Below are positions 1 to 63,005 of a stretch of 63,005 nt of DNA, piece by piece; position 1 is the stretch's first letter; every line of letters starts with the position of its first letter. The notes below the pieces were generated by a model. It worked only from the letters and a program-made list of their open reading frames with translations. It had not been told where the DNA came from and did no database searches. The position numbers and the translations under genes are program-made. Origin of the DNA: Thaumarchaeota archaeon 13_1_20CM_2_39_20 (lineage in GTDB: Archaea > Thermoproteota > Nitrososphaeria > Nitrososphaerales > Nitrosopumilaceae); contig MNJS01000042.1 of the NCBI GenBank assembly GCA_001920395.1, forward strand, positions 1 to 63,005, written 5' to 3'.

Positions 1-1
1 A

Positions 2-571
2 GACGAAGAAACCAAGAAGTTTGTACCACTAACAAGATTCTGTGATATTCAAGGAATGTTAGAACTCTTTGAAGACAAGGCAGAGGAGATTCGCACTGGA
101 AAGAACAAGTACTTTACAATGCTTGAAGTAGTAAGAAAGCTTTCAAGCTTTGTAGATAAGAAGAAGCAACCAAAGGGTCTTGATTTGGCAAAGATGTTTG
201 GCAATATACTAATGAAGAGATCATTTGACGCTGTAGGTTCATGGCATGTCAAGGGGCTCTTCTTAGGTATGATGCACTTCCAAGACAAATACAACGAAGA
301 CTTGGAAAGACTGCAAAGATGTGATATTCACTACCTTACACCAGATTTGAGAATTGTTCCATTCTGTGCGTTTAACGTAATTCCAGAGTGGTATAGAGAT
401 CGAATCCAAAAGAAATATTCTATCAGTGTTGAAGAATGGGAACAAAGAGTAGGTGCAAAGCTAGAAGATGGACTCTATAGAGGTCTTATGAGAAGAGGTT
501 CAGGCGACGAGCTTGCTGCGGGCTGCGCAAAAAGCCAGATGTTCCACGAAGCGTCACAAGCTTTAATGTAA
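2..571 (+). CDS. Radical SAM protein, C-terminal part (tetraether lipid synthase-like)
   Basis: The 5' end lies outside the window, and the frame is open from base 2. About 190 residues are visible. The N-terminal radical SAM cysteine motif is not in view, so the call rests on the C-terminal segment, where a 'HYLTPDLRIVPFCAFNVIPEWYR' -like block begins at about base 331. Its core (HYLTPDLRIVPFCAFN) resembles the C-terminal substrate/cluster region of archaeal Tes (GDGT macrocyclic synthase)-type enzymes, which join archaeol tails into tetraether lipids. Such a function would suit this lineage, but it is inference from a partial protein. Another archaeal radical SAM family is possible. The gene ends 76 bp before a glycosyltransferase on the same strand. 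Confidence 0.55.
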   Translation, partial: DEETKKFVPLTRFCDIQGMLELFEDKAEEIRTGKNKYFTMLEVVRKLSSFVDKKKQPKGLDLAKMFGNILMKRSFDAVGSWHVKGLFLGMMHFQDKYNEDLERLQRCDIHYLTPDLRIVPFCAFNVIPEWYRDRIQKKYSISVEEWEQRVGAKLEDGLYRGLMRRGSGDELAAGCAKSQMFHEASQALM

Positions 572-647
572 GATTCCCAAAAACATCCTTTACTCTTGAA
601 TCTTTTAATCTAATACCTTATTAGAGAATCAACTTGATTCCACAATA

Positions 648-1667
648 ATGCAAGTGCTAATAATTTCACCAACTCAAGGTGGCATAGGTGGAATAGCACA
701 ACATGTTCAGGGGTTATCTGAGTTTCTTAAGAAAAACGGTCATAAGGTAGATATCCTGTCTTCGGAAAACACATTTACCATACCCCTAAAGGGCCTAAAA
801 AATCCAAGCTTCATGCTTTCTGCTCTTCTTAAGACAAAATTCAAAAAGGGAAATGATATTGTTCATGCTCACAATCTACCATCGGCATTGCCAATGAAGA
901 ACGCCTCCGGCAAAAAAATTCTCACCCTGCATGGAATCTATTCTGAGCAAATTGATGCGCTGCATGGAAAGGCGACAGGAAAGCTGTCAAGTTCATATGA
1001 AAAAGACGCATTGACGTGGGCCGATGTAATAACGGTGATATCAAAAGAAGCACATGATTATTACACAAAATTAGGATTCAAAGTCTCACTTGTGCCAAAC
1101 GCAATAGACCTGTCGTCTCTTCCAAAACAAAAAGAAAAATTGTATGAGAAACAGGTGATCTACGTAGGAAGGCTTTCAAAAGAAAAAGGGATTTTAGATC
1201 TGTTGGAGATGTCTAAGAAACTACCAGATGACACACATCTTTTAATTCTGGGTTCTGGACCTGAGGAAGAAAAGGTAAAAGAAGTAGCCAAATCGCATCC
1301 AAATATACATTTCATGGGGTACCAGCCCAGAGAAAGGACAATCTCTTTAATCAGAGGCTCGGATCTTTTGATTCAGCCATCAATTGTAGAGGGAATCAGT
1401 TCTACACTTCTTGAAGCTATGGCATGCAAAATACCAATTATTGCTACAAATGTTGGTGGTAATAAGGAAATACTTGAACATGGGAAAACGGGAATTCTAG
1501 TTGAGTTGTATTCGCCTACAAGAATTCTGGAAGAGACTCTTGATCTTTTATCTAACAGAGAAAAATCAACCAGTTTAATCCAGGAGGCATTTAACCAAGT
1601 GCAAAAATATGACTGGTCTCACGTTGGAAATCTTTACTTGAATATCTATGAATATCTCCTGAAATAG
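648..1667 (+). CDS. GT4-family glycosyltransferase
   Basis: This 339-residue protein has a GT-B glycosyltransferase architecture. The N-terminal acceptor domain opens with a GGIGGIAQHV glycine-rich loop after a short strand. The C-terminal donor domain contains VGRLSKEKG, a QPSIVEGISSTLLEAMA stretch around residues 240-258 that carries the E-x7-E signature, and GGNKEILEHG. Family members transfer sugars from nucleotide-sugar donors to surface glycans or lipids at the cytoplasmic face of the membrane. It is the first complete gene of the surface-glycan island. The specific donor and acceptor cannot be read from sequence. The ATG start follows a weak TATA-like ccttatta about 30 nt upstream. Confidence 0.85.
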   Translation: MQVLIISPTQGGIGGIAQHVQGLSEFLKKNGHKVDILSSENTFTIPLKGLKNPSFMLSALLKTKFKKGNDIVHAHNLPSALPMKNASGKKILTLHGIYSEQIDALHGKATGKLSSSYEKDALTWADVITVISKEAHDYYTKLGFKVSLVPNAIDLSSLPKQKEKLYEKQVIYVGRLSKEKGILDLLEMSKKLPDDTHLLILGSGPEEEKVKEVAKSHPNIHFMGYQPRERTISLIRGSDLLIQPSIVEGISSTLLEAMACKIPIIATNVGGNKEILEHGKTGILVELYSPTRILEETLDLLSNREKSTSLIQEAFNQVQKYDWSHVGNLYLNIYEYLLK

Positions 1668-1704
1668 TCAAAAGGTCATCAAATAACTTCCAAGTGATTA
1701 TTGC

Positions 1705-1940
1705 ATGAAAGCAGCCATAATATAATGGGAACAAAGCCAGAAATCATCAAACTCTCTCCTATCATACATCAACTTGACAAAAAGAATTCCTTTGTGATCT
1801 TCACTGGGCAGCATTATGATTATAATCTGAGTTTACAATTCATCGAAGAATTAGATATTCGTAAGCCAGATTACTGGATGGAGCTTACTAAATCAAACCC
1901 GTCCTTGCAAATTGGCGAGATAATTACGAAGAACTTTTAG
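1705..1940 (+). pseudogene. Truncated, frameshifted WecB-type UDP-GlcNAc 2-epimerase remnant
   Basis: An ATG at 1705 reads MKAAII and then hits a stop. Two bases later the next frame continues with MGTKPEIIKLSPII and FTGQHYDYNLS, the hallmark N-terminus of non-hydrolysing UDP-N-acetylglucosamine 2-epimerases. Removing a 2-nt TA from the ATAATATAATG stretch at about 1716-1726 restores the uninterrupted reading MKAAIIMGTKPEIIK. The fragment stops after about 78 residues, whereas intact WecB is near 350-380, and its tail overlaps the end of the converging glycosyltransferase gene. I read it as a dead remnant left by rearrangement. It differs from the intact hydrolysing epimerase at 21591, which has TGTRAEYG instead. 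Confidence 0.75.
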
Positions 1941-3078
1941 CTTTATCGTACTTTTCAAGGATTGGGACAAGAAGATTTCCCCATGAAAACTTTTGCACCA
2001 TGTTTCTTGACATAGTACCCATTTTCTCCACAAGAGATGGGTTTTGTAAAAGATTGATTACCTTTTCGGCAAGTTGGCCCGCATCTTCAACGAAATATCC
2101 ATTTTCTCCGTCTCTTAGGACATCGTCTGATAGACTTCCCTTTTTTGCAACAATCGGTAATGATGACGCCATATACTCCAAAACCTTAACTGGTATTGAT
2201 TTAGCAGTCAGAGGAGTAAGTTGTAAAGGACCAATTCCTATGGATGCGTTTAACAGGTGAGTAGGAACTTCTGTTCTTTCTACCCAACCTTTAAACTCGA
2301 CATTTACCATCAATTTCTTTTCCGAAACTATGTCTTGTAATCGTTGTAATTCAGGTCCTTCTCCCAACAGAACTACTTTGACATCTGCCAATTCCTTGAT
2401 GATCTCTGTTGTAGCTTTAAGTAGTATATCTAGACCTCTGTGATAGTACATTACACCTGAAAATATTATCTTACGTTCTCTTTTAGCTGACTTTACATCA
2501 AACAAAGAAAGGTCAATACCATTTGGCATAACAGAGATTTTCTCTGGAGGAACCCTGTAATTATCACTTACAATTGTTTTTATCTGCTCATTTAAGACAA
2601 ATATCTCGGATGCTCCTTGGAGCGATTTTGTACTAAACCGTTTCTCGATTCTTCTTTGAATAGCTTTTAGGCCTGATGACTTTTCATATACGGCATCATC
2701 AACTTTTATGACAACGGGAATATCGACCTTCTTTGCACATGAAACTGCAGCATTTGGAACCAAATGAAATGGATGAAATATTGTGAATATCATATCAAAC
2801 CGACTTTCACTGCAAAGTTTTTCTGCTGTTTTTCTAAGGTTACCTGCACATCGTCTTGCTGCAACTTTCAAATTAGTTTTTGAGGGAGTATTGACTCTGA
2901 TTACGCTAAGATTCTTATGCATATGTGGCTCGTATTTTCTACCATTCCAATCTACATCAGGTACTAATACCGTAACCTGATGACCAAGGGCTGCAATTGT
3001 ATTTGCTATATCACAAGACACAACCGGACCTCCACCACTCATGGGAGGGAAGTGGAAAAATAAGGCGAGAATTCGCAT
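1924..3078 (-). CDS. GT4-family glycosyltransferase
   Basis: This 384-residue GT-B glycosyltransferase opens with MRILALFFHFPPMSGGGPVV, the usual first strand and glycine-rich loop. The donor domain contains SGVMYYHRGLDILLKA, VVLLGEGPELQRL and a KVLEYMASSLPIVAKKG segment near residues 300-320, where KVLEYMA occupies the place of the E-x7-E donor-binding region. It probably adds a hexose or amino-hexose to a surface glycan. Its 3' end overlaps the dead WecB fragment on the opposite strand by 17 nt. It is divergent from the toroid-protein gene at 3119, with only 40 bp between the two starts, so the promoters must be back to back. Confidence 0.85.
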   Translation of the reverse strand: MRILALFFHFPPMSGGGPVVSCDIANTIAALGHQVTVLVPDVDWNGRKYEPHMHKNLSVIRVNTPSKTNLKVAARRCAGNLRKTAEKLCSESRFDMIFTIFHPFHLVPNAAVSCAKKVDIPVVIKVDDAVYEKSSGLKAIQRRIEKRFSTKSLQGASEIFVLNEQIKTIVSDNYRVPPEKISVMPNGIDLSLFDVKSAKRERKIIFSGVMYYHRGLDILLKATTEIIKELADVKVVLLGEGPELQRLQDIVSEKKLMVNVEFKGWVERTEVPTHLLNASIGIGPLQLTPLTAKSIPVKVLEYMASSLPIVAKKGSLSDDVLRDGENGYFVEDAGQLAEKVINLLQNPSLVEKMGTMSRNMVQKFSWGNLLVPILEKYDKAKSSS

Positions 3079-3118
3079 GAGTATAGACTTTTAACGGAGG
3101 ATAAAAGTTTATGATAAA

Positions 3119-4240
3119 ATGGGGCAATACCAGAAAGTAAAAAATTGGCTTGTTTCATCAGGTCTTTGTATTTTAGATAAGGAAGATCAAAACGCTGGCG
3201 CAGTGCATTCCTATTATGACACAAAAGACAACAAGTACAGTTTTCTTTATCCAGAAATAACAGGATATTACCTTAGCACACTAAAGTTTCTTTATTCCAA
3301 AGAAAAGTCTGAAAAATACATTGAGATGGCAAAACTCTGCGGCTCATGGTTGATGAATGTTCATGAAAAATATGGTGGAATTGTTATGGGTGTTGGTCCT
3401 GAATCACGAATGACTGAACAAATATTCTCATTTGATACTAGTATTTGTGCCAAGGGCTTTCTTGATCTCTATGAAATCGCAGGCGATAGCAAGTACAAAG
3501 AATTTGCAAAGAAGTTAATTGACTGGCTTGTAACAAAATGTATCGAAGAGGACGGTACTGTAAAACCAGTCATGGACAGAAAATCTGGAAAGTTTATTGA
3601 AACCTCAACGTGGTATGCACAAAAGGGTTGTTTTGGCATAAAACTGGCAATGCCGCTTTTACAACTTGGTGATCCAAAACTCAGGGAAATTGCTATAAAA
3701 ATAGCAAATACCTACAACAAGTTTCAAAATTCTGACGGTAGTTTTGCGTTACATCTTGGAAGCAAATCAGTCAACTTGCATTCTCATTGCTATGCTCTAG
3801 AAGGACTGATCTATGCATATGCTATGCTAAAAGAATCAGCATATCTTGATAGTTGTAGGAAGGGATTGGACTGGGTGCTAAGTCAGATGAATGAGGATGG
3901 AAGTGTATATCTTTGGACTAACTATAATTACAAATCAAAAGCTGCATATCCAATTGCACAACTAATTCGTTTAATGGTATTAGTAGACAGTGTAGCTAGC
4001 ACCTCAAAATATCTTAAACCACCAAAACAATTGACAGATTTTCTTCTCACACTACAGGCAACAGAGGAAGATGCAAAAATGAATGGCGGATTCTACGAGG
4101 AATTTCACAAGTCAATTATGGGGTGGAAGAAACAGCACAGGATCAATTCCTGGACTTCAATGTTTGCACTTCAGGCATTGGATTGGATTGAAAATCACAA
4201 CAAGATCTCATTTGAAAGATCAATAGAGTATCTCTATTGA
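3119..4240 (+). CDS. Alpha/alpha-toroid (six-hairpin-like) protein of unknown function
   Basis: This 373-residue soluble protein is built of repeated helical hairpins, with recurring blocks such as YLSTLKFLYSKEKSEKYIE, CGSWLMNVHEKYGG, KLIDWLVTKCIEEDGTV and GLDWVLSQMNEDGSVY. This pattern is typical of alpha/alpha-toroid folds (six-hairpin glycosidases, prenyltransferase-like barrels, epimerases). No catalytic signature is clear. It sits between glycosyltransferase genes, so a role in glycan trimming, editing or modification is plausible but is inference. No signal peptide is seen, which argues for cytoplasmic action. Confidence 0.6.
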   Translation: MGQYQKVKNWLVSSGLCILDKEDQNAGAVHSYYDTKDNKYSFLYPEITGYYLSTLKFLYSKEKSEKYIEMAKLCGSWLMNVHEKYGGIVMGVGPESRMTEQIFSFDTSICAKGFLDLYEIAGDSKYKEFAKKLIDWLVTKCIEEDGTVKPVMDRKSGKFIETSTWYAQKGCFGIKLAMPLLQLGDPKLREIAIKIANTYNKFQNSDGSFALHLGSKSVNLHSHCYALEGLIYAYAMLKESAYLDSCRKGLDWVLSQMNEDGSVYLWTNYNYKSKAAYPIAQLIRLMVLVDSVASTSKYLKPPKQLTDFLLTLQATEEDAKMNGGFYEEFHKSIMGWKKQHRINSWTSMFALQALDWIENHNKISFERSIEYLY

Positions 4241-4261
4241 ATAAAATCCCGTAGGGTATAT

Positions 4262-5389
4262 TCATTTTGAAATTAGACTCTGGTAAAGTTCGTATTCTTT
4301 TTGTTCCATTATCTCTCCGCTTATCTTTTTTATAGTCTCAAGGGACTTCTTTTGTAACTCCTTCTTGTATTGCAGATTTGAAAGAATTTTTTTAAAGGCA
4401 TCTGCAAAACTCTTTCCGTCATTTTCAACAAATACAACTGCATCATCTATTATCTCAGAATAAATTGTATCATGTTTTGACATGACCACTGGCAAACCAG
4501 ATGCCATTGCTTCAAGTACTGGCATTGGTATGCCGTCAAGAAGCTTCATAGGCTGGGCATAAATGTCGCTTGCGGCATAATAGCCATTTAATTTTTCATG
4601 AGGGACTCTTTTGATTATCTTAACCCTGTCTGAAACATTTGTATGTTGTATCAATTGTACAAGTGATTCATAATTTGGTCCATCTCCTATGAGCAGCAAA
4701 TTAACATCAAGCTCTTTGATTGCTTCAATGAGATACTTGTGATCTTTTTGCTCAATCAATCTTCCAACCGACAATATTGTAGGTCTTGGAGAACTAAATT
4801 CTTTCTTACAATCGGGCGTAAATTCATTCAAATCTATTCTGTTGTATATTACCTGAACATTCTTTGCATCCATTTTTTTTGCATATGACACTATGAATTG
4901 ATACACACAAACAACAACGTCTGCATTTTGAAGTACAAACTTTTCAATTTTTTGTGAGGCATATGTCATTTTTAAAAATTGGAAATACTTGTGTTCCTTT
5001 TTTAGAAAATTCCTTTGTTGTTCATAGTTTGTATGTAGTGACACTACGAGAGGAATTCCTAATCTTTTTGAGGCTTTTGTTGCAAGCCATCCTTGAACCA
5101 GCGGATTATAAGATCTTATTACATCTGGTTTTATTTCCTCAATTATTTTTATGACTTTTTCTTCAAATGACCTGTAATTTGATAGATCTACTTTCTCAAG
5201 CTTGTGGATTTTTAGTTTACCGCTGCTGGCCATAGTCTGTACTTTCGACTCCTCTATCTCTTCATCAAATAAAGATAATACATGCACTTCGTCAAACATG
5301 TTTTTTGGATTGTAATAACCAGCCTTAATTTCGCCCTTGTTATAATATGACATCAAGGCATCATTTGGAAGAACACAGATCTTTGTCAT
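4262..5389 (-). CDS. GT4-family glycosyltransferase
   Basis: This 375-residue GT-B enzyme has an N-terminal half with LVVSLHTNYEQQR and VVVCVYQFIVSYAKKM, and a donor half with ILSVGRLIEQKDHKYLIEA, LLIGDGPNYESL and IPMPVLEAMASGLPVVMSKHD near residues 285-307. These are diagnostic of GT4 enzymes, which usually retain anomeric configuration. It converges on the toroid-protein gene (21-bp gap) and is divergent from the FemAB-like gene. It is one of three GT4 genes within 5 kb, consistent with stepwise assembly of an oligosaccharide repeat or glycan tree. Confidence 0.85.
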   Translation of the reverse strand: MTKICVLPNDALMSYYNKGEIKAGYYNPKNMFDEVHVLSLFDEEIEESKVQTMASSGKLKIHKLEKVDLSNYRSFEEKVIKIIEEIKPDVIRSYNPLVQGWLATKASKRLGIPLVVSLHTNYEQQRNFLKKEHKYFQFLKMTYASQKIEKFVLQNADVVVCVYQFIVSYAKKMDAKNVQVIYNRIDLNEFTPDCKKEFSSPRPTILSVGRLIEQKDHKYLIEAIKELDVNLLLIGDGPNYESLVQLIQHTNVSDRVKIIKRVPHEKLNGYYAASDIYAQPMKLLDGIPMPVLEAMASGLPVVMSKHDTIYSEIIDDAVVFVENDGKSFADAFKKILSNLQYKKELQKKSLETIKKISGEIMEQKEYELYQSLISK

Positions 5390-5492
5390 GGCTGTTATGT
5401 GATTCTAGATTGCTATAGTTAAAATGATTTTTATTTTTTATGAACAAGACATGGAAGGAATAAATACATAGTACTTAGGACGACAATTTCTA

Positions 5493-6575
5493 ATGACGCT
5501 TGAAGTTGACATTTCTGATACAGTAGATGAAAATTATTGGAACAAAAATTTACGGAAAAACACATGTTCAACCATATATCAGGTTCCAAACTACTCAATT
5601 GTCTATAAACAAGTATTTGATTCTAAACCAATTTTCATAACAGTGAAAAAAAATAGTGAATTAGCAGGACAGCTTGCCATACTTATTCATACCAAATATT
5701 ATTGGAAAGATGCTAATGTATTCTCAAAAACGCTAGGTTCTAAATTGAATCTTAATTCAATACTTCGTTGGGAATATGGACCAATAATTCATGATTCTTT
5801 TGATAAGGGAGAAATTCTAGAAGCATTACTCATGGCTGTGGAAAGAATCTCTGAAGAAAATAACGTGAACATGGTTCGAGGAACCACATACCCATTACCT
5901 ATCTTTGATTATAGTAAAATCTTTGCAAAACATGGATATAACTATACTAGTTGGGCTACATACATAACAGAACTTGAACAGGATCCTGAATCTTTATATG
6001 ATAAACTCAGCAAGGAGACTCGATATGATATAAGAAAATCTGAAAAACATGAATTGGAACTTGAAATTGTGGATAGTCTTTCCTCATTCAAAGAATATTC
6101 TGATCTGGCATTTTCTTCTAGGATACATGCAGGAGAAAAGCGTCGAAATAATCCTCTTTTCGTTGAAAAGTTTTGGGAAAACCTGTACAACAAAGGATAT
6201 CTGCAGGTATTTCTTGCTAGAAAAAATGGAGAATTGCTGGGTGCAATTGAAAACTTGGTCTTTAACAAAAACATTATCCAATATGGTGTGGTAAATTCTC
6301 CAAAAATACATTTGCTTGGTGGAACTTTTCTTACATGGAATGCAATAAAATGGTCCATAGAAAATCACTATTCTACATATGATATGGGTGGAATTAACCC
6401 CGCACCCAAAATTGAAAAGGAAAAATCAATAAATTTCTATAAATCAAAATGGGGAGGAAAACAACTTGATTATGGAAGATATATAAAAATTCGCAAACTA
6501 GGCAAAACACAATTCGCTGCTGCACTATCAGATCCAAAAAAAGTCTCTACTAAAATAAAGAAATTTTTTCAATGA
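5493..6575 (+). CDS. FemAB/FemX-like GNAT-fold aminoacyl or acyl transferase
   Basis: This 360-residue protein has a tandem GNAT (FemAB/BioF2-like) organisation. The pattern YDKLSKETRYDIRKSEKHE (about residues 168-186), followed by FLARKNGELLGAI and the terminal YDMGGINPAP...INFYKSKWGG, matches FemX/lipid II aminoacyltransferases and related 'peptidoglycan bridge' proteins. In bacteria these use aminoacyl-tRNA or acyl-CoA to modify cell-wall precursors. Archaea lack murein, so here it most likely attaches an amino acid or acyl group to an amino sugar of the surface glycan; that is inference. It converges on the flippase gene. Confidence 0.75.
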   Translation: MTLEVDISDTVDENYWNKNLRKNTCSTIYQVPNYSIVYKQVFDSKPIFITVKKNSELAGQLAILIHTKYYWKDANVFSKTLGSKLNLNSILRWEYGPIIHDSFDKGEILEALLMAVERISEENNVNMVRGTTYPLPIFDYSKIFAKHGYNYTSWATYITELEQDPESLYDKLSKETRYDIRKSEKHELELEIVDSLSSFKEYSDLAFSSRIHAGEKRRNNPLFVEKFWENLYNKGYLQVFLARKNGELLGAIENLVFNKNIIQYGVVNSPKIHLLGGTFLTWNAIKWSIENHYSTYDMGGINPAPKIEKEKSINFYKSKWGGKQLDYGRYIKIRKLGKTQFAAALSDPKKVSTKIKKFFQ

Positions 6576-6628
6576 ACAAATCTATGGGTTTTACCTCTTT
6601 TGATAGGTGTGATGGTTCTGCAAAATGA

Positions 6629-8125
6629 TTAGATCGAATTACCTCTTATTTCATTGATTATCGCATGGAATAATTTTCTTGTTCTAAGATCAACGGCATA
6701 AGTAATTCCAAGATAAATCCCTATACCAATAAAAACAAATAACATCAAATTTGGTATAAATTCAAAAATGCTTTTCTTGTAGCTCAATTCTTGCACCAAA
6801 AAATATGTTATACCGAAACTTACCACACTTGCGCTCAAATACTTAAACAGAATTAATGGACCGATTCTAGTAACAAAATATTTTCTAGTTGAATAATAAT
6901 AATAAACAGTAAACGGAACTTGTGTTGCAAGTGATATTATTGACCAGTAGATCACTAAATCTATGTCTGATTTACTAAAAGGTTTTAATAAATATAATCC
7001 AACAGCGATTGATATCGTATATACACTGTATTGGACTAGAATCATTGTGGGAACTGAAAATAATTTGCTCTTTACAAAATCCTTTATAGTAGAGTTTTCG
7101 TTTAAATCTACTTTTTCGATTCCTAACATAGCTTGATTATATGTTCCACCCAATACGTACAGAACAGCTCGTATCGTCATGAATACCACCACAGGTACAG
7201 CCGATTCATAAATCGGCTTAAGAGCATAAAGGGCTGGTTTTGCAAAGACTATGGCCAATGCAGCAAGGGGAAATGCAAAATAAAAAAATCGAATTAAATT
7301 CTCTTGAAGATGTTGTTTGTTTCCACCTTCCAATAATTTTGGATATAATGCCTGTGAAATTAGTGATGAATTGGCTACCAAATTTGACACGGTTTGTGCT
7401 GCAGCATAAAATGCAAGGCCTATTACCGAACCTGAAATCACAGAAAATACGATTACATCCAAGTGATAAATTACATTAGATATGCCTGGGTAAACTGAAA
7501 GCCATGAAAGTCTTACCCACTTTTTCAGTAATGATATCCTGAACTGTCCCTTTATCTTTTGTCTTGCAAAAATTCCTAAAATAACTATGCTTGCCGCATA
7601 AGCTATTACTGTAGATGAAATTGCGCCAAAAATTCCCATGTGTAAAAAATATACTAGTATTAACGCTGCAGGTATCTTTGCCGTTTCAAATGATAGCATG
7701 CCATAACTAGAGGACTGGGGATTCCAGCCCAAGTTGACTGCTGTAAGAGTTCTGTTTAGGAACATTACTGGAATAAGGATAGAAGAAAAATACAAAACAT
7801 TTTGATTTGCATGCACATGAGCTGCAAGAGAATATGCTATTACAATGTAAACTAATACTCCACCTATTGAAAATAAACCGCTTGACATAACTGCCGTCTT
7901 TGCAGATTCAACGCCTCTTGCCATTTCGCGAGTGGCCCAATAGGATACTATTGGTTCTACAATTATTACATATGTGATAAGGCCTCCAATGAGATTCCAA
8001 GTGCCAAATTCTTCTGCAGTAAGACTTCGAGTTACAATTAGTGTAAATATAATACCAGTTATTACACTGGTTAAACCAACAGCAAAAGAAATCAATCCTG
8101 AATAAGTAACTCTGATTCTAGACAA
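6629..8125 (-). CDS. Wzx-type polysaccharide/oligosaccharide flippase
   Basis: This 498-residue polytopic membrane protein has about 12-14 hydrophobic segments spread evenly along its length. It starts with the usual first helix after a short polar N-terminus (SFAVGLTSVITGIIFTLIV) followed by TRSLTAEEFGTWNLIGG, the typical TM1-TM2 loop of the MOP/Wzx superfamily. Such proteins flip lipid-linked oligosaccharides across the cytoplasmic membrane. Its place among glycosyltransferases suggests that it exports the glycan built by this island, for S-layer or archaellin glycosylation or for an exopolysaccharide. Confidence 0.85.
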   Translation of the reverse strand: MSRIRVTYSGLISFAVGLTSVITGIIFTLIVTRSLTAEEFGTWNLIGGLITYVIIVEPIVSYWATREMARGVESAKTAVMSSGLFSIGGVLVYIVIAYSLAAHVHANQNVLYFSSILIPVMFLNRTLTAVNLGWNPQSSSYGMLSFETAKIPAALILVYFLHMGIFGAISSTVIAYAASIVILGIFARQKIKGQFRISLLKKWVRLSWLSVYPGISNVIYHLDVIVFSVISGSVIGLAFYAAAQTVSNLVANSSLISQALYPKLLEGGNKQHLQENLIRFFYFAFPLAALAIVFAKPALYALKPIYESAVPVVVFMTIRAVLYVLGGTYNQAMLGIEKVDLNENSTIKDFVKSKLFSVPTMILVQYSVYTISIAVGLYLLKPFSKSDIDLVIYWSIISLATQVPFTVYYYYSTRKYFVTRIGPLILFKYLSASVVSFGITYFLVQELSYKKSIFEFIPNLMLFVFIGIGIYLGITYAVDLRTRKLFHAIINEIRGNSI

Positions 8126-8259
8126 TCTGATCAGTTTATTTAATACATGGTTATGTTTAATACTGTATTTTTTTGTTAACTAATGACATTACTGTTTAAA
8201 CGTACAAATGCAGTATACTCACGATTAGATGGTGACTTCTATAAATTATTTTTTATTAA

Positions 8260-8772
8260 CTATTTTCTAGGGGTTACAACTGCATATGCATAAACACTTG
8301 TCCAGTTGTAATAATTAGACCAAAACCACGCTATGATGTTCTTTTCAATTACTGATTTGAATTTATGCTCTTCTAGCTTCTGATTCAATCTGGTTGAACT
8401 GTATCTATTCTTAAAATCCGTATCTGGATGTAATGCTAAACCGCGTAGGTTCATAATTATGATCACAGCTATTCCTTTAGGTTTTAGTACTCGATGCATT
8501 TCCTGTAGAAGCTTATCTACATTTTTTACATACGGTATCACTGCATAAGATACTAACAAATCAAATATGTTATCCTGAAATGGAAGTTTACTGCCATCTG
8601 AAAAAATATCAGGTTTAAGACCTTCGTAGGAGCGAGTGGGAAGATCAAGACCTATGTATTTACATTGATAATCATCATTATATGGTCTCATGGCACATCC
8701 AACATCTAGTACTAAAGATCTATTCTTTGAATAATGCTGTAACAAGTAAGAATGAAACCAATGTTTAACCAT
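8260..8772 (-). CDS. Class I SAM-dependent methyltransferase
   Basis: This small methyltransferase of 170 residues has motif I as LVLDVGCAMRPY (about residues 20-31), an acidic strand-2 end in YIGLDLPTR, motif post-I region LPFQDNIFDLLVSYAVIPYV and LLQEMHRVLKPKGIAVIII. It belongs to the UbiE/Methyltransf_11 type. It probably methylates a sugar hydroxyl or a lipid-linked intermediate of the glycan; the substrate is not readable. It is divergent from the large GT-B gene at 8911, with a 138-bp intergenic region that contains AT-rich promoter-like sequence. Confidence 0.8.
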   Translation of the reverse strand: MVKHWFHSYLLQHYSKNRSLVLDVGCAMRPYNDDYQCKYIGLDLPTRSYEGLKPDIFSDGSKLPFQDNIFDLLVSYAVIPYVKNVDKLLQEMHRVLKPKGIAVIIIMNLRGLALHPDTDFKNRYSSTRLNQKLEEHKFKSVIEKNIIAWFWSNYYNWTSVYAYAVVTPRK

Positions 8773-8876
8773 TTTTCTATTTCCCTTTGGACCTCTATAT
8801 CTAATATATTATCTTAGTTTGGTTAACACACTATTTGGTATTATTCTTGCTAAATTATTAGATTTTGTTTCATATA

Positions 8877-8885
8877 CTTATAATA
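8877..8885 (+). promoter_or_regulatory. TATA-like box for the gene at 8911
   Basis: cttataata is centred about 30 nt before the TTG start at 8911, the expected position for a leaderless archaeal transcript. No ribosome-binding site precedes the start. Confidence 0.5.
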
Positions 8886-8910
8886 TCACACAAATTAGAA
8901 ATAATTAGAT

Positions 8911-10764
8911 TTGAAATTAATTTATGGTATTAGAAAAAACGATTTAAAAAGTGATATAATGTTTGTCACAAAACACGATCTGTATGCAGCGTCTGAAATT
9001 TCTGCACAAAAGAAAACAAACGAAATCTTCAATGAATTAGAAAATGAGGTTGTAAGAGGTAAAAAATTATCAGAACTATTTATGTATGATGATGTTTCAC
9101 TCTGGTGGTTTATTCATCCCACTGTATATTTATCAGTAAAGGAAGCGGTAGGTTTCATAGATTCATTTCAAGAGTTTATTGAGAGCCATAGACCAAAAGA
9201 AGTAATTGTAGCCAGTGATTTTAATAAACTTACACTAATACAACAAATTTGTAAAAAATACGATATTAAAGTTTCCTATTCGAAAATACAGTATCTACAA
9301 TTTCAAATAATATCATGGATTACAAGACAAATTCAACCATTTCGATACAAACGAATAACACAAAATAAGAGTAACACTAGACTAGAGCTTTTCAAGAATA
9401 AAAAGAAAGAAATTCCGCCAATAAAGGATAAGATAGTATTTGCCGTAGCTACTGCTTACAGAAGGAAAATCTTTGATCTTAATACGGGTGATTCCAAATA
9501 TGGGGAGTTTTTGATCGGACCTGTCATTGATATGGTGCAAAAAATGGGTAAAGAAGTTGTATGTATAGACACTGATTATACATTTAATGGACAATTTGAT
9601 CTGTATTCACAAAGGTTACACGAAGACATTCCGTGGTTTCCACTCGAAATTATAATCGATAAAATTAGTTCAAATACTAAACTAAACAAATTTCTAAATT
9701 TCTATGCTCAAATTATTAATGATAATGAATTTAATTCAATTTTTACTTATGATAAAATTAACTATTGGAAGCAGCTTGAAAATGACTTCATTAGCATGAG
9801 TTATTTTCCTTATCTTCCAACATATATTGGATTAATTGATTCATGCGACAAATTTTTTAAAACGAATAGACCACGAGTTATCTTTATTCCATATGAAGCT
9901 GGTCCACTAGCACTGCCTATTATTATAGCATGCCAAAAAAATAACATACGGACAATTGGTTTTCAACATGGGCTTATCTATGGAATAAATCCTGATTATT
10001 CGCATCGTAATTTTAGATCAGAAAAAGATCCTATGGGAATGCCTTTACCAGATTATCTTTTACTATTTGGCAATTTTGCAAAAAATAAACTAATAGAACA
10101 GAAAACATATCCTCGAGAAAAACTGGTGGTTTTTGGCCACTCAATGTATTTTGACGTAGACAAAGCCATTTCAGTTCTTAGTACCATTGATATAAAAGAG
10201 AAATATAAAATTCCAAAAAACAAGAAAATAATCCTATTTACAACAGGCAGATTTCAGAGATATTACCATGGTTTTGAAACACGAAATCATGATGAAAAAA
10301 TATTAGAAAAATTACTTCAAGAGTTTGGAAATAATGCTGATTACCATGTAATCTTGAAGCCTCATCCCACAGAGGATTATCTAGAATATTACAGGAATCT
10401 AATATCTCAGTATAAGGCTACAAATTTTGTTATTGTACAGAGCGATTTGTTTGAATTATTATACATGGCTGATGTTGTTGTGTGTTATTTTTCAACTATA
10501 CTTTTAGATTCTATCACATTATGTAAATTTGCCATTGAAGTAGACTTTGGAGAGACTGTATCCACCATTCCATTTAGAGAATCAAATGTAATACTGAATT
10601 CTGACTTGAACTCATTACAGAAAAATATAAAAAATTTGTTATACGATGATGTCATTAAAAAATCTCTCAAGAAAAACATGGCAGATTTCATCAAAGAACA
10701 TTTCAACATTCCTAATTTTATGGCGTACGATCAGATAAAATCATTAATTGAAGATAACTCGTAA
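8911..10764 (+). CDS. Large capsule-type GT-B protein (surface carbohydrate biosynthesis)
   Basis: This 617-residue protein starts at TTG; an upstream TATA-like box supports this. The C-terminal half has the QHGLIYG motif (about residues 353-359), HSMYFDVDKAI, ILFTTGRFQRYY, VILKPHPTEDYLEYY and MADVVVCYFSTILLDSI. This series is seen in capsule/teichoic-type GT-B transferases (KpsS-, CDP-glycerophosphotransferase- and polysialyltransferase-related). The N-terminal half is of unknown function. Given the neighbouring nonulosonate-like pathway, it is a candidate polymerising or NulO-transferring enzyme. Its codons are visibly more AT-rich than those of the housekeeping genes, suggesting transfer or island drift. 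Confidence 0.7.
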   Translation: MKLIYGIRKNDLKSDIMFVTKHDLYAASEISAQKKTNEIFNELENEVVRGKKLSELFMYDDVSLWWFIHPTVYLSVKEAVGFIDSFQEFIESHRPKEVIVASDFNKLTLIQQICKKYDIKVSYSKIQYLQFQIISWITRQIQPFRYKRITQNKSNTRLELFKNKKKEIPPIKDKIVFAVATAYRRKIFDLNTGDSKYGEFLIGPVIDMVQKMGKEVVCIDTDYTFNGQFDLYSQRLHEDIPWFPLEIIIDKISSNTKLNKFLNFYAQIINDNEFNSIFTYDKINYWKQLENDFISMSYFPYLPTYIGLIDSCDKFFKTNRPRVIFIPYEAGPLALPIIIACQKNNIRTIGFQHGLIYGINPDYSHRNFRSEKDPMGMPLPDYLLLFGNFAKNKLIEQKTYPREKLVVFGHSMYFDVDKAISVLSTIDIKEKYKIPKNKKIILFTTGRFQRYYHGFETRNHDEKILEKLLQEFGNNADYHVILKPHPTEDYLEYYRNLISQYKATNFVIVQSDLFELLYMADVVVCYFSTILLDSITLCKFAIEVDFGETVSTIPFRESNVILNSDLNSLQKNIKNLLYDDVIKKSLKKNMADFIKEHFNIPNFMAYDQIKSLIEDNS

Positions 10765-10843
10765 CGTAGTGGAGTTTTTATAATAATTCGTTTGTAGCGT
10801 TATTGATATTCTAGCTAAATTATAAATACATTCTATTCAAAAA

Positions 10844-11845
10844 ATGAGTATGCAAAATTCAAAACTAGAAGATCTTTATTCTTTGTCAAGCAAAATTAGT
10901 TGTAAAGAAATGTGGTCTAAAGTTAAAAACTATGAGGCTATTGCTGTATCCAGAGATCAAGAACTGATCAAATATTTGGATCAATACACACAAAGAGTAA
11001 AGAGCAATATCGCAATAATTAGAGACAAATGTCCATTATGTGATTCAAAGGATTTTAAATTCCTCTTTGTAAAACATGGTTTTGATCATATGTTATGTAA
11101 TAATTGTGATCTAATTTTCACTCTACAAATTATTGATGAAAACAAATTGAAGTATATGGAATCAGGAAAAGAAGGCGATCTTTATGGTGACCTTAAAAAA
11201 GATTCTATATTAGGTGATTTTGATAGAAAAAAATTCGAGATCGTTTTTGAAGAACTTGAAAAATACTCTAAGATAAAAAATATTTTTGATTTTGGTAGTC
11301 AACTTGGTAGCTTTTTAGATTGGGCAAGTGAAAAATATTCCATTGTTGGTCATGAATATCATGCTTCCCTTGGGGAGATTGCACAGAGTAAAGGACATAC
11401 TGTCTTGAGTGATAATCTTGCTACCATAAAACTAGATAGAGAATATGATTTGATTACATGTTGGGATTATTTGGATCACGTTACTAATCCTAAAGAAACA
11501 ATCAGAAATCTAAGCAAATACTTGAAAAAAGGAGGACTATTCTTTTTTGCTATAAATAACCGAGATAGTCTTTCTGGTAGGGTGATGCATGAAGACTCTC
11601 CAATGTTTATTGGTCCTCATCACACTATGCATTATGGAATAAAACAACTAAAACTTTTGATGAAAGATTATGAGTTTTTGTATTCATATTCATATGTATC
11701 AGAACTTAACTGGATTTCTAATTGGCTAAATTTTAAAAATCCAGAATTTGGTGATTCCCCACTTTTGTTTGAGTTACTTGATCCTAAAAAAATAACTCAA
11801 CTTGGAATGGGTATAAAGGTAAATGCAGGATTTCGAAAGATATAA
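10844..11845 (+). CDS. Zinc-ribbon plus SAM methyltransferase
   Basis: This 333-residue protein has a Cys4 knuckle formed by CPLCDS and LCNNCDLIF at about residues 64-93, followed by a class I methyltransferase core with IFDFGSQLGSFLDWA (motif I), DLITCWDYLDHVTNPKETI and YLKKGGLFFFAI. This combination is frequent in sugar C- and O-methyltransferases of surface-glycan and antibiotic-sugar clusters. ATG codons occur at 10844 and 10850. The TATA-like tataaata at 10821-10828 lies about 26 nt before 10850, so the second ATG may be the real start. The substrate is unknown. Confidence 0.75.
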   Translation: MSMQNSKLEDLYSLSSKISCKEMWSKVKNYEAIAVSRDQELIKYLDQYTQRVKSNIAIIRDKCPLCDSKDFKFLFVKHGFDHMLCNNCDLIFTLQIIDENKLKYMESGKEGDLYGDLKKDSILGDFDRKKFEIVFEELEKYSKIKNIFDFGSQLGSFLDWASEKYSIVGHEYHASLGEIAQSKGHTVLSDNLATIKLDREYDLITCWDYLDHVTNPKETIRNLSKYLKKGGLFFFAINNRDSLSGRVMHEDSPMFIGPHHTMHYGIKQLKLLMKDYEFLYSYSYVSELNWISNWLNFKNPEFGDSPLLFELLDPKKITQLGMGIKVNAGFRKI

Positions 11846-11895
11846 TGCTGAAATACTTGATCACTAAGTGCTTATAACCATATAATGTAATTGTA

Positions 11896-13227
11896 TTGGA
11901 AGATGTAGAAGTGAAAAAGAACTATAAAAAATCTTTCAAATATCTTGAACAGTCACGAAAGCTAATTCCTTCTTTGACACAAACATTCAGTAGGGCTGCC
12001 TACACATTTGTTGAAGGTGCCTATCCCGTATATGCAGCAAAAGGAACAGGTTCGCATTTTGTAGACGTTGATGGTAACGAATACATAGATTACTTATGTG
12101 GCTTGGGACCTATAATTCTTGGACACAAGTATACCCAAGTAGACAAAGCAATTAAAGAACAATTGAAGGATGGAATTTTATTTTCTTTACCTCATAAGTT
12201 AGAGATTGACGTTGCAGAACTATTATGTAAAATGATTCCATGTTCTGAAATGGTAAAATTTTCAAAAACTGGTTCTGGTGCAGCAACTGGTGCGGTACGG
12301 GGGGCAAGAGCAATTACCAAACGTGATAAAATTGCTTACTGTGGTTCAGGTGGGGTCTGGCATGATTGGTATGCATGTATCATAAGCAGAAATCGCGGAG
12401 TACCAGAATTCAATAATGATCTGATCCTCCCTTTTGATTATAATGATATTGAAAGTCTTGAATACATATTCGAAAAACATCCTAGTCAAATTTCTTGTGT
12501 ATTTATGGAACCTACTATTTTTGAGAAGCCTACAAACTCATTTCTCCAAAAAGTCAAGAAATTAGCAAGGGAAAATGGTTCTGTTTTAATATTTGATGAA
12601 ATTGTTACGGGATTTAGGTTGGCTAATGGGGGTGGTCAAGAATACTTTGGGGTTGAACCGGATATTGCAGTTTTGGGGAAAGGTATTGCTAATGGGATGC
12701 CACTATCTGCCGTAGTTGGTAAGTCTGAATACATGAAGGTATTTGACGATGTGTTCTTTTCTACAACATACGCAAGTGAAACATTGTCCTTGGCTGCAGC
12801 TCGTGCAACAATTAATGAATTCAAAGAAAAATCAGTAATTAAGAAGATGTGGAAGAACGGAAATATGTTAATGAATCAGTTCAATATAATTTCACAAGAA
12901 CAAGGGCTCGATATTATGTTGACTGGTTATCCTGTTAGAATGCGACTAACTTGTAATGACGATAAAGGAAATGATTCAATATTAATGAAGAGTCTTCTAA
13001 TTCAGGAAATGGTAACTAGAGGAATTTTCATGCATCCTGGGGTTGAGTATATCTCGTTTTCTCATAGTGTAGAAGATGTTAATAAAACCATAAAATCTTA
13101 TAATGATGCTGTATTGATTGTCAAAAAAGCAGTAAGAGAAAATAAAGTCGAATCTTATCTAAAAGGCAAGCCCATAAGGTCTGTATATACTGTGATAAAA
13201 CCATCTGAGAAAAAACTCGCTAATTGA
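11896..13227 (+). CDS. Class III aminotransferase, glutamate-1-semialdehyde aminomutase-like
   Basis: This 443-residue PLP enzyme is of the HemL-like class III type. It has GHKYTQVDKAI, SKTGSGAATGAVRGARAIT (substrate/PLP phosphate region), LIFDEIVTGFRLANGG with the PLP aspartate, and LGKGIANGMPLSAVVG with the Schiff-base lysine at about residue 262. A true HemL would be expected in a haem context. Here it lies among glycan genes, and HemL-like aminotransferases recur in bacterial surface-sugar loci beside SpsF/NeuB-type genes, so transamination of a keto-sugar or side chain is more likely. The TTG at 11896 is the modelled start and is uncertain. Confidence 0.75.
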   Translation: MEDVEVKKNYKKSFKYLEQSRKLIPSLTQTFSRAAYTFVEGAYPVYAAKGTGSHFVDVDGNEYIDYLCGLGPIILGHKYTQVDKAIKEQLKDGILFSLPHKLEIDVAELLCKMIPCSEMVKFSKTGSGAATGAVRGARAITKRDKIAYCGSGGVWHDWYACIISRNRGVPEFNNDLILPFDYNDIESLEYIFEKHPSQISCVFMEPTIFEKPTNSFLQKVKKLARENGSVLIFDEIVTGFRLANGGGQEYFGVEPDIAVLGKGIANGMPLSAVVGKSEYMKVFDDVFFSTTYASETLSLAAARATINEFKEKSVIKKMWKNGNMLMNQFNIISQEQGLDIMLTGYPVRMRLTCNDDKGNDSILMKSLLIQEMVTRGIFMHPGVEYISFSHSVEDVNKTIKSYNDAVLIVKKAVRENKVESYLKGKPIRSVYTVIKPSEKKLAN

Positions 13228-13263
13228 AGTAAAAACATAACCTACATATGTTTATTCTTTATA

Positions 13264-14283
13264 TCAATAGGAAAATTCATCTAGTAATTCATTGATGATT
13301 TTATGAAGTTTTTCTTGTGAGATTTTTGGCGCAGTTTCAGAACCAAACTGTTGCACCGAAATTTTCTTTTTGTTAATTTCTCTTGAAATTTTGTACATGT
13401 TTCCCAAATCATGGCAAAATGGTATCTCACTTGGTGAAATTAAATATTCATGAAACCGTTCACCTTCTCTTGCGGTAGAAATTCTAATAGGTGATATTTT
13501 TGTCCTATTTGCATCGTATCTATTATTGTATACATCTAGAATTCCTCTTGCAAGTTCAGTTATTCTGACTGAAGGCATTTTGAGAATGAAAATTTCGCCA
13601 TCTTTTGCTATGTGAGTAATTTTTAATATGAGTGAAGCAGCTTCTGGTATTGACATTATAAAACGAGTCATCCTCTTATCAGTTACCGTGATTGGAAGTC
13701 CCTTTCTGACTTGCTCTAGGAAAATCTGGAAAACAGATCCTCGCGAACCAATTACATTGCCAAAACGTACTATGGCAAAAATAGTTTTACCGCGACCACG
13801 ATACGAGCTGGCCTTTGCTGTGAGTCTTTCAGCCAATAGTTTACTTGCTCCTAAGGTACTAGTTGGGTTAGTTGCCTTGTCAGTGCTTATCAAAATAAAC
13901 TTTGAAACATCTTCTAAAAGTGCTGTTTCCAAAATATTGCTTGTGCCAATAACATTTGTCTTTACCGCATCAAATGGATTTTGCTCACAAATATCAACAT
14001 GTTTCATAGCAGCTGCATGAAATACAATATCTGCATTTCTGATAGCTAGATTCAGTCTATCTCTATCTCTTACATCACCCATCATGAATGTAAAAATGGG
14101 ATTATTTCCAATGATTCGCCTTGTTTCAAAAATGGAGTTTTCGTCATTAGTAAATATTCTAATAGCTCTAGGTTTGTGTTTAATTAATTCCATGATGAGA
14201 CCTAATCCTATAGAACCTGTGCCACCAGTTATCAAAATATTCTTACCACTAAATTCTGTCAATTTGCTTTCTTTATTCTTCAT
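13264..14283 (-). CDS. UDP-GlcNAc-type 4,6-dehydratase (PseB/LegB/CapE-like SDR)
   Basis: This 339-residue extended short-chain dehydrogenase has the NAD-binding motif ILITGGTGSIGLGL at residues 16-29 and GDVRDRDRL, VFHAAAMKHVDICEQNPF and the STDKATNPTSTLGASKLLAE catalytic block. The TDK triad and LGASK, with the usual SDR tyrosine replaced, are typical of FlaA1/PseB/CapE-type dehydratases. They convert a UDP-N-acetyl amino sugar to its 4-keto-6-deoxy form, the first committed step to 6-deoxy amino sugars and to legionaminic or pseudaminic acids. It heads a minus-strand group with the Gfo/Idh and SpsF-like genes. Confidence 0.85.
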   Translation of the reverse strand: MKNKESKLTEFSGKNILITGGTGSIGLGLIMELIKHKPRAIRIFTNDENSIFETRRIIGNNPIFTFMMGDVRDRDRLNLAIRNADIVFHAAAMKHVDICEQNPFDAVKTNVIGTSNILETALLEDVSKFILISTDKATNPTSTLGASKLLAERLTAKASSYRGRGKTIFAIVRFGNVIGSRGSVFQIFLEQVRKGLPITVTDKRMTRFIMSIPEAASLILKITHIAKDGEIFILKMPSVRITELARGILDVYNNRYDANRTKISPIRISTAREGERFHEYLISPSEIPFCHDLGNMYKISREINKKKISVQQFGSETAPKISQEKLHKIINELLDEFSY

Positions 14284-14351
14284 AATAATTTATCACCAAT
14301 AAAGGGAATTTGTTACAACATAAAACCATTTCTAGAAACCAGATGCACCAG

Positions 14352-15353
14352 TTAGTTGATTATTTTCTGTTTACTCCCAACATCACTACTTTTCTCAATA
14401 GATTCTAAAATTTTTAAAATGTTATAATCATCTTCAAACGTATATGGTTGTTCTACTTCACCTTTTATTGATTTTACAAACATGGACATTTCTTCCACAT
14501 ATGGGCCATCTCCATGAATATAGTTTTTCTCTATGCCACCATCGTCAATTTTTGTATTTTTCCACCCCGCTTCTTTGGTATAGTACCCAATGGTTCTATC
14601 TGACCAATCAGCAAATATTACGCCATCTTCACCGAGTATCTTTAACTGTCTGTATGGGAATCTGGCAATCACATCCACGGTCAAATTTCCTCTAATGCCA
14701 TTTTGAAATTCTAGTAAAACACTGTAAATGTCGTCTATGTCAGCTTCTAATTTTGATACCTTTGTTTTCAATCCAAATACATTACTTATCTTGCCAAAAG
14801 TTGATGTGAGCCAAATTAGTTCAAATGGAACTATTTCTCTGCATGCACCAGTCTCTCTTTTTGAAACATAGAATTTCCTATAATCTTCCCAAGGGTGCCA
14901 GTCTGGAAGATACTGGCCAGAGTGATAAAGAAATGCTAGTGGCTTTCCTATCTTGTTTGCTTTTAAAATATTGTTAACACTGACTACTATGGGGTGATAT
15001 CTCATTGTACAAGACGGCAAACCAATTATGTCTGAATCCTTCAACTCACGTATGATCTCCTCCATGTCATCTTGTACTACACTAGCTTCTGTAAAGAAAT
15101 GCACCTTATTTTTAATAGCTACCTTGGCATATTTCATATGAAGATCTGGTGGAGTAGAAATTACCATTGCATTTGGATTCTCTTTTAATGCATTTGAAAT
15201 GTCGGTAAATGCTGATATCTGATATTTTTCATTTGCTTCTTTGCATCTATCTCCTCTAGTATCAAACCCAATGACATCAGTGTGTCCTAATTGTTTCAAG
15301 TTTCTTATCCTTCTCTTTCCCATAGAGCCTAAACCCACAACTAAAAATTTCAT
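14352..15353 (-). CDS. Gfo/Idh/MocA-family sugar oxidoreductase
   Basis: This 333-residue protein has an N-terminal Rossmann domain (FLVVGLGSMGKRRIRNLKQLG) and AMVISTPPDLHMKYAKVAI, the typical Gfo/Idh loop. A C-terminal beta-sheet substrate domain follows. EASVVQDD stands where many members have the EKP motif, so the catalytic lysine position appears altered. Family members oxidise or reduce sugars or nucleotide sugars with NAD(P). Legionaminic-acid loci often carry such an enzyme (PtmF type). The stop overlaps the start region of its neighbour in the same orientation by 4 nt, so it is co-transcribed with the SpsF-like gene. Confidence 0.8.
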   Translation of the reverse strand: MKFLVVGLGSMGKRRIRNLKQLGHTDVIGFDTRGDRCKEANEKYQISAFTDISNALKENPNAMVISTPPDLHMKYAKVAIKNKVHFFTEASVVQDDMEEIIRELKDSDIIGLPSCTMRYHPIVVSVNNILKANKIGKPLAFLYHSGQYLPDWHPWEDYRKFYVSKRETGACREIVPFELIWLTSTFGKISNVFGLKTKVSKLEADIDDIYSVLLEFQNGIRGNLTVDVIARFPYRQLKILGEDGVIFADWSDRTIGYYTKEAGWKNTKIDDGGIEKNYIHGDGPYVEEMSMFVKSIKGEVEQPYTFEDDYNILKILESIEKSSDVGSKQKIIN

Positions 15354-16120
15354 TTACTCTTCTTTCTCTTCTTCAATGCTATTTTAGTCATTTTCTTTTC
15401 AAAATTTTGTTTATATTTTTCCTTGACGGATTCATTGATTTTCTGCCATTCCGGGTTTTTATTGAATAATTCAATTATATCAGTAAGCGAGAATTGAGAT
15501 GGAAGATTTTCGTAGATTTTCTTTATTAGCTCAAAGTCTTGAGGATAATCTACAGAAAGCCGTATGTCAGGTCTAATCCATTTTTTATTTCGTGGCCTAA
15601 GTTTTCCAACATTGAAAAAACGGCTACCTATTATGAATTTTCCCCAACCTGTTTCAGCAACTTTCGTCTTTTTAGCCTGCATCAATTTTTCTAGTTTTCT
15701 CATTTTTATGCCTAGAGGTGAAACGCCAAATGGTAAATTTTCCCAATACAAAAAATCAAACTTATTTTCCGATAATTTTCTACATGTTTCATCAATAAGA
15801 ACGGGTTCACAAAAAACATCATCACCTTCCACTACGACAAATTGATCAACCCCATATTTTTTTGCTGCTAGGTAAAGTCTGTTTAAGATATCTTTGTTGT
15901 CACCTCTGAAAATTTCGATATTGTCATCCTTTAGTAATCGTACTAAATTATCATCAGATTCATGTGTTGTAGTACAGACAACTATATCCTTGACATTTTC
16001 ACAAGTTCTTATTCTATCGATAAGGATCTTAATTAATGGTTTATGATCAATCTCTAATAACGCCTTTTTTGGAAGTCTGCTAGATGCAGTTCTTACTGTC
16101 AAAAAAATAATACAATTCAT
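15350..16120 (-). CDS. SpsF-type cytidylyltransferase (acylneuraminate cytidylyltransferase-like)
   Basis: The nucleotidyltransferase fold starts with IIFLTVRTASSRLPKKALLEI, which has the R-x2-S-x-R-L-P-x-K signature of SpsF and CMP-sugar synthetases. Next come VVCTTTHESDDNLVRLL, FRGDNKDILNRLYLAA and FVVVEGDDVFCEPV with the metal-binding acidic pair. The family activates 2-keto-3-deoxy sugars as CMP derivatives. I chose the ATG at 16120 over the upstream frame start at 16213, because the fold begins there and it leaves about 100 bp for divergent promoters before the aminotransferase at 16222. It is the best candidate for the activating step of the nonulosonic acid. Confidence 0.75.
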   Translation of the reverse strand: MNCIIFLTVRTASSRLPKKALLEIDHKPLIKILIDRIRTCENVKDIVVCTTTHESDDNLVRLLKDDNIEIFRGDNKDILNRLYLAAKKYGVDQFVVVEGDDVFCEPVLIDETCRKLSENKFDFLYWENLPFGVSPLGIKMRKLEKLMQAKKTKVAETGWGKFIIGSRFFNVGKLRPRNKKWIRPDIRLSVDYPQDFELIKKIYENLPSQFSLTDIIELFNKNPEWQKINESVKEKYKQNFEKKMTKIALKKRKKSK

Positions 16121-16136
16121 TTCTCTGATGGGTTGC

Positions 16137-16200
16137 TTACAATAATTAACTTTTTTTACCCATGTGGGATTTATCCGATTTCTAAGGGTTAATATTGTAA
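16137..16200. promoter_or_regulatory. Imperfect inverted repeat in divergent promoter region
   Basis: TTACAATAATTAAC (16137-16150) and GTTAATATTGTAA (16188-16200) are near-perfect reverse complements differing by one base gap, separated by 37 bp. They lie between the starts of the SpsF-like gene (16120, minus) and the DegT aminotransferase (16222, plus). They could be two operator half sites controlling both directions. Confidence 0.4.
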
Positions 16201-16221
16201 AATCAATTTTCATACTTAAGG

Positions 16222-17364
16222 ATGCCTAAGTGGAAAATACCTCTTTACAAAGTCTATGCTGATGAAGATGATGTAAAGTCTGTTTCAAAAGTAATTAGGC
16301 GTGGTATGGATTGGGCAATTGGGCCTGAGATAGAACTTTTTGAGAAATTACTTGCAAAATATGTAGGATCTGATTATTGTGTTGCATTTAATTCTGGCAC
16401 ATCGGCCTTACATGCATCTTTACTTGCAGCAGGGCTTGGAACAAATGAGAAGATTCTTGTACCTTCATTCACGTTTATTGCAACTGCAAATTGTGTGTTA
16501 ATGGTAAGAGCCACTCCAACTTTTGTTGACATCGAAGAAGAAACTTTTGGTTTAAACCCAGAACTTATTGAGCACCATGTTGACAGAAAAACTAGATGTA
16601 TTATTCCAGTTCATTATGCAGGGATGGCATGCAAAATACAAGAAATTACAGAAATTTCAAAACGAAATAAAATGTGGCTAATTGAAGATGCAGCTGAATC
16701 GCTGGGAGCCAAAATAAACGGGAAAATGGTAGGCACGTTTGGACAAATGTCAGTATTTAGTTTCGCAGGAAACAAGGTGTTAACGGCTGGAGAAGGAGGT
16801 GCAGTTACAACCAACTCTAAATCTTTATTTGAAAAACTAAAACTGATAAGATCTCACGGCCGTGTAGATAGGCAAAACTATTTTTCATCGACATCAAAAT
16901 CAGACTATGTTACAATAGGTTACAACTGGAGAATGTCAAGTATGACAGCAGCTCTCGCAGTATCTCAATTGAGAAAAATTGAAAAACTGATTAATCTACG
17001 CTGCAAAAATGCTGGATATCTAAATTCTAGGCTAAAGAGATTAAACAGTATAAAAGTTCCACAGGTGCCGCCAGGATATCGACACGCTTACCAGCTTTAT
17101 TCGATATTACTACCTAATTCAGGTTTTAGAAATAGATTGATTGATTACCTTGCAAAAAGAGGCATTATGACCAAAATATTCTTTGACCCAATCCATTTGA
17201 CAAGTTTTTATAAGAAAATAGGATATGATAAAAAATTAAAACTACAAGTTACAGAATCTGTTTCACAAAGAATCCTTACGTTACCGATGTATCCTGGATT
17301 AAAGAAGGAGGAGCTTGAATACATCTGTGACTCGATTGAAGAATTTGTTGAACATAAAAAATAA
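16222..17364 (+). CDS. DegT/DnrJ/EryC1/StrS sugar aminotransferase (LegC/PseC-like)
   Basis: This 380-residue PLP enzyme has all family landmarks: YCVAFNSGTSALHASLLA, ILVPSFTFIATANCVLM, IPVHYAGMACKI, LIEDAAESLGA with the PLP-binding aspartate, and FAGNKVLTAGEGG with the internal aldimine lysine at residue 185. Such enzymes aminate 4-keto-6-deoxy nucleotide sugars, the step after the 4,6-dehydratase encoded about 2 kb away. Together the two would give a 4-amino-4,6-dideoxy sugar. The gene is divergent from the dehydratase/oxidoreductase/SpsF group and is followed by a 79-residue cysteine-rich protein 3 bp downstream. Confidence 0.88.
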   Translation: MPKWKIPLYKVYADEDDVKSVSKVIRRGMDWAIGPEIELFEKLLAKYVGSDYCVAFNSGTSALHASLLAAGLGTNEKILVPSFTFIATANCVLMVRATPTFVDIEEETFGLNPELIEHHVDRKTRCIIPVHYAGMACKIQEITEISKRNKMWLIEDAAESLGAKINGKMVGTFGQMSVFSFAGNKVLTAGEGGAVTTNSKSLFEKLKLIRSHGRVDRQNYFSSTSKSDYVTIGYNWRMSSMTAALAVSQLRKIEKLINLRCKNAGYLNSRLKRLNSIKVPQVPPGYRHAYQLYSILLPNSGFRNRLIDYLAKRGIMTKIFFDPIHLTSFYKKIGYDKKLKLQVTESVSQRILTLPMYPGLKKEELEYICDSIEEFVEHKK

Positions 17365-17367
17365 CTC

Positions 17368-17607
17368 ATGTCCAATCTTATAACATACCGCGTATATTCA
17401 ACCGAAATTAATTTAGGAAAGAGGACGATAAGAACAACGTTGAAAAAAACATGCTCTGTATGCAAAACTGACTTTGAATGTCTCGATTCTACTAATTGTT
17501 GGTGTTTTGATATACCTAAATTGTCACAAGATCAAATTAACACTAATGGTTGTATGTGCAAAAACTGCTTAATGAAAAAATATAAAGAAAAACTGTTACA
17601 ACAATAA
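17368..17607 (+). CDS. Cysteine-rich CWC-family small protein
   Basis: This 79-residue protein has the pattern CSVCKTDFECLD...CWCFDIP...CMCKNCL, matching the cysteine-rich CWC family (named for its Cys-Trp-Cys motif), which probably binds zinc or iron. The function of the family is not established. It starts 3 bp after the aminotransferase stop, so it is almost certainly co-transcribed, an unusual partner for a sugar aminotransferase. In bacteria CWC proteins occur as free-standing small proteins without clear pathway links. Confidence 0.75.
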   Translation: MSNLITYRVYSTEINLGKRTIRTTLKKTCSVCKTDFECLDSTNCWCFDIPKLSQDQINTNGCMCKNCLMKKYKEKLLQQ

Positions 17608-17654
17608 ATCTGATAAAATAATTTTGTTTGGTTTCTAAAGGTCTATTTGTAAAA

Positions 17655-17663
17655 TTTTAAATA
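17655..17663 (+). promoter_or_regulatory. TATA-like box for the gene at 17687
   Basis: ttttaaata is centred 28 nt upstream of a TTG start, which supports a leaderless transcript and the chosen start of the 66-residue acidic protein. Confidence 0.5.
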
Positions 17664-17686
17664 CGTTTGATGAATAAAATCAAGTA

Positions 17687-17887
17687 TTGATTAAAGCAAA
17701 CTTCAAGATATCTAAGACTAGCAGATTTGATACAGAAGAAAAAGATAAAACAAATGAAAACGAGAATGAAAAAGAACTAACACAAACTGAATTCGAAGAA
17801 TTTATCATCAAATCTGGAGCTTCAGGCTCGTTTATGGTCTTTAGATCGGACAAGCCTGAAGAAGAACTTGGATTAGAAGAAATCTAA
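17687..17887 (+). CDS. Small acidic protein of unknown function
   Basis: This 66-residue highly charged protein is rich in Glu and Lys (a TEEKDKTNENENEKE run near residues 16-30), with a C-terminal half TEFEEFIIKSGASGSFMVF. I recognise no domain. It starts at TTG with a well-placed TATA-like box, is followed by the DUF115 gene 45 bp downstream on the same strand, and has no long competing frame. It is probably real but its function is unknown. Confidence 0.55.
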   Translation: MIKANFKISKTSRFDTEEKDKTNENENEKELTQTEFEEFIIKSGASGSFMVFRSDKPEEELGLEEI

Positions 17888-17932
17888 CTTTTACCAAACA
17901 ATTAAAACATAAGAGATAATCAAACATCTGAC

Positions 17933-19039
17933 ATGTCTGATAAACTTGAATTCTATATAACTGATGAGACTCTTCAAAAAATGCTTTCTATTAAAAAAGA
18001 GATGGGGTACGAAGAAAAGGAATGGGATGAATGGTTTAATCATATCTTAAAGATAATCTTCTCACCAAAAACTAACCAAAGCGAAATAGAAAAAGTAATG
18101 GAAAAAATGTATTATGATAGGCTATATGAAAACTGGGTATCAAATTTTGCATTAAATTTACACCATGTCTGGAATGAATCTTCTGCTAAAGATTTAGATC
18201 CTTCAAATAATACTGAATATGAAAAAGAAAATAATTCTGCAATAGTAATAGGTAGTGGCCCTTCTGTTAAGAAACACCGACACTTGGAGTTACTTGCTAA
18301 TAGTGATTACAAAGGAACAATAATCTGTTGTGACAGTGCATTAAGAAACGCATTGAATGCAGGTGTCACTCCTGATAAATTCCCGACATTTTATGTTACT
18401 ACTATTGATACTGATCAGATTATTAGAAAATACTATGATGATCCCATTGTAGATGCATATGGAAAAAAAATCAAAGGAATTTTTTCGACGGTTGTAAATC
18501 CTTTGGTAACTGAACACGCTAGAAAAGCAGGAATCAAGATCTATTGGCTTCACTCTCTCTTTGACTATAATGAGGGAAAGAAATCATTTAATCAAATATC
18601 TGCTCTTATGGTACGTGCAAGAAAACAGAGGGGACTACCTGCGATCCAAACTGGTGGAAATGTAGGTACCTCTTCATGGTTTATTGCATGGCAAATTCTA
18701 AAATGTGGACTAGTTGGTTTAATAGGAATAAATCATAGTTGGGACGAAGAGACCCCATTAGTAGACATTATTTCACATGGATCAGGATTAAATCATACGG
18801 AAATAGATAGAAATAGCTCTGCATTTGAAAAATTATTTCCAAAAATATACAACCCTGAATTTAATTGTCATTGCATTTTAGATCCATATTTCCAATATTA
18901 TAGTAATGCACTAAAGGATTTTATCGCGCGTTCTCCTACATGGGTAACCACAATTAATGCAACAGAAGGAGGTTGTATATTCGGTAAGCGAATAACATGC
19001 ACTAAATTTGCAGAATTTCTACAAAAATACAATAAATGA
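17933..19039 (+). CDS. DUF115 / MptE-like protein, possible Maf-type glycosyltransferase
   Basis: This 368-residue protein has a central Rossmann-like DUF115 domain: AIVIGSGPSVKKHRHLE at about residue 103, TIICCDSALRNALNAGV, FYVTTIDTDQ, AIQTGGNVGTSSWFIAWQI and LVGLIGINHSW. DUF115 is shared by archaeal 6-hydroxymethylpterin diphosphokinase (MptE) and bacterial Maf proteins, which transfer pseudaminic or legionaminic acid to flagellin. It sits inside a nonulosonate-like cluster and is longer than MptE (about 220-250 residues). A Maf-like transferase is therefore the more attractive reading; this is inference from context. Confidence 0.7.
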   Translation: MSDKLEFYITDETLQKMLSIKKEMGYEEKEWDEWFNHILKIIFSPKTNQSEIEKVMEKMYYDRLYENWVSNFALNLHHVWNESSAKDLDPSNNTEYEKENNSAIVIGSGPSVKKHRHLELLANSDYKGTIICCDSALRNALNAGVTPDKFPTFYVTTIDTDQIIRKYYDDPIVDAYGKKIKGIFSTVVNPLVTEHARKAGIKIYWLHSLFDYNEGKKSFNQISALMVRARKQRGLPAIQTGGNVGTSSWFIAWQILKCGLVGLIGINHSWDEETPLVDIISHGSGLNHTEIDRNSSAFEKLFPKIYNPEFNCHCILDPYFQYYSNALKDFIARSPTWVTTINATEGGCIFGKRITCTKFAEFLQKYNK

Positions 19040-19068
19040 ACCATTTTGTAATATAAAATTGAGATCAA

Positions 19069-19076
19069 ATTAAATA
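19069..19076 (+). promoter_or_regulatory. TATA-like box for the gene at 19102
   Basis: attaaata lies about 29 nt before the TTG start of the radical SAM gene and supports that start as leaderless. Confidence 0.5.
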
Positions 19077-19101
19077 CCTGAAATGCGGCATTGTTTACAG
19101 T

Positions 19102-20760
19102 TTGAAAGTACTCTTTATTGTACCAGAAATTAGATTAGATGACAAACCATATCATTTTCCATTTTGGGCTGGTATCCTTGCCGCAATTGCAGAAAAAAAA
19201 GGCGTTCAAGTAGGTATTCTTGATTTAAATGCCTTGAGAGACAAATTCAAAGGGAAATTAGTTCCAAATGAAGTCATTTCCGAAGAAATTTCTCTTGAAA
19301 ATTGGGATTTAATTGGCATCGGCGGTTTAACAACGACTTATTCAAGGATCAAACAATTGATTCTGCTTATACGAAAATCTGCACCAGAAGCTATAATTCT
19401 GTCAGGAGGCGGATGGGCTACCTATAATCCTGACGAGATCTTACAGCTAGTACCAGAAATTGCCATGATATGTATAGGTGAAGGTGAAGAAACTTTTTCA
19501 GAAATATGTGATGAAATAATTAGTGGAAGACGAAATTTTGAAAAAGTAAAAGGTTTATGCGTAAACAACAAAGGCAAAATCCAATTTACTGAACCACGTG
19601 CACTGATTTCTGATCTTGATACAATTCCTTATCCAGCATATCATCTTATGGAAACAGAAATTTATTTCAAATATTCATCGCTTCCGCTATCTGTAGAATC
19701 TTATAATGCAAAGAGAAGAGCATCAACTGTATGGGAGAGAGGATGCCCAAGAGGATGTACATTCTGCTCCCATAATGGTATGTCACGTGGCGATCTACAG
19801 AATATCTATGGTAGAGGAGATAGAAAAGAAGGCGAAAAAATAGTACGATTGGCTGATCTAGCGAATAGTACCTTCCAACTACCAGCTCGTTGGCCAACCC
19901 CAAAATATGCTGTAGATAATGTAAAGATGTTAAAAGAAAAGTATGAGGTTGATTTTATTTCTATACTAGATGAAAACATGACAAGTAACATAAAATGGAC
20001 AAAAGAATTTTGTAGATTGTATGTAGAGGAAGGACTACATGAGAAAATAAAGTGGGGAACACTTGGGGATGCCCCTAGTGTAGCGGTACAACCTGGAATA
20101 GTCAAAATAATGAAAGATGCTGGATGTGTTTATATCTCATTTGGATTTGAGTCAGCGTCAGATAAGGTGTTAAATCAAGATATTGGCAAAGGACAGTTAC
20201 AAATTCATGAACAAAAGACTATTGATACTGTAAAAAATGTGAAATTGACTCCTCTGGCAACTTTTATGATTGGAAATCCACATGAAAATATTAACGATCT
20301 AATGGAAACAGTCACTTTCTGGATAAAAAATAATATCGAGGTAGACCCCTTCATATGCACTCCCTATGTAGGTAGTCCATTGTATTATACCTACAAAGAT
20401 TTCATATTGCAACAATATGACGAACGTTTGAAATTGGCAGCTAGCGGAAAATATAAGGTAAGTGATGAATTAATTGAGAAATGGAAAATGAGAGCACTAG
20501 ACAAATTCATGAATGAATGTGGGGATGCAACACAATACACGGCTACAGTTAGCCAATACTTTACAATACCAGAATTGTTTGCACTAAAGCGTTTTATGTA
20601 TAAAAAAGACTTGAAAAGAATTTTGCAAATGGCTCATCAAAGATATGATCAAACTGGATTAGAACAATGGCATCATGATCCAAAATGGTCAAAATATTGT
20701 AACATATGTAAGGCAAAAGACGAATTAGGTTCTACATTGGAAGTGCCATTGAACAGATAA
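19102..20760 (+). CDS. B12-binding-domain radical SAM protein
   Basis: This 552-residue protein has an N-terminal cobalamin-binding-like Rossmann domain (PEIRLDDKPYHFPFWAGILAA, LIGIGGLTTTYSRI, ILSGGGWATYNPDEIL; residues 1-150). A radical SAM core follows, with the cluster motif C-PRG-C-TF-C (Cys215, Cys219, Cys222). The later FGFESASDKVL and ATFMIGNPHENINDLMETV are typical of the class B family. Such enzymes catalyse methylations, ring contractions or rearrangements at unactivated carbons. Being beside the DUF115 and NulO genes, it may modify the sugar carbon skeleton or a linked lipid. The substrate is unknown. Confidence 0.8.
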   Translation: MKVLFIVPEIRLDDKPYHFPFWAGILAAIAEKKGVQVGILDLNALRDKFKGKLVPNEVISEEISLENWDLIGIGGLTTTYSRIKQLILLIRKSAPEAIILSGGGWATYNPDEILQLVPEIAMICIGEGEETFSEICDEIISGRRNFEKVKGLCVNNKGKIQFTEPRALISDLDTIPYPAYHLMETEIYFKYSSLPLSVESYNAKRRASTVWERGCPRGCTFCSHNGMSRGDLQNIYGRGDRKEGEKIVRLADLANSTFQLPARWPTPKYAVDNVKMLKEKYEVDFISILDENMTSNIKWTKEFCRLYVEEGLHEKIKWGTLGDAPSVAVQPGIVKIMKDAGCVYISFGFESASDKVLNQDIGKGQLQIHEQKTIDTVKNVKLTPLATFMIGNPHENINDLMETVTFWIKNNIEVDPFICTPYVGSPLYYTYKDFILQQYDERLKLAASGKYKVSDELIEKWKMRALDKFMNECGDATQYTATVSQYFTIPELFALKRFMYKKDLKRILQMAHQRYDQTGLEQWHHDPKWSKYCNICKAKDELGSTLEVPLNR

Positions 20761-20812
20761 AATATTGCTTGTACAATTTATCTTTCAAATACATACGTTG
20801 TGATAACATTAC

Positions 20813-21511
20813 TCATACTTTGATTTGTGTAGCTAGGTTAATCAGATGTATTGACTCTTTCAAATCTTTGTAATCAAAACTTACATTATTATCGATAAAA
20901 TTTTTTGACTTGTCTGCAGTGAGATGAATTTCTAGTATGTTTGTACCCATTACAGCTGCCACTACTGGTGCGATTATTTCAGGACAATGATTAGAAAAAC
21001 CATCAAATTCTCTTATATTTCTAAAATCCAAATCAGAGAGACTGCATGGATATTTTGGAACAACATATAACCACTTTATCTGCTTGTGGCCAAAATACTT
21101 TGTACCTTTTGGCGATCTTTGAGAGCTTACAAGAATTTCTTTACCTGTTTTTAAAACTCGTTCTAATAATTCAGTTGTTTTTCCTTCTAATAACGGTCTA
21201 CCATCAAACTCTCGTATTTTGAATCTAGACACATATGGTTCTAGAATTCCTACTGCATCTGGGTACATGGGGGTGCAAAACCATTCTATTCCAACGGATT
21301 TAGCTAATTCATTTATGGTTTCTACATTACGCTTTGTTATTGAAGAGTTCATTAAACGAGATTTTTCAGAATGGTTCTTTACGATGTTTTCATCAAAGGA
21401 TTGAAACTTTACTGCATTACATCCACACTCTTTAGCCCTAGTAATCATAGATTTTGCTAAATCAAAACTACCATCCCAATTTACTCCTATTTCAGCGACC
21501 ACAAAAACCAT
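20813..21511 (-). CDS. Short NeuB-like nonulosonic acid synthase
   Basis: This 232-residue protein matches the TIM-barrel half of NeuB-type synthases, which condense PEP with an N-acyl amino-hexose. AEIGVNWDG with Glu7, NAVKFQSF with Lys35, VVPKYPCSLSDLD, FDGFSNHCPE with His175 and ILEIHLTADK with His196 correspond to the PEP- and metal-binding motifs. It is markedly shorter than NeuB/SpsE (about 340): the C-terminal SAF (antifreeze-like) domain is absent, and the usual NHxG is NWDG. It may be a divergent synthase or a lineage variant. Divergent transcription with the NeuC-like gene (80-bp gap) ties the two together. Confidence 0.75.
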   Translation of the reverse strand: MVFVVAEIGVNWDGSFDLAKSMITRAKECGCNAVKFQSFDENIVKNHSEKSRLMNSSITKRNVETINELAKSVGIEWFCTPMYPDAVGILEPYVSRFKIREFDGRPLLEGKTTELLERVLKTGKEILVSSQRSPKGTKYFGHKQIKWLYVVPKYPCSLSDLDFRNIREFDGFSNHCPEIIAPVVAAVMGTNILEIHLTADKSKNFIDNNVSFDYKDLKESIHLINLATQIKV

Positions 21512-21530
21512 GCCATCGCTATTTGATTAT

Positions 21531-21540
21531 TATATAAAAA
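21531..21540 (-). promoter_or_regulatory. TATA-like box for the NeuB-like gene
   Basis: On the minus strand tttttatata lies about 23 nt before the ATG at 21511, fitting a leaderless or nearly leaderless transcript. Confidence 0.5.
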
Positions 21541-21560
21541 TGTGAACCTGTTCAAATGCT

Positions 21561-21569
21561 CATATATTG
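21561..21569 (+). promoter_or_regulatory. TATA-like box for the NeuC-like gene
   Basis: catatattg is centred about 26 nt before the ATG at 21591. This spacing favours 21591 over the in-frame TTG at 21567, which would lie inside the box. Confidence 0.5.
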
Positions 21570-21590
21570 TTAATTTGTCTTCATATCAAG

Positions 21591-22739
21591 ATGAAAAGAA
21601 GAATTTCTGTTACCACTGGTACTAGAGCAGAATATGGCATATTAAGGCCAGTCTTACAAAAAATTCAAGCTAGTAAAAAATTACAATTGCATCTCATAGT
21701 AACTGGAACACATTTGTCAAAAAAACACGGTCTTACTATAAATGAAATCAAAAAAGATGGATTTCAAATACATGCTTCAATAGATATGACGCCAAAAGGG
21801 GATTCCGCATATTTTATGGCTACCACACTGGGTAAAAGCATAGTAGAATTCTCCAAAGTTTTTAAAAATCTAAAACCAGATATCAATTTGGTTTTGGGTG
21901 ATCGGGATGAAATGTTGGCTTCTACCATAGCTGCATATCATATGAATATACCAAACGCACACATTCATGGCGGAGATAAATCTCAGGGTGGAATAGATGA
22001 ATACAATCGACATGCAATTACCAAGATGTCCAACATTCACTTTGCAGCTACTAAAAAGAGCTATGAGAGGGTCATAAAAATGGGAGAAAATCCAAAAACC
22101 GTATTTCTTACAGGCTCTCCTAGCATGGATGAAATAATTAATAACAAAATTACTTCTCGACAGAATTTGCAAAAACATTATCCGTTCAGATTTGCTGGAA
22201 ATGAAATTTTACTAGTACAACATTCCGTAACGACCCAGTCTGAATTAAGTGGAAAACATATGCGATCTACATTAGATGCTATAGTGAAGACAAAAAGACC
22301 GACTATTGCTATTGCCCCAAATTCTGATGCTGGAAGTAGAGCAATTTTTGGTTACCTTAGACTGTATTCTAAAAAGTATCCTTTCATCAAGGTATATCCT
22401 TCAATACCAAGAAGCGACTATTTGGGAATGATCAAATATTGCGGTGTTCTCATAGGTAACTCAAGCAGTGGCATGATAGACGCAAGTTATTTCAATACTC
22501 CTGTAGTAAACATTGGTATTAGGCAGAAAGGCAGGGAAAGGGCCAAGAACGTAATAGATGTATGTGAGGGAAACCCAAGTTCAATTTATCGCGCAATACT
22601 TAGAGCGTTTCATATAAAGAGAAGAAAACTTTCAAATGAATACATTTACGGTAATGGTAACGCATCAAAAAAAATTATCAGTTGCCTTGAAAAAATTCAT
22701 CTTAACACAGACTTAATCCAGAAACAAATATTCTATTAG
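21591..22739 (+). CDS. NeuC/LegG-like hydrolysing UDP-sugar 2-epimerase
   Basis: This protein of about 382 residues has the GT-B-like epimerase fold: VTTGTRAEYGILRPVL, LIVTGTHLSKKHG, INLVLGDRDEMLASTIAA, HIHGGDKSQGGIDEYNRHAI and the C-terminal GNSSSGMIDASYF. TGTRAEYG and HIHGG...DE-x-NRHAI are signatures of the hydrolysing type (NeuC, NnaA, LegG), which releases the free 2-epimerised amino sugar for the PEP condensation. It therefore supplies the substrate for the adjacent divergent NeuB-like enzyme. The ATG at 21591 is preferred for its TATA-like box. The acetyltransferase starts 2 bp after the stop. Confidence 0.88.
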   Translation: MKRRISVTTGTRAEYGILRPVLQKIQASKKLQLHLIVTGTHLSKKHGLTINEIKKDGFQIHASIDMTPKGDSAYFMATTLGKSIVEFSKVFKNLKPDINLVLGDRDEMLASTIAAYHMNIPNAHIHGGDKSQGGIDEYNRHAITKMSNIHFAATKKSYERVIKMGENPKTVFLTGSPSMDEIINNKITSRQNLQKHYPFRFAGNEILLVQHSVTTQSELSGKHMRSTLDAIVKTKRPTIAIAPNSDAGSRAIFGYLRLYSKKYPFIKVYPSIPRSDYLGMIKYCGVLIGNSSSGMIDASYFNTPVVNIGIRQKGRERAKNVIDVCEGNPSSIYRAILRAFHIKRRKLSNEYIYGNGNASKKIISCLEKIHLNTDLIQKQIFY

Positions 22740-22741
22740 AT

Positions 22742-23149
22742 ATGTTGAAAAAAACTGGTAAAAAATGGACCAAACCAGTAATCAAGCATAGTAAACTTAA
22801 TCAATATAATTACATTGTACAGTATCCAGAAAATCTTAAGCTAGGAAGAAACTTCGATATAGGAACCTTCACTTACATAAATGCTAATTATGGAGTAGAA
22901 ATAGATGATAACGTACAGATCGGCTCTCATTGTGCAATTTATTCACATTCTACAATTGATAATAAGAAAGGAAAAGTCATACTTGAGAAAAACAGTAAGA
23001 TTGGAACTCATAGCACAATAATGCCAAGAGTGAGACTTGGAGAAAACTCGATCGTAGGTGCATATTCATTTGTAAACAAAAACATCCCTAAAAACCAACT
23101 GTGGGTAGGAGTTCCAGCAAAATTTTTGCGCAAAATTAAAAAACATTAG
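22742..23149 (+). CDS. Left-handed beta-helix (hexapeptide) acyltransferase
   Basis: This 135-residue protein is made of hexapeptide repeats: NLKLGRNFDIGTF, GVEIDDNVQIGSHCAIYSH, ILEKNSKIGTHSTIMPRVRLG and ENSIVGAYSFVNKNIP, ending with WVGVPAKFLRKI, the classic C-terminus of sugar O/N-acetyltransferases. It starts 2 bp after the NeuC-like stop and is clearly co-transcribed with it. The likely role is N- or O-acetylation of the amino sugar (the LegH/PseH role, though those enzymes are usually GNAT fold) or O-acetylation of the finished acid. Confidence 0.82.
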   Translation: MLKKTGKKWTKPVIKHSKLNQYNYIVQYPENLKLGRNFDIGTFTYINANYGVEIDDNVQIGSHCAIYSHSTIDNKKGKVILEKNSKIGTHSTIMPRVRLGENSIVGAYSFVNKNIPKNQLWVGVPAKFLRKIKKH

Positions 23150-23181
23150 TTAATTTAGGAGTAAAAGCGAGTTTATCTGAT

Positions 23182-23463
23182 TTGTCAAGTAAAGACATTG
23201 TTGCAGGTCTTGGAGAAATAGGCAAACCTATACTTCAACTCCTGAGCAGGGCAGAACCTGCAGTAGGCTATGATGGCAACGAAAAATTGTTGAAAAAGTA
23301 TGGTGTCAAAACCTATCACACTAGAACTAGCTAAAATTGTAGTTGATACTTCATACTATGGATGGCTTATCACATATGCCCAGCTTAGTAACATGATTGC
23401 AATCAAGAATAACATTGATTATGACGAGATGTGGTCTTTCGCAGATGAAATACACAAGCAATT
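23182..23463 (+). pseudogene. Decayed nucleotide-sugar dehydrogenase-like remnant
   Basis: From a TTG at 23182 the frame reads MSSKDIVAGLGEIGKPILQLL and GYDGNEKLLKKYG, a Rossmann N-terminus with GLGEIG as in UDP/GDP-sugar dehydrogenase-like proteins, but it stops at 23334. In another frame, from about 23315, TLELAKIVVDTSYYGWLITY and IDYDEMWSFADEIHKQ look like the helical C-terminal part of the same kind of protein. The middle is missing, so I infer an internal deletion plus frameshift. The fragment ends abruptly at about 23463, where an antisense nucleotidyltransferase fragment begins. Family assignment is by eye. Confidence 0.55.
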
Positions 23464-23579
23464 CCAATCTCACCATACAGAGCATCAAAGCTTGCTTTAG
23501 AGCAATCTATCGCTATATCTTTTGTCATGGGAAACAGTCTTACGCCTCTTCTAGCTGCAGTAATAACAGCCTTGATCAT
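23455..23579 (-). pseudogene. Truncated sugar-1-phosphate nucleotidyltransferase start
   Basis: On the minus strand an ATG at 23579 opens MIKAVITAARRGVRLFPMTK, the unmistakable N-terminus of glucose-1-phosphate nucleotidyltransferases (GalU/RmlA type). The glycine of the usual AAGxGTRL loop is changed to AARRGVRL, and similarity is lost after about 40 residues, where the dehydrogenase-like remnant on the other strand begins. Intact enzymes are around 250-300 residues, so this is a dead fragment. The plus-strand frame over the same bases, which looks like a membrane protein, is a shadow. Confidence 0.65.
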
Positions 23580-23658
23580 ATTAACACCGATTATCCTAGC
23601 TAAAATGGTTTTCCCAGAAATACAATACATACTACATTGAGAACAAAGAATCTAAATT

Positions 23659-24669
23659 TTAGAGGCGATCCTTGATGAAGTCAATTGAATCAATAGGTGT
23701 AGGATCTATTTTTGATAATATTGCTCTGTAGATACTAGTGTAATCCAGTCGGTAAATGAGATTGATCAGTTTGGATAATATGCTCCCTTTTACAGACTGT
23801 ACTTCCCGATAATCTATCTTGTTCTCGTAAAAATATTCCTTGAGTATCTTCCATCTTTCTTTAGTCTTGACATAATCGTCCTCGCCTTCCAAGAGAATGG
23901 GCATAACGTTTTCGTGCTTTTCCCATGCCACTATTCCGTTATGGCATGCCTCAATCACATCCTCTATCATAGCATGGGTCTTGGCATTTTCTTGAATCGA
24001 ATTCTTGAACCTGACTGCTGCAGCCTGAAATCCAAATGGATAGTAAATTATGGGTATGCCAGTGATCCATTTTGCTAGAGTTAGGGAGGGGTTATTTTGT
24101 GTCAGATTTGCAGAAGAAATCTCTTTTGCACTTTTTTCAAGTTTATTAATAGAGTCTGCAATATCATGTTTCTTAACAGATATCACAGGACTCATAACTC
24201 TCAAAATGCTGTATAAGAATTTAGGAAAGGAAGCCCGAGGTGAATGCAATTGTTGTATGTTCCTGTGTTCTATCTTGTGTTTACTACAGTAATTCTGCAT
24301 CTTCCCGCCTGATGAAAAAGCAATTACATTGCACTTTAACTTACGTGCAGCATCCAGAACAGTGAGCGTTTCTACGGTATTTCCAGATATGCTCGTTGTG
24401 AGTACGAGAGTATTACTGTCAACTGTACTTGGCAAATGATAACCTTTTACAACTGCAACATGAAGGTTAGTTTTAGATAATATGGCAGAAAAGATATCTC
24501 CAAGTGCTCCGGATCCGCCCATTCCAGCAAATACAATATGATCTATATTCCTAAAATCCACAGTTTCTTGGTCAGAGTCATAGGATTCTTTTGCAATCTC
24601 AGGCCATGCATCGTATACTCTATACATCTCTGAAAGGTCGTACTTTTTCAGCGTTGCAAGACTAATCAA
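23659..24669 (-). CDS. Bifunctional phosphoglucose/phosphomannose isomerase
   Basis: This 336-residue SIS-domain protein has the sugar-isomerase phosphate-binding loop IVFAGMGGSGALGDIFSAIL (about residues 46-65) and LVLTTSISGNTVETLTVL, followed by PRASFPKFLYSIL. This pattern matches archaeal PGI/PMI enzymes, which interconvert glucose-6-P, fructose-6-P and mannose-6-P. The enzyme feeds hexose phosphates into nucleotide-sugar synthesis and so fits at the end of the glycan island. The start ATG at 24669 gives a full-length N-terminus. The downstream neighbour is the degraded region at 23182-23579. Confidence 0.85.
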   Translation of the reverse strand: MISLATLKKYDLSEMYRVYDAWPEIAKESYDSDQETVDFRNIDHIVFAGMGGSGALGDIFSAILSKTNLHVAVVKGYHLPSTVDSNTLVLTTSISGNTVETLTVLDAARKLKCNVIAFSSGGKMQNYCSKHKIEHRNIQQLHSPRASFPKFLYSILRVMSPVISVKKHDIADSINKLEKSAKEISSANLTQNNPSLTLAKWITGIPIIYYPFGFQAAAVRFKNSIQENAKTHAMIEDVIEACHNGIVAWEKHENVMPILLEGEDDYVKTKERWKILKEYFYENKIDYREVQSVKGSILSKLINLIYRLDYTSIYRAILSKIDPTPIDSIDFIKDRL

Positions 24670-24810
24670 CTAATCAGTTGAAGAATGATTGCAATATAAT
24701 GTTTAATTGGCTATTATTGGCACATTTTGGTTAGGCCGAGTAGGACTTCAGAGGGTCTGGCAAAGAATACTATATCTAAATCGAAAATGCGGCTTCTGTG
24801 GATTTGAATG

Positions 24811-24818
24811 ATATATAG
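24811..24818 (+). promoter_or_regulatory. TATA-like box for the MtnA-type gene
   Basis: atatatag is centred about 28 nt before the ATG at 24842, the normal spacing for a leaderless archaeal mRNA. Confidence 0.45.
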
Positions 24819-24841
24819 CACAGTTTCTTAAGCTTCGATAT

Positions 24842-25897
24842 ATGGAAAGTAAGATTCATTCAAGCCTTAGGACGGTAGAATGGAAGGATAATACGGTTGT
24901 TATGATTGACCAAACAAAATTACCAAATGATCTTGTTTATGTAAAATTCACTGATTACCGAGAGATTGCAGATGCAATACGAAATCTTGTTGTCAGAGGA
25001 GCACCAGCAATCGGAGTCTCAGGTGCCTTTGGATTAGCGCTTGAGGTTTTGCAAAGTAATGCAACGACAAAAGAAGATCTATTATCGGATCTGGAGCAAG
25101 CAAGAAAGGTTCTCCACGAAACAAGACCAACTGCAGTGAATCTCGCATGGGGTCTTGAAAGGATAATGCAGGTTGCAAAGTCAGGAAAAGATGTTTTGAA
25201 TATCAAGGAATCTGTTGTTGAAGAGGCAAAAAGGATGGCAGATGAAGATATCCAAGTAAACATGCGTATGGGAAAATATGGCGCTCAACTATTCAGTGAC
25301 AATGATACTATAATGACTCATTGCAATGCTGGTGCATTAGCTACGGTCGGTTACGGAACAGCTCTTGGAGTGATTCGTGCTACCAAGGAAAGTGGAAAAA
25401 AGATCACGGTAATAGCAACTGAGACAAGACCAGTTATGCAAGGTTCAAGACTTACTGTATTTGAGCTAAAACATGACGGTATAGACGTTAGCTTGATACC
25501 AGATACTGCGGTTGGTTATGCTATGGCCCGAGGATTGGTTTCTAAAGTGATTGTAGGCGCCGACAGGATTCTACATACCGGGCATGTCTACAATAAGATA
25601 GGAACATATCAAATTGCTATAATGGCAAAAGAACACAAAATTCCGTTTTATGTGGCTGCTCCGCTTTCGACCTTTGACTTGAAGAGTAGACCAGAAGACG
25701 TTATAATAGAGCAGAGAAAGGCAAGTGAGGTAACGACATTAGCGGGAAAAAAGACTGCACCTGACGGTATCAATGTAATTAATCCCGCATTTGATATGAC
25801 TCCACCTGAGCTAATAAGCGGAATTATAACAGAAATAGGCATAGCAAAACCACCTCTTGAGGAATCAATCAAAAAATTATTCGAATCAAAGCTGTAA
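24842..25897 (+). CDS. mtnA: S-methyl-5-thioribose-1-phosphate isomerase (MtnA family)
   Basis: This 351-residue protein is of the eIF2B-like isomerase family. LRTVEWKDNTVVMIDQTKLP, IRNLVVRGAPAIGVSGAFGL (about residues 46-65), TRPTAVNLAWGLERI, MTHCNAGALATVGYGTALGV with the catalytic cysteine, ETRPVMQGSRLT and IVGADRI with the catalytic aspartate are all present. MtnA isomerises methylthioribose-1-phosphate in the methionine salvage route. Archaeal relatives can also act on ribose-1,5-bisphosphate in AMP degradation, but the RGAPAIGV and N-terminal pattern favour MtnA. The next gene, the MIP18-PqqD fusion, starts 33 bp downstream on the same strand. Confidence 0.88.
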   Translation: MESKIHSSLRTVEWKDNTVVMIDQTKLPNDLVYVKFTDYREIADAIRNLVVRGAPAIGVSGAFGLALEVLQSNATTKEDLLSDLEQARKVLHETRPTAVNLAWGLERIMQVAKSGKDVLNIKESVVEEAKRMADEDIQVNMRMGKYGAQLFSDNDTIMTHCNAGALATVGYGTALGVIRATKESGKKITVIATETRPVMQGSRLTVFELKHDGIDVSLIPDTAVGYAMARGLVSKVIVGADRILHTGHVYNKIGTYQIAIMAKEHKIPFYVAAPLSTFDLKSRPEDVIIEQRKASEVTTLAGKKTAPDGINVINPAFDMTPPELISGIITEIGIAKPPLEESIKKLFESKL

Positions 25898-25930
25898 GGT
25901 ATTTATTTCATTGCTGAATGAAATGAGCTC

Positions 25931-26560
25931 ATGGCAGCCGTAACATCTGAGAAGGTTCTAGACTCGTTGAAACAATGCATGGATCCTGAAATTCCAATCA
26001 ATATAGTAGATATGGGGTTAATCTACGGAGTTAAAATAAGAGATGATAACAAAGTCGATATTAAAATGACAATGACAACCCGTGGTTGTCCTTTGCATGA
26101 TACACTAGTAAACGACGTCAAAAGATATGTGAACAAAGTTCCTGGTGTAACTGATGTTAATATTGAAATAGTGTGGGATCCACCCTGGACGCCTGAAAAA
26201 ATGTCAGACGACGGAAAGAAGCTGATAAACTATGGTAAACAACAAACAATTGCCCCAATAAATTACGAAACTGCTATGCCGCAAGGAAAAGGCTCACTTG
26301 CAAAACAGGAAGATGGTTCGTTGGTATTAATGAATGAAAACCAACAAGGCTTTATGGTAAACCAGGCAATAGTTGATTTTTGGAAATTGTGCAACGGTCA
26401 GAGAAAGATAACAGAACTAGTAGACTTATTCGCTCAAAATGTCGGGCTTCAAAGAGGTCAGGTAGAAAAAGAAGTCCTACAGTTAATACAGCAACTCAGA
26501 GATGGCGGTTTGATTTCAATAAAGGAATCAGACGTATCAAATGTCCAGTTTAAAAAATAG
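25931..26560 (+). CDS. MIP18/SufT-type Fe-S assembly domain fused to a PqqD-like domain
   Basis: Residues 1-100 form a DUF59/MIP18 domain: LKQCMDPEIPINIVDMGLIY, VDIKMTMTTRGCPLHDTLVN with the conserved cysteine, and VNIEIVWDPPWTPEKMS. This family aids iron-sulfur cluster maturation or ring-hydroxylating enzyme assembly (SufT, PaaD). Residues 120-205 (LAKQEDGSLVLMNENQQGFMVN, VDFWKLCNGQRKITELVDLF, VLQLIQQLRDGGLISI) resemble a PqqD winged-helix, the RiPP recognition element fold. The combination is unusual. It may deliver a cluster to, or recognise, a specific protein partner; its function is unknown. Confidence 0.8.
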   Translation: MAAVTSEKVLDSLKQCMDPEIPINIVDMGLIYGVKIRDDNKVDIKMTMTTRGCPLHDTLVNDVKRYVNKVPGVTDVNIEIVWDPPWTPEKMSDDGKKLINYGKQQTIAPINYETAMPQGKGSLAKQEDGSLVLMNENQQGFMVNQAIVDFWKLCNGQRKITELVDLFAQNVGLQRGQVEKEVLQLIQQLRDGGLISIKESDVSNVQFKK

Positions 26561-26563
26561 ATC

Positions 26564-26782
26564 TCAAATTTCTTTGATTTCAGTAATTGTCCCCTGAACA
26601 GAGTCCATCTTTACTATTGCCTTTTTTTCATTAAATCCTAGGGCAACATACCAATCTCCACCATCGACATCATACTTTGTTTCAAGCATCTTTACCTCTT
26701 CAGCTTTAGCGCCGTACTTTTGGACTATTGCAGATATTGCCACCGGTATTGCTTCTTTCTCAGTAGGAAGCCTTCTTTTCAT
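26564..26782 (-). CDS. Conserved-looking small protein
   Basis: This 72-residue protein (MKRRLPTEKEAIPVAISAIV...TKYDVDGGDWYVALGFNEKKAIVKMD) alternates helix and beta strands with no recognisable domain. The frame ends 3 bp from the fusion gene stop (convergent). A compact composition, an ATG start and a well-formed amphipathic pattern support a real gene. Function is unknown. Confidence 0.6.
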   Translation of the reverse strand: MKRRLPTEKEAIPVAISAIVQKYGAKAEEVKMLETKYDVDGGDWYVALGFNEKKAIVKMDSVQGTITEIKEI

Positions 26783-26920
26783 TAGTCCTATTCCTGGAGT
26801 TATTATCTCACTTTACTCATGAGGTATAATAGCCATTACATTAGTCAAAAATGATCATACCTTTGTCATCAGATCCGATTTAGGAAGATTATTGTCTGGA
26901 TATGACACAACAGAAGTTCC

Positions 26921-27217
26921 ATGGCTCTTACAGTCGAGCTAAGAAACACACTTCACACTTTGATAGGTGATCTTATGAATAAACCAACCAGTATGCAAAG
27001 ATTAGCAAATGAGCTCAGACCGGTAACCAGAGACAGCACTGAAGTGGCATTTGGAATATTCGTAGGTTACGTAACTGGTGGGTTTGCAGAGATTTTCTTC
27101 AAATCACAAAACCGCAGCATGACTGAGTCTGAAGTAATTGAGGTCAAAGCGATTATACTTCAACGAGCACTTGAAATGAAAAAAGCAATAGCCCATGCAA
27201 GAGCTCAAGAAATGTAA
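26921..27217 (+). CDS. Small conserved-type protein of unknown function
   Basis: This 98-residue protein is mostly helical (ELRNTLHTLIGDLMNKPTSM, VAFGIFVGYVTGGFAEIFF, IILQRALEMKKAIAHARAQEM). The weakly hydrophobic middle is too short and polar to be a confident membrane anchor. It has an ATG start with a ggatatga box upstream. I recognise no family, and no functional link to its neighbours is evident. Confidence 0.6.
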   Translation: MALTVELRNTLHTLIGDLMNKPTSMQRLANELRPVTRDSTEVAFGIFVGYVTGGFAEIFFKSQNRSMTESEVIEVKAIILQRALEMKKAIAHARAQEM

Positions 27218-27274
27218 AAGCTAAAAATTCTAAAACAAAATTCTATATAGCATACTCTGAAGAAGTCATTCAAT

Positions 27275-27862
27275 ATGAAACTTCAGACATTTTACAGGGC
27301 ATTTATAGCAAGATCACGGACAATTGCATCAATAGTTACAATTCTAGCAATTTGCGGTACTGTTATCATTCTTCTTGGCGGTGTATGGGATACTGCCTCG
27401 CACGCATTACGGGTACCTGATACTTTCTGGACCATTCAGCATGTAACCATCTATGCCGGAGCGTCGATGGTAACATCATCTGCTGTCGTGGGCGGTTTCT
27501 TTCTTTTCAAGACTACGAACAAAAAGATGGAAAAGGGAATAAAGATAATCCTACTCGGTGCAACAATGCAACTAGCAGGGGGTTACGCCGATTATAACTC
27601 TCATGAAATATATGGTATTGACGGCCTTGTAACTCCATCCCACCTAACCGTCGAAAGTGGCCTGCTTCTGAGTAGTATTGGTGGTTTGATAACCCTATCT
27701 GGGTTTGATCATGGTCAAATAAGAAAAGTGATTCCAGTATCGATTGTAGCAATTCTTCTTTCAGCAGCCTGGATTGGTTTCAATCTTTTTTTGATAGCTG
27801 GCGCTATTGTGATGTGTGTGCCAGTTTACGAGCTCTTCTCATCTGGCTGCGCCGTGATGTAA
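27275..27862 (+). CDS. Five-helix membrane protein with conserved-looking histidines
   Basis: This 195-residue integral membrane protein has segments at roughly residues 16-37, 57-80, 88-105, 128-145 and 153-180. Histidines sit near helix ends in DTASHALRVPDTFWTIQHVT and YNSHEIYGIDGLVTPSHLT, which could bind a metal or haem, although nothing proves it. I do not recognise the family. Its 3' end overlaps the next minus-strand gene by 37 nt. Confidence 0.65.
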   Translation: MKLQTFYRAFIARSRTIASIVTILAICGTVIILLGGVWDTASHALRVPDTFWTIQHVTIYAGASMVTSSAVVGGFFLFKTTNKKMEKGIKIILLGATMQLAGGYADYNSHEIYGIDGLVTPSHLTVESGLLLSSIGGLITLSGFDHGQIRKVIPVSIVAILLSAAWIGFNLFLIAGAIVMCVPVYELFSSGCAVM

Positions 27863-28323
27863 TTTCGTAACCTTCTGTATCCTGAAAACACTAACAAAAC
27901 AGATCCTAACAATGTTAGAATCGAAGGTAGGGTGATTTCTTGAACTCTTGTGTCACCAAGTTCAGCTGTTAGCTGAACTGGTTTGTCAGAAACGTTGGTT
28001 ATTTCCATTATGAATTGTCCTGTATGGTCAAATTGGAAGTAGTTTACCGTAACCTTGTTCGTTATCTTCTTCATATCATAATAATTTCCATGTGAATCAA
28101 CTATCTTGGCAATTACCTTCCCTCCATATCCATCTATAGATATGATGTAGAACCCAACGCCGGCGCCATGCAGATTTAAAGAAACGCTTGCAGAATCTGA
28201 TTTGTCAAGAACAAAGATATCAGAGTTCTTAGCAGCACCAGTAAATAATATTCCAACCCATGCAGAACCAATTATTACAAGAGTTATTCCTATTTTGAAA
28301 TAAGAAACTAACCGCATAACCAT
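27826..28323 (-). CDS. Membrane-anchored extracytoplasmic protein
   Basis: This 165-residue protein has an N-terminal hydrophobic segment (IGITLVIIGSAWVGILFTGAA), a beta-rich outer domain of about 100 residues (SVSLNLHGAGVGFYIISIDG, FQFDHTGQFIMEITNVSDKP) and a C-terminal transmembrane helix (LPSILTLLGSVLLVFSGYRR) before a short polar tail. The outer part resembles a small beta-sandwich. It is convergent with the five-helix membrane gene, so the tail-to-tail overlap suggests separate regulation. Function is unknown. Confidence 0.7.
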   Translation of the reverse strand: MVMRLVSYFKIGITLVIIGSAWVGILFTGAAKNSDIFVLDKSDSASVSLNLHGAGVGFYIISIDGYGGKVIAKIVDSHGNYYDMKKITNKVTVNYFQFDHTGQFIMEITNVSDKPVQLTAELGDTRVQEITLPSILTLLGSVLLVFSGYRRLRNYITAQPDEKSS

Positions 28324-28366
28324 TCCTATTCACCGTCCTATCTATCTATATCCACTCCATTACAAA

Positions 28367-28440
28367 GGGCCCGGAGGGATTCGAACCCTCGACCTGGTGG
28401 TCCGAAGCCACCCGCACTATCCTGGCTATGCAACGGGTCC
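28367..28440 (-). tRNA. tRNA-Arg (anticodon TCG)
   Basis: Read on the minus strand, a 74-nt cloverleaf fits: acceptor GGACCCG/CGGGCCC (one A-C mismatch at the third pair), anticodon stem GGTGG/CCACC around loop CTTCGGA (anticodon TCG, reading CGA) and T arm GAGGG-TTCGAAT-CCCTC. No intron is present and no CCA is encoded. Confidence 0.92.
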
Positions 28441-28483
28441 AATCAAGTAAGAATTTAACGGGGCTAAATATCTGTCTAGGTAA

Positions 28484-29656
28484 TTGAGAATATCACAACG
28501 AGTTGCCGGCGTGGAATATGCAATACGCGATATTGCACTTGAGGCGAGGAAGCTACAGAAGGAAGGAAAGAAGATAACCTACCTTAACATAGGAGACCCT
28601 CTGCAGTATGGATTCCAACCCCCTGATAACGTGAAAGAGGCGTTGATAAATGCAGTTAGAGATGGTCAGAATTATTACGCAATTTCAGAAGGGCTGCCAG
28701 AGCTTAGGCAAGCCATTGCAAAAAAAGAAAAGGTAAAAGGTCTTCAAGTTACTGAAGATGATATACTTGTAACAAATGGAGTATCTGAAGGTCTTGAGAT
28801 GCTTACTGCGTCATTAGTAGAGCCAGGTGACGAGGTACTCATACCAGGTCCGTATTACCCACCGTATGCTTCCTATGTCAGATTATTTGGAGGAAAGCCT
28901 ATAGAATTTTCTGTTGATTTGAATAATTCAACTCCAGACCTGGATGATATCAGATCAAAGATTACAAACAAAACGGTAGCGATCTGCCTAATCAGTCCCA
29001 ACAATCCTACTGGAGCAGTATTTAGCGAGAAATCTCTAAAAGACTTGGTACATATCGCAAACGAACACGATCTCTATATCATATGCGACGAAATATATGA
29101 TCAAATAGTATTTGATGAAAAATTTGTTGGCATAGGAAAGGTTAGTGATGATTCTCCTGTGATTTTGTTAAATGGGTTTTCAAAAGTTCATCTTATGTCT
29201 GGCTGGAGAATTGGATACATTGTGTTTAATCAATCAAAGAAGCTTGAGACACTTCGTGAGAATGTGCCCAAGCTCGCAAGGGTGAGAATAGCTACCAACT
29301 TGCCGGTACAGTTCGCCGCACTTGAATCTCTGCGAGGACCTCAAGATTATATTCCAAAGTTCGTCTCAGAATTGAAAAAGCGAAGAGACTATGTGATTAA
29401 GAGATTAAATGGAATCCATGGTATTACCTGTTCTAATCCGAAAGGAGCTTTCTACGCTTTTCCGAAAATAGAAAATAACAAATTCAAATCTGATAAAGAA
29501 TTTGTTTTAGCACTTTTGAATTCAAAAGGAATTCTCACAGTACATGGTTCTGGATTTGGAACACAATATGGTAGCGATCACTTCAGAATGGTTTTCCTAC
29601 CTGAAATCCAAGTTCTGGAGAATGCCCTTGACAAAATAGAAGAATTTGTAGCCTAG
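28484..29656 (+). CDS. Class I/II PLP aminotransferase (aspartate/alanine type)
   Basis: This 390-residue enzyme has fold-type I aminotransferase landmarks: YLNIGDPLQYGFQPPDNV, GVSEGLEMLTASLVEPGDEV, LISPNNPTGAVFSEKSL with the Asn-Pro pair, IICDEIYDQIVF with the PLP aspartate, LNGFSKVHLMSGWRIGY with the Schiff-base lysine, and an arginine in the C-terminal SDHFRMVFLPE that binds the substrate carboxylate. The family includes alanine and aspartate aminotransferases. The TTG at 28484 begins with the conserved RISQRVAGVEYAIRDI segment. Substrate specificity cannot be read. Confidence 0.85.
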   Translation: MRISQRVAGVEYAIRDIALEARKLQKEGKKITYLNIGDPLQYGFQPPDNVKEALINAVRDGQNYYAISEGLPELRQAIAKKEKVKGLQVTEDDILVTNGVSEGLEMLTASLVEPGDEVLIPGPYYPPYASYVRLFGGKPIEFSVDLNNSTPDLDDIRSKITNKTVAICLISPNNPTGAVFSEKSLKDLVHIANEHDLYIICDEIYDQIVFDEKFVGIGKVSDDSPVILLNGFSKVHLMSGWRIGYIVFNQSKKLETLRENVPKLARVRIATNLPVQFAALESLRGPQDYIPKFVSELKKRRDYVIKRLNGIHGITCSNPKGAFYAFPKIENNKFKSDKEFVLALLNSKGILTVHGSGFGTQYGSDHFRMVFLPEIQVLENALDKIEEFVA

Positions 29657-30051
29657 AATTTCCAAGTTGTAAGTCTTTTCGGTATTATCTCAATAATACA
29701 ATCTGTCTCGTTGAGGAGTTGCTGTGCGGATCTGTTTCTCAAACTTTTAAAATAACGCAGGAGGATTTTCCTTGCAATTAGTTGCACGCGCTTATTATCT
29801 AGAATCAGCCTTGCTCTGCCAACTCCCATGACTCCAAAGATATCAGGTGAATTGGTTCCCATATCTATGCAAAAGGAAACTTTTGTATTTAGTCTGATAT
29901 TTTTTGCCTTTTTTGTTCTGATGCTTGTTCCAACATAAAATTTGCGACCTGAATAATTATACCAGACAGGAACTATGTGTGGATTCCCGTTTGGTTCTAT
30001 TGTTGCAAGCCTCATAATTTTCTGTGATTTTATAAAGTCTTTACTCTTCAT
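29653..30051 (-). CDS. Pyridoxamine 5'-phosphate oxidase-like flavin/F420-binding protein
   Basis: This split-barrel protein of about 132 residues includes MRLATIEPNGNPHIVPVWYNY, FYVGTSIRTKKAKNIRLNTKVSF and GVMGVGRARLILDN, the typical PPOX-fold pattern of FMN- or F420-dependent reductases. I chose the internal ATG at 30051, since the upstream frame start would extend further into the small membrane gene. The 11-nt overlap that remains indicates translational coupling. The gene overlaps the end of the aminotransferase by 4 nt (convergent). An F420 link is plausible because an F420 reductase lies nearby. Confidence 0.72.
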   Translation of the reverse strand: MKSKDFIKSQKIMRLATIEPNGNPHIVPVWYNYSGRKFYVGTSIRTKKAKNIRLNTKVSFCIDMGTNSPDIFGVMGVGRARLILDNKRVQLIARKILLRYFKSLRNRSAQQLLNETDCIIEIIPKRLTTWKF

Positions 30052-30262
30052 AGCTAACCTCCTTGAACCCAAGTATTATCAAGAAGCCCCCTATTCCAAA
30101 CATGGCAGCTGATATCTTTTCACTTGTTATCTCAGGTGAGGTAAAAAAATCAACGACAAACTCTGGTCCAAAGATGAGAAGATCCCTCACGAGAGCTATT
30201 GCGGCTACTACCATAAACAAAATACCCATCGCGGTGAACCAATTTTTTTTCCTACCCATCAT
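30041..30262 (-). CDS. Small two-helix membrane protein
   Basis: This 73-residue protein has hydrophobic segments WFTAMGILFMVVAAIALVRD and ISAAMFGIGGFLIILGF. It is located between the F420 reductase and PPOX-like genes on the same strand, with an 11-nt overlap with the latter, so it is probably part of one transcription unit. Its function is unknown. Confidence 0.6.
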   Translation of the reverse strand: MMGRKKNWFTAMGILFMVVAAIALVRDLLIFGPEFVVDFFTSPEITSEKISAAMFGIGGFLIILGFKEVSYEE

Positions 30263-30284
30263 TCTATATTTTTGAGAATACTAA

Positions 30285-30956
30285 CTAAATTATCTTTATG
30301 CCTGGGTTCTTCATCTTGTTCTTTATCATTGCATTGAGTAGAATTGGAGTGGCCGCTTCCGCTAGATAGGACAGAGAACCGGGGCCAAGCAAGATCGGCC
30401 GGAGATTTCTTATTTCTCTAATCAAACTATTTACTATATTCACAGCATTTTCGTCATCACCACAAACGAAAATGTCAGAATCTAGAACGAGTTTGGGATC
30501 GATTAGCTTCTTCTCTGAAATTGTATGAAAGGCAGAAACTAGTTTGGATTTATTTTTCACGTATTTTTGTACCAGCTCAAAGGCCGAAGGCTTTTTTTCT
30601 TTAAAGGAAATGAACTCAAAACCTGCGTCGGTTTTAGTTAATGGTACAATTGGTGAGATGACAACACAGCTTTCCTTCGCATTAGGAAGAAGTTGAGAAC
30701 ATATAGAATCTATGTTTTCATATGGAATGGATAGTACTAGAACATCACTTTCTTTTGCAACAGATAGATTATCTTTTCCAGTTATCTTGCCCTTAACGCT
30801 ACTGTATTCTTTAATTGCTAGAGCAGAATATTCCTGCGCAGCTTCATTTGCCCTCACCGCATCTCTTGAACCTATCAATATGTCATGGTTTACGCACCAA
30901 CGCAAAGAGAACCCTTTTCCCATTCCACCAGTTCCTCCAATTATTCCGATCTTCAT
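30285..30956 (-). CDS. npdG: NADPH-dependent F420 reductase (Fno/NpdG type)
   Basis: This 223-residue Rossmann protein begins KIGIIGGTGGMGKGFSLRW (NADP-binding loop) and continues ILIGSRDAVRANEAAQEY, KESDVLVLSIPYENIDSI, SAFHTISEKKL and DIFVCGDDENAV, all typical of F420H2:NADP+ oxidoreductase. The enzyme transfers hydride between NADPH and coenzyme F420 in the cytoplasm. It heads a minus-strand group with two small genes, including a PPOX-like one that may use F420. The ATG start at 30956 matches family N-termini. Confidence 0.85.
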   Translation of the reverse strand: MKIGIIGGTGGMGKGFSLRWCVNHDILIGSRDAVRANEAAQEYSALAIKEYSSVKGKITGKDNLSVAKESDVLVLSIPYENIDSICSQLLPNAKESCVVISPIVPLTKTDAGFEFISFKEKKPSAFELVQKYVKNKSKLVSAFHTISEKKLIDPKLVLDSDIFVCGDDENAVNIVNSLIREIRNLRPILLGPGSLSYLAEAATPILLNAMIKNKMKNPGIKII

Positions 30957-30999
30957 GAAATCATGCTCTGGTAATCTTATTATTATCTCTATTCAATAA

Positions 31000-31632
31000 T
31001 TGGTCTCGTTATTGCCATTTTTTCTTTTTTTACGTCACGCCCAAGCAAAAAATAATGTTGAGAGGATCCTTGCTGGACGCTCAACAGGATATCCGCTAAC
31101 TGATCTTGGCGTCTATCAAGCTAGAAAGATAGGCGATTTTCTGAAACCATTTAATGTATCAAAGATATACTCTAGTCCTGTAGAAAGAGCAGAACACACA
31201 GCAAAGATAGTTGCCAACAAAGTTGGTCTGAGCTACGATATTGATGAAAGACTAACAGAGATAGACATGGGTGTCTTCGCTGGAATGTTCTACGATGAAA
31301 TGTTTGCAAAACATGGAAATATTTTCTTAAAGTTTTATGAGGGAAGCCTAATAGTGGAAAAAAATGGGATAGAACCATTTGCGCATGTAAGAAAAAGAAT
31401 TTTAGACATGGTTACTCATTGTTCAAGAAAGCACAGCGGCGAGAACATTTTACTTGTGACACATATGGATCCGATTAAATCAATGATATCTACCGTTTTA
31501 CAATTAAAACCTGAATCACTATATGAGTTGATAATAAGAAATGCATCGTTAACGATTTTGAAAAGTGAACAATCTAGTCTTTCGATGGTTGCAATTAACT
31601 CGATGTGCCCTGAAAGATATCCTCAGGAATGA
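31000..31632 (+). CDS. Histidine phosphatase (phosphoglycerate mutase-like)
   Basis: This 210-residue protein has the RHG-type motif FLRHAQAKNN (RHA instead of RHG), GYPLTDLGVYQARKIG, IYSSPVERAEHTAKIV, LTEIDMGVFAGM and VTHMDPIKSMI with the second histidine. This is the branch-1 histidine phosphatase pattern (cofactor-dependent PGM, phosphatase PhoE and CobC relatives). The TTG at 31000 is uncertain: another TTG occurs four codons downstream (31012), just before the first strand. The substrate cannot be assigned. It is divergent from npdG with 43 bp between. Confidence 0.75.
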   Translation: MVSLLPFFLFLRHAQAKNNVERILAGRSTGYPLTDLGVYQARKIGDFLKPFNVSKIYSSPVERAEHTAKIVANKVGLSYDIDERLTEIDMGVFAGMFYDEMFAKHGNIFLKFYEGSLIVEKNGIEPFAHVRKRILDMVTHCSRKHSGENILLVTHMDPIKSMISTVLQLKPESLYELIIRNASLTILKSEQSSLSMVAINSMCPERYPQE

Positions 31633-31737
31633 AGAGTGCAGATGATGAGTATTGTCAAGTTTTACTATCTCCCATGAGATCGTTTCACAAAAGATAGCTT
31701 GTTTTAGCAGAACCAATATCTATGGGTATTCGGCATC

Positions 31738-32733
31738 ATGAACAGGTTGAAACTACTGATAACAATTTTCCTGCTTGTTGTAATGTTGGCGAACTTTTTT
31801 GCCCAAGCTTATGCATTACAGCTGTACACTGATAAAGAAGTATATTCACCAGGCCAGCCACTTCTAGTTTATGGAAAATCTCTATCCAACGAGTCCTTAA
31901 TAATTAGGCTATTTGCGCCCGACGGTACCATCGCACAATTTAACCAGATTACAGCTGACAGCAGCGGAGATTTTAGTCATATTTTGATCAAGTGGCCTAA
32001 TGCCACTACAAACTATCCTTACGGGACATATTCTGTAGAAGCAATAGCCACAAAGGAAAACGGTGCCTCGAATAAAACCGATGTGAAATTTGCACCATCT
32101 TCGTCAGTTCCGCCAATTCTATTTCAACGAACAGTCATGACTCAGGTTTTTGCGCCTCAAACAGCAGCAGTTAACCAAACATTCAGAGTTTTTGTTCAAG
32201 TTACAAGTGATGGCCTCTTGGTCGAGGGTTCTCCAGAAAAACTCCTTGCCACGTCGCACGTTCATCCTCCTGCAGGCAATGTAGTGATTCTGGGCAATTC
32301 TCTTAAGAAACTTCATACAGGACTTTTCTATACTGATTTTACACCAACTCAAGAGGGAACATATGTTTTCCATATGATTGCATTCAGCCAAGGTACTATT
32401 TCTCATGGTTCCGCAGCGACGCTGGTCCTCAAACAGAATATTGAAGGGATATCAACTCAGATATTGAAATTAAACTCTGTCTTGGATTCGACAACGCAAG
32501 AACTTGATAAGCTAAAGACAGAAATTCAAGGATTTGGAGATGTGTTGGACACTAGTCAGCGATCGATTACACAAGCAAATCAAAACATAAACAAGAGTGT
32601 TACATCGATGTCAGAATCTGTCAAGAACGTTGAGGCTGCCTCTGGTCAATTTAACTCCTTATTCTTGCCTGTTGTAGCTTTGATTGCAGTAATTATAGCA
32701 TTACAAATAACCATCCTTGCTAGGCGACGCTAA
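31738..32733 (+). CDS. Secreted, C-terminally anchored coiled-coil protein
   Basis: This 331-residue protein has a Sec-type signal (LKLLITIFLLVVMLANFFAQAYA; residues 4-26) and beta-rich domains (YTDKEVYSPGQPLLVYG resembles MG2/Ig-like repeats). A probable coiled coil lies at about residues 245-300, with repeated heptads such as ILKLNSVLDSTTQELDKLKT. A final transmembrane helix (LFLPVVALIAVIIALQITIL) ends in ARRR. It lies just 4 bp before the subtilase gene, so both are likely made together. It may be a membrane partner or docking subunit for that protease. Confidence 0.72.
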   Translation: MNRLKLLITIFLLVVMLANFFAQAYALQLYTDKEVYSPGQPLLVYGKSLSNESLIIRLFAPDGTIAQFNQITADSSGDFSHILIKWPNATTNYPYGTYSVEAIATKENGASNKTDVKFAPSSSVPPILFQRTVMTQVFAPQTAAVNQTFRVFVQVTSDGLLVEGSPEKLLATSHVHPPAGNVVILGNSLKKLHTGLFYTDFTPTQEGTYVFHMIAFSQGTISHGSAATLVLKQNIEGISTQILKLNSVLDSTTQELDKLKTEIQGFGDVLDTSQRSITQANQNINKSVTSMSESVKNVEAASGQFNSLFLPVVALIAVIIALQITILARRR

Positions 32734-32737
32734 CTCG

Positions 32738-35700
32738 ATGTTACAGAAAAGATCGTCTGTGACGTCAAAAATAGGACTTGTTTTAGTTTGCATCTTACTT
32801 TTTTCGTTATTTCCAAAATCAGCCACTGGATTTTATGATGTTGATGTTCCACATCAGAATCCGGAACAAAAAATTGAACAATCAACACTGATAAGCTTCC
32901 AACCTACAGTGTACGAGAATCCAATTAAGAGATACATAGTTTTTGGTCCAGGTCCTGTGTCAGACATAACCTCAAAGGCTAATAATGTAATTTATGGAGT
33001 TAATTCTAAACATGGATCCTTTGTTGTGGGTGTTTTCCGACAGAACGAAGTTTCAACTCTGCAATTGCAAGGATACAACATAATCGAAGATTTGCCGCTA
33101 GAGTTCAATTCCATAAAACCTGATGCTTCCCCAAATGAAGTTTCGAGAATTGGCAAAATCCTTGGTTCAGACAAAATCATTCACAAGTATGGATACACAG
33201 GAAATGGCATAAAAATAGGAATTGTAGATACGGGGACTGATTTCTCAAATCCAGACATGAAAGACTCTGTTGCTCGCGATGAAAGAAATATTCCTGTAAT
33301 GATAGATGCAGATGGGCAGGGTCTTGTACTAACAAACGCAACATTTGTAGCAAATATCAATAGCAAAGACGTAATTCAAAATTATACAAAGCCTCTTCCA
33401 AAAAATGCTACATCTTCGGTTTATGTTAACTCGCAAGGAGTATTTCTTAACATAAAAAAAGCAGGCAAGGGAACATCCATTCAAGTCTTTAATTCGTTAT
33501 ATCCTCGAGGAGGCAATTTCGTCTTAAATGGTACTATTTCAGACGACTACAAAATAGGAAAAGATGCAAGACACTTCATCGTATCGAAAAGTGGAATCTA
33601 TCATTTCGGAATGATTTATGAAAGTGCAATGCAGGGTCAATTTTTTAGGTTGCAGCTAGTTCCTGTTCTTGTTGTTGATTCTATAACGCCAGGTCTGTAC
33701 GATACCGTAATTCCAGACATGTCTGATTCATGGAAGGATTTCACTAGATTTGACAGACTGCTAACCATATATGATTTTGATTTCACAGATGAAACTCGTG
33801 TTATCCTAGGAAATGGAAAAGAGTATCTTGTATATGACTCAAATCGTGATGGCAAATCTGATTATAGCGCAGGTATGGTAGGGGCTCACGTTCTTGATGT
33901 ATACGGAACTATTACAAATTCCTCTATGGTTGACAAAAGAATAGGCGCAGTTAATGGGACGCTGCTCCCTCCTCTTGATCCCAAAGGAAACTTCTTTGGG
34001 ATAATGTATGATTTTGCCGGTCATGGTACAGGCACTGCTGCCTCGATAGTGTCATCTGGAAAAGAAGATTATGTAATTTATGGTAATTCTACAAAATATC
34101 ACATAAAAGGCATCGCACCGGAAGCGAAAATAGTCCCAATAAAGGCGTTGTGGCTTGGTGATGCGATATATGGCTGGTTGTGGGCAGCGGGATTTGATCA
34201 AGAAAAGAGTAGCTGGAAATTTACAGGAAAACCTAGAGTCGATATTTTATCTAACAGCTGGGGCATTTCAACTTTTCCTGCACTTCAATCAGTACCTGGA
34301 CTTGACGTTCAATCACTTTTGCTTAGCTCGCTGAATGTTCCAGGTTCATTGGATAAGAATTATCCGGGAATTTTGGTTGTTAGCAGTGCAGGAAACGCAG
34401 GCCCAGGATATGGGACGCTAGGAACTCCAGACGCTGCCCCCTTTGGTCTTACGGTGGGGGCAGTCACTGACAATGTTTACGTAGGCTATGGGCCATTCAA
34501 GAATCAACCAAGATTTGGCAACAGTACCTCTGATTTTGGTGAAGTATCTGGCTTTTCTAGCAAGGGTCCATCTGTAATCGGAGATCCAAAACCCGATTTG
34601 ATGGGAGTTGGTGAATATAGCTTTACTCCAACATCGGTCACGAAATTCAGCAAAAACATGACAGAACCATTTGCACTATTTGGAGGAACTAGCCTTGCAG
34701 CGCCTCTTGTTGCCGGTTCTGCAGCAATCTTGATGCAGAGTTTGAAAGACAAAGGTATCCCCTATGATCCCTTCACAGTCAAAAATATTCTCACGTCAAC
34801 TGCATCAGATATGGGCAATGATCCGTATACGCAAGGATCTGGCCTAGTTAATGTAACAAATGCGGTTAATTTTGTGCTGGGAAATGACGATGTTTTTGTG
34901 GTCTATAACGACGCTTCATATTCTAACATAAAGAAGGTGCTAGACTCACCTCTGAGATCTATGAATTCTTCCTCCGTTGGTTTAAAGCAATTCCAACTCA
35001 CCAACTCTTCACTCCCTCAAACCTCATGGTTTGGAGGGAGAATAAATCCAGGAGATAGGACATCGGCCTCTTTTACAATTGTCAATCCTACAAATCATAC
35101 AATTGATATCCAAATACTTCCACAAAAGCTAGAGTTAAATAAAATTTCACAATATAATGGTACAACGGAGCCTCGTTTACAGGATCCATTGATTCAAAAG
35201 TTGGGTGTATATAGACCAGATTATATTCCGTTAGCAGAAATTAAAAATCACACGAGTTTGATATCATTTTTTGAAAAAACAAAACCTATTCCAGATGATA
35301 CATCATTGATGATCCTTGACCTAACGTTTCCCTTCTCGCAATTCATGAACTCTTCAGCAAAAACGTATGCTGATGACTTGAAGATCTCATCACTGTATCT
35401 TTATGATTGGAATAAGAAAAATAATGATACAAAACCCAGCTATCAAGAACTGTCTCTGATAAACAGAGGAGGCTCATGGGGAACAGTTCAGGAACTTAGA
35501 GTTACTGATCCAAACTCTAAGATCAAACACATTCCTCTGGCTGGAGTTTATCCGGTACCAACTAGGTATTCCTATTGGACAGGTGATACAAAACATAACT
35601 CTACATCATTTGATTATACTGTTACAGCAAGCTACTACAAGAAGGTAAAATGGGATGAGGTATGGTTGGACTCTAACAGCATACAGGTAAAACCTCATAG

Positions 35701-36982
35701 TACAGCTAATTTGCAAGCAACTTTACTAGTGCCATTTGAGAAGAGCGCGGGCTTATACGAGGGTTTCATCGTATTCAAAGGAAAATCACATGCGGTTAAT
35801 GTGCCTGTTTCATACGCTGTAATAAAAAAGCTGCAACCAAAAGATTTGCCGACAGTAATCGAAGGTACTAGTGGCGACACACTTTTTGGAAATGGTTATG
35901 TCGGAGGCGGATTTGATATGTCTAACAGATACAATGCTGGCAATTGGCGTGAGTATTATTTTGATGTCAAAGATAGTACAGTAAACTCTGTTGCGATGAA
36001 CATTTCATGGAAAGATCCTGATACTAATCTTTCAGTTTTTGTTGCAGATCCTCAAGGAAGAATTATACAAACAAATGTTCCACCTGGAGTACTTGGACAG
36101 TTTCAGGGGTGGCCTACAGGAGACTGGCTTGGACCAAGTCCTGTATTTAGTGAAGGTGGAGGTTTTTATCCAATCAAAAACAAAGATGCGACTTCAACAG
36201 TGCTGTATGCGCCGATAAACGAGACTGGCGTATATTCTGTTTTAATTCACACGACATTATTTGGAGGACATTCAGTGGCTGAGCCTGTAACAATTACCAC
36301 CAAATTTTCAACAATTCTTCCAAATGAAGCAGCTCCTCAAATAAAATTAGACCTTCCACAATTTGTAAACAGTACTTACAAGATCATTCCGCAAATAATA
36401 GGAAAGAATATCCAAGATGAAAAATATTATCTGGATTCAGGGCCCCCGCAGATAATAAATCAGACAACGCCAACACCAGCTAAGAATCTTTCTGAGGGAG
36501 AACATTCGCTAAAAGTTGTTGTAACCGATAGCGTTGGGCATACCGTCTCAAGTGAGTACAAATTCATCGTTGATAATACTACTCCAAAAATTATATCAAA
36601 ATCCCTCACAAATGGTTCTGGTGTATCAGGAGTAATTAACCTAGATTTTGATATGGATGAACTAAACCCTGCACAAAAGAACTGGTTCACAGTCAAGCTT
36701 GCAAATCAAACAGTCTATGATAGCAAGACGTTCCAATTTGACACCAGGCTGCTTAAGAATGGGCAGTATACTATTGAAGCCATCGCAAAGGATAGGGCAG
36801 GAAATGTTGGGGTAGAAAAAATAACATTAAATGTTGACAATTCTGGTCTTAATGCAATTTTTACTCAAAATGGAGCAAACCAGAACTTTGTAACTTTGAT
36901 TGAAATAGTAGGAGGACTGGCAATAGCATCTTCAATCTCTGTCATCACTTTTAAAAAATTTAGAATTTCAAAGAGAAGTTAG
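32738..36982 (+). CDS. Large membrane-anchored subtilisin-like (S8) serine protease
   Basis: This protein of about 1,414 residues uses an ATG 4 bp after the preceding stop. The N-terminal signal is VTSKIGLVLVCILLFSLFPKSA. Catalytic residues of the S8 family are present: Asp in GIKIGIVDTGTD (about residue 163), His in DFAGHGTGTAAS (about 427) and Ser in GGTSLAAPLVAGSAA (about 649); the oxyanion Asn sits in SSAGNAGPG. The Asp-His spacing of about 265 residues is far wider than usual, indicating a large inserted domain. The C-terminal half has beta-sandwich domains, then a hydrophobic helix and KKFRISKRS. It probably matures or degrades surface proteins outside the cell. Confidence 0.88.
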   Translation: MLQKRSSVTSKIGLVLVCILLFSLFPKSATGFYDVDVPHQNPEQKIEQSTLISFQPTVYENPIKRYIVFGPGPVSDITSKANNVIYGVNSKHGSFVVGVFRQNEVSTLQLQGYNIIEDLPLEFNSIKPDASPNEVSRIGKILGSDKIIHKYGYTGNGIKIGIVDTGTDFSNPDMKDSVARDERNIPVMIDADGQGLVLTNATFVANINSKDVIQNYTKPLPKNATSSVYVNSQGVFLNIKKAGKGTSIQVFNSLYPRGGNFVLNGTISDDYKIGKDARHFIVSKSGIYHFGMIYESAMQGQFFRLQLVPVLVVDSITPGLYDTVIPDMSDSWKDFTRFDRLLTIYDFDFTDETRVILGNGKEYLVYDSNRDGKSDYSAGMVGAHVLDVYGTITNSSMVDKRIGAVNGTLLPPLDPKGNFFGIMYDFAGHGTGTAASIVSSGKEDYVIYGNSTKYHIKGIAPEAKIVPIKALWLGDAIYGWLWAAGFDQEKSSWKFTGKPRVDILSNSWGISTFPALQSVPGLDVQSLLLSSLNVPGSLDKNYPGILVVSSAGNAGPGYGTLGTPDAAPFGLTVGAVTDNVYVGYGPFKNQPRFGNSTSDFGEVSGFSSKGPSVIGDPKPDLMGVGEYSFTPTSVTKFSKNMTEPFALFGGTSLAAPLVAGSAAILMQSLKDKGIPYDPFTVKNILTSTASDMGNDPYTQGSGLVNVTNAVNFVLGNDDVFVVYNDASYSNIKKVLDSPLRSMNSSSVGLKQFQLTNSSLPQTSWFGGRINPGDRTSASFTIVNPTNHTIDIQILPQKLELNKISQYNGTTEPRLQDPLIQKLGVYRPDYIPLAEIKNHTSLISFFEKTKPIPDDTSLMILDLTFPFSQFMNSSAKTYADDLKISSLYLYDWNKKNNDTKPSYQELSLINRGGSWGTVQELRVTDPNSKIKHIPLAGVYPVPTRYSYWTGDTKHNSTSFDYTVTASYYKKVKWDEVWLDSNSIQVKPHSTANLQATLLVPFEKSAGLYEGFIVFKGKSHAVNVPVSYAVIKKLQPKDLPTVIEGTSGDTLFGNGYVGGGFDMSNRYNAGNWREYYFDVKDSTVNSVAMNISWKDPDTNLSVFVADPQGRIIQTNVPPGVLGQFQGWPTGDWLGPSPVFSEGGGFYPIKNKDATSTVLYAPINETGVYSVLIHTTLFGGHSVAEPVTITTKFSTILPNEAAPQIKLDLPQFVNSTYKIIPQIIGKNIQDEKYYLDSGPPQIINQTTPTPAKNLSEGEHSLKVVVTDSVGHTVSSEYKFIVDNTTPKIISKSLTNGSGVSGVINLDFDMDELNPAQKNWFTVKLANQTVYDSKTFQFDTRLLKNGQYTIEAIAKDRAGNVGVEKITLNVDNSGLNAIFTQNGANQNFVTLIEIVGGLAIASSISVITFKKFRISKRS

Positions 36983-36987
36983 ACAAG

Positions 36988-36997
36988 ATTTATATGC
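36988..36997 (+). promoter_or_regulatory. TATA-like box for the complex III genes
   Basis: atttatatgc is centred about 29 nt before the ATG at 37022 and probably drives the Rieske/cytochrome b unit. Confidence 0.5.
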
Positions 36998-37021
36998 AAT
37001 TTTTCAAGAACTGAGCTTTGG

Positions 37022-37630
37022 ATGTCTGAGCAAGATTCCGCCAGAGGTACCGTTTCAAGGCGTGATTTTCTAAAGCTGCTTGGTGCGGCCGGCGTTGCAT
37101 TGACATTTACGCCATTTGTGCCTTGGGGGAAATTCATGCCAAATCCTTCAAATGCTTCACTGACAAGGGCGCCGGTAGTTCTGCCAGACGGATCTCAAGC
37201 TAATGTTAAATTATTTCCAAAAAACTCTTCAGAGGTTATAACTTACCCATCTAGTGGAGATCCTGTTATTGATCAAGAGGCATTTAAAAAATGGCAATTT
37301 ATTAGGTTACCTGAGGAGCTTGGTGGCGATAAAGACGATGTTAGTGCTTTTCGTGTATATAGTATGGTCTGTTTACACCTCTGGTGTTTGTGGAAATACT
37401 GGCCACAAGAGGGAAGAAAAAGGGGAGAATGTCCGTGTCACGGAAGTATGTATAATCCACTAACTGGAAAAGCATTTGTAGGTCCAGCATCACTTCAAGC
37501 TCCCCCATCAAATGTTTTACCAACTCTTTATCTTGAGGCTGATAACGATGGTAATCTATGGATAAAGCCAGCAGTGTGGAACGTCAGCGACAATGGAATA
37601 GTGGGATATGGTCGTTTCCTTAAGGCGTAG
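37022..37630 (+). CDS. Rieske iron-sulfur protein of complex III
   Basis: This 202-residue protein has a Tat signal (SRRDFLKLLGAAGVALTFTPF; twin arginines about residues 13-14). The Rieske cluster motifs are VCLHLWCLWK and ECPCHGSMY, giving Cys-x-His and Cys-x2-His, with the loop cysteines that normally form a disulfide (LWC and the P-C of CPC). The protein would sit on the outer face, anchored by its signal helix. It overlaps the cytochrome b gene by 23 nt, so the two are coupled. It passes electrons from quinol to the neighbouring cupredoxin or an equivalent carrier. Confidence 0.88.
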   Translation: MSEQDSARGTVSRRDFLKLLGAAGVALTFTPFVPWGKFMPNPSNASLTRAPVVLPDGSQANVKLFPKNSSEVITYPSSGDPVIDQEAFKKWQFIRLPEELGGDKDDVSAFRVYSMVCLHLWCLWKYWPQEGRKRGECPCHGSMYNPLTGKAFVGPASLQAPPSNVLPTLYLEADNDGNLWIKPAVWNVSDNGIVGYGRFLKA

Positions 37631-39167
37631 AAACGGTCTAGTAGATTTCTTCTACTGGATGTGGGATGGGTTAGATAGAACCATATTAATAGGTACAAAA
37701 TTTTCTTTTCCAGCTAGATTTGTGAGCCCTTTTGGATTTCTTGGTATGCTAACATTTGTCATGTTCATTATCTTAGGAATCACCGGTGCATTACTGATGT
37801 TTTACTATCAGCCAATATTGGACAGATCGTGGGATAGCGTAGCAAAAATCAATAATGTCATACCATTTGGCTTTGCCATTAGGAATATTCATTATCACGC
37901 ATCTAATGCAATGGTTCTACTTGCGGTACTCCATATGTACTATCAATATTTCAGTGGTAGATATAAGATAAGAAACGAAATCATTTGGGTAGCGGGAGTT
38001 ATACTTGGTACTGTTACTATTCTGGAGGCATTCACTGGATATGACATTATATTCAGCGAGCGCGCTGAGCTTGCGATTAGTATTGCTACCTCCCTTACTA
38101 ATTCTATGCCGGTAGTAGGTCCAACAATACGTGATGCTATGTTTGGTTCAGGATTTTTCGACTTTATTCTGAGGTTTTATACCTTGCATGTCTTTGTTCT
38201 ACCTATAGTAATGCTTGGATTGATGGCAGTTCATATGCCAAGATTTTTGGTCTTTGATGTACCAATGGTAATGGCAATTTCTGGAGCAGTGTTTATCACT
38301 GGAGGAGTATTCCCAGTTGACTTGGGCTCAAAGTTCCAACCTACCGTACCTCCAGGTATCACTGTTCCAGAATGGTACCTCACAGGAATCTATGCTTTCC
38401 TTAGAACACAATATGACAAATACGTAACCGGAGTTTTGTGGCCAGCCCTGTTCATCATTGCATTAGCCATGACGCCGTTTATCGACAGATACAAGAAATT
38501 CTCGTGGAAAGACAGGCCATTGGTTACAGCCTTAGGAATTACCGGAATAGCTCAGGTTATGGTAACAACTTACTGGGGCTTTTACATTACACCTGATGTC
38601 ACAAAACCATTAGTTGCAAGACTTGTGATAGATCCAATATTTTTCTACTTGATTATGTTACTTATTGTTCCTATCGGGTTTGGATTCTCATACATGATGA
38701 TATCACTTGCTAAAGAGGCCGAAAGAAAGGCAAAGTTAGCTCAATCAAAAGGCCCTCATAAAGTAGCAACAATAAATTTCTCAGGCAAGTGGATAAACTG
38801 GCTGATAGTTGCACTCCTATTGTTCCAAGTATTCCTAAACGTAGCTGCTTACAACGCTGCACTAACAGGCATGAAGAACTTTAACCTTTTCTTGACAGGA
38901 TTGATTTTAATGGTATTTGCTGGTATGTTCCATCTCTACCGACATGGACTCAACGAAGCAAAGAAGATCCCAACTCCGCCACCGCAAGAACAAGCTGAAC
39001 ATCCAAAACCATTGGGCGCACCCGAGCCAGAAGGGAAATTGCCTCCTCAAGAACAATCTTCAAAATTATCCCCTCCACCAGCAGTTCCAACGCCTCAAAT
39101 CAAGACCACCTCAGTTGAAGATATCAAAGATCCTACAATCGGAAAATTAGATCTGAAAGAAACATAG
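37608..39167 (+). CDS. Cytochrome b/b6 subunit of complex III
   Basis: This 519-residue membrane protein has haem-ligand histidines in two pairs (FAIRNIHYHASNAMVLLAVLH and FYTLHVFVLPIVMLGLMAVH). The PEWY quinol-site motif is present in PPGITVPEWYLTGIY, and about nine or ten transmembrane segments can be drawn. The tail after about residue 450 is proline- and glutamine-rich (PPPQEQAEHPKPLG and more) and not part of the core fold. The start at 37608 overlaps the Rieske gene by 23 nt; no other in-frame start precedes the first helix. Confidence 0.88.
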   Translation: MVVSLRRRNGLVDFFYWMWDGLDRTILIGTKFSFPARFVSPFGFLGMLTFVMFIILGITGALLMFYYQPILDRSWDSVAKINNVIPFGFAIRNIHYHASNAMVLLAVLHMYYQYFSGRYKIRNEIIWVAGVILGTVTILEAFTGYDIIFSERAELAISIATSLTNSMPVVGPTIRDAMFGSGFFDFILRFYTLHVFVLPIVMLGLMAVHMPRFLVFDVPMVMAISGAVFITGGVFPVDLGSKFQPTVPPGITVPEWYLTGIYAFLRTQYDKYVTGVLWPALFIIALAMTPFIDRYKKFSWKDRPLVTALGITGIAQVMVTTYWGFYITPDVTKPLVARLVIDPIFFYLIMLLIVPIGFGFSYMMISLAKEAERKAKLAQSKGPHKVATINFSGKWINWLIVALLLFQVFLNVAAYNAALTGMKNFNLFLTGLILMVFAGMFHLYRHGLNEAKKIPTPPPQEQAEHPKPLGAPEPEGKLPPQEQSSKLSPPPAVPTPQIKTTSVEDIKDPTIGKLDLKET

Positions 39168-39189
39168 ACAACAGAAGTATCTTTGTATA

Positions 39190-39200
39190 ACTTTATAAGA
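39190..39200 (+). promoter_or_regulatory. TATA-like box for the cupredoxin gene
   Basis: ctttataagag is centred roughly 29 nt before the TTG start at 39224, supporting separate initiation for the cupredoxin gene. Confidence 0.4.
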
Positions 39201-39223
39201 GAAATAAAAAGATCAAGAGCTAG

Positions 39224-39697
39224 TTGAGTCTTCCATCATCAAGTCACGCATATGGAATCGGACTAATTGCTGTTATAATCGGGGCCGCAGTAGGAATCTC
39301 TTACTATCAACTTTATTTCATTCCAGAATACAATGCAAAACCGCATCTTGATCCAAAGATTATCAATCCTGGTCAGACTACTAACATAGCTATTGTAAGC
39401 GGTTCGTCGATCGAAGGCAATCCACAATACTTTGTGCCAGCGAAACAACCCATTCAGTTAGGAGTTAGTAATCTGGTTGTATGGCAAAATAATGATAATG
39501 CAGCTCATTTTGTCACCATTGATCCTAAAAGTGATTACAAAGACCGCTACAGTGGAGACCTTGATTCACCTCCAATAATGCCAGGCAAAACTTTCAATTT
39601 TCTGTTCACACAGGAAGGAACGGTAAAGTATTACTGCAAAGTGCATGCATGGATGAAGGGCGAGGTTGACATAGAGCGTGGAGCGACAACTTCTTAG
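39224..39697 (+). CDS. Membrane-anchored cupredoxin (plastocyanin-like)
   Basis: This 157-residue protein has an N-terminal hydrophobic anchor (YGIGLIAVIIGAAVGISYY) followed by a type 1 copper domain. WQNNDNAAHFVTIDP supplies the first His ligand, and YYCKVHAWMKG supplies Cys, His and Met in the C-x2-H-x2-M arrangement. It follows the Rieske/cytochrome b genes by about 56 bp, so it is likely the electron acceptor of this complex III in place of cytochrome c, as known for ammonia-oxidising archaea, which use copper proteins extensively. The TTG start is supported by an upstream box. Confidence 0.88.
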   Translation: MSLPSSSHAYGIGLIAVIIGAAVGISYYQLYFIPEYNAKPHLDPKIINPGQTTNIAIVSGSSIEGNPQYFVPAKQPIQLGVSNLVVWQNNDNAAHFVTIDPKSDYKDRYSGDLDSPPIMPGKTFNFLFTQEGTVKYYCKVHAWMKGEVDIERGATTS

Positions 39698-39724
39698 CAG
39701 AATAACAAGAACAATTTAGCTGTT

Positions 39725-40075
39725 TTAAGGAACTAGTTTTGCAAAGAGAATATCACTTTCTATTTCTTTGTGCTCTTGTATTATCGAAACACGAAATTTT
39801 ACCTCATGTGTTTCTTCTGGTTTAAACTCAATCGACGCAGTAAATTCAGCCATATTCTGCGGCATATCGTTTCGGTTGATAAATAACCTTGAAAGATTTT
39901 GCGAAATTGCCTTATTGTTGTATGAACGATATACAATAAGCTGATTCGAATTCAATATCTGAGTATTGACTACTACTCCGTCATACCTGCCAGGATAGTT
40001 CACTTGGATTTTTCCCTTGATTATTTCATGAGGTTTTATGTTTAGACTTTCCAATCCCAGTTCTATGTCTTTCAT
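39725..40075 (-). CDS. Small beta-rich protein of unknown function
   Basis: This 116-residue protein is mostly beta strands (LGLESLNIKPHEIIKGKIQV, AEFTASIEFKPEETHEVKFR), suggesting an arrestin-like or immunoglobulin-like sandwich. No signal peptide is present. It is convergent with the cupredoxin gene. I recognise no family. Confidence 0.6.
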   Translation of the reverse strand: MKDIELGLESLNIKPHEIIKGKIQVNYPGRYDGVVVNTQILNSNQLIVYRSYNNKAISQNLSRLFINRNDMPQNMAEFTASIEFKPEETHEVKFRVSIIQEHKEIESDILFAKLVP

Positions 40076-40302
40076 ATTAATGCATCCTGGCTTAAGATAA
40101 ATAAATTATGAGTAATGTGAAGAGCAGGGAAATCTTCAACTAATGTCTAATTGGAAACGGGTCGGAAGGTTCGTGCCGAAACAGTTTTTACGTATCATGC
40201 CCAATTTTTTATTTTACATAAAGTTCGAGTAGAATTGGTTGTACTACTGTATAATTCTCGGTTTTTGGGTCCAATTATGTGTATTTCAATAGGACACATC
40301 GC

Positions 40303-40312
40303 TTTTTAAATA
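40303..40312 (+). promoter_or_regulatory. TATA-like box for the response regulator
   Basis: tttttaaata is centred about 26 nt before the ATG at 40334. This fits that ATG rather than the in-frame ATGs at 40316 and 40319. Confidence 0.5.
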
Positions 40313-40333
40313 AAAATGATGGCACTATATTTC

Positions 40334-40693
40334 ATGGCTAAGGTCATGATTGCAGAGGACTCGGAGCCAAACAGAAGAATGTTTAGAGATTTACTACAAA
40401 TCGAAGGTCATCAGGTCATAGCTGAGGCAAAAGATGGTGTAGAAGCTGTAGAAAAATTTAATGAGACAAAGCCCGATGTGTTACTTCTTGATATTGCCAT
40501 GCCAGAAAAAGATGGGATTTCTGCGTTAAGAGAGATACTTGCAAGTACTCCCGATGCTAGAGTCATAATGATAAGTGCAAAGGAGGGGTTTTCAACAATT
40601 TCCAAGTGTATGAGTATGGGAGCCCAAGCATATCTTATCAAACCTTTTCGATCAGAAGACATGGCAAAGGCAATTAAGATGACTCTTGCTTAG
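40334..40693 (+). CDS. Stand-alone CheY-like response regulator receiver
   Basis: This receiver domain of about 119 residues has KVMIAEDSEPNRRMFRD with the acidic pair, DVLLLDIAMPEKDG with the phospho-acceptor aspartate, VIMISAKEG with the Thr/Ser switch position as Ser, and AYLIKPF with the conserved lysine. No output domain is attached, so it acts by protein-protein contact in a phosphorelay. No histidine kinase is nearby in this window. The start at 40334 is chosen from the TATA-like spacing and family N-termini. Confidence 0.88.
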   Translation: MAKVMIAEDSEPNRRMFRDLLQIEGHQVIAEAKDGVEAVEKFNETKPDVLLLDIAMPEKDGISALREILASTPDARVIMISAKEGFSTISKCMSMGAQAYLIKPFRSEDMAKAIKMTLA

Positions 40694-40815
40694 TAAAAAG
40701 GAGACACACTTTTCATTTATAATTTTTGTTTTAAGACCTAAGGTCTCATCTCTAGACTTTTTATGTAATAGATTTTGAGAAATTTGATTCAAGTTTTGTT
40801 GTAGCGAATTGTCTA

Positions 40816-41202
40816 TTAGACTAGAGTAGCGGAATGTCCAGTCGTTGAAACGTAATGTGCAGCATTAGTGTGACTTGATGTAGGCGAAACAGATATGGTA
40901 AGATTGTTATGACTGCTAGGAGGATTTACAAATTTAATTACTTCATAATATTGCACTAAAAAGTCTCTACCCTTCTCTGTTATGATAAAGCGTGAACCTT
41001 TCCTGGTCGATTTTGTAACCAGTCCAAGTTCTACTAATGTTCCAATGTGTTTTGCAGCTAAACGTGAATCGAGATTTGCTCTGTGAGTAAGGCGTGTCTT
41101 CTTTAACGGGCCCTTCGATAAATTTGATAGAATGTTTTCGAAAATCTCCAACGCACCTCGTTTTGCTGTCAGCATTTTATTCATTGTAAGATTAGACGAC
41201 AA
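40816..41202 (-). CDS. Winged-helix transcriptional regulator
   Basis: This 128-residue protein has an N-terminal helical winged-helix DNA-binding domain (RGALEIFENILSNLSKGPLKKTR, ANLDSRLAAKHIGTLVELGLV, GSRFIITEKGRDFLVQYYEVI). The pattern matches archaeal HTH_45/ArnR-like regulators. The C-terminal tail is Ser/Thr/His-rich and probably disordered. The Met at residue 7 or 10 is an alternative start. Downstream targets are unknown. Confidence 0.75.
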   Translation of the reverse strand: MSSNLTMNKMLTAKRGALEIFENILSNLSKGPLKKTRLTHRANLDSRLAAKHIGTLVELGLVTKSTRKGSRFIITEKGRDFLVQYYEVIKFVNPPSSHNNLTISVSPTSSHTNAAHYVSTTGHSATLV

Positions 41203-41777
41203 CTAGAACATCATCCTCCATTACCATCCAGCATTCAGACAAAGAACTTTTGACGAGTTGGTTTTCATATGTGAAAATCAAATAATTATTCCCTCGAGAG
41301 GATATCTAGTGCAAAACTAGATAAGATTGTCCTGCCGCTTTTGGAAATGATTTGATTCAGAATTTAACCCTTAAGATCAATAACAAAGTTACTTTTATGG
41401 TAGACTTTTTTTTTTGAATGGCAGAGCTAATCAAATCGAACGCCATCATCTCAAGTCGAATTGGTGAACATACGGAAATTAGTAAGGATAAAAAATGTTT
41501 CAACATGTTTCTTCAAATCTGGAATATCTGTACTATATTCCGCTTTCTCTAGTTTAAGCTCGACAAAGCCAATAATATTCGATGTATGAAAATTGCGCGA
41601 TGGAGATGAAATCTGAGGCAAGTTCCGCTTCATTCGACGATCTTGATGAATTCGAGTTTGATGAGCCTGACGAGCTTCATGAATTCTTTAAGGATTAGCA
41701 AATTTGGATACGGAAACTTAGTTTCCACTATTGAAAGATACTATTTTTATAATTCAGAGTCTACAAAGAGATAGGGG
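41203..41777. other. Long intergenic stretch with two weak small open frames
   Basis: About 575 bp lie between the winged-helix gene and the 173-residue gene. On the plus strand an ATG at 41418 gives 44 codons (MAELIKSNAIISSRIGEHTE...; ends 41552), and an ATG at 41582 gives a 38-residue very acidic peptide (FDDLDEFEFDEPDELHEFF; ends 41698). An oligo-T run at 41406-41415 precedes the first. Neither has strong support. No RNA gene or clear terminator is seen. A minus-strand 60-residue frame over 41451-41633 overlaps both and looks less gene-like. Confidence 0.3.
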
Positions 41778-42299
41778 TTGGTGTCCGTGATATTTGATAA
41801 CAATAAAAAGAACAACGAAAAATTTGATGACTACCAATTAAATGAATATCTATCAGATATTAAAATTGTAGTTGAGCTCTTAAAGGGAAGGACATTAAAA
41901 AGAAATGGTGAAAAAATCCAAGAACACCTTTCTAATATTGATAAAGCACTCTCTGGTATCATGGATTTGTTGGTAGGATATGTTGAAAGGACTGGCAAGC
42001 AGGAAATCTTTCTAACTAATGATACCACGTCTGATAGGAAAGCATTGGTGGGTTCTGCGACAAAACAAGCCCTACTTAAAATGGGAGAACCTATATACGA
42101 AAAGGCCATTGAAAGTCTTTATCGTCAATATCATTGCACCTTGGCAGACTGTTTTGAACATCCTGAATATCTTAACAAAATACTCAAAGAAATGTTTGGT
42201 GTAGCTCATATAGTAATAGTGGATTCAATCAAAAAACAGTTAGAAGCGTTCTCATATCAAAAACCAATCGAACAATTTCTTGTGGTAATATCCAAGTAA
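41778..42299 (+). CDS. Helical protein of unknown function
   Basis: This 173-residue, mainly alpha-helical protein (YLSDIKIVVELLKGRTLKRN, IDKALSGIMDLLVGYVERTG, ATKQALLKMGEPIYEKAIES) has a C-terminal part CTLADCFEHPEYLNKILKEMF that resembles part of the 76-residue protein at 54122. A TTG start is modelled; GTG codons follow at once (41781), so the precise start is open. I recognise no domain. Confidence 0.6.
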   Translation: MVSVIFDNNKKNNEKFDDYQLNEYLSDIKIVVELLKGRTLKRNGEKIQEHLSNIDKALSGIMDLLVGYVERTGKQEIFLTNDTTSDRKALVGSATKQALLKMGEPIYEKAIESLYRQYHCTLADCFEHPEYLNKILKEMFGVAHIVIVDSIKKQLEAFSYQKPIEQFLVVISK

Positions 42300-42390
42300 A
42301 AATTGGAAAATAACTGACTCTATAGACAAAACTCCAGAAATCTGAACTCGATGGTTCACATCCTGGAAGATGCGCTAAAACAGATATGGC

Positions 42391-42464
42391 GGGCCCGAAG
42401 GGCTTCGATCCCTTGACCACTGGATTAGAAGTCCAGCACTCTATCCATGCTGAGCTACAGGCCC
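42391..42464 (-). tRNA. tRNA-Arg (anticodon TCT)
   Basis: On the minus strand a full 74-nt cloverleaf is formed: acceptor GGGCCTG/CGGGCCC, D arm GCTC-AGC...GAGT, anticodon stem CTGGA/TCCAG with loop CTTCTAA (anticodon TCT, reading AGA) and T arm AAGGG-ATCGAAG-CCCTT. No intron or encoded CCA is present. Confidence 0.92.
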
Positions 42465-42499
42465 AAGTACCGGGAAATATGTATCTATATTAAGGGTTT

Positions 42500-43348
42500 T
42501 TACAACCAACTTTTTTTGTTGATATCTCTTTCCATTTTGAAGAGAAATTGCTGTGCATATCCTGCATAGGGTCCAAAATACTCCAAAAGTTTTTCGTGTA
42601 GGTTTTCATATTTTTTTTCCGTCAGAGATTTTTCTGTAATGTCACAAAATATCTTTGAGTAATATTTCAGTAAAATTTTCTGTGTCCATCTATCTATCGG
42701 AAAGGCTTCTAGTTTGTCTAGAGAAAACAAAAGTATACAATCAGCTACTTTGTTGCCAATGCCATAAACTGTTTTAAGGCTTTTTAATGCCGATTTATAG
42801 TCAGCTTTCCTTAATAGATTGAAATCTATTCTTCCAGAAGCCACATCTTTGGATGCCTCTCTCACATATTTTGCCCTAAACCCAAGGCCGCAGGATAATA
42901 ACTCCTTCACCGATGCGTTTGCTAGTGTTTTGACTTCTGGAAAAGTGAAAAAATGCTGTCTATTAAATTCGATTCTAGTTCCAAATTTTTTACACAGATT
43001 TTGTAACATTAATTTGATGTTTGGTATAGATGAATTTGAAGAGCAAATAAAAGAAATATAGCATTGAAAGGGATCCTGTCGCATTAGCCTCAAACCCTTA
43101 AAACGCCGAGCAGTTCTCCTGATAAGGCTATCCCTGCTGATATTGGTTAAGATCTTTTCTAAATCATCATCTTCTCTGAAAAAATTATTTATTTTTGTAG
43201 AAGACGAGGTCAACCCAAATGGTTCTTGTGTTGCTATGAGAATGTCTTCACCGTTTACGCCTGTCCATTTATCTCCCTTTTTATCCCATAGGAACACCTG
43301 GCCACTATTTATTGTAAAATCCAGATTTATTTTGGAGATTTTCTGCAT
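42500..43348 (-). CDS. ogg: 8-oxoguanine DNA glycosylase (OGG type, HhH-GPD)
   Basis: This 282-residue protein has an N-terminal OGG domain (INSGQVFLWDKKGDKWTGV) and the helix-hairpin-helix GPD core: SCGLGFRAKYVREASKDV, VYGIGNKVADCILLFSL with the catalytic lysine, and AFPIDRWTQKIL with the catalytic aspartate. It removes oxidised guanine from DNA and cleaves the strand by beta-elimination. It starts 1 bp downstream of the beta-CASP nuclease stop on the same strand, so the two genes are probably co-transcribed. Confidence 0.85.
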   Translation of the reverse strand: MQKISKINLDFTINSGQVFLWDKKGDKWTGVNGEDILIATQEPFGLTSSSTKINNFFREDDDLEKILTNISRDSLIRRTARRFKGLRLMRQDPFQCYISFICSSNSSIPNIKLMLQNLCKKFGTRIEFNRQHFFTFPEVKTLANASVKELLSCGLGFRAKYVREASKDVASGRIDFNLLRKADYKSALKSLKTVYGIGNKVADCILLFSLDKLEAFPIDRWTQKILLKYYSKIFCDITEKSLTEKKYENLHEKLLEYFGPYAGYAQQFLFKMERDINKKSWL

Positions 43349-43349
43349 C

Positions 43350-44606
43350 TCAAATAGTAATTAACTCCCCAGCATTTGGGGCATGGGCTTCAAAGCCAAA
43401 CTTCTCATGGATTTCTGCTGCAAACTTTATGCATGATTCATTATCACCATGAATCGTAAGAACCTTGGGGTTGCCTTTTATTTTGCCAATTAGATCAAAA
43501 AGTGCAGTCCTATCAGCATGTCCAGAAAATTCAAACTGTCTAACTTCCGCTTCCGCTCTCATTTCTTTTCCGCGTGCGCTTACACGTCCAGTTTCCAAAA
43601 GTTTTCTCCCAGGAGTTCCTTCTCCTTGATACGATACCAATGCAATGCCATTTTTCTTGTCAAGAGCAAGTTGTTGTAAATAAAAAACTGCGGATCCGCC
43701 TACCAACATGCCAGCTGGGGAAATTATGACAGACGGCTCGCTTAAGGCGCTTTTTCTTTCTTTTTCACCTCGTATCCAAATGGCTTGATGAACAGAGTCG
43801 GAAAAAACTTTGGGGTCACGTAGAAAATCTGGATATCTTAACATTATTTCATTTACTTTGACAGCCATTCCATCCATTATGACTCTGTGTTTGAAATTAG
43901 CGTTCTTAAGAACACATGCTATCTCCTGAGATCTTTCGACGGAAAACGCAGGAACAAAAAGCGACCCTTTTCTGTCTAGTACTTCATATGCGAACTCGAT
44001 GAACATTTCTTCTGCTTCAGCGCGAGGCATCTGGTCAGTCTGTGAATAGGTGCTTTCTGTAATTAGCAAGTCTATTTCACCAAAATCAAGATCAGCCTCT
44101 CTTAACATGCGAGATCCTTTAGGATTAATATCGGCCGTGTAAAACAGCCTTTTATTGTCAAACTCAACTAAAACTGAGGCACCGCCCAAGACATGACCTG
44201 ACTCACGAAGTTCGAAGGATGCATTACCCCGAGTAATTCTTTCCCGGTATTTGATTTCTTTTGAATACATCATCATCTTTGTGACATCAGACATGTCAAA
44301 CCGAAGTTCACTTTTTTCAATTTTTATCATATCTTCTATGAGGAGCCTTGACAGATCAAACGTTGGAGGAGTTGCGTAGACATCTGTACTACCCCTTGCA
44401 AAAAGCGACGGTATGTTACCAGAGTGGTCTAGGTGTGCATGAGTTATGATTGCCGCAGTAATATCATGTGGATTTACTTCTATAGGATACGAGGGTTCAT
44501 TGCCTAGCTCAACTCCATAATCTAAGAGGAAGACAGTTCCATCGCAATTTACTTGAAAGGCAGAGCGACCCACCTCTTTGGCCGCGCCTAGAACTTTTAC
44601 GTGCAA
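43350..44606 (-). CDS. Metallo-beta-lactamase / beta-CASP RNA nuclease
   Basis: This 418-residue protein begins MHVKVLGAAKEVGRSAFQV and holds the zinc motif THAHLDHSGNIPSL, LFYTADINPKGSRML, FVPAFSVERSQEIACVL (beta-CASP region), ISPAGMLVGGSAVFYL, SGHADRTALF and TIHGDNESC. These are the aCPSF2/RNase J-type signatures of archaeal RNA exonuclease or endonuclease enzymes. It acts in mRNA decay or 3'-end processing in the cytoplasm. N-terminal KH domains, present in aCPSF1, are absent, so it is the shorter aCPSF2-like type. It shares a divergent promoter region with the gene at 44724. Confidence 0.85.
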   Translation of the reverse strand: MHVKVLGAAKEVGRSAFQVNCDGTVFLLDYGVELGNEPSYPIEVNPHDITAAIITHAHLDHSGNIPSLFARGSTDVYATPPTFDLSRLLIEDMIKIEKSELRFDMSDVTKMMMYSKEIKYRERITRGNASFELRESGHVLGGASVLVEFDNKRLFYTADINPKGSRMLREADLDFGEIDLLITESTYSQTDQMPRAEAEEMFIEFAYEVLDRKGSLFVPAFSVERSQEIACVLKNANFKHRVIMDGMAVKVNEIMLRYPDFLRDPKVFSDSVHQAIWIRGEKERKSALSEPSVIISPAGMLVGGSAVFYLQQLALDKKNGIALVSYQGEGTPGRKLLETGRVSARGKEMRAEAEVRQFEFSGHADRTALFDLIGKIKGNPKVLTIHGDNESCIKFAAEIHEKFGFEAHAPNAGELITI

Positions 44607-44663
44607 GAATTCAAAATCTTTTCAAAGTACCTTTAAACCTTTAGTGTTCTTTAGAAACGAGTC

Positions 44664-44682
44664 ATTATACTGTCGGTATAAT
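44664..44682. promoter_or_regulatory. Inverted repeat with TATA-like arms between divergent genes
   Basis: ATTATAC (44664-44670) and GTATAAT (44676-44682) are perfect reverse complements with a 5-nt spacer TGTCG. The element lies between the starts of the beta-CASP gene (44606, minus) and the small gene (44724, plus), about 40-60 bp from each. It may be an operator or a bidirectional promoter element. Confidence 0.4.
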
Positions 44683-44723
44683 CTACAAAAGACTTAATTA
44701 TATCAACCAAAATTGATCTGTGC

Positions 44724-44945
44724 ATGGGTAGAAACTTCGATCAGTGGTGGAGCACTATCCCAAAAGACCTTCGAGATAAAGTTCGAAAAGGCGATGAGGG
44801 AAACAAACCATTATTGAACCAAATAAATTGGATTTGGGTTCACAATATGATGAATCAAAAAGGAAATCTAAATCCTACTGCGGCAGAATTGCTTGACTGG
44901 GTAACATCAGGCCAGATTGAAGCGATGCGCCAATCAAAGAAGTAA
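44724..44945 (+). CDS. Small Trp-rich protein of unknown function
   Basis: This 73-residue basic protein (MGRNFDQWWSTIPKDLRDKV, LLNQINWIWVHNMMNQKG, AELLDWVTSGQIEAMRQSKK) is mainly helical with four tryptophans in a soluble context. An ATG start and a T-rich run after the stop support a real gene. I recognise no domain. It is followed by the ferredoxin gene, which has its own TATA-like box. Confidence 0.68.
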   Translation: MGRNFDQWWSTIPKDLRDKVRKGDEGNKPLLNQINWIWVHNMMNQKGNLNPTAAELLDWVTSGQIEAMRQSKK

Positions 44946-44957
44946 AAATAATCAATT

Positions 44958-44985
44958 ATACTTTCTTTTTGTTTTTCTTTTATTC
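44958..44985 (+). terminator. T-rich run after the 44724 gene
   Basis: A stretch with several oligo-T tracts (ctttctttttgtttttcttt) begins about 15 nt after the stop. This is the usual form of an intrinsic archaeal terminator, without a needed hairpin. Confidence 0.45.
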
Positions 44986-45033
44986 CAAAAACGTGAAATA
45001 ATTCTATAACTCCGTTATGAATTTTACAGATGG

Positions 45034-45040
45034 TTTAAAT
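45034..45040 (+). promoter_or_regulatory. TATA-like box for the ferredoxin gene
   Basis: tttaaat is centred about 31 nt before ATG 45068 and only 16 nt before the in-frame ATG at 45053, so the spacing favours 45068 as the leaderless start. Confidence 0.55.
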
Positions 45041-45067
45041 AGCAAACTGTGAATGATTAAAATTAGA

Positions 45068-45370
45068 ATGCCAATAGCAATCATTCCGGACATAGATGAA
45101 CAAAGATGTATAGGCTGCGCGCTTTGCGTAGAGATCTGTACTTCTCTAGGCCCAGACGTTCTTCGTGTCAAACCAGTAGAAGGTTGGAAGAGAGGTAAAG
45201 CATTTGTATTTTATCCAGAAAGGTGCATCTCAGACGGTGCATGCATTGGAGTTTGTCCCACAAAGTCAATCTTCTGGATGAGACCTATGAGTTACACACC
45301 TGGTCAACCAGTTCCTCTCCACAAGAACGGTGTATTCGTCAAAGGCTGGGCAGAAGACGCCGCACTTTAA
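45068..45370 (+). CDS. Ferredoxin with 7 cysteines and an Asp ligand position
   Basis: This 100-residue protein has two cluster motifs. The first is CIGCALCVEIC (Cys14, 17, 20, 24). The second is CISDGACIGVCP (Cys53, Asp56, Cys59, Cys63), in which Asp replaces the second cysteine. In known dicluster ferredoxins this Cys-to-Asp change gives a [3Fe-4S] or labile fourth-iron centre beside a normal [4Fe-4S] cluster. It is a soluble electron carrier, partner unknown. The ATG at 45068 is chosen from the TATA-like spacing. The C-terminal tail of about 35 residues is lineage-type. Confidence 0.85.
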   Translation: MPIAIIPDIDEQRCIGCALCVEICTSLGPDVLRVKPVEGWKRGKAFVFYPERCISDGACIGVCPTKSIFWMRPMSYTPGQPVPLHKNGVFVKGWAEDAAL

Positions 45371-45395
45371 GCGAAAATCGTTCTTCCATTTTTTA

Positions 45396-46910
45396 TTATT
45401 TTTTAAAATTGAAAAATTTTATCTTTACTTTAGACGATTTCGCGTAATACCTCAGGAATTCGTCATCCGCCGCGTATATTGTTCGAAATGTATTATTCTT
45501 GAGAAATATCTTGCAAGTCTCCATAAATTCGGAAAAATCCTCTTTGATAGAGATGGTGTTAGAAACTAGATAATGCGCAGCAGGATAAATATCTGAAAGT
45601 TCCAGCGGAATTATACCAAGGAATGGATTGTATTGACAAAATTGTATGTCAGCAATCTTGGTTGCAAATTTCTTTTTCAATTTATTGTATTCTGCTGATA
45701 AATAAAATGGCCTTACGCCCCCATCTGGAACTATAACAAGAGTACGTTTTTTTGTCTTGAATCTACGTACCATGTTATGAAATCTAGAAACCTCGGGTCT
45801 AAACTGATCCTCCTTTGAAAAGAGGAATATTGCGTTCTCTTTGAAGCGGGGTGTAGTTTCAATAAAGAAGGTAGTATTTTTGGTAAAAACAGGTATAGCT
45901 TCAAAGAGTTTTGGGTGTGAACGGGCCTTTCTTATCACATACTCCCACAATCGTCCTTCCTGGATGGTTTCTTTTACCTTATCAACCTCGGCCTTTATCG
46001 AATAAAGATTATGAAGCGCTACCTTGTTTATCCTCTCTTCCTTACTTAGCAATTGAATCTCCCTTGGCTTAAAACTACTGCAAACTTCACAATTACACGA
46101 AAAGTAGGATATTTCATTGAGGTGAATCGTGCCATCTTCCATTATGTACCTATCATGCTTTGCATAGAGCATGTAAGACGCAGAATCAAAAGTATCACAC
46201 CCCAGTGCAACAGCTAGTGGAATAGTCAAGGGATGACCTGCCCCGAAAAGATGTAGAGGAATCGCGTAAGGCATTTCTTTTTTCGCGGTAATTATCATAT
46301 CAGCTAGCAGCCTGAATTCATATGACTCCATGAATTCGACTGGGCTTCCCAATGCTAGCATCTCAAAACCAGACTCTACAAGAGACTTTGTAGATTTTCT
46401 AACTAAATCCGAGTATTCGCTTCCCTGTATTGGACCTACCCAAATCTGTCCATTATTCTCGCGAGTATCCAGAGTTTCCTTGGAAACTCTTAGAGTGTGT
46501 TCAACATACTCTTTTGCTTTCTTTTCAGGCAGGCCAAATCCTGTTGGTTTGTCCAAGGGAATTGCGATGTCTGCTCCGATTCCTTTTTGAAAAGATGCAA
46601 TTGCTCTATGATCAACATCTATATTTCCGTACTCCAACACTTGGTAACCTCCCGAGTCCGTCATAACCGCACCATCGTAGTCAATTATCCCGTGAATGCC
46701 CCTTCTTACTGCGTCCTCACCAAATTGTTTCAGTGTTATAAAGGCATTAGTTATTACAAGATCAAAACCAATCTCTTTCAATTTTTTGGGGGATATTGAT
46801 TGTCGTACGGGATGTACAACAGGTACGTAAGCTGGTGTCTCAACCTTACCATGATTTGTATACAATACACCTATCCTACCTGCAAGATCAGATTTTTTTA
46901 TCTCAAACAT
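45396..46910 (-). CDS. tgtA: Archaeosine tRNA-guanine transglycosylase (TgtA)
   Basis: This 504-residue enzyme has the TGT catalytic barrel: VVHPVRQSISPKKLKEIGFD, AVMTDSGGYQVLEYG with one active-site aspartate, ALGCDTFDSASYMLYAKHDR with the nucleophilic aspartate, and the zinc site CNCEVCSSF followed by a histidine (VALHNL). It inserts preQ0 at position 15 of archaeal tRNAs. A DUF5591-like segment follows at about residues 380-490 (LVIVPDGGVRPFYLSAEY). No PUA domain is visible at the C-terminus, unlike most archaeal TgtA (about 580-640 residues). The kinase at 46945 lies 34 bp upstream on the same strand. Confidence 0.88.
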   Translation of the reverse strand: MFEIKKSDLAGRIGVLYTNHGKVETPAYVPVVHPVRQSISPKKLKEIGFDLVITNAFITLKQFGEDAVRRGIHGIIDYDGAVMTDSGGYQVLEYGNIDVDHRAIASFQKGIGADIAIPLDKPTGFGLPEKKAKEYVEHTLRVSKETLDTRENNGQIWVGPIQGSEYSDLVRKSTKSLVESGFEMLALGSPVEFMESYEFRLLADMIITAKKEMPYAIPLHLFGAGHPLTIPLAVALGCDTFDSASYMLYAKHDRYIMEDGTIHLNEISYFSCNCEVCSSFKPREIQLLSKEERINKVALHNLYSIKAEVDKVKETIQEGRLWEYVIRKARSHPKLFEAIPVFTKNTTFFIETTPRFKENAIFLFSKEDQFRPEVSRFHNMVRRFKTKKRTLVIVPDGGVRPFYLSAEYNKLKKKFATKIADIQFCQYNPFLGIIPLELSDIYPAAHYLVSNTISIKEDFSEFMETCKIFLKNNTFRTIYAADDEFLRYYAKSSKVKIKFFNFKK

Positions 46911-46944
46911 TTCATATTGTGATCTGAATTGACGTTATTTGAAC

Positions 46945-47496
46945 CTAGTATGGGAAAAATCTTTTCAAATCTCCTTTTTTTAGAACCAATCCCAACCAAT
47001 CAACGTCATCTTCCTGAGTTTTACCCCCAAGGAAAAAAGCCTGAATTCTTTTTATTACTATTGAGATTGATTTGTTGCTGGTATCTACTTGGAAAGTCTT
47101 GTTACGGCCAATTTTTTTTACCACGTCGTAATACGTTATTCCTAGTATCTCACTACCTAGGTTTTCAATCGCTTTTTTAGAACCATATTTTCTTTTCTTG
47201 TACACAGACTGAAGTTTGTATGGGTTTCTTCTCAATACAATTGCAGATTCAACATTATTTCGAGACACAAGATAAGGAGCCAAATGTCCAATAAGCAAAG
47301 AATTTTTTGACGCATTCCGGGTAATTATCCTCTTTAATCGGTTTATATCTACATCAAGAGTTCCGTCCCTTTTTTCAAATATTCCTTCGTCTATGGCTAC
47401 CCTGTTTATGTCAATCATATCAAGGTTCAATTTCTTTGCAATTATTTTGGCTACTGTGTGTTTTCCCGTTCCAGGATTACCTGTTATTATTTTCAA
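46945..47496 (-). CDS. AK6/Fap7-like adenylate kinase-family NTPase
   Basis: This 183-residue P-loop kinase opens with IITGNPGTGKHTVAKIIA, in which GxPGTGKxT is the AK6/Fap7-type Walker A. DINRLKRIITRNASKNSLLIGHLAPYLV and VLRRNPYKLQSVYKKRKY follow. AK6/Fap7 acts in adenylate phosphorylation and in 18S/16S rRNA maturation. The C-terminal 60 residues are longer than in typical members. It is directly upstream of tgtA in the same orientation, both RNA-related. Confidence 0.8.
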   Translation of the reverse strand: MKIITGNPGTGKHTVAKIIAKKLNLDMIDINRVAIDEGIFEKRDGTLDVDINRLKRIITRNASKNSLLIGHLAPYLVSRNNVESAIVLRRNPYKLQSVYKKRKYGSKKAIENLGSEILGITYYDVVKKIGRNKTFQVDTSNKSISIVIKRIQAFFLGGKTQEDDVDWLGLVLKKGDLKRFFPY

Positions 47497-47569
47497 TAAC
47501 TAGGATGAAAGTAGAATCAAATTAAACACTTCTGGAATACTAATAAGAGCAATCCTTGGAGTGATTTGC

Positions 47570-48760
47570 ATGCAAATTGGCCTCCTGGGTAAGACCAATG
47601 TGGGCAAGTCCACCTTCTTCTTTGCCGCTACACAAACAACAGCACAGATAGGGAATTACCCATTTACTACCATAGAACCAAACGTTGGTATCGCATATGT
47701 GAAAGCTGAATGCGCATGCAAACATTTCTCTATAAACCATACACACCAGTTATGTGTGAAGGGAACGAGGTATATTCCTATTAAATTAATTGATGTTGCA
47801 GGTCTTGTTCCTGGAGCTCACGAAGGCAAAGGCCTTGGAAATAAATTCTTAGATGACGCAAGACAAGCAGAAGTCCTCATTCATGTTGTAGACGCATCAG
47901 GTTCTACCGACATTCAGGGTCAGCCAATTCCTGCTGGTACTCATAATCCATTAGAAGATGTAAAATTTGTTGAAGAAGAATTTGATCAATGGATGAAACA
48001 GATACTTCAACGTGAATGGCACAAGTTAACAAGGGAACTTGAAAGTAAGAGTGGAAAAATTATTCATGCAATTACGCAGAGATTCAGTGGTCTTGGGATA
48101 GACGAATATGACGTAGAGTCAGTCCTTCACGGTTTGAATTTACAAACTAAAAAACCGCTGGAGTGGACAGAAAACGATATCTTTTCGTTCGCCAAAGAGC
48201 TTAGGAAGAAAACTAGACCAATGATAATCGCTGCCAATAAAGCAGACCTATGTCATGATCTAAGTATCTTAAATGAATTTAAGAAGATACATCCTACTGT
48301 CGCATGTAGCGCAGAAACAGAACTTCTTCTACGAAAGGCTGCAAAAAACGGCCTTATAGATTACTTGCCTGGTGATAAGAATTTCAAAATAAAGGGAGTG
48401 GATCTCAATCCTCAACAAAAAAAGGCACTCGATCTGGCAGAAAAAGTGTTATTGAAATTAGATGGTAGTGGCGTGCAACAAACTCTGAACTCGGCATGTT
48501 TTGATCTTTTACGATTAATTGTAGTCTTTCCGGTAGAAGACGAAACAAAGTTATCTAATAAGAATGGTGAAGTCTTGCCAGATGCAAAACTCTTACGGTC
48601 GGGTTCAACTGCGCGAGACCTTGCAAGAGCAGTACATGAAGATCTCGCCAAGGGTTTCCTTCACGCTGTTGACGCAAAAACAAAACAAAGAGTAGGAGCA
48701 GAACATCAACTGAAAAATGGTGATGTTTTAAAAATAGTATCTACTCTAAGTAGAGGATAA
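47570..48760 (+). CDS. YchF/OLA1-type P-loop GTPase/ATPase
   Basis: This protein of about 396 residues starts at ATG 47570 (a GTG nine bases upstream is less likely). It has G1 GLLGKTNVGKSTFFFAAT, YPFTTIEPNVGIAYV, IKLIDVAGLVPGAHEGKGLG (G3), VVDASGSTD and IIAANKADL (G4). A C-terminal TGS-like segment (DAKTKQRVGAEHQLKNGDVLKI) is present. It belongs to the Obg-like archaeal branch and associates with ribosomes. Kae1 begins 1 bp after its stop, so the two are co-transcribed. Confidence 0.85.
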   Translation: MQIGLLGKTNVGKSTFFFAATQTTAQIGNYPFTTIEPNVGIAYVKAECACKHFSINHTHQLCVKGTRYIPIKLIDVAGLVPGAHEGKGLGNKFLDDARQAEVLIHVVDASGSTDIQGQPIPAGTHNPLEDVKFVEEEFDQWMKQILQREWHKLTRELESKSGKIIHAITQRFSGLGIDEYDVESVLHGLNLQTKKPLEWTENDIFSFAKELRKKTRPMIIAANKADLCHDLSILNEFKKIHPTVACSAETELLLRKAAKNGLIDYLPGDKNFKIKGVDLNPQQKKALDLAEKVLLKLDGSGVQQTLNSACFDLLRLIVVFPVEDETKLSNKNGEVLPDAKLLRSGSTARDLARAVHEDLAKGFLHAVDAKTKQRVGAEHQLKNGDVLKIVSTLSRG

Positions 48761-48761
48761 T

Positions 48762-49745
48762 ATGCTCTGCCTTGGGATTGAAAGTACTGCTCACACCTTC
48801 TCGTGTGCAATTATTGAGAAGACGGGAACGCAAGGCATCATCCTATCTGACATAAGAAAAATCTATACACCGCCAGAAGGAGAAGGGATACATCCTAGAG
48901 AGGCCTCTCGTCACCATGCAGAAAATTCTCCGCAGGTCCTAGCAGAATGTTTGCAGAAATCAGGCGTTAAGATAAATGATATCGATTTAGTCTCCTATGC
49001 GGCAGGCCCTGGTCTGGGACCATGCTTGAGAATTGGTGCTGTTGTTGCAAGATCTCTCGCTTCGTATTATGATATGTCGATATACCCAGTGAATCACGCA
49101 CTTGGACACATTGAACTGGGAAAGATGCTAACCGGCGCCAATGATCCTCTAGTCCTGCTTGTATCAGGAGGTCATACCATGATTCTGGCACTCCTGTCTA
49201 AGAAATGGAGGGTGTTTGGAGAGACATTGGACATAACACTAGGACAGCTTTTGGACCAAATTGGAAGACATGCAGGATTTGCGTCACCATGTGGTTCAAA
49301 GATAGAAGAGATCGCATCAAAATCATCCACCTACGTACCTCTGCCATATGTGGTGAAAGGAAATGATGTGTCATTTTCAGGTCTTTTGTCTGCAACGAAA
49401 AAGATAATCCCAAAAGGACTCGAGAGTGCATGTTATTCATTGCAGGAAACATCATTTTCTATGATAGGCGAAGCGACAGAAAGAGCCCTCTCATTTACAG
49501 GAAAGAAGGAGCTCCTAGTGGTAGGTGGAGTAGCAGCCAACAAGAGACTTTCAGATATACTAACTGGTGTATGCAAGAGACATAATTGTACGTTTTTTGT
49601 AGCCCCAAAAGAATACGCGGGAGACTGTGGATCTCAAATATCTTGGTTAGGACTATTAGAGTCTTCTAAAAAAAATGGCGCTAAATTAGAAGACACATTT
49701 GTGAGACAATCATGGAGAATCGATACAGTTGAAGTGCATTATTAG
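48762..49745 (+). CDS. kae1: KEOPS subunit Kae1 (tRNA threonylcarbamoyl transferase)
   Basis: This 327-residue ASKHA-fold protein has LGIESTAHTFSCAII, PREASRHHAENSPQVL, SYAAGPGLGPCLRIGAVVAR, PVNHALGHIELGKM (metal-binding histidines H-x3-H) and LLVSGGHTMI. The late GGVAANKRLSDIL and AGDCGSQISWLGL complete the nucleotide-binding site. Kae1 transfers the threonylcarbamoyl group in t6A37 synthesis on ANN-decoding tRNAs, together with Bud32, whose gene is about 430 bp downstream. Here the two are separated by an antisense gene, not fused. Confidence 0.92.
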   Translation: MLCLGIESTAHTFSCAIIEKTGTQGIILSDIRKIYTPPEGEGIHPREASRHHAENSPQVLAECLQKSGVKINDIDLVSYAAGPGLGPCLRIGAVVARSLASYYDMSIYPVNHALGHIELGKMLTGANDPLVLLVSGGHTMILALLSKKWRVFGETLDITLGQLLDQIGRHAGFASPCGSKIEEIASKSSTYVPLPYVVKGNDVSFSGLLSATKKIIPKGLESACYSLQETSFSMIGEATERALSFTGKKELLVVGGVAANKRLSDILTGVCKRHNCTFFVAPKEYAGDCGSQISWLGLLESSKKNGAKLEDTFVRQSWRIDTVEVHY

Positions 49746-50065
49746 CTATTGAACTTGGAGATTGCTTCTTTTATTTCCTTTTCCCACTTGCCTGTATTGA
49801 AAACGCCAAACTTGTAGGTCATTTCGCCCTCATTAGATTTGATTTTTATTCGAACTTTTTTAATTAATATCCCTTCTTTAGCTACTTCTATTATTTCATT
49901 TAACTTTGCATCTAGTACAGTGTTGCCAAATTTTTTCGAAAAATCAATGATTCTTCCCTCAGTTTTATCAAAGGCTACTCTGATATTGGTTAGTGTTAGA
50001 ACGCCGGGTCCCAACGCATCTTCGGAACAGTCTTCCTGAATAATCTTTTTTTCGTTAGGCTCCAT
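49742..50065 (-). CDS. Small PH-like (GRAM/bPH) protein
   Basis: This 107-residue protein is beta-rich with GPGVLTLTNIRVAFDKTEGR and DFSKKFGNTVLDAKLNEIIEVA, followed by a C-terminal helix KWEKEIKEAISKF. This pattern is typical of single PH/GRAM-type domains in archaea. It is antisense between kae1 (4-nt overlap) and bud32. The function is unknown; a peripheral-membrane or protein-binding role is possible. Confidence 0.65.
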   Translation of the reverse strand: MEPNEKKIIQEDCSEDALGPGVLTLTNIRVAFDKTEGRIIDFSKKFGNTVLDAKLNEIIEVAKEGILIKKVRIKIKSNEGEMTYKFGVFNTGKWEKEIKEAISKFNS

Positions 50066-50179
50066 GAGGTTTCGTTTTTTACTCTGTGTTATAACTGTAT
50101 ATTCAGAATAATGATTGTTAATCGTTTCATAACATGTTGACTGTAACTTAAATTATGTGAGACCACATCTTCAATTCTA

Positions 50180-50800
50180 TTGAAGCTAGTGAAAATAGGT
50201 GCTGAAGCAGATATCTATGTTACATCTTGGAACGGTAGAAAATCGATATTAAAAATTAGAAAGAGGAAGGATTATCGTAATGAGCTTCTTGATAATAGAA
50301 TACGTAGGCTGAGAACTACTAGGGAAGCAAAGATGATCTCTGAGGTAAAATCTTTTGGGATAAGTACACCTCTGGTATATTTTGTTGACCAAAAGAAATG
50401 TGAAATATTCTTGCAGTATGTACCAGGCAAACTCGTAAGAGATCTTCCTAATGGCACCATAATAAAGGCGTGCAAAAAAATTGGAAGAATAGTTGGTACT
50501 TTACACAAGAATGGAATTATGCATGGAGATCTTACCACATCAAATTTCATTCTCACAAGAGAAGGTCTCATTATCATAGATTTCGGGCTTGCGCAAAAGA
50601 CGGAAAAAGTCGAAGACCACGCTATAGATCTTAGGCTATTTAAGGAAGTACTAAACAGCGCGCACATTGACATCGTCGGTAAATCTTGGGAATCATTTCT
50701 AAACGGATACGAGAAAATTGTTGGCACACCAAGAAAAGAGAGAGTTATCTCGCAGGTTTCAGTTATAGAAAAAAGGGGGAGATATGCAAACGTTGTCTGA
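50180..50800 (+). CDS. bud32: KEOPS kinase/ATPase Bud32
   Basis: This 206-residue small RIO-type kinase begins at TTG with VKIGAEADIYVTSW, the Bud32 glycine-rich region. LKIRKRKDYR carries the catalytic lysine, IMHGDLTTSNFIL the HGD-type loop, and IIDFGLAQKTEKVEDHAIDL the metal-binding DFG-like block. It stimulates Kae1 in t6A synthesis through ATPase activity. The 3' end overlaps the RdgB-type gene by 17 nt. In many archaea Bud32 is fused to Kae1; here it is separate. Confidence 0.9.
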   Translation: MKLVKIGAEADIYVTSWNGRKSILKIRKRKDYRNELLDNRIRRLRTTREAKMISEVKSFGISTPLVYFVDQKKCEIFLQYVPGKLVRDLPNGTIIKACKKIGRIVGTLHKNGIMHGDLTTSNFILTREGLIIIDFGLAQKTEKVEDHAIDLRLFKEVLNSAHIDIVGKSWESFLNGYEKIVGTPRKERVISQVSVIEKRGRYANVV

Positions 50801-51353
50801 AATATATTTTGCGTCATCAAACAAAAACAAGTTCAATGAAGCCAAGAACATTCTATCAAAATTTGGTATGGAACTAAAGTTTCTTAGATGTCATCTTCAA
50901 GAAATTCAGGCGGATGACTTGCAACAAATTGCAAGAAGCAAGGTCATTAGAGCATTTTCACTTTGTTCAAAACCGGTGATAGTGGAAGATGACGGTCTGT
51001 TCATAAATTCGTTGAATGGTTTTCCAGGCCCGTATTCATCGTTCATCTTTAAGACAATTGGAAACAGGGGGATTTTAAAACTGGTATCAAAACAAAGAAC
51101 TGCTGCATTCCAGGCAGTCATAGCGTACTGCGAAACAAACAGAAACACAAAAGTATTCAGTGCAAAAGTGTCTGGTAGGATATCCAAGAAAGAATTTGGA
51201 AGAAAATGGGGATTTGATCCCATATTCATTCCGAGAGGTCAGAGAAAAACGTATTCAAAACTAAAAGAAAAGAACACTATCTCACACAGATACCTAGCTC
51301 TTAAAAGATTTGCTAATTGGTATTTGCGTAAGACGCGATCCAGCGGTCAATGA
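50784..51353 (+). CDS. XTP/dITP pyrophosphatase (RdgB/HAM1 family)
   Basis: This 189-residue house-cleaning NTP pyrophosphatase has IYFASSNKNKFNEAKNIL, VIVEDDGLFINSLNGFPGPYSS, KLVSKQRTAAFQAVIAYC, WGFDPIFIPRGQRKTYSKL and ISHRYLALKRF. Glu-Asp-Asp-Gly is the catalytic metal region. It hydrolyses ITP/XTP to keep deaminated purines out of DNA and RNA. The start overlaps bud32 by 17 nt, so translation is probably coupled. It overlaps the TYW1 gene tail-to-tail by 41 nt. Confidence 0.9.
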   Translation: MQTLSEIYFASSNKNKFNEAKNILSKFGMELKFLRCHLQEIQADDLQQIARSKVIRAFSLCSKPVIVEDDGLFINSLNGFPGPYSSFIFKTIGNRGILKLVSKQRTAAFQAVIAYCETNRNTKVFSAKVSGRISKKEFGRKWGFDPIFIPRGQRKTYSKLKEKNTISHRYLALKRFANWYLRKTRSSGQ

Positions 51354-52356
51354 TTCGTCTGCGATTCTGCAGTACCACGATCCTTGAAATCTCACTTTCA
51401 TCCATCACAGAAAAGATTTGGGTTTGCTTTGCCAACTCGGAAGAAAAGTGTCTTACCTCTGGCATTTCTAGCATGTCAGAACGCTCAAGTCTATTAGTTG
51501 AGCGACCTATGTGCATATAGGACTTCGTCTCAATGAAATGAACATTTGATCTTTTTATCATCTTGACATATTCAGCTATTAATTCGTCATCGCAGTTGTA
51601 ATTTCTGATGAGTGTTATCCTAAGTACTGTTCTAGTATCAAGTTTTGAGAGTATCTCCAGACTAGTGTTCCACCTCTCCCAAGCGTCTTTGTACTTTGGT
51701 CTATTTACTGAATGGAAAATCTCTTCATTGGGTGCGTTCGTTGAAAGGTAAAGTTGGGTGGGTAGCGCATCTTCATCTTGTAACCTTTGAAGCATATCGG
51801 GTTCCTGTCCGTTGGTTACAAGAAATACTGATTTTGTTGTAATAAGTTTCTTAAGATATTTTATTAATTCAGGAAGTTGCGGATACATGGTTGGTTCCCC
51901 AGAAAGGGATATCGCATAGTGACTAGGAAGCAATGATTCATCAAGTTTGCTCTTATCGTTTCTTTCGTCGCCATAATGACCCATTATGAGTCTCCTTCTT
52001 TCTTCCATTAGATTTCCAACTATAACATCTGGGGGTGCAACTTTGTCAGGGGGCATCTTCATAGCACTATAGAACTCCATTGGGCGCCAGCAGTAAACAC
52101 ATCTGTTTTCACAAAACATCCCTGCTGGAGAAAATTCCATACATTTATGGGTTGAAATTCCATAAAATTTGTGCTTATAGCAATCACCACCGTTTTTAAA
52201 TGATTTTTTTGTCCAATGACACAATTCAACAGTACCGTGATCTGAAACTCCGTACTTTGCTTTTTTAAGCTGATTTAAAATCATCGGTTTAATCTGTATA
52301 AACTCACTTGAAACTTCCACGGTCTCCCCAGAACAACTCACGATAACTTTTAGCAA
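51313..52356 (-). CDS. taw1: 4-demethylwyosine synthase (TYW1/Taw1), radical SAM
   Basis: This 347-residue radical SAM enzyme has the cluster motif FCENRCVYCWRPMEF (C-x3-C-x2-C) after an upstream CMEFSPAG cysteine. HYAISLSGEPTMYPQL, VFLVTNGQEPDML, LYLSTNAPNEEI and LRITLIRNYNCDDEL follow. These match archaeal Taw1, which makes the imidazopurine ring of wyosine from N1-methylguanosine-37 of tRNA-Phe with pyruvate. The second, TYW1-specific [4Fe-4S] site cysteines are consistent with the extra Cys residues in the N-terminus. Confidence 0.9.
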   Translation of the reverse strand: MLKVIVSCSGETVEVSSEFIQIKPMILNQLKKAKYGVSDHGTVELCHWTKKSFKNGGDCYKHKFYGISTHKCMEFSPAGMFCENRCVYCWRPMEFYSAMKMPPDKVAPPDVIVGNLMEERRRLIMGHYGDERNDKSKLDESLLPSHYAISLSGEPTMYPQLPELIKYLKKLITTKSVFLVTNGQEPDMLQRLQDEDALPTQLYLSTNAPNEEIFHSVNRPKYKDAWERWNTSLEILSKLDTRTVLRITLIRNYNCDDELIAEYVKMIKRSNVHFIETKSYMHIGRSTNRLERSDMLEMPEVRHFSSELAKQTQIFSVMDESEISRIVVLQNRRRIIDRWIASYANTN

Positions 52357-52710
52357 GGGTTTTAATTAAATCTAAGGCAAGCTATTTCCAAAATGACACA
52401 CATGAAGCATTTTCCATCGGTACGCAGAGAAATGTACCTAGATATAACATACTGGCGAAGATCACAACAGCAGTGATTCCCATTGAAAGATACCAGTTTC
52501 TCCATTTCATGATTCCGAATATTTTTTCGCATAGTAATAAACCTACGCCTAATTGTCGGGTCAGAAAATCAAATATCAAAAATCAGAGAAGTTGAAATTT
52601 TTTTTATTCGTCTGCAATACTGACCAAAAATTAGATAATTTATAATTCACAAAACAAATTTTTGTTCCTGCAAGAAAATCTCACAAAACTATCTTATATG
52701 GCATGATAGT
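52357..52710. other. Intergenic stretch with one weak small membrane-protein frame
   Basis: On the minus strand, bases 52382-52510 encode a possible 42-residue single-helix protein (MKWRNWYLSMGITAVVIF..., helix about residues 7-27). The upstream extension to 52579 looks less natural. Two cysteines follow the helix. A TATA-like cttatatg at 52693-52700 belongs to the downstream alcohol dehydrogenase. I see no RNA gene here. Confidence 0.35.
52693..52700 (+). promoter_or_regulatory. TATA-like box for the alcohol dehydrogenase gene
   Basis: cttatatg is centred about 25 nt before the second in-frame ATG (52720) and 15 nt before the first (52711), so a leaderless start at 52720 is possible. Confidence 0.45.
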
Positions 52711-53772
52711 ATGCCCATCATGCAAGCTGCCAGAATTGTTAAAGTGAAAGAACCACTAGAAATTCAATCACTTGAAACCCCAAAGCCCAAGGGTTCCCAA
52801 GTTCTAGTAAAAGTAGAATCTGCTGGCGTGTGTCATAGTGATATACACTTGTGGGATGGAGGTTACGAAGGACCAGCAGGTCAGTTCATGAAGACCACTG
52901 ACCGTGGTGTGAAATATCCGCTGACCCCAGGTCATGAAGTTGCCGGTGTTATCGAAAGTGTCGGAGAAGAGGTAGAAGGATTTACTAAAAATGAGAAAGT
53001 ACTTGTGTTTCCTTGGATAGGAGAAGGATTGTGTCCAGCCTGTAGAATAGGAGAAGAAAATCTTTGTGATAAGCCCAGATCTTTAGGTGTATACAACGAT
53101 GGTGGTTACGCAGAATATGTGTTAGTTCCAAGCTACAAATATCTTGCAAAGATTCACGAGATGGATCCAGATGTGAGTGCGCCTTTATCGTGCTCGGCTC
53201 TCACTGCATACGGAGCAGTCAAAAATGCTCACCTTAAACCAAATGACAATGTTGTGATTGTTGGGGCGGGCGGACTCGGCCTGATGGGAATACAATTGGC
53301 AAAAGCCGTTAGTGGAGCAAGAATAATTTCCATGGATCTTGACGATAACAAGCTAAAGATTGCAAAACAGAGTGGAGCAGACATTACCGTTAATTCAAAG
53401 AAGGAAGATCCTGTGAAAACTATCATGGAAATTACTGGCAACCTTGGTGTTGACGCCGTGATAGATTTTGTTAACGCAAGCAAAACAGTTGAGACTGACA
53501 TGCAAATACTTAGACGCAGGGCGCGAGTTGTTCTAGTGGGACTATTTGGAGGAGCATTACAACTGAATTTAGTGACCATGCCTACGAGGGCCTATAAAAT
53601 AATCGGTTCATACACAGGTTCAATGACTGATATGTTGGAACTGGTTTCCCTCGCGCACAGAGGCATAATAAAACCGGTAATTTCGAACAAATTCAAGTTG
53701 AACCAGGCTACCGAAGCACTCACTATGTTGAAAGAAGGAAAAATAATTGGTAGGGGAGTTATCAATCCATGA
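52711..53772 (+). CDS. Zinc-dependent medium-chain alcohol dehydrogenase
   Basis: This 353-residue MDR enzyme has the catalytic zinc site VCHSDIHLWDG and GHEVAGVIESVGEEVEGF, a structural zinc lobe C-x2-C...C (LCPACRIGEENLC), and the NAD-binding VVIVGAGGLGLMGIQLAKAV followed by DLDDNKL, whose acidic residue favours NAD over NADP. The likely substrate is a primary or secondary alcohol, or the aldehyde in reverse. Start at 52711, or 52720 from TATA-like spacing (MQAARIVKV). Transcription is monocistronic by context. Confidence 0.88.
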   Translation: MPIMQAARIVKVKEPLEIQSLETPKPKGSQVLVKVESAGVCHSDIHLWDGGYEGPAGQFMKTTDRGVKYPLTPGHEVAGVIESVGEEVEGFTKNEKVLVFPWIGEGLCPACRIGEENLCDKPRSLGVYNDGGYAEYVLVPSYKYLAKIHEMDPDVSAPLSCSALTAYGAVKNAHLKPNDNVVIVGAGGLGLMGIQLAKAVSGARIISMDLDDNKLKIAKQSGADITVNSKKEDPVKTIMEITGNLGVDAVIDFVNASKTVETDMQILRRRARVVLVGLFGGALQLNLVTMPTRAYKIIGSYTGSMTDMLELVSLAHRGIIKPVISNKFKLNQATEALTMLKEGKIIGRGVINP

Positions 53773-53875
53773 TTCTTGTTCTTTACGGTTAACAATTCAC
53801 CAGAGATACCAACGGTTTCTAATCTCCAAGTACATAGTTAAGATTAATACAGGATCGGAAACGATTTTTCCTTAT

Positions 53876-53948
53876 GGCCCTTGTAGTACAGTGGCGAGTA
53901 TAGGGGACTGTGGATCCCCGGACAGGGGTTCGATTCCCCTCAAGGGCC
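53876..53948 (+). tRNA. tRNA-His (anticodon GTG) with encoded G-1
   Basis: Cloverleaf: acceptor GCCCTTG (53877-53883) with CAAGGGC (53941-53947), discriminator C at 53948, and G at 53876 as the encoded G-1 opposite it, a hallmark of tRNA-His. The anticodon stem GGGGA/TCCCC surrounds loop CTGTGGA (anticodon GTG). The T arm is AGGGG-TTCGATT-CCCCT. No intron is present. Confidence 0.93.
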
Positions 53949-54121
53949 TTCAACTTTTAGTTTAATTCCCTAACTAAAAGAATAGTCTTGATCATATTTA
54001 CCCCTTAATCATATATTTGCACAAAATGCGATAAATTCTGAGCAAATGCTGCCCTAATAGGACTTTCTGCTAGAAAATTCTTGCGATAAGATTTTATGGA
54101 ACTTTGATGTTTTCTCATTGA

Positions 54122-54352
54122 ATGTTAGGCCCAATCTCGCTTAACCAAAGAATGCGAGAGACATTTGATGAAAAGACATTACGCAGAATAGAACATAGAC
54201 TGGTCAATCGGTTCGGACTAAGTTTTGAACAGTCTCTTGTAAAGCCGGATAAAATAAATGCAGTACTTAAGGAATTACTAAAAGGAGACCAGTTATTCGA
54301 GAGTTTAACAAAGATCCATGACAAATCGCAGGTTTTGGAGCCAAACTTATAG
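54122..54352 (+). CDS. Small helical protein of unknown function
   Basis: This 76-residue protein (RMRETFDEKTLRRIEHRLVN, GLSFEQSLVKPDKINAVLKE) is wholly helical. Its middle section, LSFEQSLVKPDKINAVLKEL, resembles the C-terminal CTLADCFEHPEYLNKILKEM of the protein at 41778, suggesting a shared small fold. The start at ATG 54122 is the only good one. No partner gene is adjacent. Confidence 0.55.
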   Translation: MLGPISLNQRMRETFDEKTLRRIEHRLVNRFGLSFEQSLVKPDKINAVLKELLKGDQLFESLTKIHDKSQVLEPNL

Positions 54353-54555
54353 GACTCGAATCCAGGCACAAAATTATAGCCCGTTTGTTCGTGAAAATCT
54401 GCTGTAACTAGTATTAAATCGAAGGTGATGATGTACTGAAAATAGTAGAGTAGGTTATTCAATATACGCCGGATCCAAAAACTGGCCTACATTTTAAATC
54501 TGTATTAATCTTCTGTAACAGTAAATCCTGTGTACTTAATAATAATCCTTAGAGA

Positions 54556-55794
54556 ATGAAATGTGAATTGAGCAAAACCCTTCTGTTCACATGTTCTTCG
54601 GGTCTCATGCTCGTTTTAGTGTTTACATTTTCTTTTGATTCTTCTTTAATAATTCCCAAAGCCTATGCCGTCAATTTAATTGTGGAACAGAATACCTGTA
54701 AAACAACTCTGAATGGTTTTTGGGACGTTCCAAACAATGCGTGCATAACACCCGGATTTGCAGTCGATTCAACTGATAGCTTGACTATACCATCAGGAGT
54801 TTTCCTTGTGGTCAATATTGGTGGTACGATCACCAACTCTGGCACAATTAACAACAACGGCGGCATTGGGACCGGCGGCACCATCAACAACAATTCCGGC
54901 GGTATCATTAACAACAACGGTGGGGGCTTTTTCGACAACATTGGCGGCACCATTACTAACTCCGGTACCATCAACAACAACATTGGCGGCACCTTTATCA
55001 ATTCTGGCACCATTGACAACTATTGTCACGCCGCCCTTACCAACAACGGCGCCTTTACTGGTAACCTCGTTGTGACTTTATGCAATGTCACCGCGACTAC
55101 CACGCTCTCCTCATTACAAAACCCCTCCACATTTAGCCAACAAGTAACATTTACAGCTACGGTATCGCCAAGCACTGCAACTGGAACTATACAATTCCAA
55201 GTTGACGGTACCGATTTTGGCTCACCGGTCGCATTATCCGGTGGTACAGCTACCTTGGTTACATCTTCTCTTTCAGTAGGAACACACTCAGTTACGGCAT
55301 CCTATGGAGGTGACAGTAACTTTGCTGGCAATACTTCATCTGCCTTGACACAGACGGTGAACAAACGCATAACAGTTACGTCAATCACGCCAAATCCAGC
55401 ATCTATTGTAATAGGTAAATCGATACAATTTACTGCTACTGTGATAGATACAGATATCGGAACCACTATTGATCCTTCAGGGCATGTGACATTCTCTGGC
55501 GGCGGAGGGGGAAGCTTCAGTCCCAGTTCTTGTGCGTTGTTATCGGGTGCATGTGCCTTAACCTATACACCGTCAAGCTCAGGCTCTATTACAATAACTG
55601 GATCGTATTTGGGTGACAGTACACATGATACAAGCTCTGGAACATCAACAGTTACGGTGCTAGGTGATGGACATGGTCACGGCAATGATGGCAATGATGG
55701 CAATGAAGGAAACAGCGGAAACCATGAAAGTGGAGACAACCATGAAGAGGACAAAACTAATGTAAATGAGAAAAATGGTCATGATAACAGCTGA
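54556..55794 (+). CDS. Secreted repeat protein with Ig-like domains
   Basis: This 412-residue protein has a signal peptide (SSGLMLVLVFTFSFDSSL, cut near residue 35). Residues 88-155 are low-complexity Gly/Asn/Thr repeats (GGTITNSGTINNN units), probably a beta-solenoid. Two Big_5/Ig-like repeats follow (TFSQQVTFTATVSPSTATGT and ITVTSITPNPASIVIGKSIQ). The C-terminal tail after residue 370 is His/Gly/Asn/Glu-rich (GHGHGNDGNDGNEGNSGN) and might bind metal ions. There is no terminal anchor. It is probably a released or cell-wall-associated protein. Confidence 0.78.
   Translation: MKCELSKTLLFTCSSGLMLVLVFTFSFDSSLIIPKAYAVNLIVEQNTCKTTLNGFWDVPNNACITPGFAVDSTDSLTIPSGVFLVVNIGGTITNSGTINNNGGIGTGGTINNNSGGIINNNGGGFFDNIGGTITNSGTINNNIGGTFINSGTIDNYCHAALTNNGAFTGNLVVTLCNVTATTTLSSLQNPSTFSQQVTFTATVSPSTATGTIQFQVDGTDFGSPVALSGGTATLVTSSLSVGTHSVTASYGGDSNFAGNTSSALTQTVNKRITVTSITPNPASIVIGKSIQFTATVIDTDIGTTIDPSGHVTFSGGGGGSFSPSSCALLSGACALTYTPSSSGSITITGSYLGDSTHDTSSGTSTVTVLGDGHGHGNDGNDGNEGNSGNHESGDNHEEDKTNVNEKNGHDNS
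54820..55020 (+). repeat. Short degenerate coding repeats (GGTITNSGTINNN units)
   Basis: Repeated near-copies of ggcggcaccat and tctggcaccat with attaacaacaac, each in frame. The base pattern is more G/C-rich than the surrounding genome. These are coding repeats of the secreted protein, not a CRISPR array. Confidence 0.8.
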
Positions 55795-55899
55795 TCATGG
55801 AAATTGACAAAAAGAGACTAGTAAAATAAGAAAATAAAAAATTGGAATGAACTAATTTATACATTTGATTAGAGGAATATTGTTTGTGCGTGATATCAC

Positions 55900-57525
55900 A
55901 TGAGTAGCACAAATTCTGCGTCAGAGAGCCCTCTAAAAAACGCTCTATATCGATTTCTATGGGTTACAATGTTTGCATCAGACATAGGTGTTGCCATGCA
56001 GAGTGTTGGATCTGGCTGGCTGATAACATCTCTTTCCCCATCTCCTTTCATTGTGGCGCTTTTACAAATGGCTACAAGCTTGTCGATATTTCTACTCGCA
56101 CTTCCGGCAGGAGCTCTTGCAGATATCGTTGACAGACGCAAGCTCTTCCTTGGCACACAATACTTTTCACTTGCAGTAGCTGCGATCTTAAGCATCCTCA
56201 CCTTTGGAGGTTTTACAACATCTTCAATTCTTCTTGTGTTTACTTTCTTGCTTGGCTTGGGTAATGCAATGAGCTTACCTGTAAATATCGTAATTCAAAC
56301 TGAGCTTGTACCAAAGAAAAAAGCTCTTGCTGCAATGACTTTGTTTAGTGTGGCAATTTACATAGGACTTGCAGTTGGTCCTCTTCTCGGTGGTTTGGTA
56401 GTTGCGGCAGCAGGACCATGGGCAGTATTTATGCTAAATGCACTTTCCTTTGTTGGCATCATTGTTTTTCTCCACAGATGGCATAAATCATCAGAACGTA
56501 AACTTCTTCCCCCTGAGCAAGTAATTGGAGCTATTCGCACAGGATTGCGATACATGCATCATTCATTACATGTACGCGCACTTTTTGTTCGCGACTTTGC
56601 ATTAACAATTTGTGGCAGTGCGTTAGTGTCACTTTTGCCTCTGCTAGCTCGTAACGTAGCAGGTTCAAATTCAATTCTTTTTGGAATTCTGATTGGCGCA
56701 TTTGGCATAGGAGGAATGATCAGTGGTTTGGTAATAGTGCCACGAATAAAGAAGACGTCAATAGAAAAGCGCGTAACAAGTGCGACAATTTTGTATGCAG
56801 TTGCAATGGCTGTCTTGTCATTCCAGCACGACATCATCATCGTATTTGTTGGAATATTTGCGGTTGGAACTGTTTTGATTATTATAACATCCAGCTTGAA
56901 TTTTGTTGCATACAATTCTGTAGCATCATGGGTAAGAACACGAGTAGTTTCAGTTCATCAGATGATATACTGGGGTGGAGTAGCCATTGGTAGTATCGTA
57001 TGGGGAATTGTTGCAGAGATCTGGGGAATTCCAACCGCATTACTTGCCGCATCTATTGGGTTAGTAATTGGTCTTGTTACTTCAACTCGTTACAAACTAA
57101 AGCCGCACACCGATGTAGACATGACTCCATCAATGCATTGGTCTATGCCACGTGTGATGATTGACATTGATGACCACGAAGAGGGATCTGTATTAGTAGA
57201 GATAGAGTTTCAGATTGATCCAGCACGTTCAGATGAGTTTGAATCTGCAATGAACAACGTGCGTTCTATAAGATTGCGTGATGGCGCAATCAATTGGGTA
57301 TTGTTTCATGATATCGAAAATCCAAGTCGTTATCTTGAGATGTTTACTTCAGAATCTTGGACTGAACATTTACGCCAACATGAACGCATAACAAAAGCAG
57401 ATCTTGCCACAGAACAACATGCCATTTCATTTCATATAGGAAAAGATCCTCCACGTATTTCCCATCTTATTGGTGAGAATACTTCCAAACAAAATCATAA
57501 AACGAAAAAGGAAGACAAAGTTTGA
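55900..57525 (+). CDS. MFS exporter (EntS-like) fused to an antibiotic biosynthesis monooxygenase-like domain
   Basis: This 541-residue protein has about 12 transmembrane helices (residues 20-405) with GSGWLITSLSPSPFIVALLQMA and LPAGALADIVDRRKLF, the MFS_3 (enterobactin exporter-like) pattern. After the last helix a soluble domain of about 100 residues (SVLVEIEFQIDPARSDEFES, INWVLFHDIENPSRYLEMF) has an ABM/dimeric alpha-beta barrel form. This fused layout is known in bacterial MFS_3 proteins, so the gene was probably acquired from bacteria. The substrate is unknown; the ABM part may bind it. Confidence 0.82.
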   Translation: MSSTNSASESPLKNALYRFLWVTMFASDIGVAMQSVGSGWLITSLSPSPFIVALLQMATSLSIFLLALPAGALADIVDRRKLFLGTQYFSLAVAAILSILTFGGFTTSSILLVFTFLLGLGNAMSLPVNIVIQTELVPKKKALAAMTLFSVAIYIGLAVGPLLGGLVVAAAGPWAVFMLNALSFVGIIVFLHRWHKSSERKLLPPEQVIGAIRTGLRYMHHSLHVRALFVRDFALTICGSALVSLLPLLARNVAGSNSILFGILIGAFGIGGMISGLVIVPRIKKTSIEKRVTSATILYAVAMAVLSFQHDIIIVFVGIFAVGTVLIIITSSLNFVAYNSVASWVRTRVVSVHQMIYWGGVAIGSIVWGIVAEIWGIPTALLAASIGLVIGLVTSTRYKLKPHTDVDMTPSMHWSMPRVMIDIDDHEEGSVLVEIEFQIDPARSDEFESAMNNVRSIRLRDGAINWVLFHDIENPSRYLEMFTSESWTEHLRQHERITKADLATEQHAISFHIGKDPPRISHLIGENTSKQNHKTKKEDKV

Positions 57526-57538
57526 TTTTTCTACAAAA

Positions 57539-57587
57539 GTGGGCCCAAAATAAGACCATGATGGTACTCTAGTCCCATCGGGCCCGC
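57539..57587. other. Inverted-repeat element with GC-rich arms
   Basis: GTGGGCCC (57539-57546) and GGGCCCGC (57580-57587) pair over eight positions with one G-T pair, enclosing an inner ACC...GGT mini-stem. The element lies just after the MFS stop (57525). It could be a transcript end structure or a small structured RNA. It lacks a T arm or anticodon stem, so it is not an intact tRNA. Confidence 0.4.
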
Positions 57588-57650
57588 TTTCCCTATCTAA
57601 TCGAATCTTACAGGACTCGAATCAAAATTACGAACGAATCAATGCCTATT

Positions 57651-57962
57651 TCAATGAATTATTTTGAGAAAGATGGGATCTAGAGATGTCTTAATTTGCA
57701 TGATTGTTAATTGTACAACACCTGGGAAAGAGAGATCATTAACTGTGAGCGAGCTTCCTATTTGTGTCCTTCCTATACTGGAAGAGGAGTCATCTTTGAA
57801 GAAAAGTACGTTTGTGTTGTCACACTCATGTTCGTACTTGTCATCTTTATCGGGTTTACATTTCTTTTCTCTGTTGTCGTCATCGCCAAAATCTTTTATA
57901 CCTTTTTTATGTTCATCATCATTACCATTGCCTGCAATGCTGTAAGTCGGGGCAAGTACCAC
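57651..57962 (-). CDS. Small secreted charged protein, start unclear
   Basis: The frame beginning at GTG 57962 encodes 103 residues with a very charged region (GNDDEHKKGIKDFGDDDNRE) and two cysteines (KKCKPDKDDKYEHEC), followed by IGSSLTVNDLSFPGVVQLTI. Codons upstream of 57962 continue in frame as a clear signal peptide h-region (TIVFVILLVSSSLVVLAPTY) back to about 58016, with no ATG, GTG or TTG start before the upstream stop. Either the start is ATT (58016) or another rare codon, or the 5' end has mutated. The function is unknown. Confidence 0.5.
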   Translation of the reverse strand: MVLAPTYSIAGNGNDDEHKKGIKDFGDDDNREKKCKPDKDDKYEHECDNTNVLFFKDDSSSSIGRTQIGSSLTVNDLSFPGVVQLTIMQIKTSLDPIFLKIIH

Positions 57963-58251
57963 CAGAGATGACGATACAAGAAGTATGACAAAAACTATAG
58001 TTAGACAACGATTAATACGATTCTTCCCTCTTACTATGTTTACAATAACTTTCCTCAGCTCAATACCTTATAAACTGGATACAAAAATCTTCTATAAGAT
58101 CAACAGAGGCTGAAAAGAGAAAGATGTTTGGATTCATACCTGTGAGAGTCTGAGCCATACAAGACTCAAGCCTAAATTAGAATGAAGTTCATAAAAATTC
58201 GATTTTTTCAAAAAGTAGAATTAAGTTTTTGATCAAGATTATTAGAGTAAT

Positions 58252-58524
58252 CTAAAATTGTAACAGCGCAAGAAATTCGATTATTGTTACTATTGCTACC
58301 ATGAGAATATTGAATTTTGATCTATGATGATAGAGCCATTTGACTAGAATGTAGCTACGATTTCCATCTAAAATAGTTCCACAAGACTTATTCTCAAATC
58401 TTCGGTTCAATATTTTTGCTGTCTTGGACCAAAAAATTGCTATTCCAAGTGGGATTGTTAAGCCTAATAATACTAGTACAATATTGATTATGATCATAAT
58501 CAATATTGCAAAAATGGTTAACAA
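58252..58524 (-). CDS. Small two-helix membrane protein
   Basis: This 90-residue protein has an N-terminal helix (FAILIMIIINIVLVLLGLTI) and a C-terminal helix (FNILMVAIVTIIEFLALL) with a basic loop between. A perfect 30-bp palindrome lies inside the codons of the first helix. The frame is open without an obvious competitor, but small size and lack of a recognised family keep confidence moderate. Confidence 0.45.
   Translation of the reverse strand: MLTIFAILIMIIINIVLVLLGLTIPLGIAIFWSKTAKILNRRFENKSCGTILDGNRSYILVKWLYHHRSKFNILMVAIVTIIEFLALLQF
58479..58508. repeat. Perfect 30-bp palindrome
   Basis: The left half, caatattgattatga (58479-58493), is followed at once by its exact reverse complement (58494-58508), with no spacer. 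It can extrude as a cruciform or form a 15-bp hairpin, and it is a possible dimeric protein-binding site. It overlaps the 5' end of the small membrane-protein frame. Confidence 0.85.
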
Positions 58525-58903
58525 ACGATATAGATTAATTCATTTTTCCTTTTACTTTAAAATATTAGTCATCGATAGATTTTACTTGAGGGCAAAAAAT
58601 TTGGAAGGAGTTTGGTGCTGCAATAGCGGTGGGGAATCTTCATCTGGAGTAACAAGAAGATGAAACAAGCAATTACTAACATTGAAACTGGTCCGCCAGA
58701 ATATGAAACTAGGCAACACTGGGCGGACAGATTTGATGGAAATCAGAAAAGTACGACAAGAAGAAAATAAGAAGATCAGCAATTTAAAAAATGGCAATTA
58801 GAAATTAGGAATGAAATACGATCTTATGGCCTCTGGTGTGTGCTTAGTATGTCCACTTTTCATACATACATTCTCCTAATAGAAAAAGCCTTGATGCAAT
58901 GGC
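58525..58903. other. Intergenic stretch with no convincing gene
   Basis: A 36-codon plus-strand frame (58660-58770; GPPEYETRQHWADRFDGN) and a 71-codon minus-strand frame (58582-58797) both lie here; neither has a recognisable domain or clear promoter. I see no RNA gene. Confidence 0.3.
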
Positions 58904-59038
58904 ATGCAAAGAGCTCCTTCCTCTTACCAAGAGCGATGCATCAATTGCAAAAAAGAAATCGAGATGTACTGGGAACCAAGATACAACGGATATCGCGGTA
59001 AATGCTTCAGGTGTCACACAAACTGGCCAGAACAATAG
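58904..59038 (+). CDS. 44-residue zinc-ribbon protein
   Basis: An ATG at 58904 opens a 44-residue frame: RCINCKKEIEMYWEPRYNGY then GKCFRCHTNWPEQ. It has two C-x2-C knuckles 22 residues apart, the last followed by His, which forms a complete treble-clef or zinc-ribbon-type site. It is below the size used by most gene callers. Such tiny zinc proteins are common in this lineage. It is followed 89 bp later by a winged-helix gene. Its role, perhaps in nucleic acid or protein binding, is unknown. Confidence 0.6.
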   Translation: MQRAPSSYQERCINCKKEIEMYWEPRYNGYRGKCFRCHTNWPEQ

Positions 59039-59127
59039 TTCTACTTCTGATCGCAAAAAGCGGTCTGTTTTGACATGAGATTACATACTCTTCTTTTAAC
59101 GCACTCTTGACTACGACATAGTGATAA

Positions 59128-59430
59128 ATGAGCAGTGAACATTTTATGGAAAAAACCATAAACAAAAAAGAGATTAGGAGAATAGATTGGGGGGTCGTAA
59201 AGCGGCTTGTAAAATTTCTGTATTACAACAGCGGAATAAAAAAGACAAACATCGCATTGAAATGCAACTTGGCTTATAATAAATGCGTTCTCTATCTGGA
59301 TTGGCTTGAGACCATTGATTTGATCCAAAGAGCTGATCATGACGGTTATGAAATCATACGTTTGACTGAAAGAGGCACGGACCTTTACAAAAGAAAACTA
59401 AATGAAATCAAGTTAGAACTCAAGTCATAG
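59128..59430 (+). CDS. Small winged-helix DNA-binding protein
   Basis: This 100-residue protein has a winged-helix domain: IDWGVVKRLVKFLYYNSGIK, TNIALKCNLAYNKCVLYLDW, IDLIQRADHDGYEIIRLTER and GTDLYKRKLNEIKLELKS. The type resembles the archaeal HTH_45 or ArsR-like dimeric regulators. Met7 is an alternative start. Together with the neighbouring zinc-ribbon gene it may form a small regulatory pair. Confidence 0.75.
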   Translation: MSSEHFMEKTINKKEIRRIDWGVVKRLVKFLYYNSGIKKTNIALKCNLAYNKCVLYLDWLETIDLIQRADHDGYEIIRLTERGTDLYKRKLNEIKLELKS

Positions 59431-59436
59431 AACTCT

Positions 59437-59460
59437 GTTTCTTTTTGTTTTAAATTTAGG
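59437..59460 (+). terminator. T-rich run after the winged-helix gene
   Basis: tttctttttgttttaaattt begins about 8 nt after the stop codon and has the form of an archaeal T-tract terminator. Confidence 0.4.
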
Positions 59461-59718
59461 TCATATCAATAAAACTCGGAAGCTTGCGGTTAGAGACTTG
59501 CGAGGAAACAGTACAGAATAGTAAACGCATTACACTAGCTAAACTGAATAGACAAGTCACCTCAAGGGCCTTTTCCTACCTGTTCAATTCAATAGCTCCT
59601 AAAGAAAACCATTTGATAAACCCCCTCTGGATGAGCACGACCTCACTAACTTTTGACTTGTTTTTCAGGGTTAAAATATAGTAATGAGTATTCCTCGTCT
59701 TGCTAATGAATAGTTTTC

Positions 59719-61647
59719 CTACCCGATTATGGTCGGCTGTTGCTGCGTAATACAGTGAATTGCACCCATTCCATATACCAAATCAGTGCAATCAATCCCA
59801 ATAATCTCCCTGCTTGGAAATTGACTATGAATAATTCTTATTGCTAGACTGTCGTTCTTATGCATGTACGTGGGAACTAAAACCACCTTGTTGGCAACAT
59901 AGAAGTTAAGGTAACTTGCCGGCAATCTTGTTTTCTTACCTCTGACACGCATACTAATCGCAGGAGGCATTGGCATTTTTATAACTTTTAATTTCTTTCC
60001 ATCCTGGTCCGTTGATTGGTGAAGAATCTCATAGTTCTCTTTTAATACAGAATGATTCTCGTCAGCCTCATCTTCTTCATAGGCACACACAACTGTTCTT
60101 GGACCAACAAAACGAGCCAAATTATCAATATGCCCATCGGTATCATCTCCTACTACACCGGATTTTAGCCAGATGATGTGATTTATTCCAAAATAGTCCA
60201 TCAAAAATTTCTCAACTTCAGCTTTTGAAAGATGTGGATTCCTGTTACTGCTGAGCAAGCACTGTGTGGTGGTGAGGACCGTACCTTTCCCATTGACATC
60301 AACAGAACCGCCTTCCAAGACTATGCCGGGCCTGAAATTATTCAACTGCAACCTATTACTTATGACGTGAGGAACTTGAGTGTCTTTTGCAAGATCTTTG
60401 TATTTTCCAGACCAAGCATTGAATATCCAATGTACGAAAGATATCTGCTTTTTTTCCCTGTTAGTTACAAAAACTGGGCCGTAGTCTCTAAACCAAACAT
60501 CCGCATAATCCCACACGTAAAAGTTAATTCTCTGGAGATCTACGCCTCTTTGCTCCAAGAGTCTTGTCACCGTTGATCTCATATTCGAATCTTTGACGAA
60601 AAGATTTACGTACTCATTTTTGTGCAGCACATTAATCATCTTCAGGTATGCACTTTCAACTTTTTTGACTCTACTTGGAAACGTAACGGGATCATGCGGC
60701 CACGCTAGCCAAGTCGCATCATGTTTTTCCCATTCCGCTGGCATTGAGTATCCAAGGCTTTTAGGCGTCTCGTTCAAAATACGCGAATTGATCAAACCAT
60801 AAGTTGAAGGAAGCCGATTCCTGAGAAACCCCCACCCATCTTGTATCCTTTTGTTCTGGGAAATGTCAAGCTCCGCGACAACTACTTCTTCATCTTCTTG
60901 GCTTGCCCTTTTGATCATTCTTCCGAATGCATCACAGACAAACGAAGCTCCCCAAAATCGTATCTCCCCTTCGGTACCCACGCGGTTAACCGAGGCAACA
61001 TGAATGCCATTCGCTATGGCATGAGAACGTTGAATATTTTCCCAAGAGTAGTGCCAGTCTTCTTGTGATAAAGGATCGCCTTCAAGATAGCCAATTGCGG
61101 AGGGATAAAAGATAAGATCTACTCCCTGTAAAGCCAATGTTCTTGCAGCTTCAGGAAACCATTGATCATAGCAAATAAGCACACCAAAACACAGATGCGG
61201 TGTTCTAAATATCTGATATCCCAAGTCTCCTTCTTGGAAGTAGCTTTTCTCGTAAAAGAAGGGGTCGTGAGGGATATGCATTTTACGGTAACTTCCGATG
61301 ATCTTTCCATCTGTATCAATTACTACTGCTGTGTTGTAATGTTTACCAGAGTCTACTTCGAATATGGGTGCAATGATTACCACGTTCAACTCTCTGGCTA
61401 GATCTGACAATGCTATTGTGGTTTCTCCCGGGATGGTCTCAGCCAACTGGGTAACATCTTTTCTTTCGTCAGTTGGAAAATACTTGGTTCTGTATAATTC
61501 CTGCAAACAAATGATTTGTGCGCCTTTTTTAGCTGCATCCCGTATCTTGGAAATAGTATTTTCCATGTTGCGGTTAATATCATCGGAAACGCGAGTTTGA
61601 ATTAGTCCTATAATAACTGTGTTCTTTTTTACCATCATCATGGGCAC
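59719..61647 (-). CDS. Fused N-carbamoylputrescine amidase (AguB-like) and agmatine deiminase (AguA-like)
   Basis: Residues 8-285 form a carbon-nitrogen hydrolase with the catalytic triad Glu50 (CLQEL), Lys122 (YRKMH) and Cys159 (LICYDQWFPEAA), as in AguB. Residues 300-642 form the agmatine deiminase fold: AEWEKHDATWLAWPHDP, VWFRDYGPVFV, LEGGSVDV, DDTDGHIDNLARF with His506, and the C-terminal GMGAIHCITQQQP with nucleophile Cys632. Together they would convert agmatine to N-carbamoylputrescine and then to putrescine, CO2 and ammonia in one chain. Bacteria and plants use separate proteins. The gene stands alone on the minus strand. Confidence 0.88.
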   Translation of the reverse strand: MPMMMVKKNTVIIGLIQTRVSDDINRNMENTISKIRDAAKKGAQIICLQELYRTKYFPTDERKDVTQLAETIPGETTIALSDLARELNVVIIAPIFEVDSGKHYNTAVVIDTDGKIIGSYRKMHIPHDPFFYEKSYFQEGDLGYQIFRTPHLCFGVLICYDQWFPEAARTLALQGVDLIFYPSAIGYLEGDPLSQEDWHYSWENIQRSHAIANGIHVASVNRVGTEGEIRFWGASFVCDAFGRMIKRASQEDEEVVVAELDISQNKRIQDGWGFLRNRLPSTYGLINSRILNETPKSLGYSMPAEWEKHDATWLAWPHDPVTFPSRVKKVESAYLKMINVLHKNEYVNLFVKDSNMRSTVTRLLEQRGVDLQRINFYVWDYADVWFRDYGPVFVTNREKKQISFVHWIFNAWSGKYKDLAKDTQVPHVISNRLQLNNFRPGIVLEGGSVDVNGKGTVLTTTQCLLSSNRNPHLSKAEVEKFLMDYFGINHIIWLKSGVVGDDTDGHIDNLARFVGPRTVVCAYEEDEADENHSVLKENYEILHQSTDQDGKKLKVIKMPMPPAISMRVRGKKTRLPASYLNFYVANKVVLVPTYMHKNDSLAIRIIHSQFPSREIIGIDCTDLVYGMGAIHCITQQQPTIIG

Positions 61648-61823
61648 TTTTCATTTGAGGTTCTTATTTATCTTTAACCGACCTTATTTACAGCTAAAGA
61701 ATATAATAAATACAGTCTTGCCAAATCCAATATTTCAATTGTGATGTCAACGAAAACGTCCAAAAACGCTGGAAAATACCGAAAGTCTACAACTAAATAG
61801 GCAAAACCCTATTTTTGGGCTTG

Positions 61824-62171
61824 TTAAAATATACCGAATTTACTAGATTCCATTTCTTCTTTTATGGCTAGTTTAACTTTCAGGTTCTTCTGACCTACTT
61901 TTTTTGTCAACCACATCAGAAATTTATGCTCAAGACCCCTACCTTTTATTCTATCAAAATCCGGCCCCATTTGCTCGGAAAGCTTCCTTACAAGTGATTT
62001 ATTTACACACACTACATAAAAATGCCATCCAAAAGCGAACTCGGAATCTGTGACAATGAAATCATTCTCTCCATGAACCATTTGTTCTAGGTTTCTTAGT
62101 GTTGAAATTATTGCCTTACTTGTACTCTCATAGTCAGTAGATGACACATTAATGTTAATTCTCTCTTCCAA
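61824..62171 (-). CDS. Protein of unknown function
   Basis: This 115-residue alpha/beta protein (INVSSTDYESTSKAIISTLR, FGWHFYVVCVNKSLVRKLSE, GLEHKFLMWLTKKVGQKNLK) has no domain that I recognise. It lies 39 bp downstream of the methyltransferase on the same strand and is probably co-transcribed with it. The start ATG at 62171 gives a well-shaped N-terminus. Confidence 0.6.
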   Translation of the reverse strand: MEERININVSSTDYESTSKAIISTLRNLEQMVHGENDFIVTDSEFAFGWHFYVVCVNKSLVRKLSEQMGPDFDRIKGRGLEHKFLMWLTKKVGQKNLKVKLAIKEEMESSKFGIF

Positions 62172-62210
62172 TGTATTCTATCCGAGGCATACAAATAAAA
62201 GCATGACTGC

Positions 62211-62984
62211 TCAAGTGGATTTTTGATTTAACAAATGTTCCATTTCGATATTGAAAAATGTTCTTAGTATGCCCATGTAGTTCTTCACTGGTTGAGGTAT
62301 TTCATCTCCACATGCAATTCCTAAGTTCTTGGCGTTTATCCATATGGAAAGAGATTGAAGAATAGTTAGAAATCTATCATTGCCAACTTCTTTCGGTCCT
62401 ATTGCCTTTGAATACCTCTCTGCAAATTCCCATGCTACAACAAAATCTATGCAGTCAGTTTCGAATACAGCAAGCATCTGCTCTCTCAGATCTTTAGCTC
62501 TCTTGAAAGGAACTACATTTAGAATATAGGGAAAAACGACCTTATCCGGCAGACAACTGGTGAGTGGTCCCCAAATAGTTATTATTCTAGAGCCATTCTT
62601 TAACTGCGAAAATTTTGGAATCATTTTCTCAATTATGTGTTCATCAGCAAACCAAAAGAGAATTACCGAGGCGTCGTTAATGTCAGAGTGAAAAATATCT
62701 TCGCATCTAAAGGATCCATTGTAAAGGTTTTTTTCTTCTAAGGTTCTTTTCGCACATGAGATCTTTTTAGGGCTATTATCTATCCCAGTGGCTTTCTTTA
62801 CGCCAAATTCTTGAAGAGCAATGACTACTCCACTACCATTACCGCATCCCAAATGATAGAAAATATCATTTGTGTTTAATGATGCGAATCGAAATATCTC
62901 TCTTAGAACATCATTACGTAATTCTACATCTTCGCCTGTCATAATTGAGTGAGGAAGTGACCTCAGATATTCCTCTATTTTCAC
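62211..62984 (-). CDS. Class I SAM-dependent methyltransferase (aKMT-like)
   Basis: This 257-residue protein has motif I as FYHLGCGNGSGVVIALQEFG with TGIDNSPKKI after it, and VILFWFADEHIIEKMIPKFS in the post-I region. The layout around DIFYHLGCGNGSG resembles DOT1-like and archaeal lysine methyltransferases (aKMT), with no zinc site. A helical C-terminal part of about 100 residues (KAIGPKEVGNDRFLTILQSL) follows. The substrate is probably a protein or small molecule and is not known. The ATG start lies 21 bp from the window end. Confidence 0.72.
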   Translation of the reverse strand: MKIEEYLRSLPHSIMTGEDVELRNDVLREIFRFASLNTNDIFYHLGCGNGSGVVIALQEFGVKKATGIDNSPKKISCAKRTLEEKNLYNGSFRCEDIFHSDINDASVILFWFADEHIIEKMIPKFSQLKNGSRIITIWGPLTSCLPDKVVFPYILNVVPFKRAKDLREQMLAVFETDCIDFVVAWEFAERYSKAIGPKEVGNDRFLTILQSLSIWINAKNLGIACGDEIPQPVKNYMGILRTFFNIEMEHLLNQKST

Positions 62985-63005
62985 AATAGATCAAAATTTT
63001 ATGCT

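Follow-up and report, generated by a model that had tools for sequence, protein, structure and literature searches.

A single reading frame encodes an amidase and a deiminase domain

We analysed a stretch of 63,005 nucleotides (the window; contig MNJS01000042.1) from a Thaumarchaeota MAG and found on its reverse strand one gene in which an AguB-like and an AguA-like domain follow each other in the same frame. Its features are as follows.

59719..61647, reverse strand: aguBA fusion gene, 642 aa, GTG start; full-length one-frame homologues at loci L002, L003, L004 and L020
60790..61620, reverse strand (residues ~10-286): AguB-like domain, putative nitrilase-superfamily N-carbamoylputrescine amidase; CN_hydrolase and 5h8i matches
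60754..60789, reverse strand (residues 287-298): linker, NSRILNETPKSL; disordered at 287-290 in the structure model
59728..60759, reverse strand (residues ~297-640): AguA-like domain, putative agmatine deiminase of the PPAD family; PAD_porph, 1xkn and 2jer matches

The 642 codons form one frame with two Pfam domains, CN_hydrolase at residues 15-264 (3.8e-61, far over the cut-off) and PAD_porph (PF04371) at residues 302-638 (1.4e-118; 396 bits against a cut-off of 25), and translation could alternatively begin at one of the in-frame ATGs at codons 3-5. An earlier note on this DNA had proposed an amidase-deiminase fusion in a single chain, which is borne out, and had named a stop or frameshift between residues 285 and 300 as evidence to the contrary; we looked for a hidden stop or frameshift at this junction and found none, the frame being continuous. 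The linker of about 12 residues is in frame and of the same length in the four closest Thaumarchaeota copies, and among all fused proteins it varies from about 12 to more than 30 residues.

A fusion made or misplaced by sequencing error, misassembly or contamination would be compatible with a host MAG that is 61% complete and in 61 contigs, with the G+C content of the gene (41.7%, vs 37.1% for the window), and with a copy on a contig binned as 'Acidobacteria', described below, which implies misbinning of such contigs or transfer. However, the same in-frame fusion, linker included, is found at 73-82% identity in four other Thaumarchaeota MAGs (L002, L003, L004, L020), and dN/dS between pairs of the five Thaumarchaeota copies, where computable, is 0.05-0.14 for AguB, 0.07-0.18 for AguA and 0.05-0.29 for residues 285-300 (16 codons only), several pairs being saturated at synonymous sites. 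Both halves are under purifying selection. Since four other MAGs share the fusion and dN/dS is below 0.3, it is not an assembly error, and since two of these carriers are near-complete genomes of the same genus, contamination of the MAG is also unlikely and was discarded; in addition, the contig holds housekeeping genes and three tRNAs. An artefact is thus very improbable, and the AguB-AguA fusion is a real, conserved two-domain gene.

Both halves keep the catalytic residues of their families

By sequence, the solved structures nearest to the AguB half are 5h8i, the N-carbamoylputrescine amidohydrolase of Medicago (MtCPA; 1.8e-62), and 6mg6, a carbon-nitrogen hydrolase of Helicobacter; in Foldseek this half matches 5h8i with TMt 0.88 at 38% identity, and N-carbamoylputrescine amidohydrolase structures in general with TMt of about 0.88-0.92. 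The catalytic triad of MtCPA is Glu48, Lys121 and Cys158, assisted by Glu132, and Trp277 from the dimer mate lines the pocket (PMC4812014). Counted by hand on the 5h8i sequence alignment, these five residues correspond to E50, K122, C159, E133 and W272, the last sitting in the stretch that MtCPA swaps between dimer mates, and the Ser of the C158S mutant structure 5h8k stands opposite C159. E50, K122, C159, E133, W163 and W272 are each identical in 44/44 aligned AguB rows. This half has the nitrilase fold, the Glu-Lys-Cys triad and the second Glu.

The AguA half is closest to the Chlorobium structure 1xkn (3.2e-101, 45% identity, TMt 0.91), followed among solved relatives by the agmatine deiminases 2jer (9.9e-66), 6nib, 2ewo and 1vkp, and it matches 2jer, 6nic and 3h7c with TMt 0.88-0.89 in Foldseek, giving it the PAD_porph family by both fold and profile. 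On alignment, D96, E157, H218, D220 and C357 of the Enterococcus faecalis AgDI correspond to D388, E445, H506, D508 and C632; the first four are invariant in 44/44 AguA rows and C632 in the 43/43 rows that have a residue there, and both the catalytic Cys-His-Asp and the guanidinium-binding acids are in place. The five catalytic residues named in the earlier note (E50, K122, C159, H506 and C632) are correctly numbered, and all are invariant in the rows that cover them. In the plant agmatine deiminase AIH, D89, W91, W125 and D220 either touch the tail of agmatine or form the wall of its channel (PMC6447857), and their counterparts in the fusion (D383, W385, W412 and D502, by comparison with Medicago MtAIH) are conserved in 16/16 fused proteins.

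The superfamily assignments of both halves are firm. Their scores nevertheless lie below the curated NCBIfam equivalog cut-offs, with 311.1 vs 381.8 bits for AguA (TIGR03380) and 274.5 vs 410.25 bits for AguB (TIGR03381). Agmatine and N-carbamoylputrescine are therefore well-argued candidate substrates, well supported by the residues and by the joining of two successive steps, rather than settled ones. Alternatively, the two domains might act on another, related guanidino compound and on the carbamoyl product formed from it, as might be suggested by the two missed cut-offs, by 1xkn, the closest solved deiminase, having no tested substrate in its title, and by the lack of conservation of Glu187, the specificity residue of MtCPA, which binds the free amine at the pocket entrance and falls in a variable column occupied by L188 here, with E189 beside it. 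Yet the Glu187 mismatch is not decisive, because Bacteroidales AguB-like homologues (L021) also lack a Glu in this column and the NCPAH of Bacteroides thetaiotaomicron has been demonstrated to be active (PMC10135574). Moreover, the tail-amine residues of agmatine deiminases are kept and two joined domains for consecutive steps predict one shared intermediate, so we consider the related substrates unlikely. The fusion protein is very probably bifunctional.

A probable flexible tether between the halves

We built an AlphaFold2 model of the monomer on a 72-row alignment of the window and locus proteins, which reached a mean pLDDT of 92.7 and a pTM of 0.68; pLDDT drops under 50 at residues 1-5 and 287-290. 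In Foldseek the halves match separately, not one of the 50 best matches covering both, and our reading of the model is that of two rigid domains on a flexible tether. The two domains are modelled with confidence, but with the disordered junction and the pTM of 0.68 their position relative to each other is not fixed and no tunnel is visible. The earlier suggestion that N-carbamoylputrescine is channelled directly is therefore not supported.

The MtCPA octamer has a central void of 20 Å, and on its inner side the dimer mates exchange their C-terminal segments 275-301 (PMC4812014). In the fusion, the tail matching this segment runs into a 350-residue domain, so that the AguA domain is carried where MtCPA has its inner side; we infer that an octamer of the MtCPA type, whose void would be too small for the AguA domain, is improbable and that a dimer or another assembly would be formed instead. 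There is also a case for a true substrate channel, with the active sites of AguA and AguB facing each other in a fixed complex: the tether places both sites on one chain and, since the AguB tail is swapped between dimer mates in MtCPA, AguA could cover the active site of the partner. Against such a complex speak the disorder of the linker and the pTM of 0.68 in the model, the variation in linker length among fused proteins, and the fact that most relatives run the same pathway with separate proteins, and we find a fixed channel quite improbable.

Fused and split forms across archaea

The survey of the fusion across archaea that the earlier note had proposed was carried out by a contig search with the fusion as query, which returned 80 loci whose frames were then read, and it revealed carriers in Thaumarchaeota, Bathyarchaeia, Methanothrix and Micrarchaeota. 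In addition to the four Thaumarchaeota MAGs and a further Thaumarchaeota locus cut by the contig end (L012), one-frame fusions are present at two Micrarchaeota loci (L005, L011), in one Bathyarchaeota MAG (L006) and in four Methanothrix or Methanosarcinales MAGs (L009, L010, L013, L014). The remaining loci with both parts are split genes, and in all of them aguB precedes aguA on the same strand (70/70, including at least five repeat copies of the same contigs), usually with the aguB stop lying 20-70 nt before the codon that matches residue 302; this proportion is no estimate for aguA and aguB genes at large, because a fusion query favours adjacent pairs. As the note had stated, AguA and AguB are separate in nearly all sampled bacteria. 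The sole exception is a truncated copy nested in an archaeal clade: a contig of an 'Acidobacteria' MAG (L027, JAHFTY010000098.1) carries a 5'-truncated fusion, 61% identical, reflecting either transfer or misbinning.

Within the genus of the window, the fusion was found in the genomes of 3/37 species (G000, which is that of the window, G154 and G177), or 2/19 when near-complete genomes of low contamination are considered. In a sample of the order (151 genomes), the AguA-level matches beyond the window's genome are split genes or fragments from other families, with none in the other sampled members of the window's own family. In a sample of the phylum (398 genomes), seven genomes gave matches with E <1e-150, namely that of the window and six in family f18, four of which have open fusions and two a single in-frame stop. 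Across family f18 the pair is present in 33/91 genomes, as 7 open fusions, 5 in-frame pairs with one stop and 21 otherwise split pairs. In those five genomes (G384, G492, G539, G540, G565) aguB and aguA share a frame and are parted by one stop codon only (TGA in 4, TAA in 1), and these pairs stand beside fully fused relatives.

Origin of the fusion

In a concatenated AguB and AguA tree of 80 rows (quick search, SH-aLRT support only) we counted at least six changes between the fused and split states, five of them forced by well-supported branches, and an AU test rejected a single clade of all 16 fused rows (p-AU 5.17e-49), ruling out one ancient fusion that forms a single clade. The tree and the AU test support several fusions or fissions across these sequences; one fusion followed by several splits is a possible history. 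In the closest relatives with separate genes, aguB lies directly before aguA, so that fusing the two would take the disappearance of a single stop codon.

The Thaumarchaeota fusions, five in number, group together in one clade (SH-aLRT 100), to which L027 (97) and the Micrarchaeota fusions (99) attach, and the unfused pairs of other Nitrososphaerota fall in a separate clade. Since other members of the order carry this different, unfused version, vertical inheritance within Nitrososphaerota was rejected, and horizontal acquisition of the fusion by the genus of the window is likely and the simplest reading of the tree.

None of the genes flanking the fusion in the window is common to other fusion carriers. 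At Rfam gathering thresholds the window contains only the three tRNAs and no RNA regulator near the gene. A search of viral contigs with short exact peptide patterns, which has low sensitivity, returned no relative, and carriage by phage was set aside on this result. Elsewhere in the window (32717-36982, forward strand) lies a gene for a subtilase-family protein of 1421 aa that has Ig-like matches in its C-terminal part and is a probable protease, either secreted or located at the cell surface.

Relation to described systems

The closest described counterpart is the bacterial aguBA operon of the Pseudomonas type, which has the same domain families, the same order of aguB then aguA, the same catalytic residues and the same expected two-step reaction yielding two NH3 and one CO2, but consists of two genes and two proteins, whereas here there is one polypeptide with both halves below the NCBIfam cut-offs. 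The plant enzymes MtAIH (6nib/6nic), AtAIH (1vkp/3h7k) and MtCPA (5h8i-5h8l) share the folds (TMt 0.87-0.91) and the catalytic sets, and the tail-amine residues of AIH are kept in the fusion; unlike it, AIH and CPA are separate proteins, and the positions of MtCPA Glu187 and MtAIH Gly361 differ (L188 and M627). The Chlorobium tepidum protein 1xkn, a putative peptidyl-arginine deiminase, has a single domain, unlike the fusion. Ammonia-oxidising archaea (AOA) are described as converting agmatine to putrescine with agmatinase (SpeB), which therefore serves the same end in the same organisms but is an unrelated metal enzyme that releases urea, not ammonia (PMC10753782, PMC8573960): a survey of 70 nitrifiers reported arginine decarboxylase and agmatinase from every AOA, and aguAB from a subset of the bacterial nitrifiers only (PMC10753782), and Nitrosocosmicus has the same arginine decarboxylase and agmatinase route (PMC8573960). 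A fusobacterial fusion of a decarboxylase with an agmatinase homologue (PMC8503589) is also a polyamine-enzyme fusion, but of other enzymes and in another lineage.

Our literature search, which covered few subscription papers and so does not prove absence, turned up no account of an AguB-AguA fusion, and the architecture may well be listed in domain databases. The fusion is a variant of a known pathway, not a new kind of system; what it adds is a one-protein form of a two-enzyme pathway that appears to arise repeatedly by the loss of a single stop codon. As fused and unfused versions exist side by side in one archaeal family, they offer a natural test of what fusion buys this enzyme pair.

Agmatine metabolism of the host and proposed function

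The genome of the window encodes archaeal AmoA (contig C60), confirming that the host is an ammonia oxidiser. The earlier note had found the release of ammonia notable for this reason; the part concerning the host stands, but the fusion is not a feature of ammonia oxidisers as such, being carried also by archaea that do not oxidise ammonia and by few species of the genus. Archaeal AmoA and a pyruvoyl arginine decarboxylase (PF01862) were both found in 12/12 genomes of the genus that were tested, that of the window included, and AdoMetDC (PF02675) in 0/12, so an arginine decarboxylase derived from AdoMetDC was rejected in favour of the pyruvoyl enzyme. Most genomes of the genus have two or three arginase-family genes. 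A canonical agmatinase (TIGR01230, 226 bits) is completely missing from just one of the 19 near-complete genomes of low contamination, G154; G168 has it as a fragment and G177 keeps it. Both G154 and G177 also keep a second arginase-family type that barely passes the agmatinase model (in G154, 177.5 vs 174.3 bits). Urease is present in 7/37 genomes of the genus and absent from the fusion carriers G154 (99% complete) and G177 (97%), and most urease-free members manage without the fusion. Neither arginase-family genes nor urease were found in the window's genome, absences that say little at 61% completeness.

We propose, with a probability of about 0.72, that the gene encodes a bifunctional enzyme converting agmatine via N-carbamoylputrescine to putrescine on one flexible chain, which arose by stop loss and was probably transferred horizontally. 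Agmatine would be supplied by the cell's own pyruvoyl-dependent arginine decarboxylase; the C-terminal AguA domain would convert it to N-carbamoylputrescine and NH3, with C632 as nucleophile together with H506, D388, E445 and D508, and the N-terminal AguB domain would then release putrescine, NH3 and CO2 via E50, K122 and C159. The ammonia release foreseen in the earlier note agrees with this two-step chemistry, which would give two NH3 and one CO2 per agmatine. The benefit would lie in 1:1 co-expression and in the closeness of the active sites, with no built-in tunnel. The stop codon between adjacent, co-oriented aguB and aguA would have been lost before the gene was, most likely, transferred to a few species of an ammonia-oxidising genus, where it would add to agmatinase or, in one species, may replace it. 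Nitrogen would then leave as ammonia and not as urea, which species without urease could not use. The pathway is plausible because the genome has amoA and arginine decarboxylase and because two near-complete carriers have no urease, one of them also lacking the canonical agmatinase, although both halves stay below the equivalog cut-offs. Which substrates are used, in which direction the pathway runs, where the gene came from and what the cell gains are what we infer from these comparisons.

Alternatively, the fusion could mainly degrade imported agmatine as a source of nitrogen and energy, with two NH3 from each molecule, rather than make putrescine. The patchy, accessory distribution in 3/37 species, the lack of conserved neighbours in other carriers, as for a stand-alone gene, and the lack of urease in the two near-complete carriers would all fit such a role, and genes of this pathway serve agmatine use in Pseudomonas and Enterococcus. 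On the other hand, members of the genus already produce agmatine themselves through arginine decarboxylase, we identified no transporter for agmatine beside the gene, and a G154 without canonical agmatinase fits a biosynthetic role; we therefore regard degradation as rather unlikely and favour the synthesis of putrescine.

The fusion thus points to a second putrescine route in ammonia oxidisers, one that would yield ammonia rather than urea. We hypothesise, tentatively and with considerable doubt, that in a few urease-free AOA the horizontally acquired fusion takes over putrescine synthesis from agmatinase; if true, the nitrogen of agmatine would return as two ammonia molecules that the cell could oxidise or assimilate, and would no longer be lost as urea. 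In chemical terms the argument about ammonia is sound, and the absence of urease adds to its interest. Replacement of agmatinase is nevertheless not general, because G154 keeps the second arginase-family protein and G177 the canonical agmatinase.

In the urease-bearing members of the genus we observed a different arrangement. The urease alpha gene and a third arginase-family protein of ~378 aa occur in the same 7/37 genomes (G152, G158, G159, G165, G166, G175, G179), ~8 kb apart on one contig in six of the seven, and among solved structures the G152 copy has its best relatives in the guanidinobutyrases 3nio and 7esr, which suggests an island leading from a guanidino compound through urea to ammonia. 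Three of these genomes have a second copy of the pyruvoyl arginine decarboxylase, within ~7 kb of urease on the same contig in G159 and G179 and ~112 kb away in G152.
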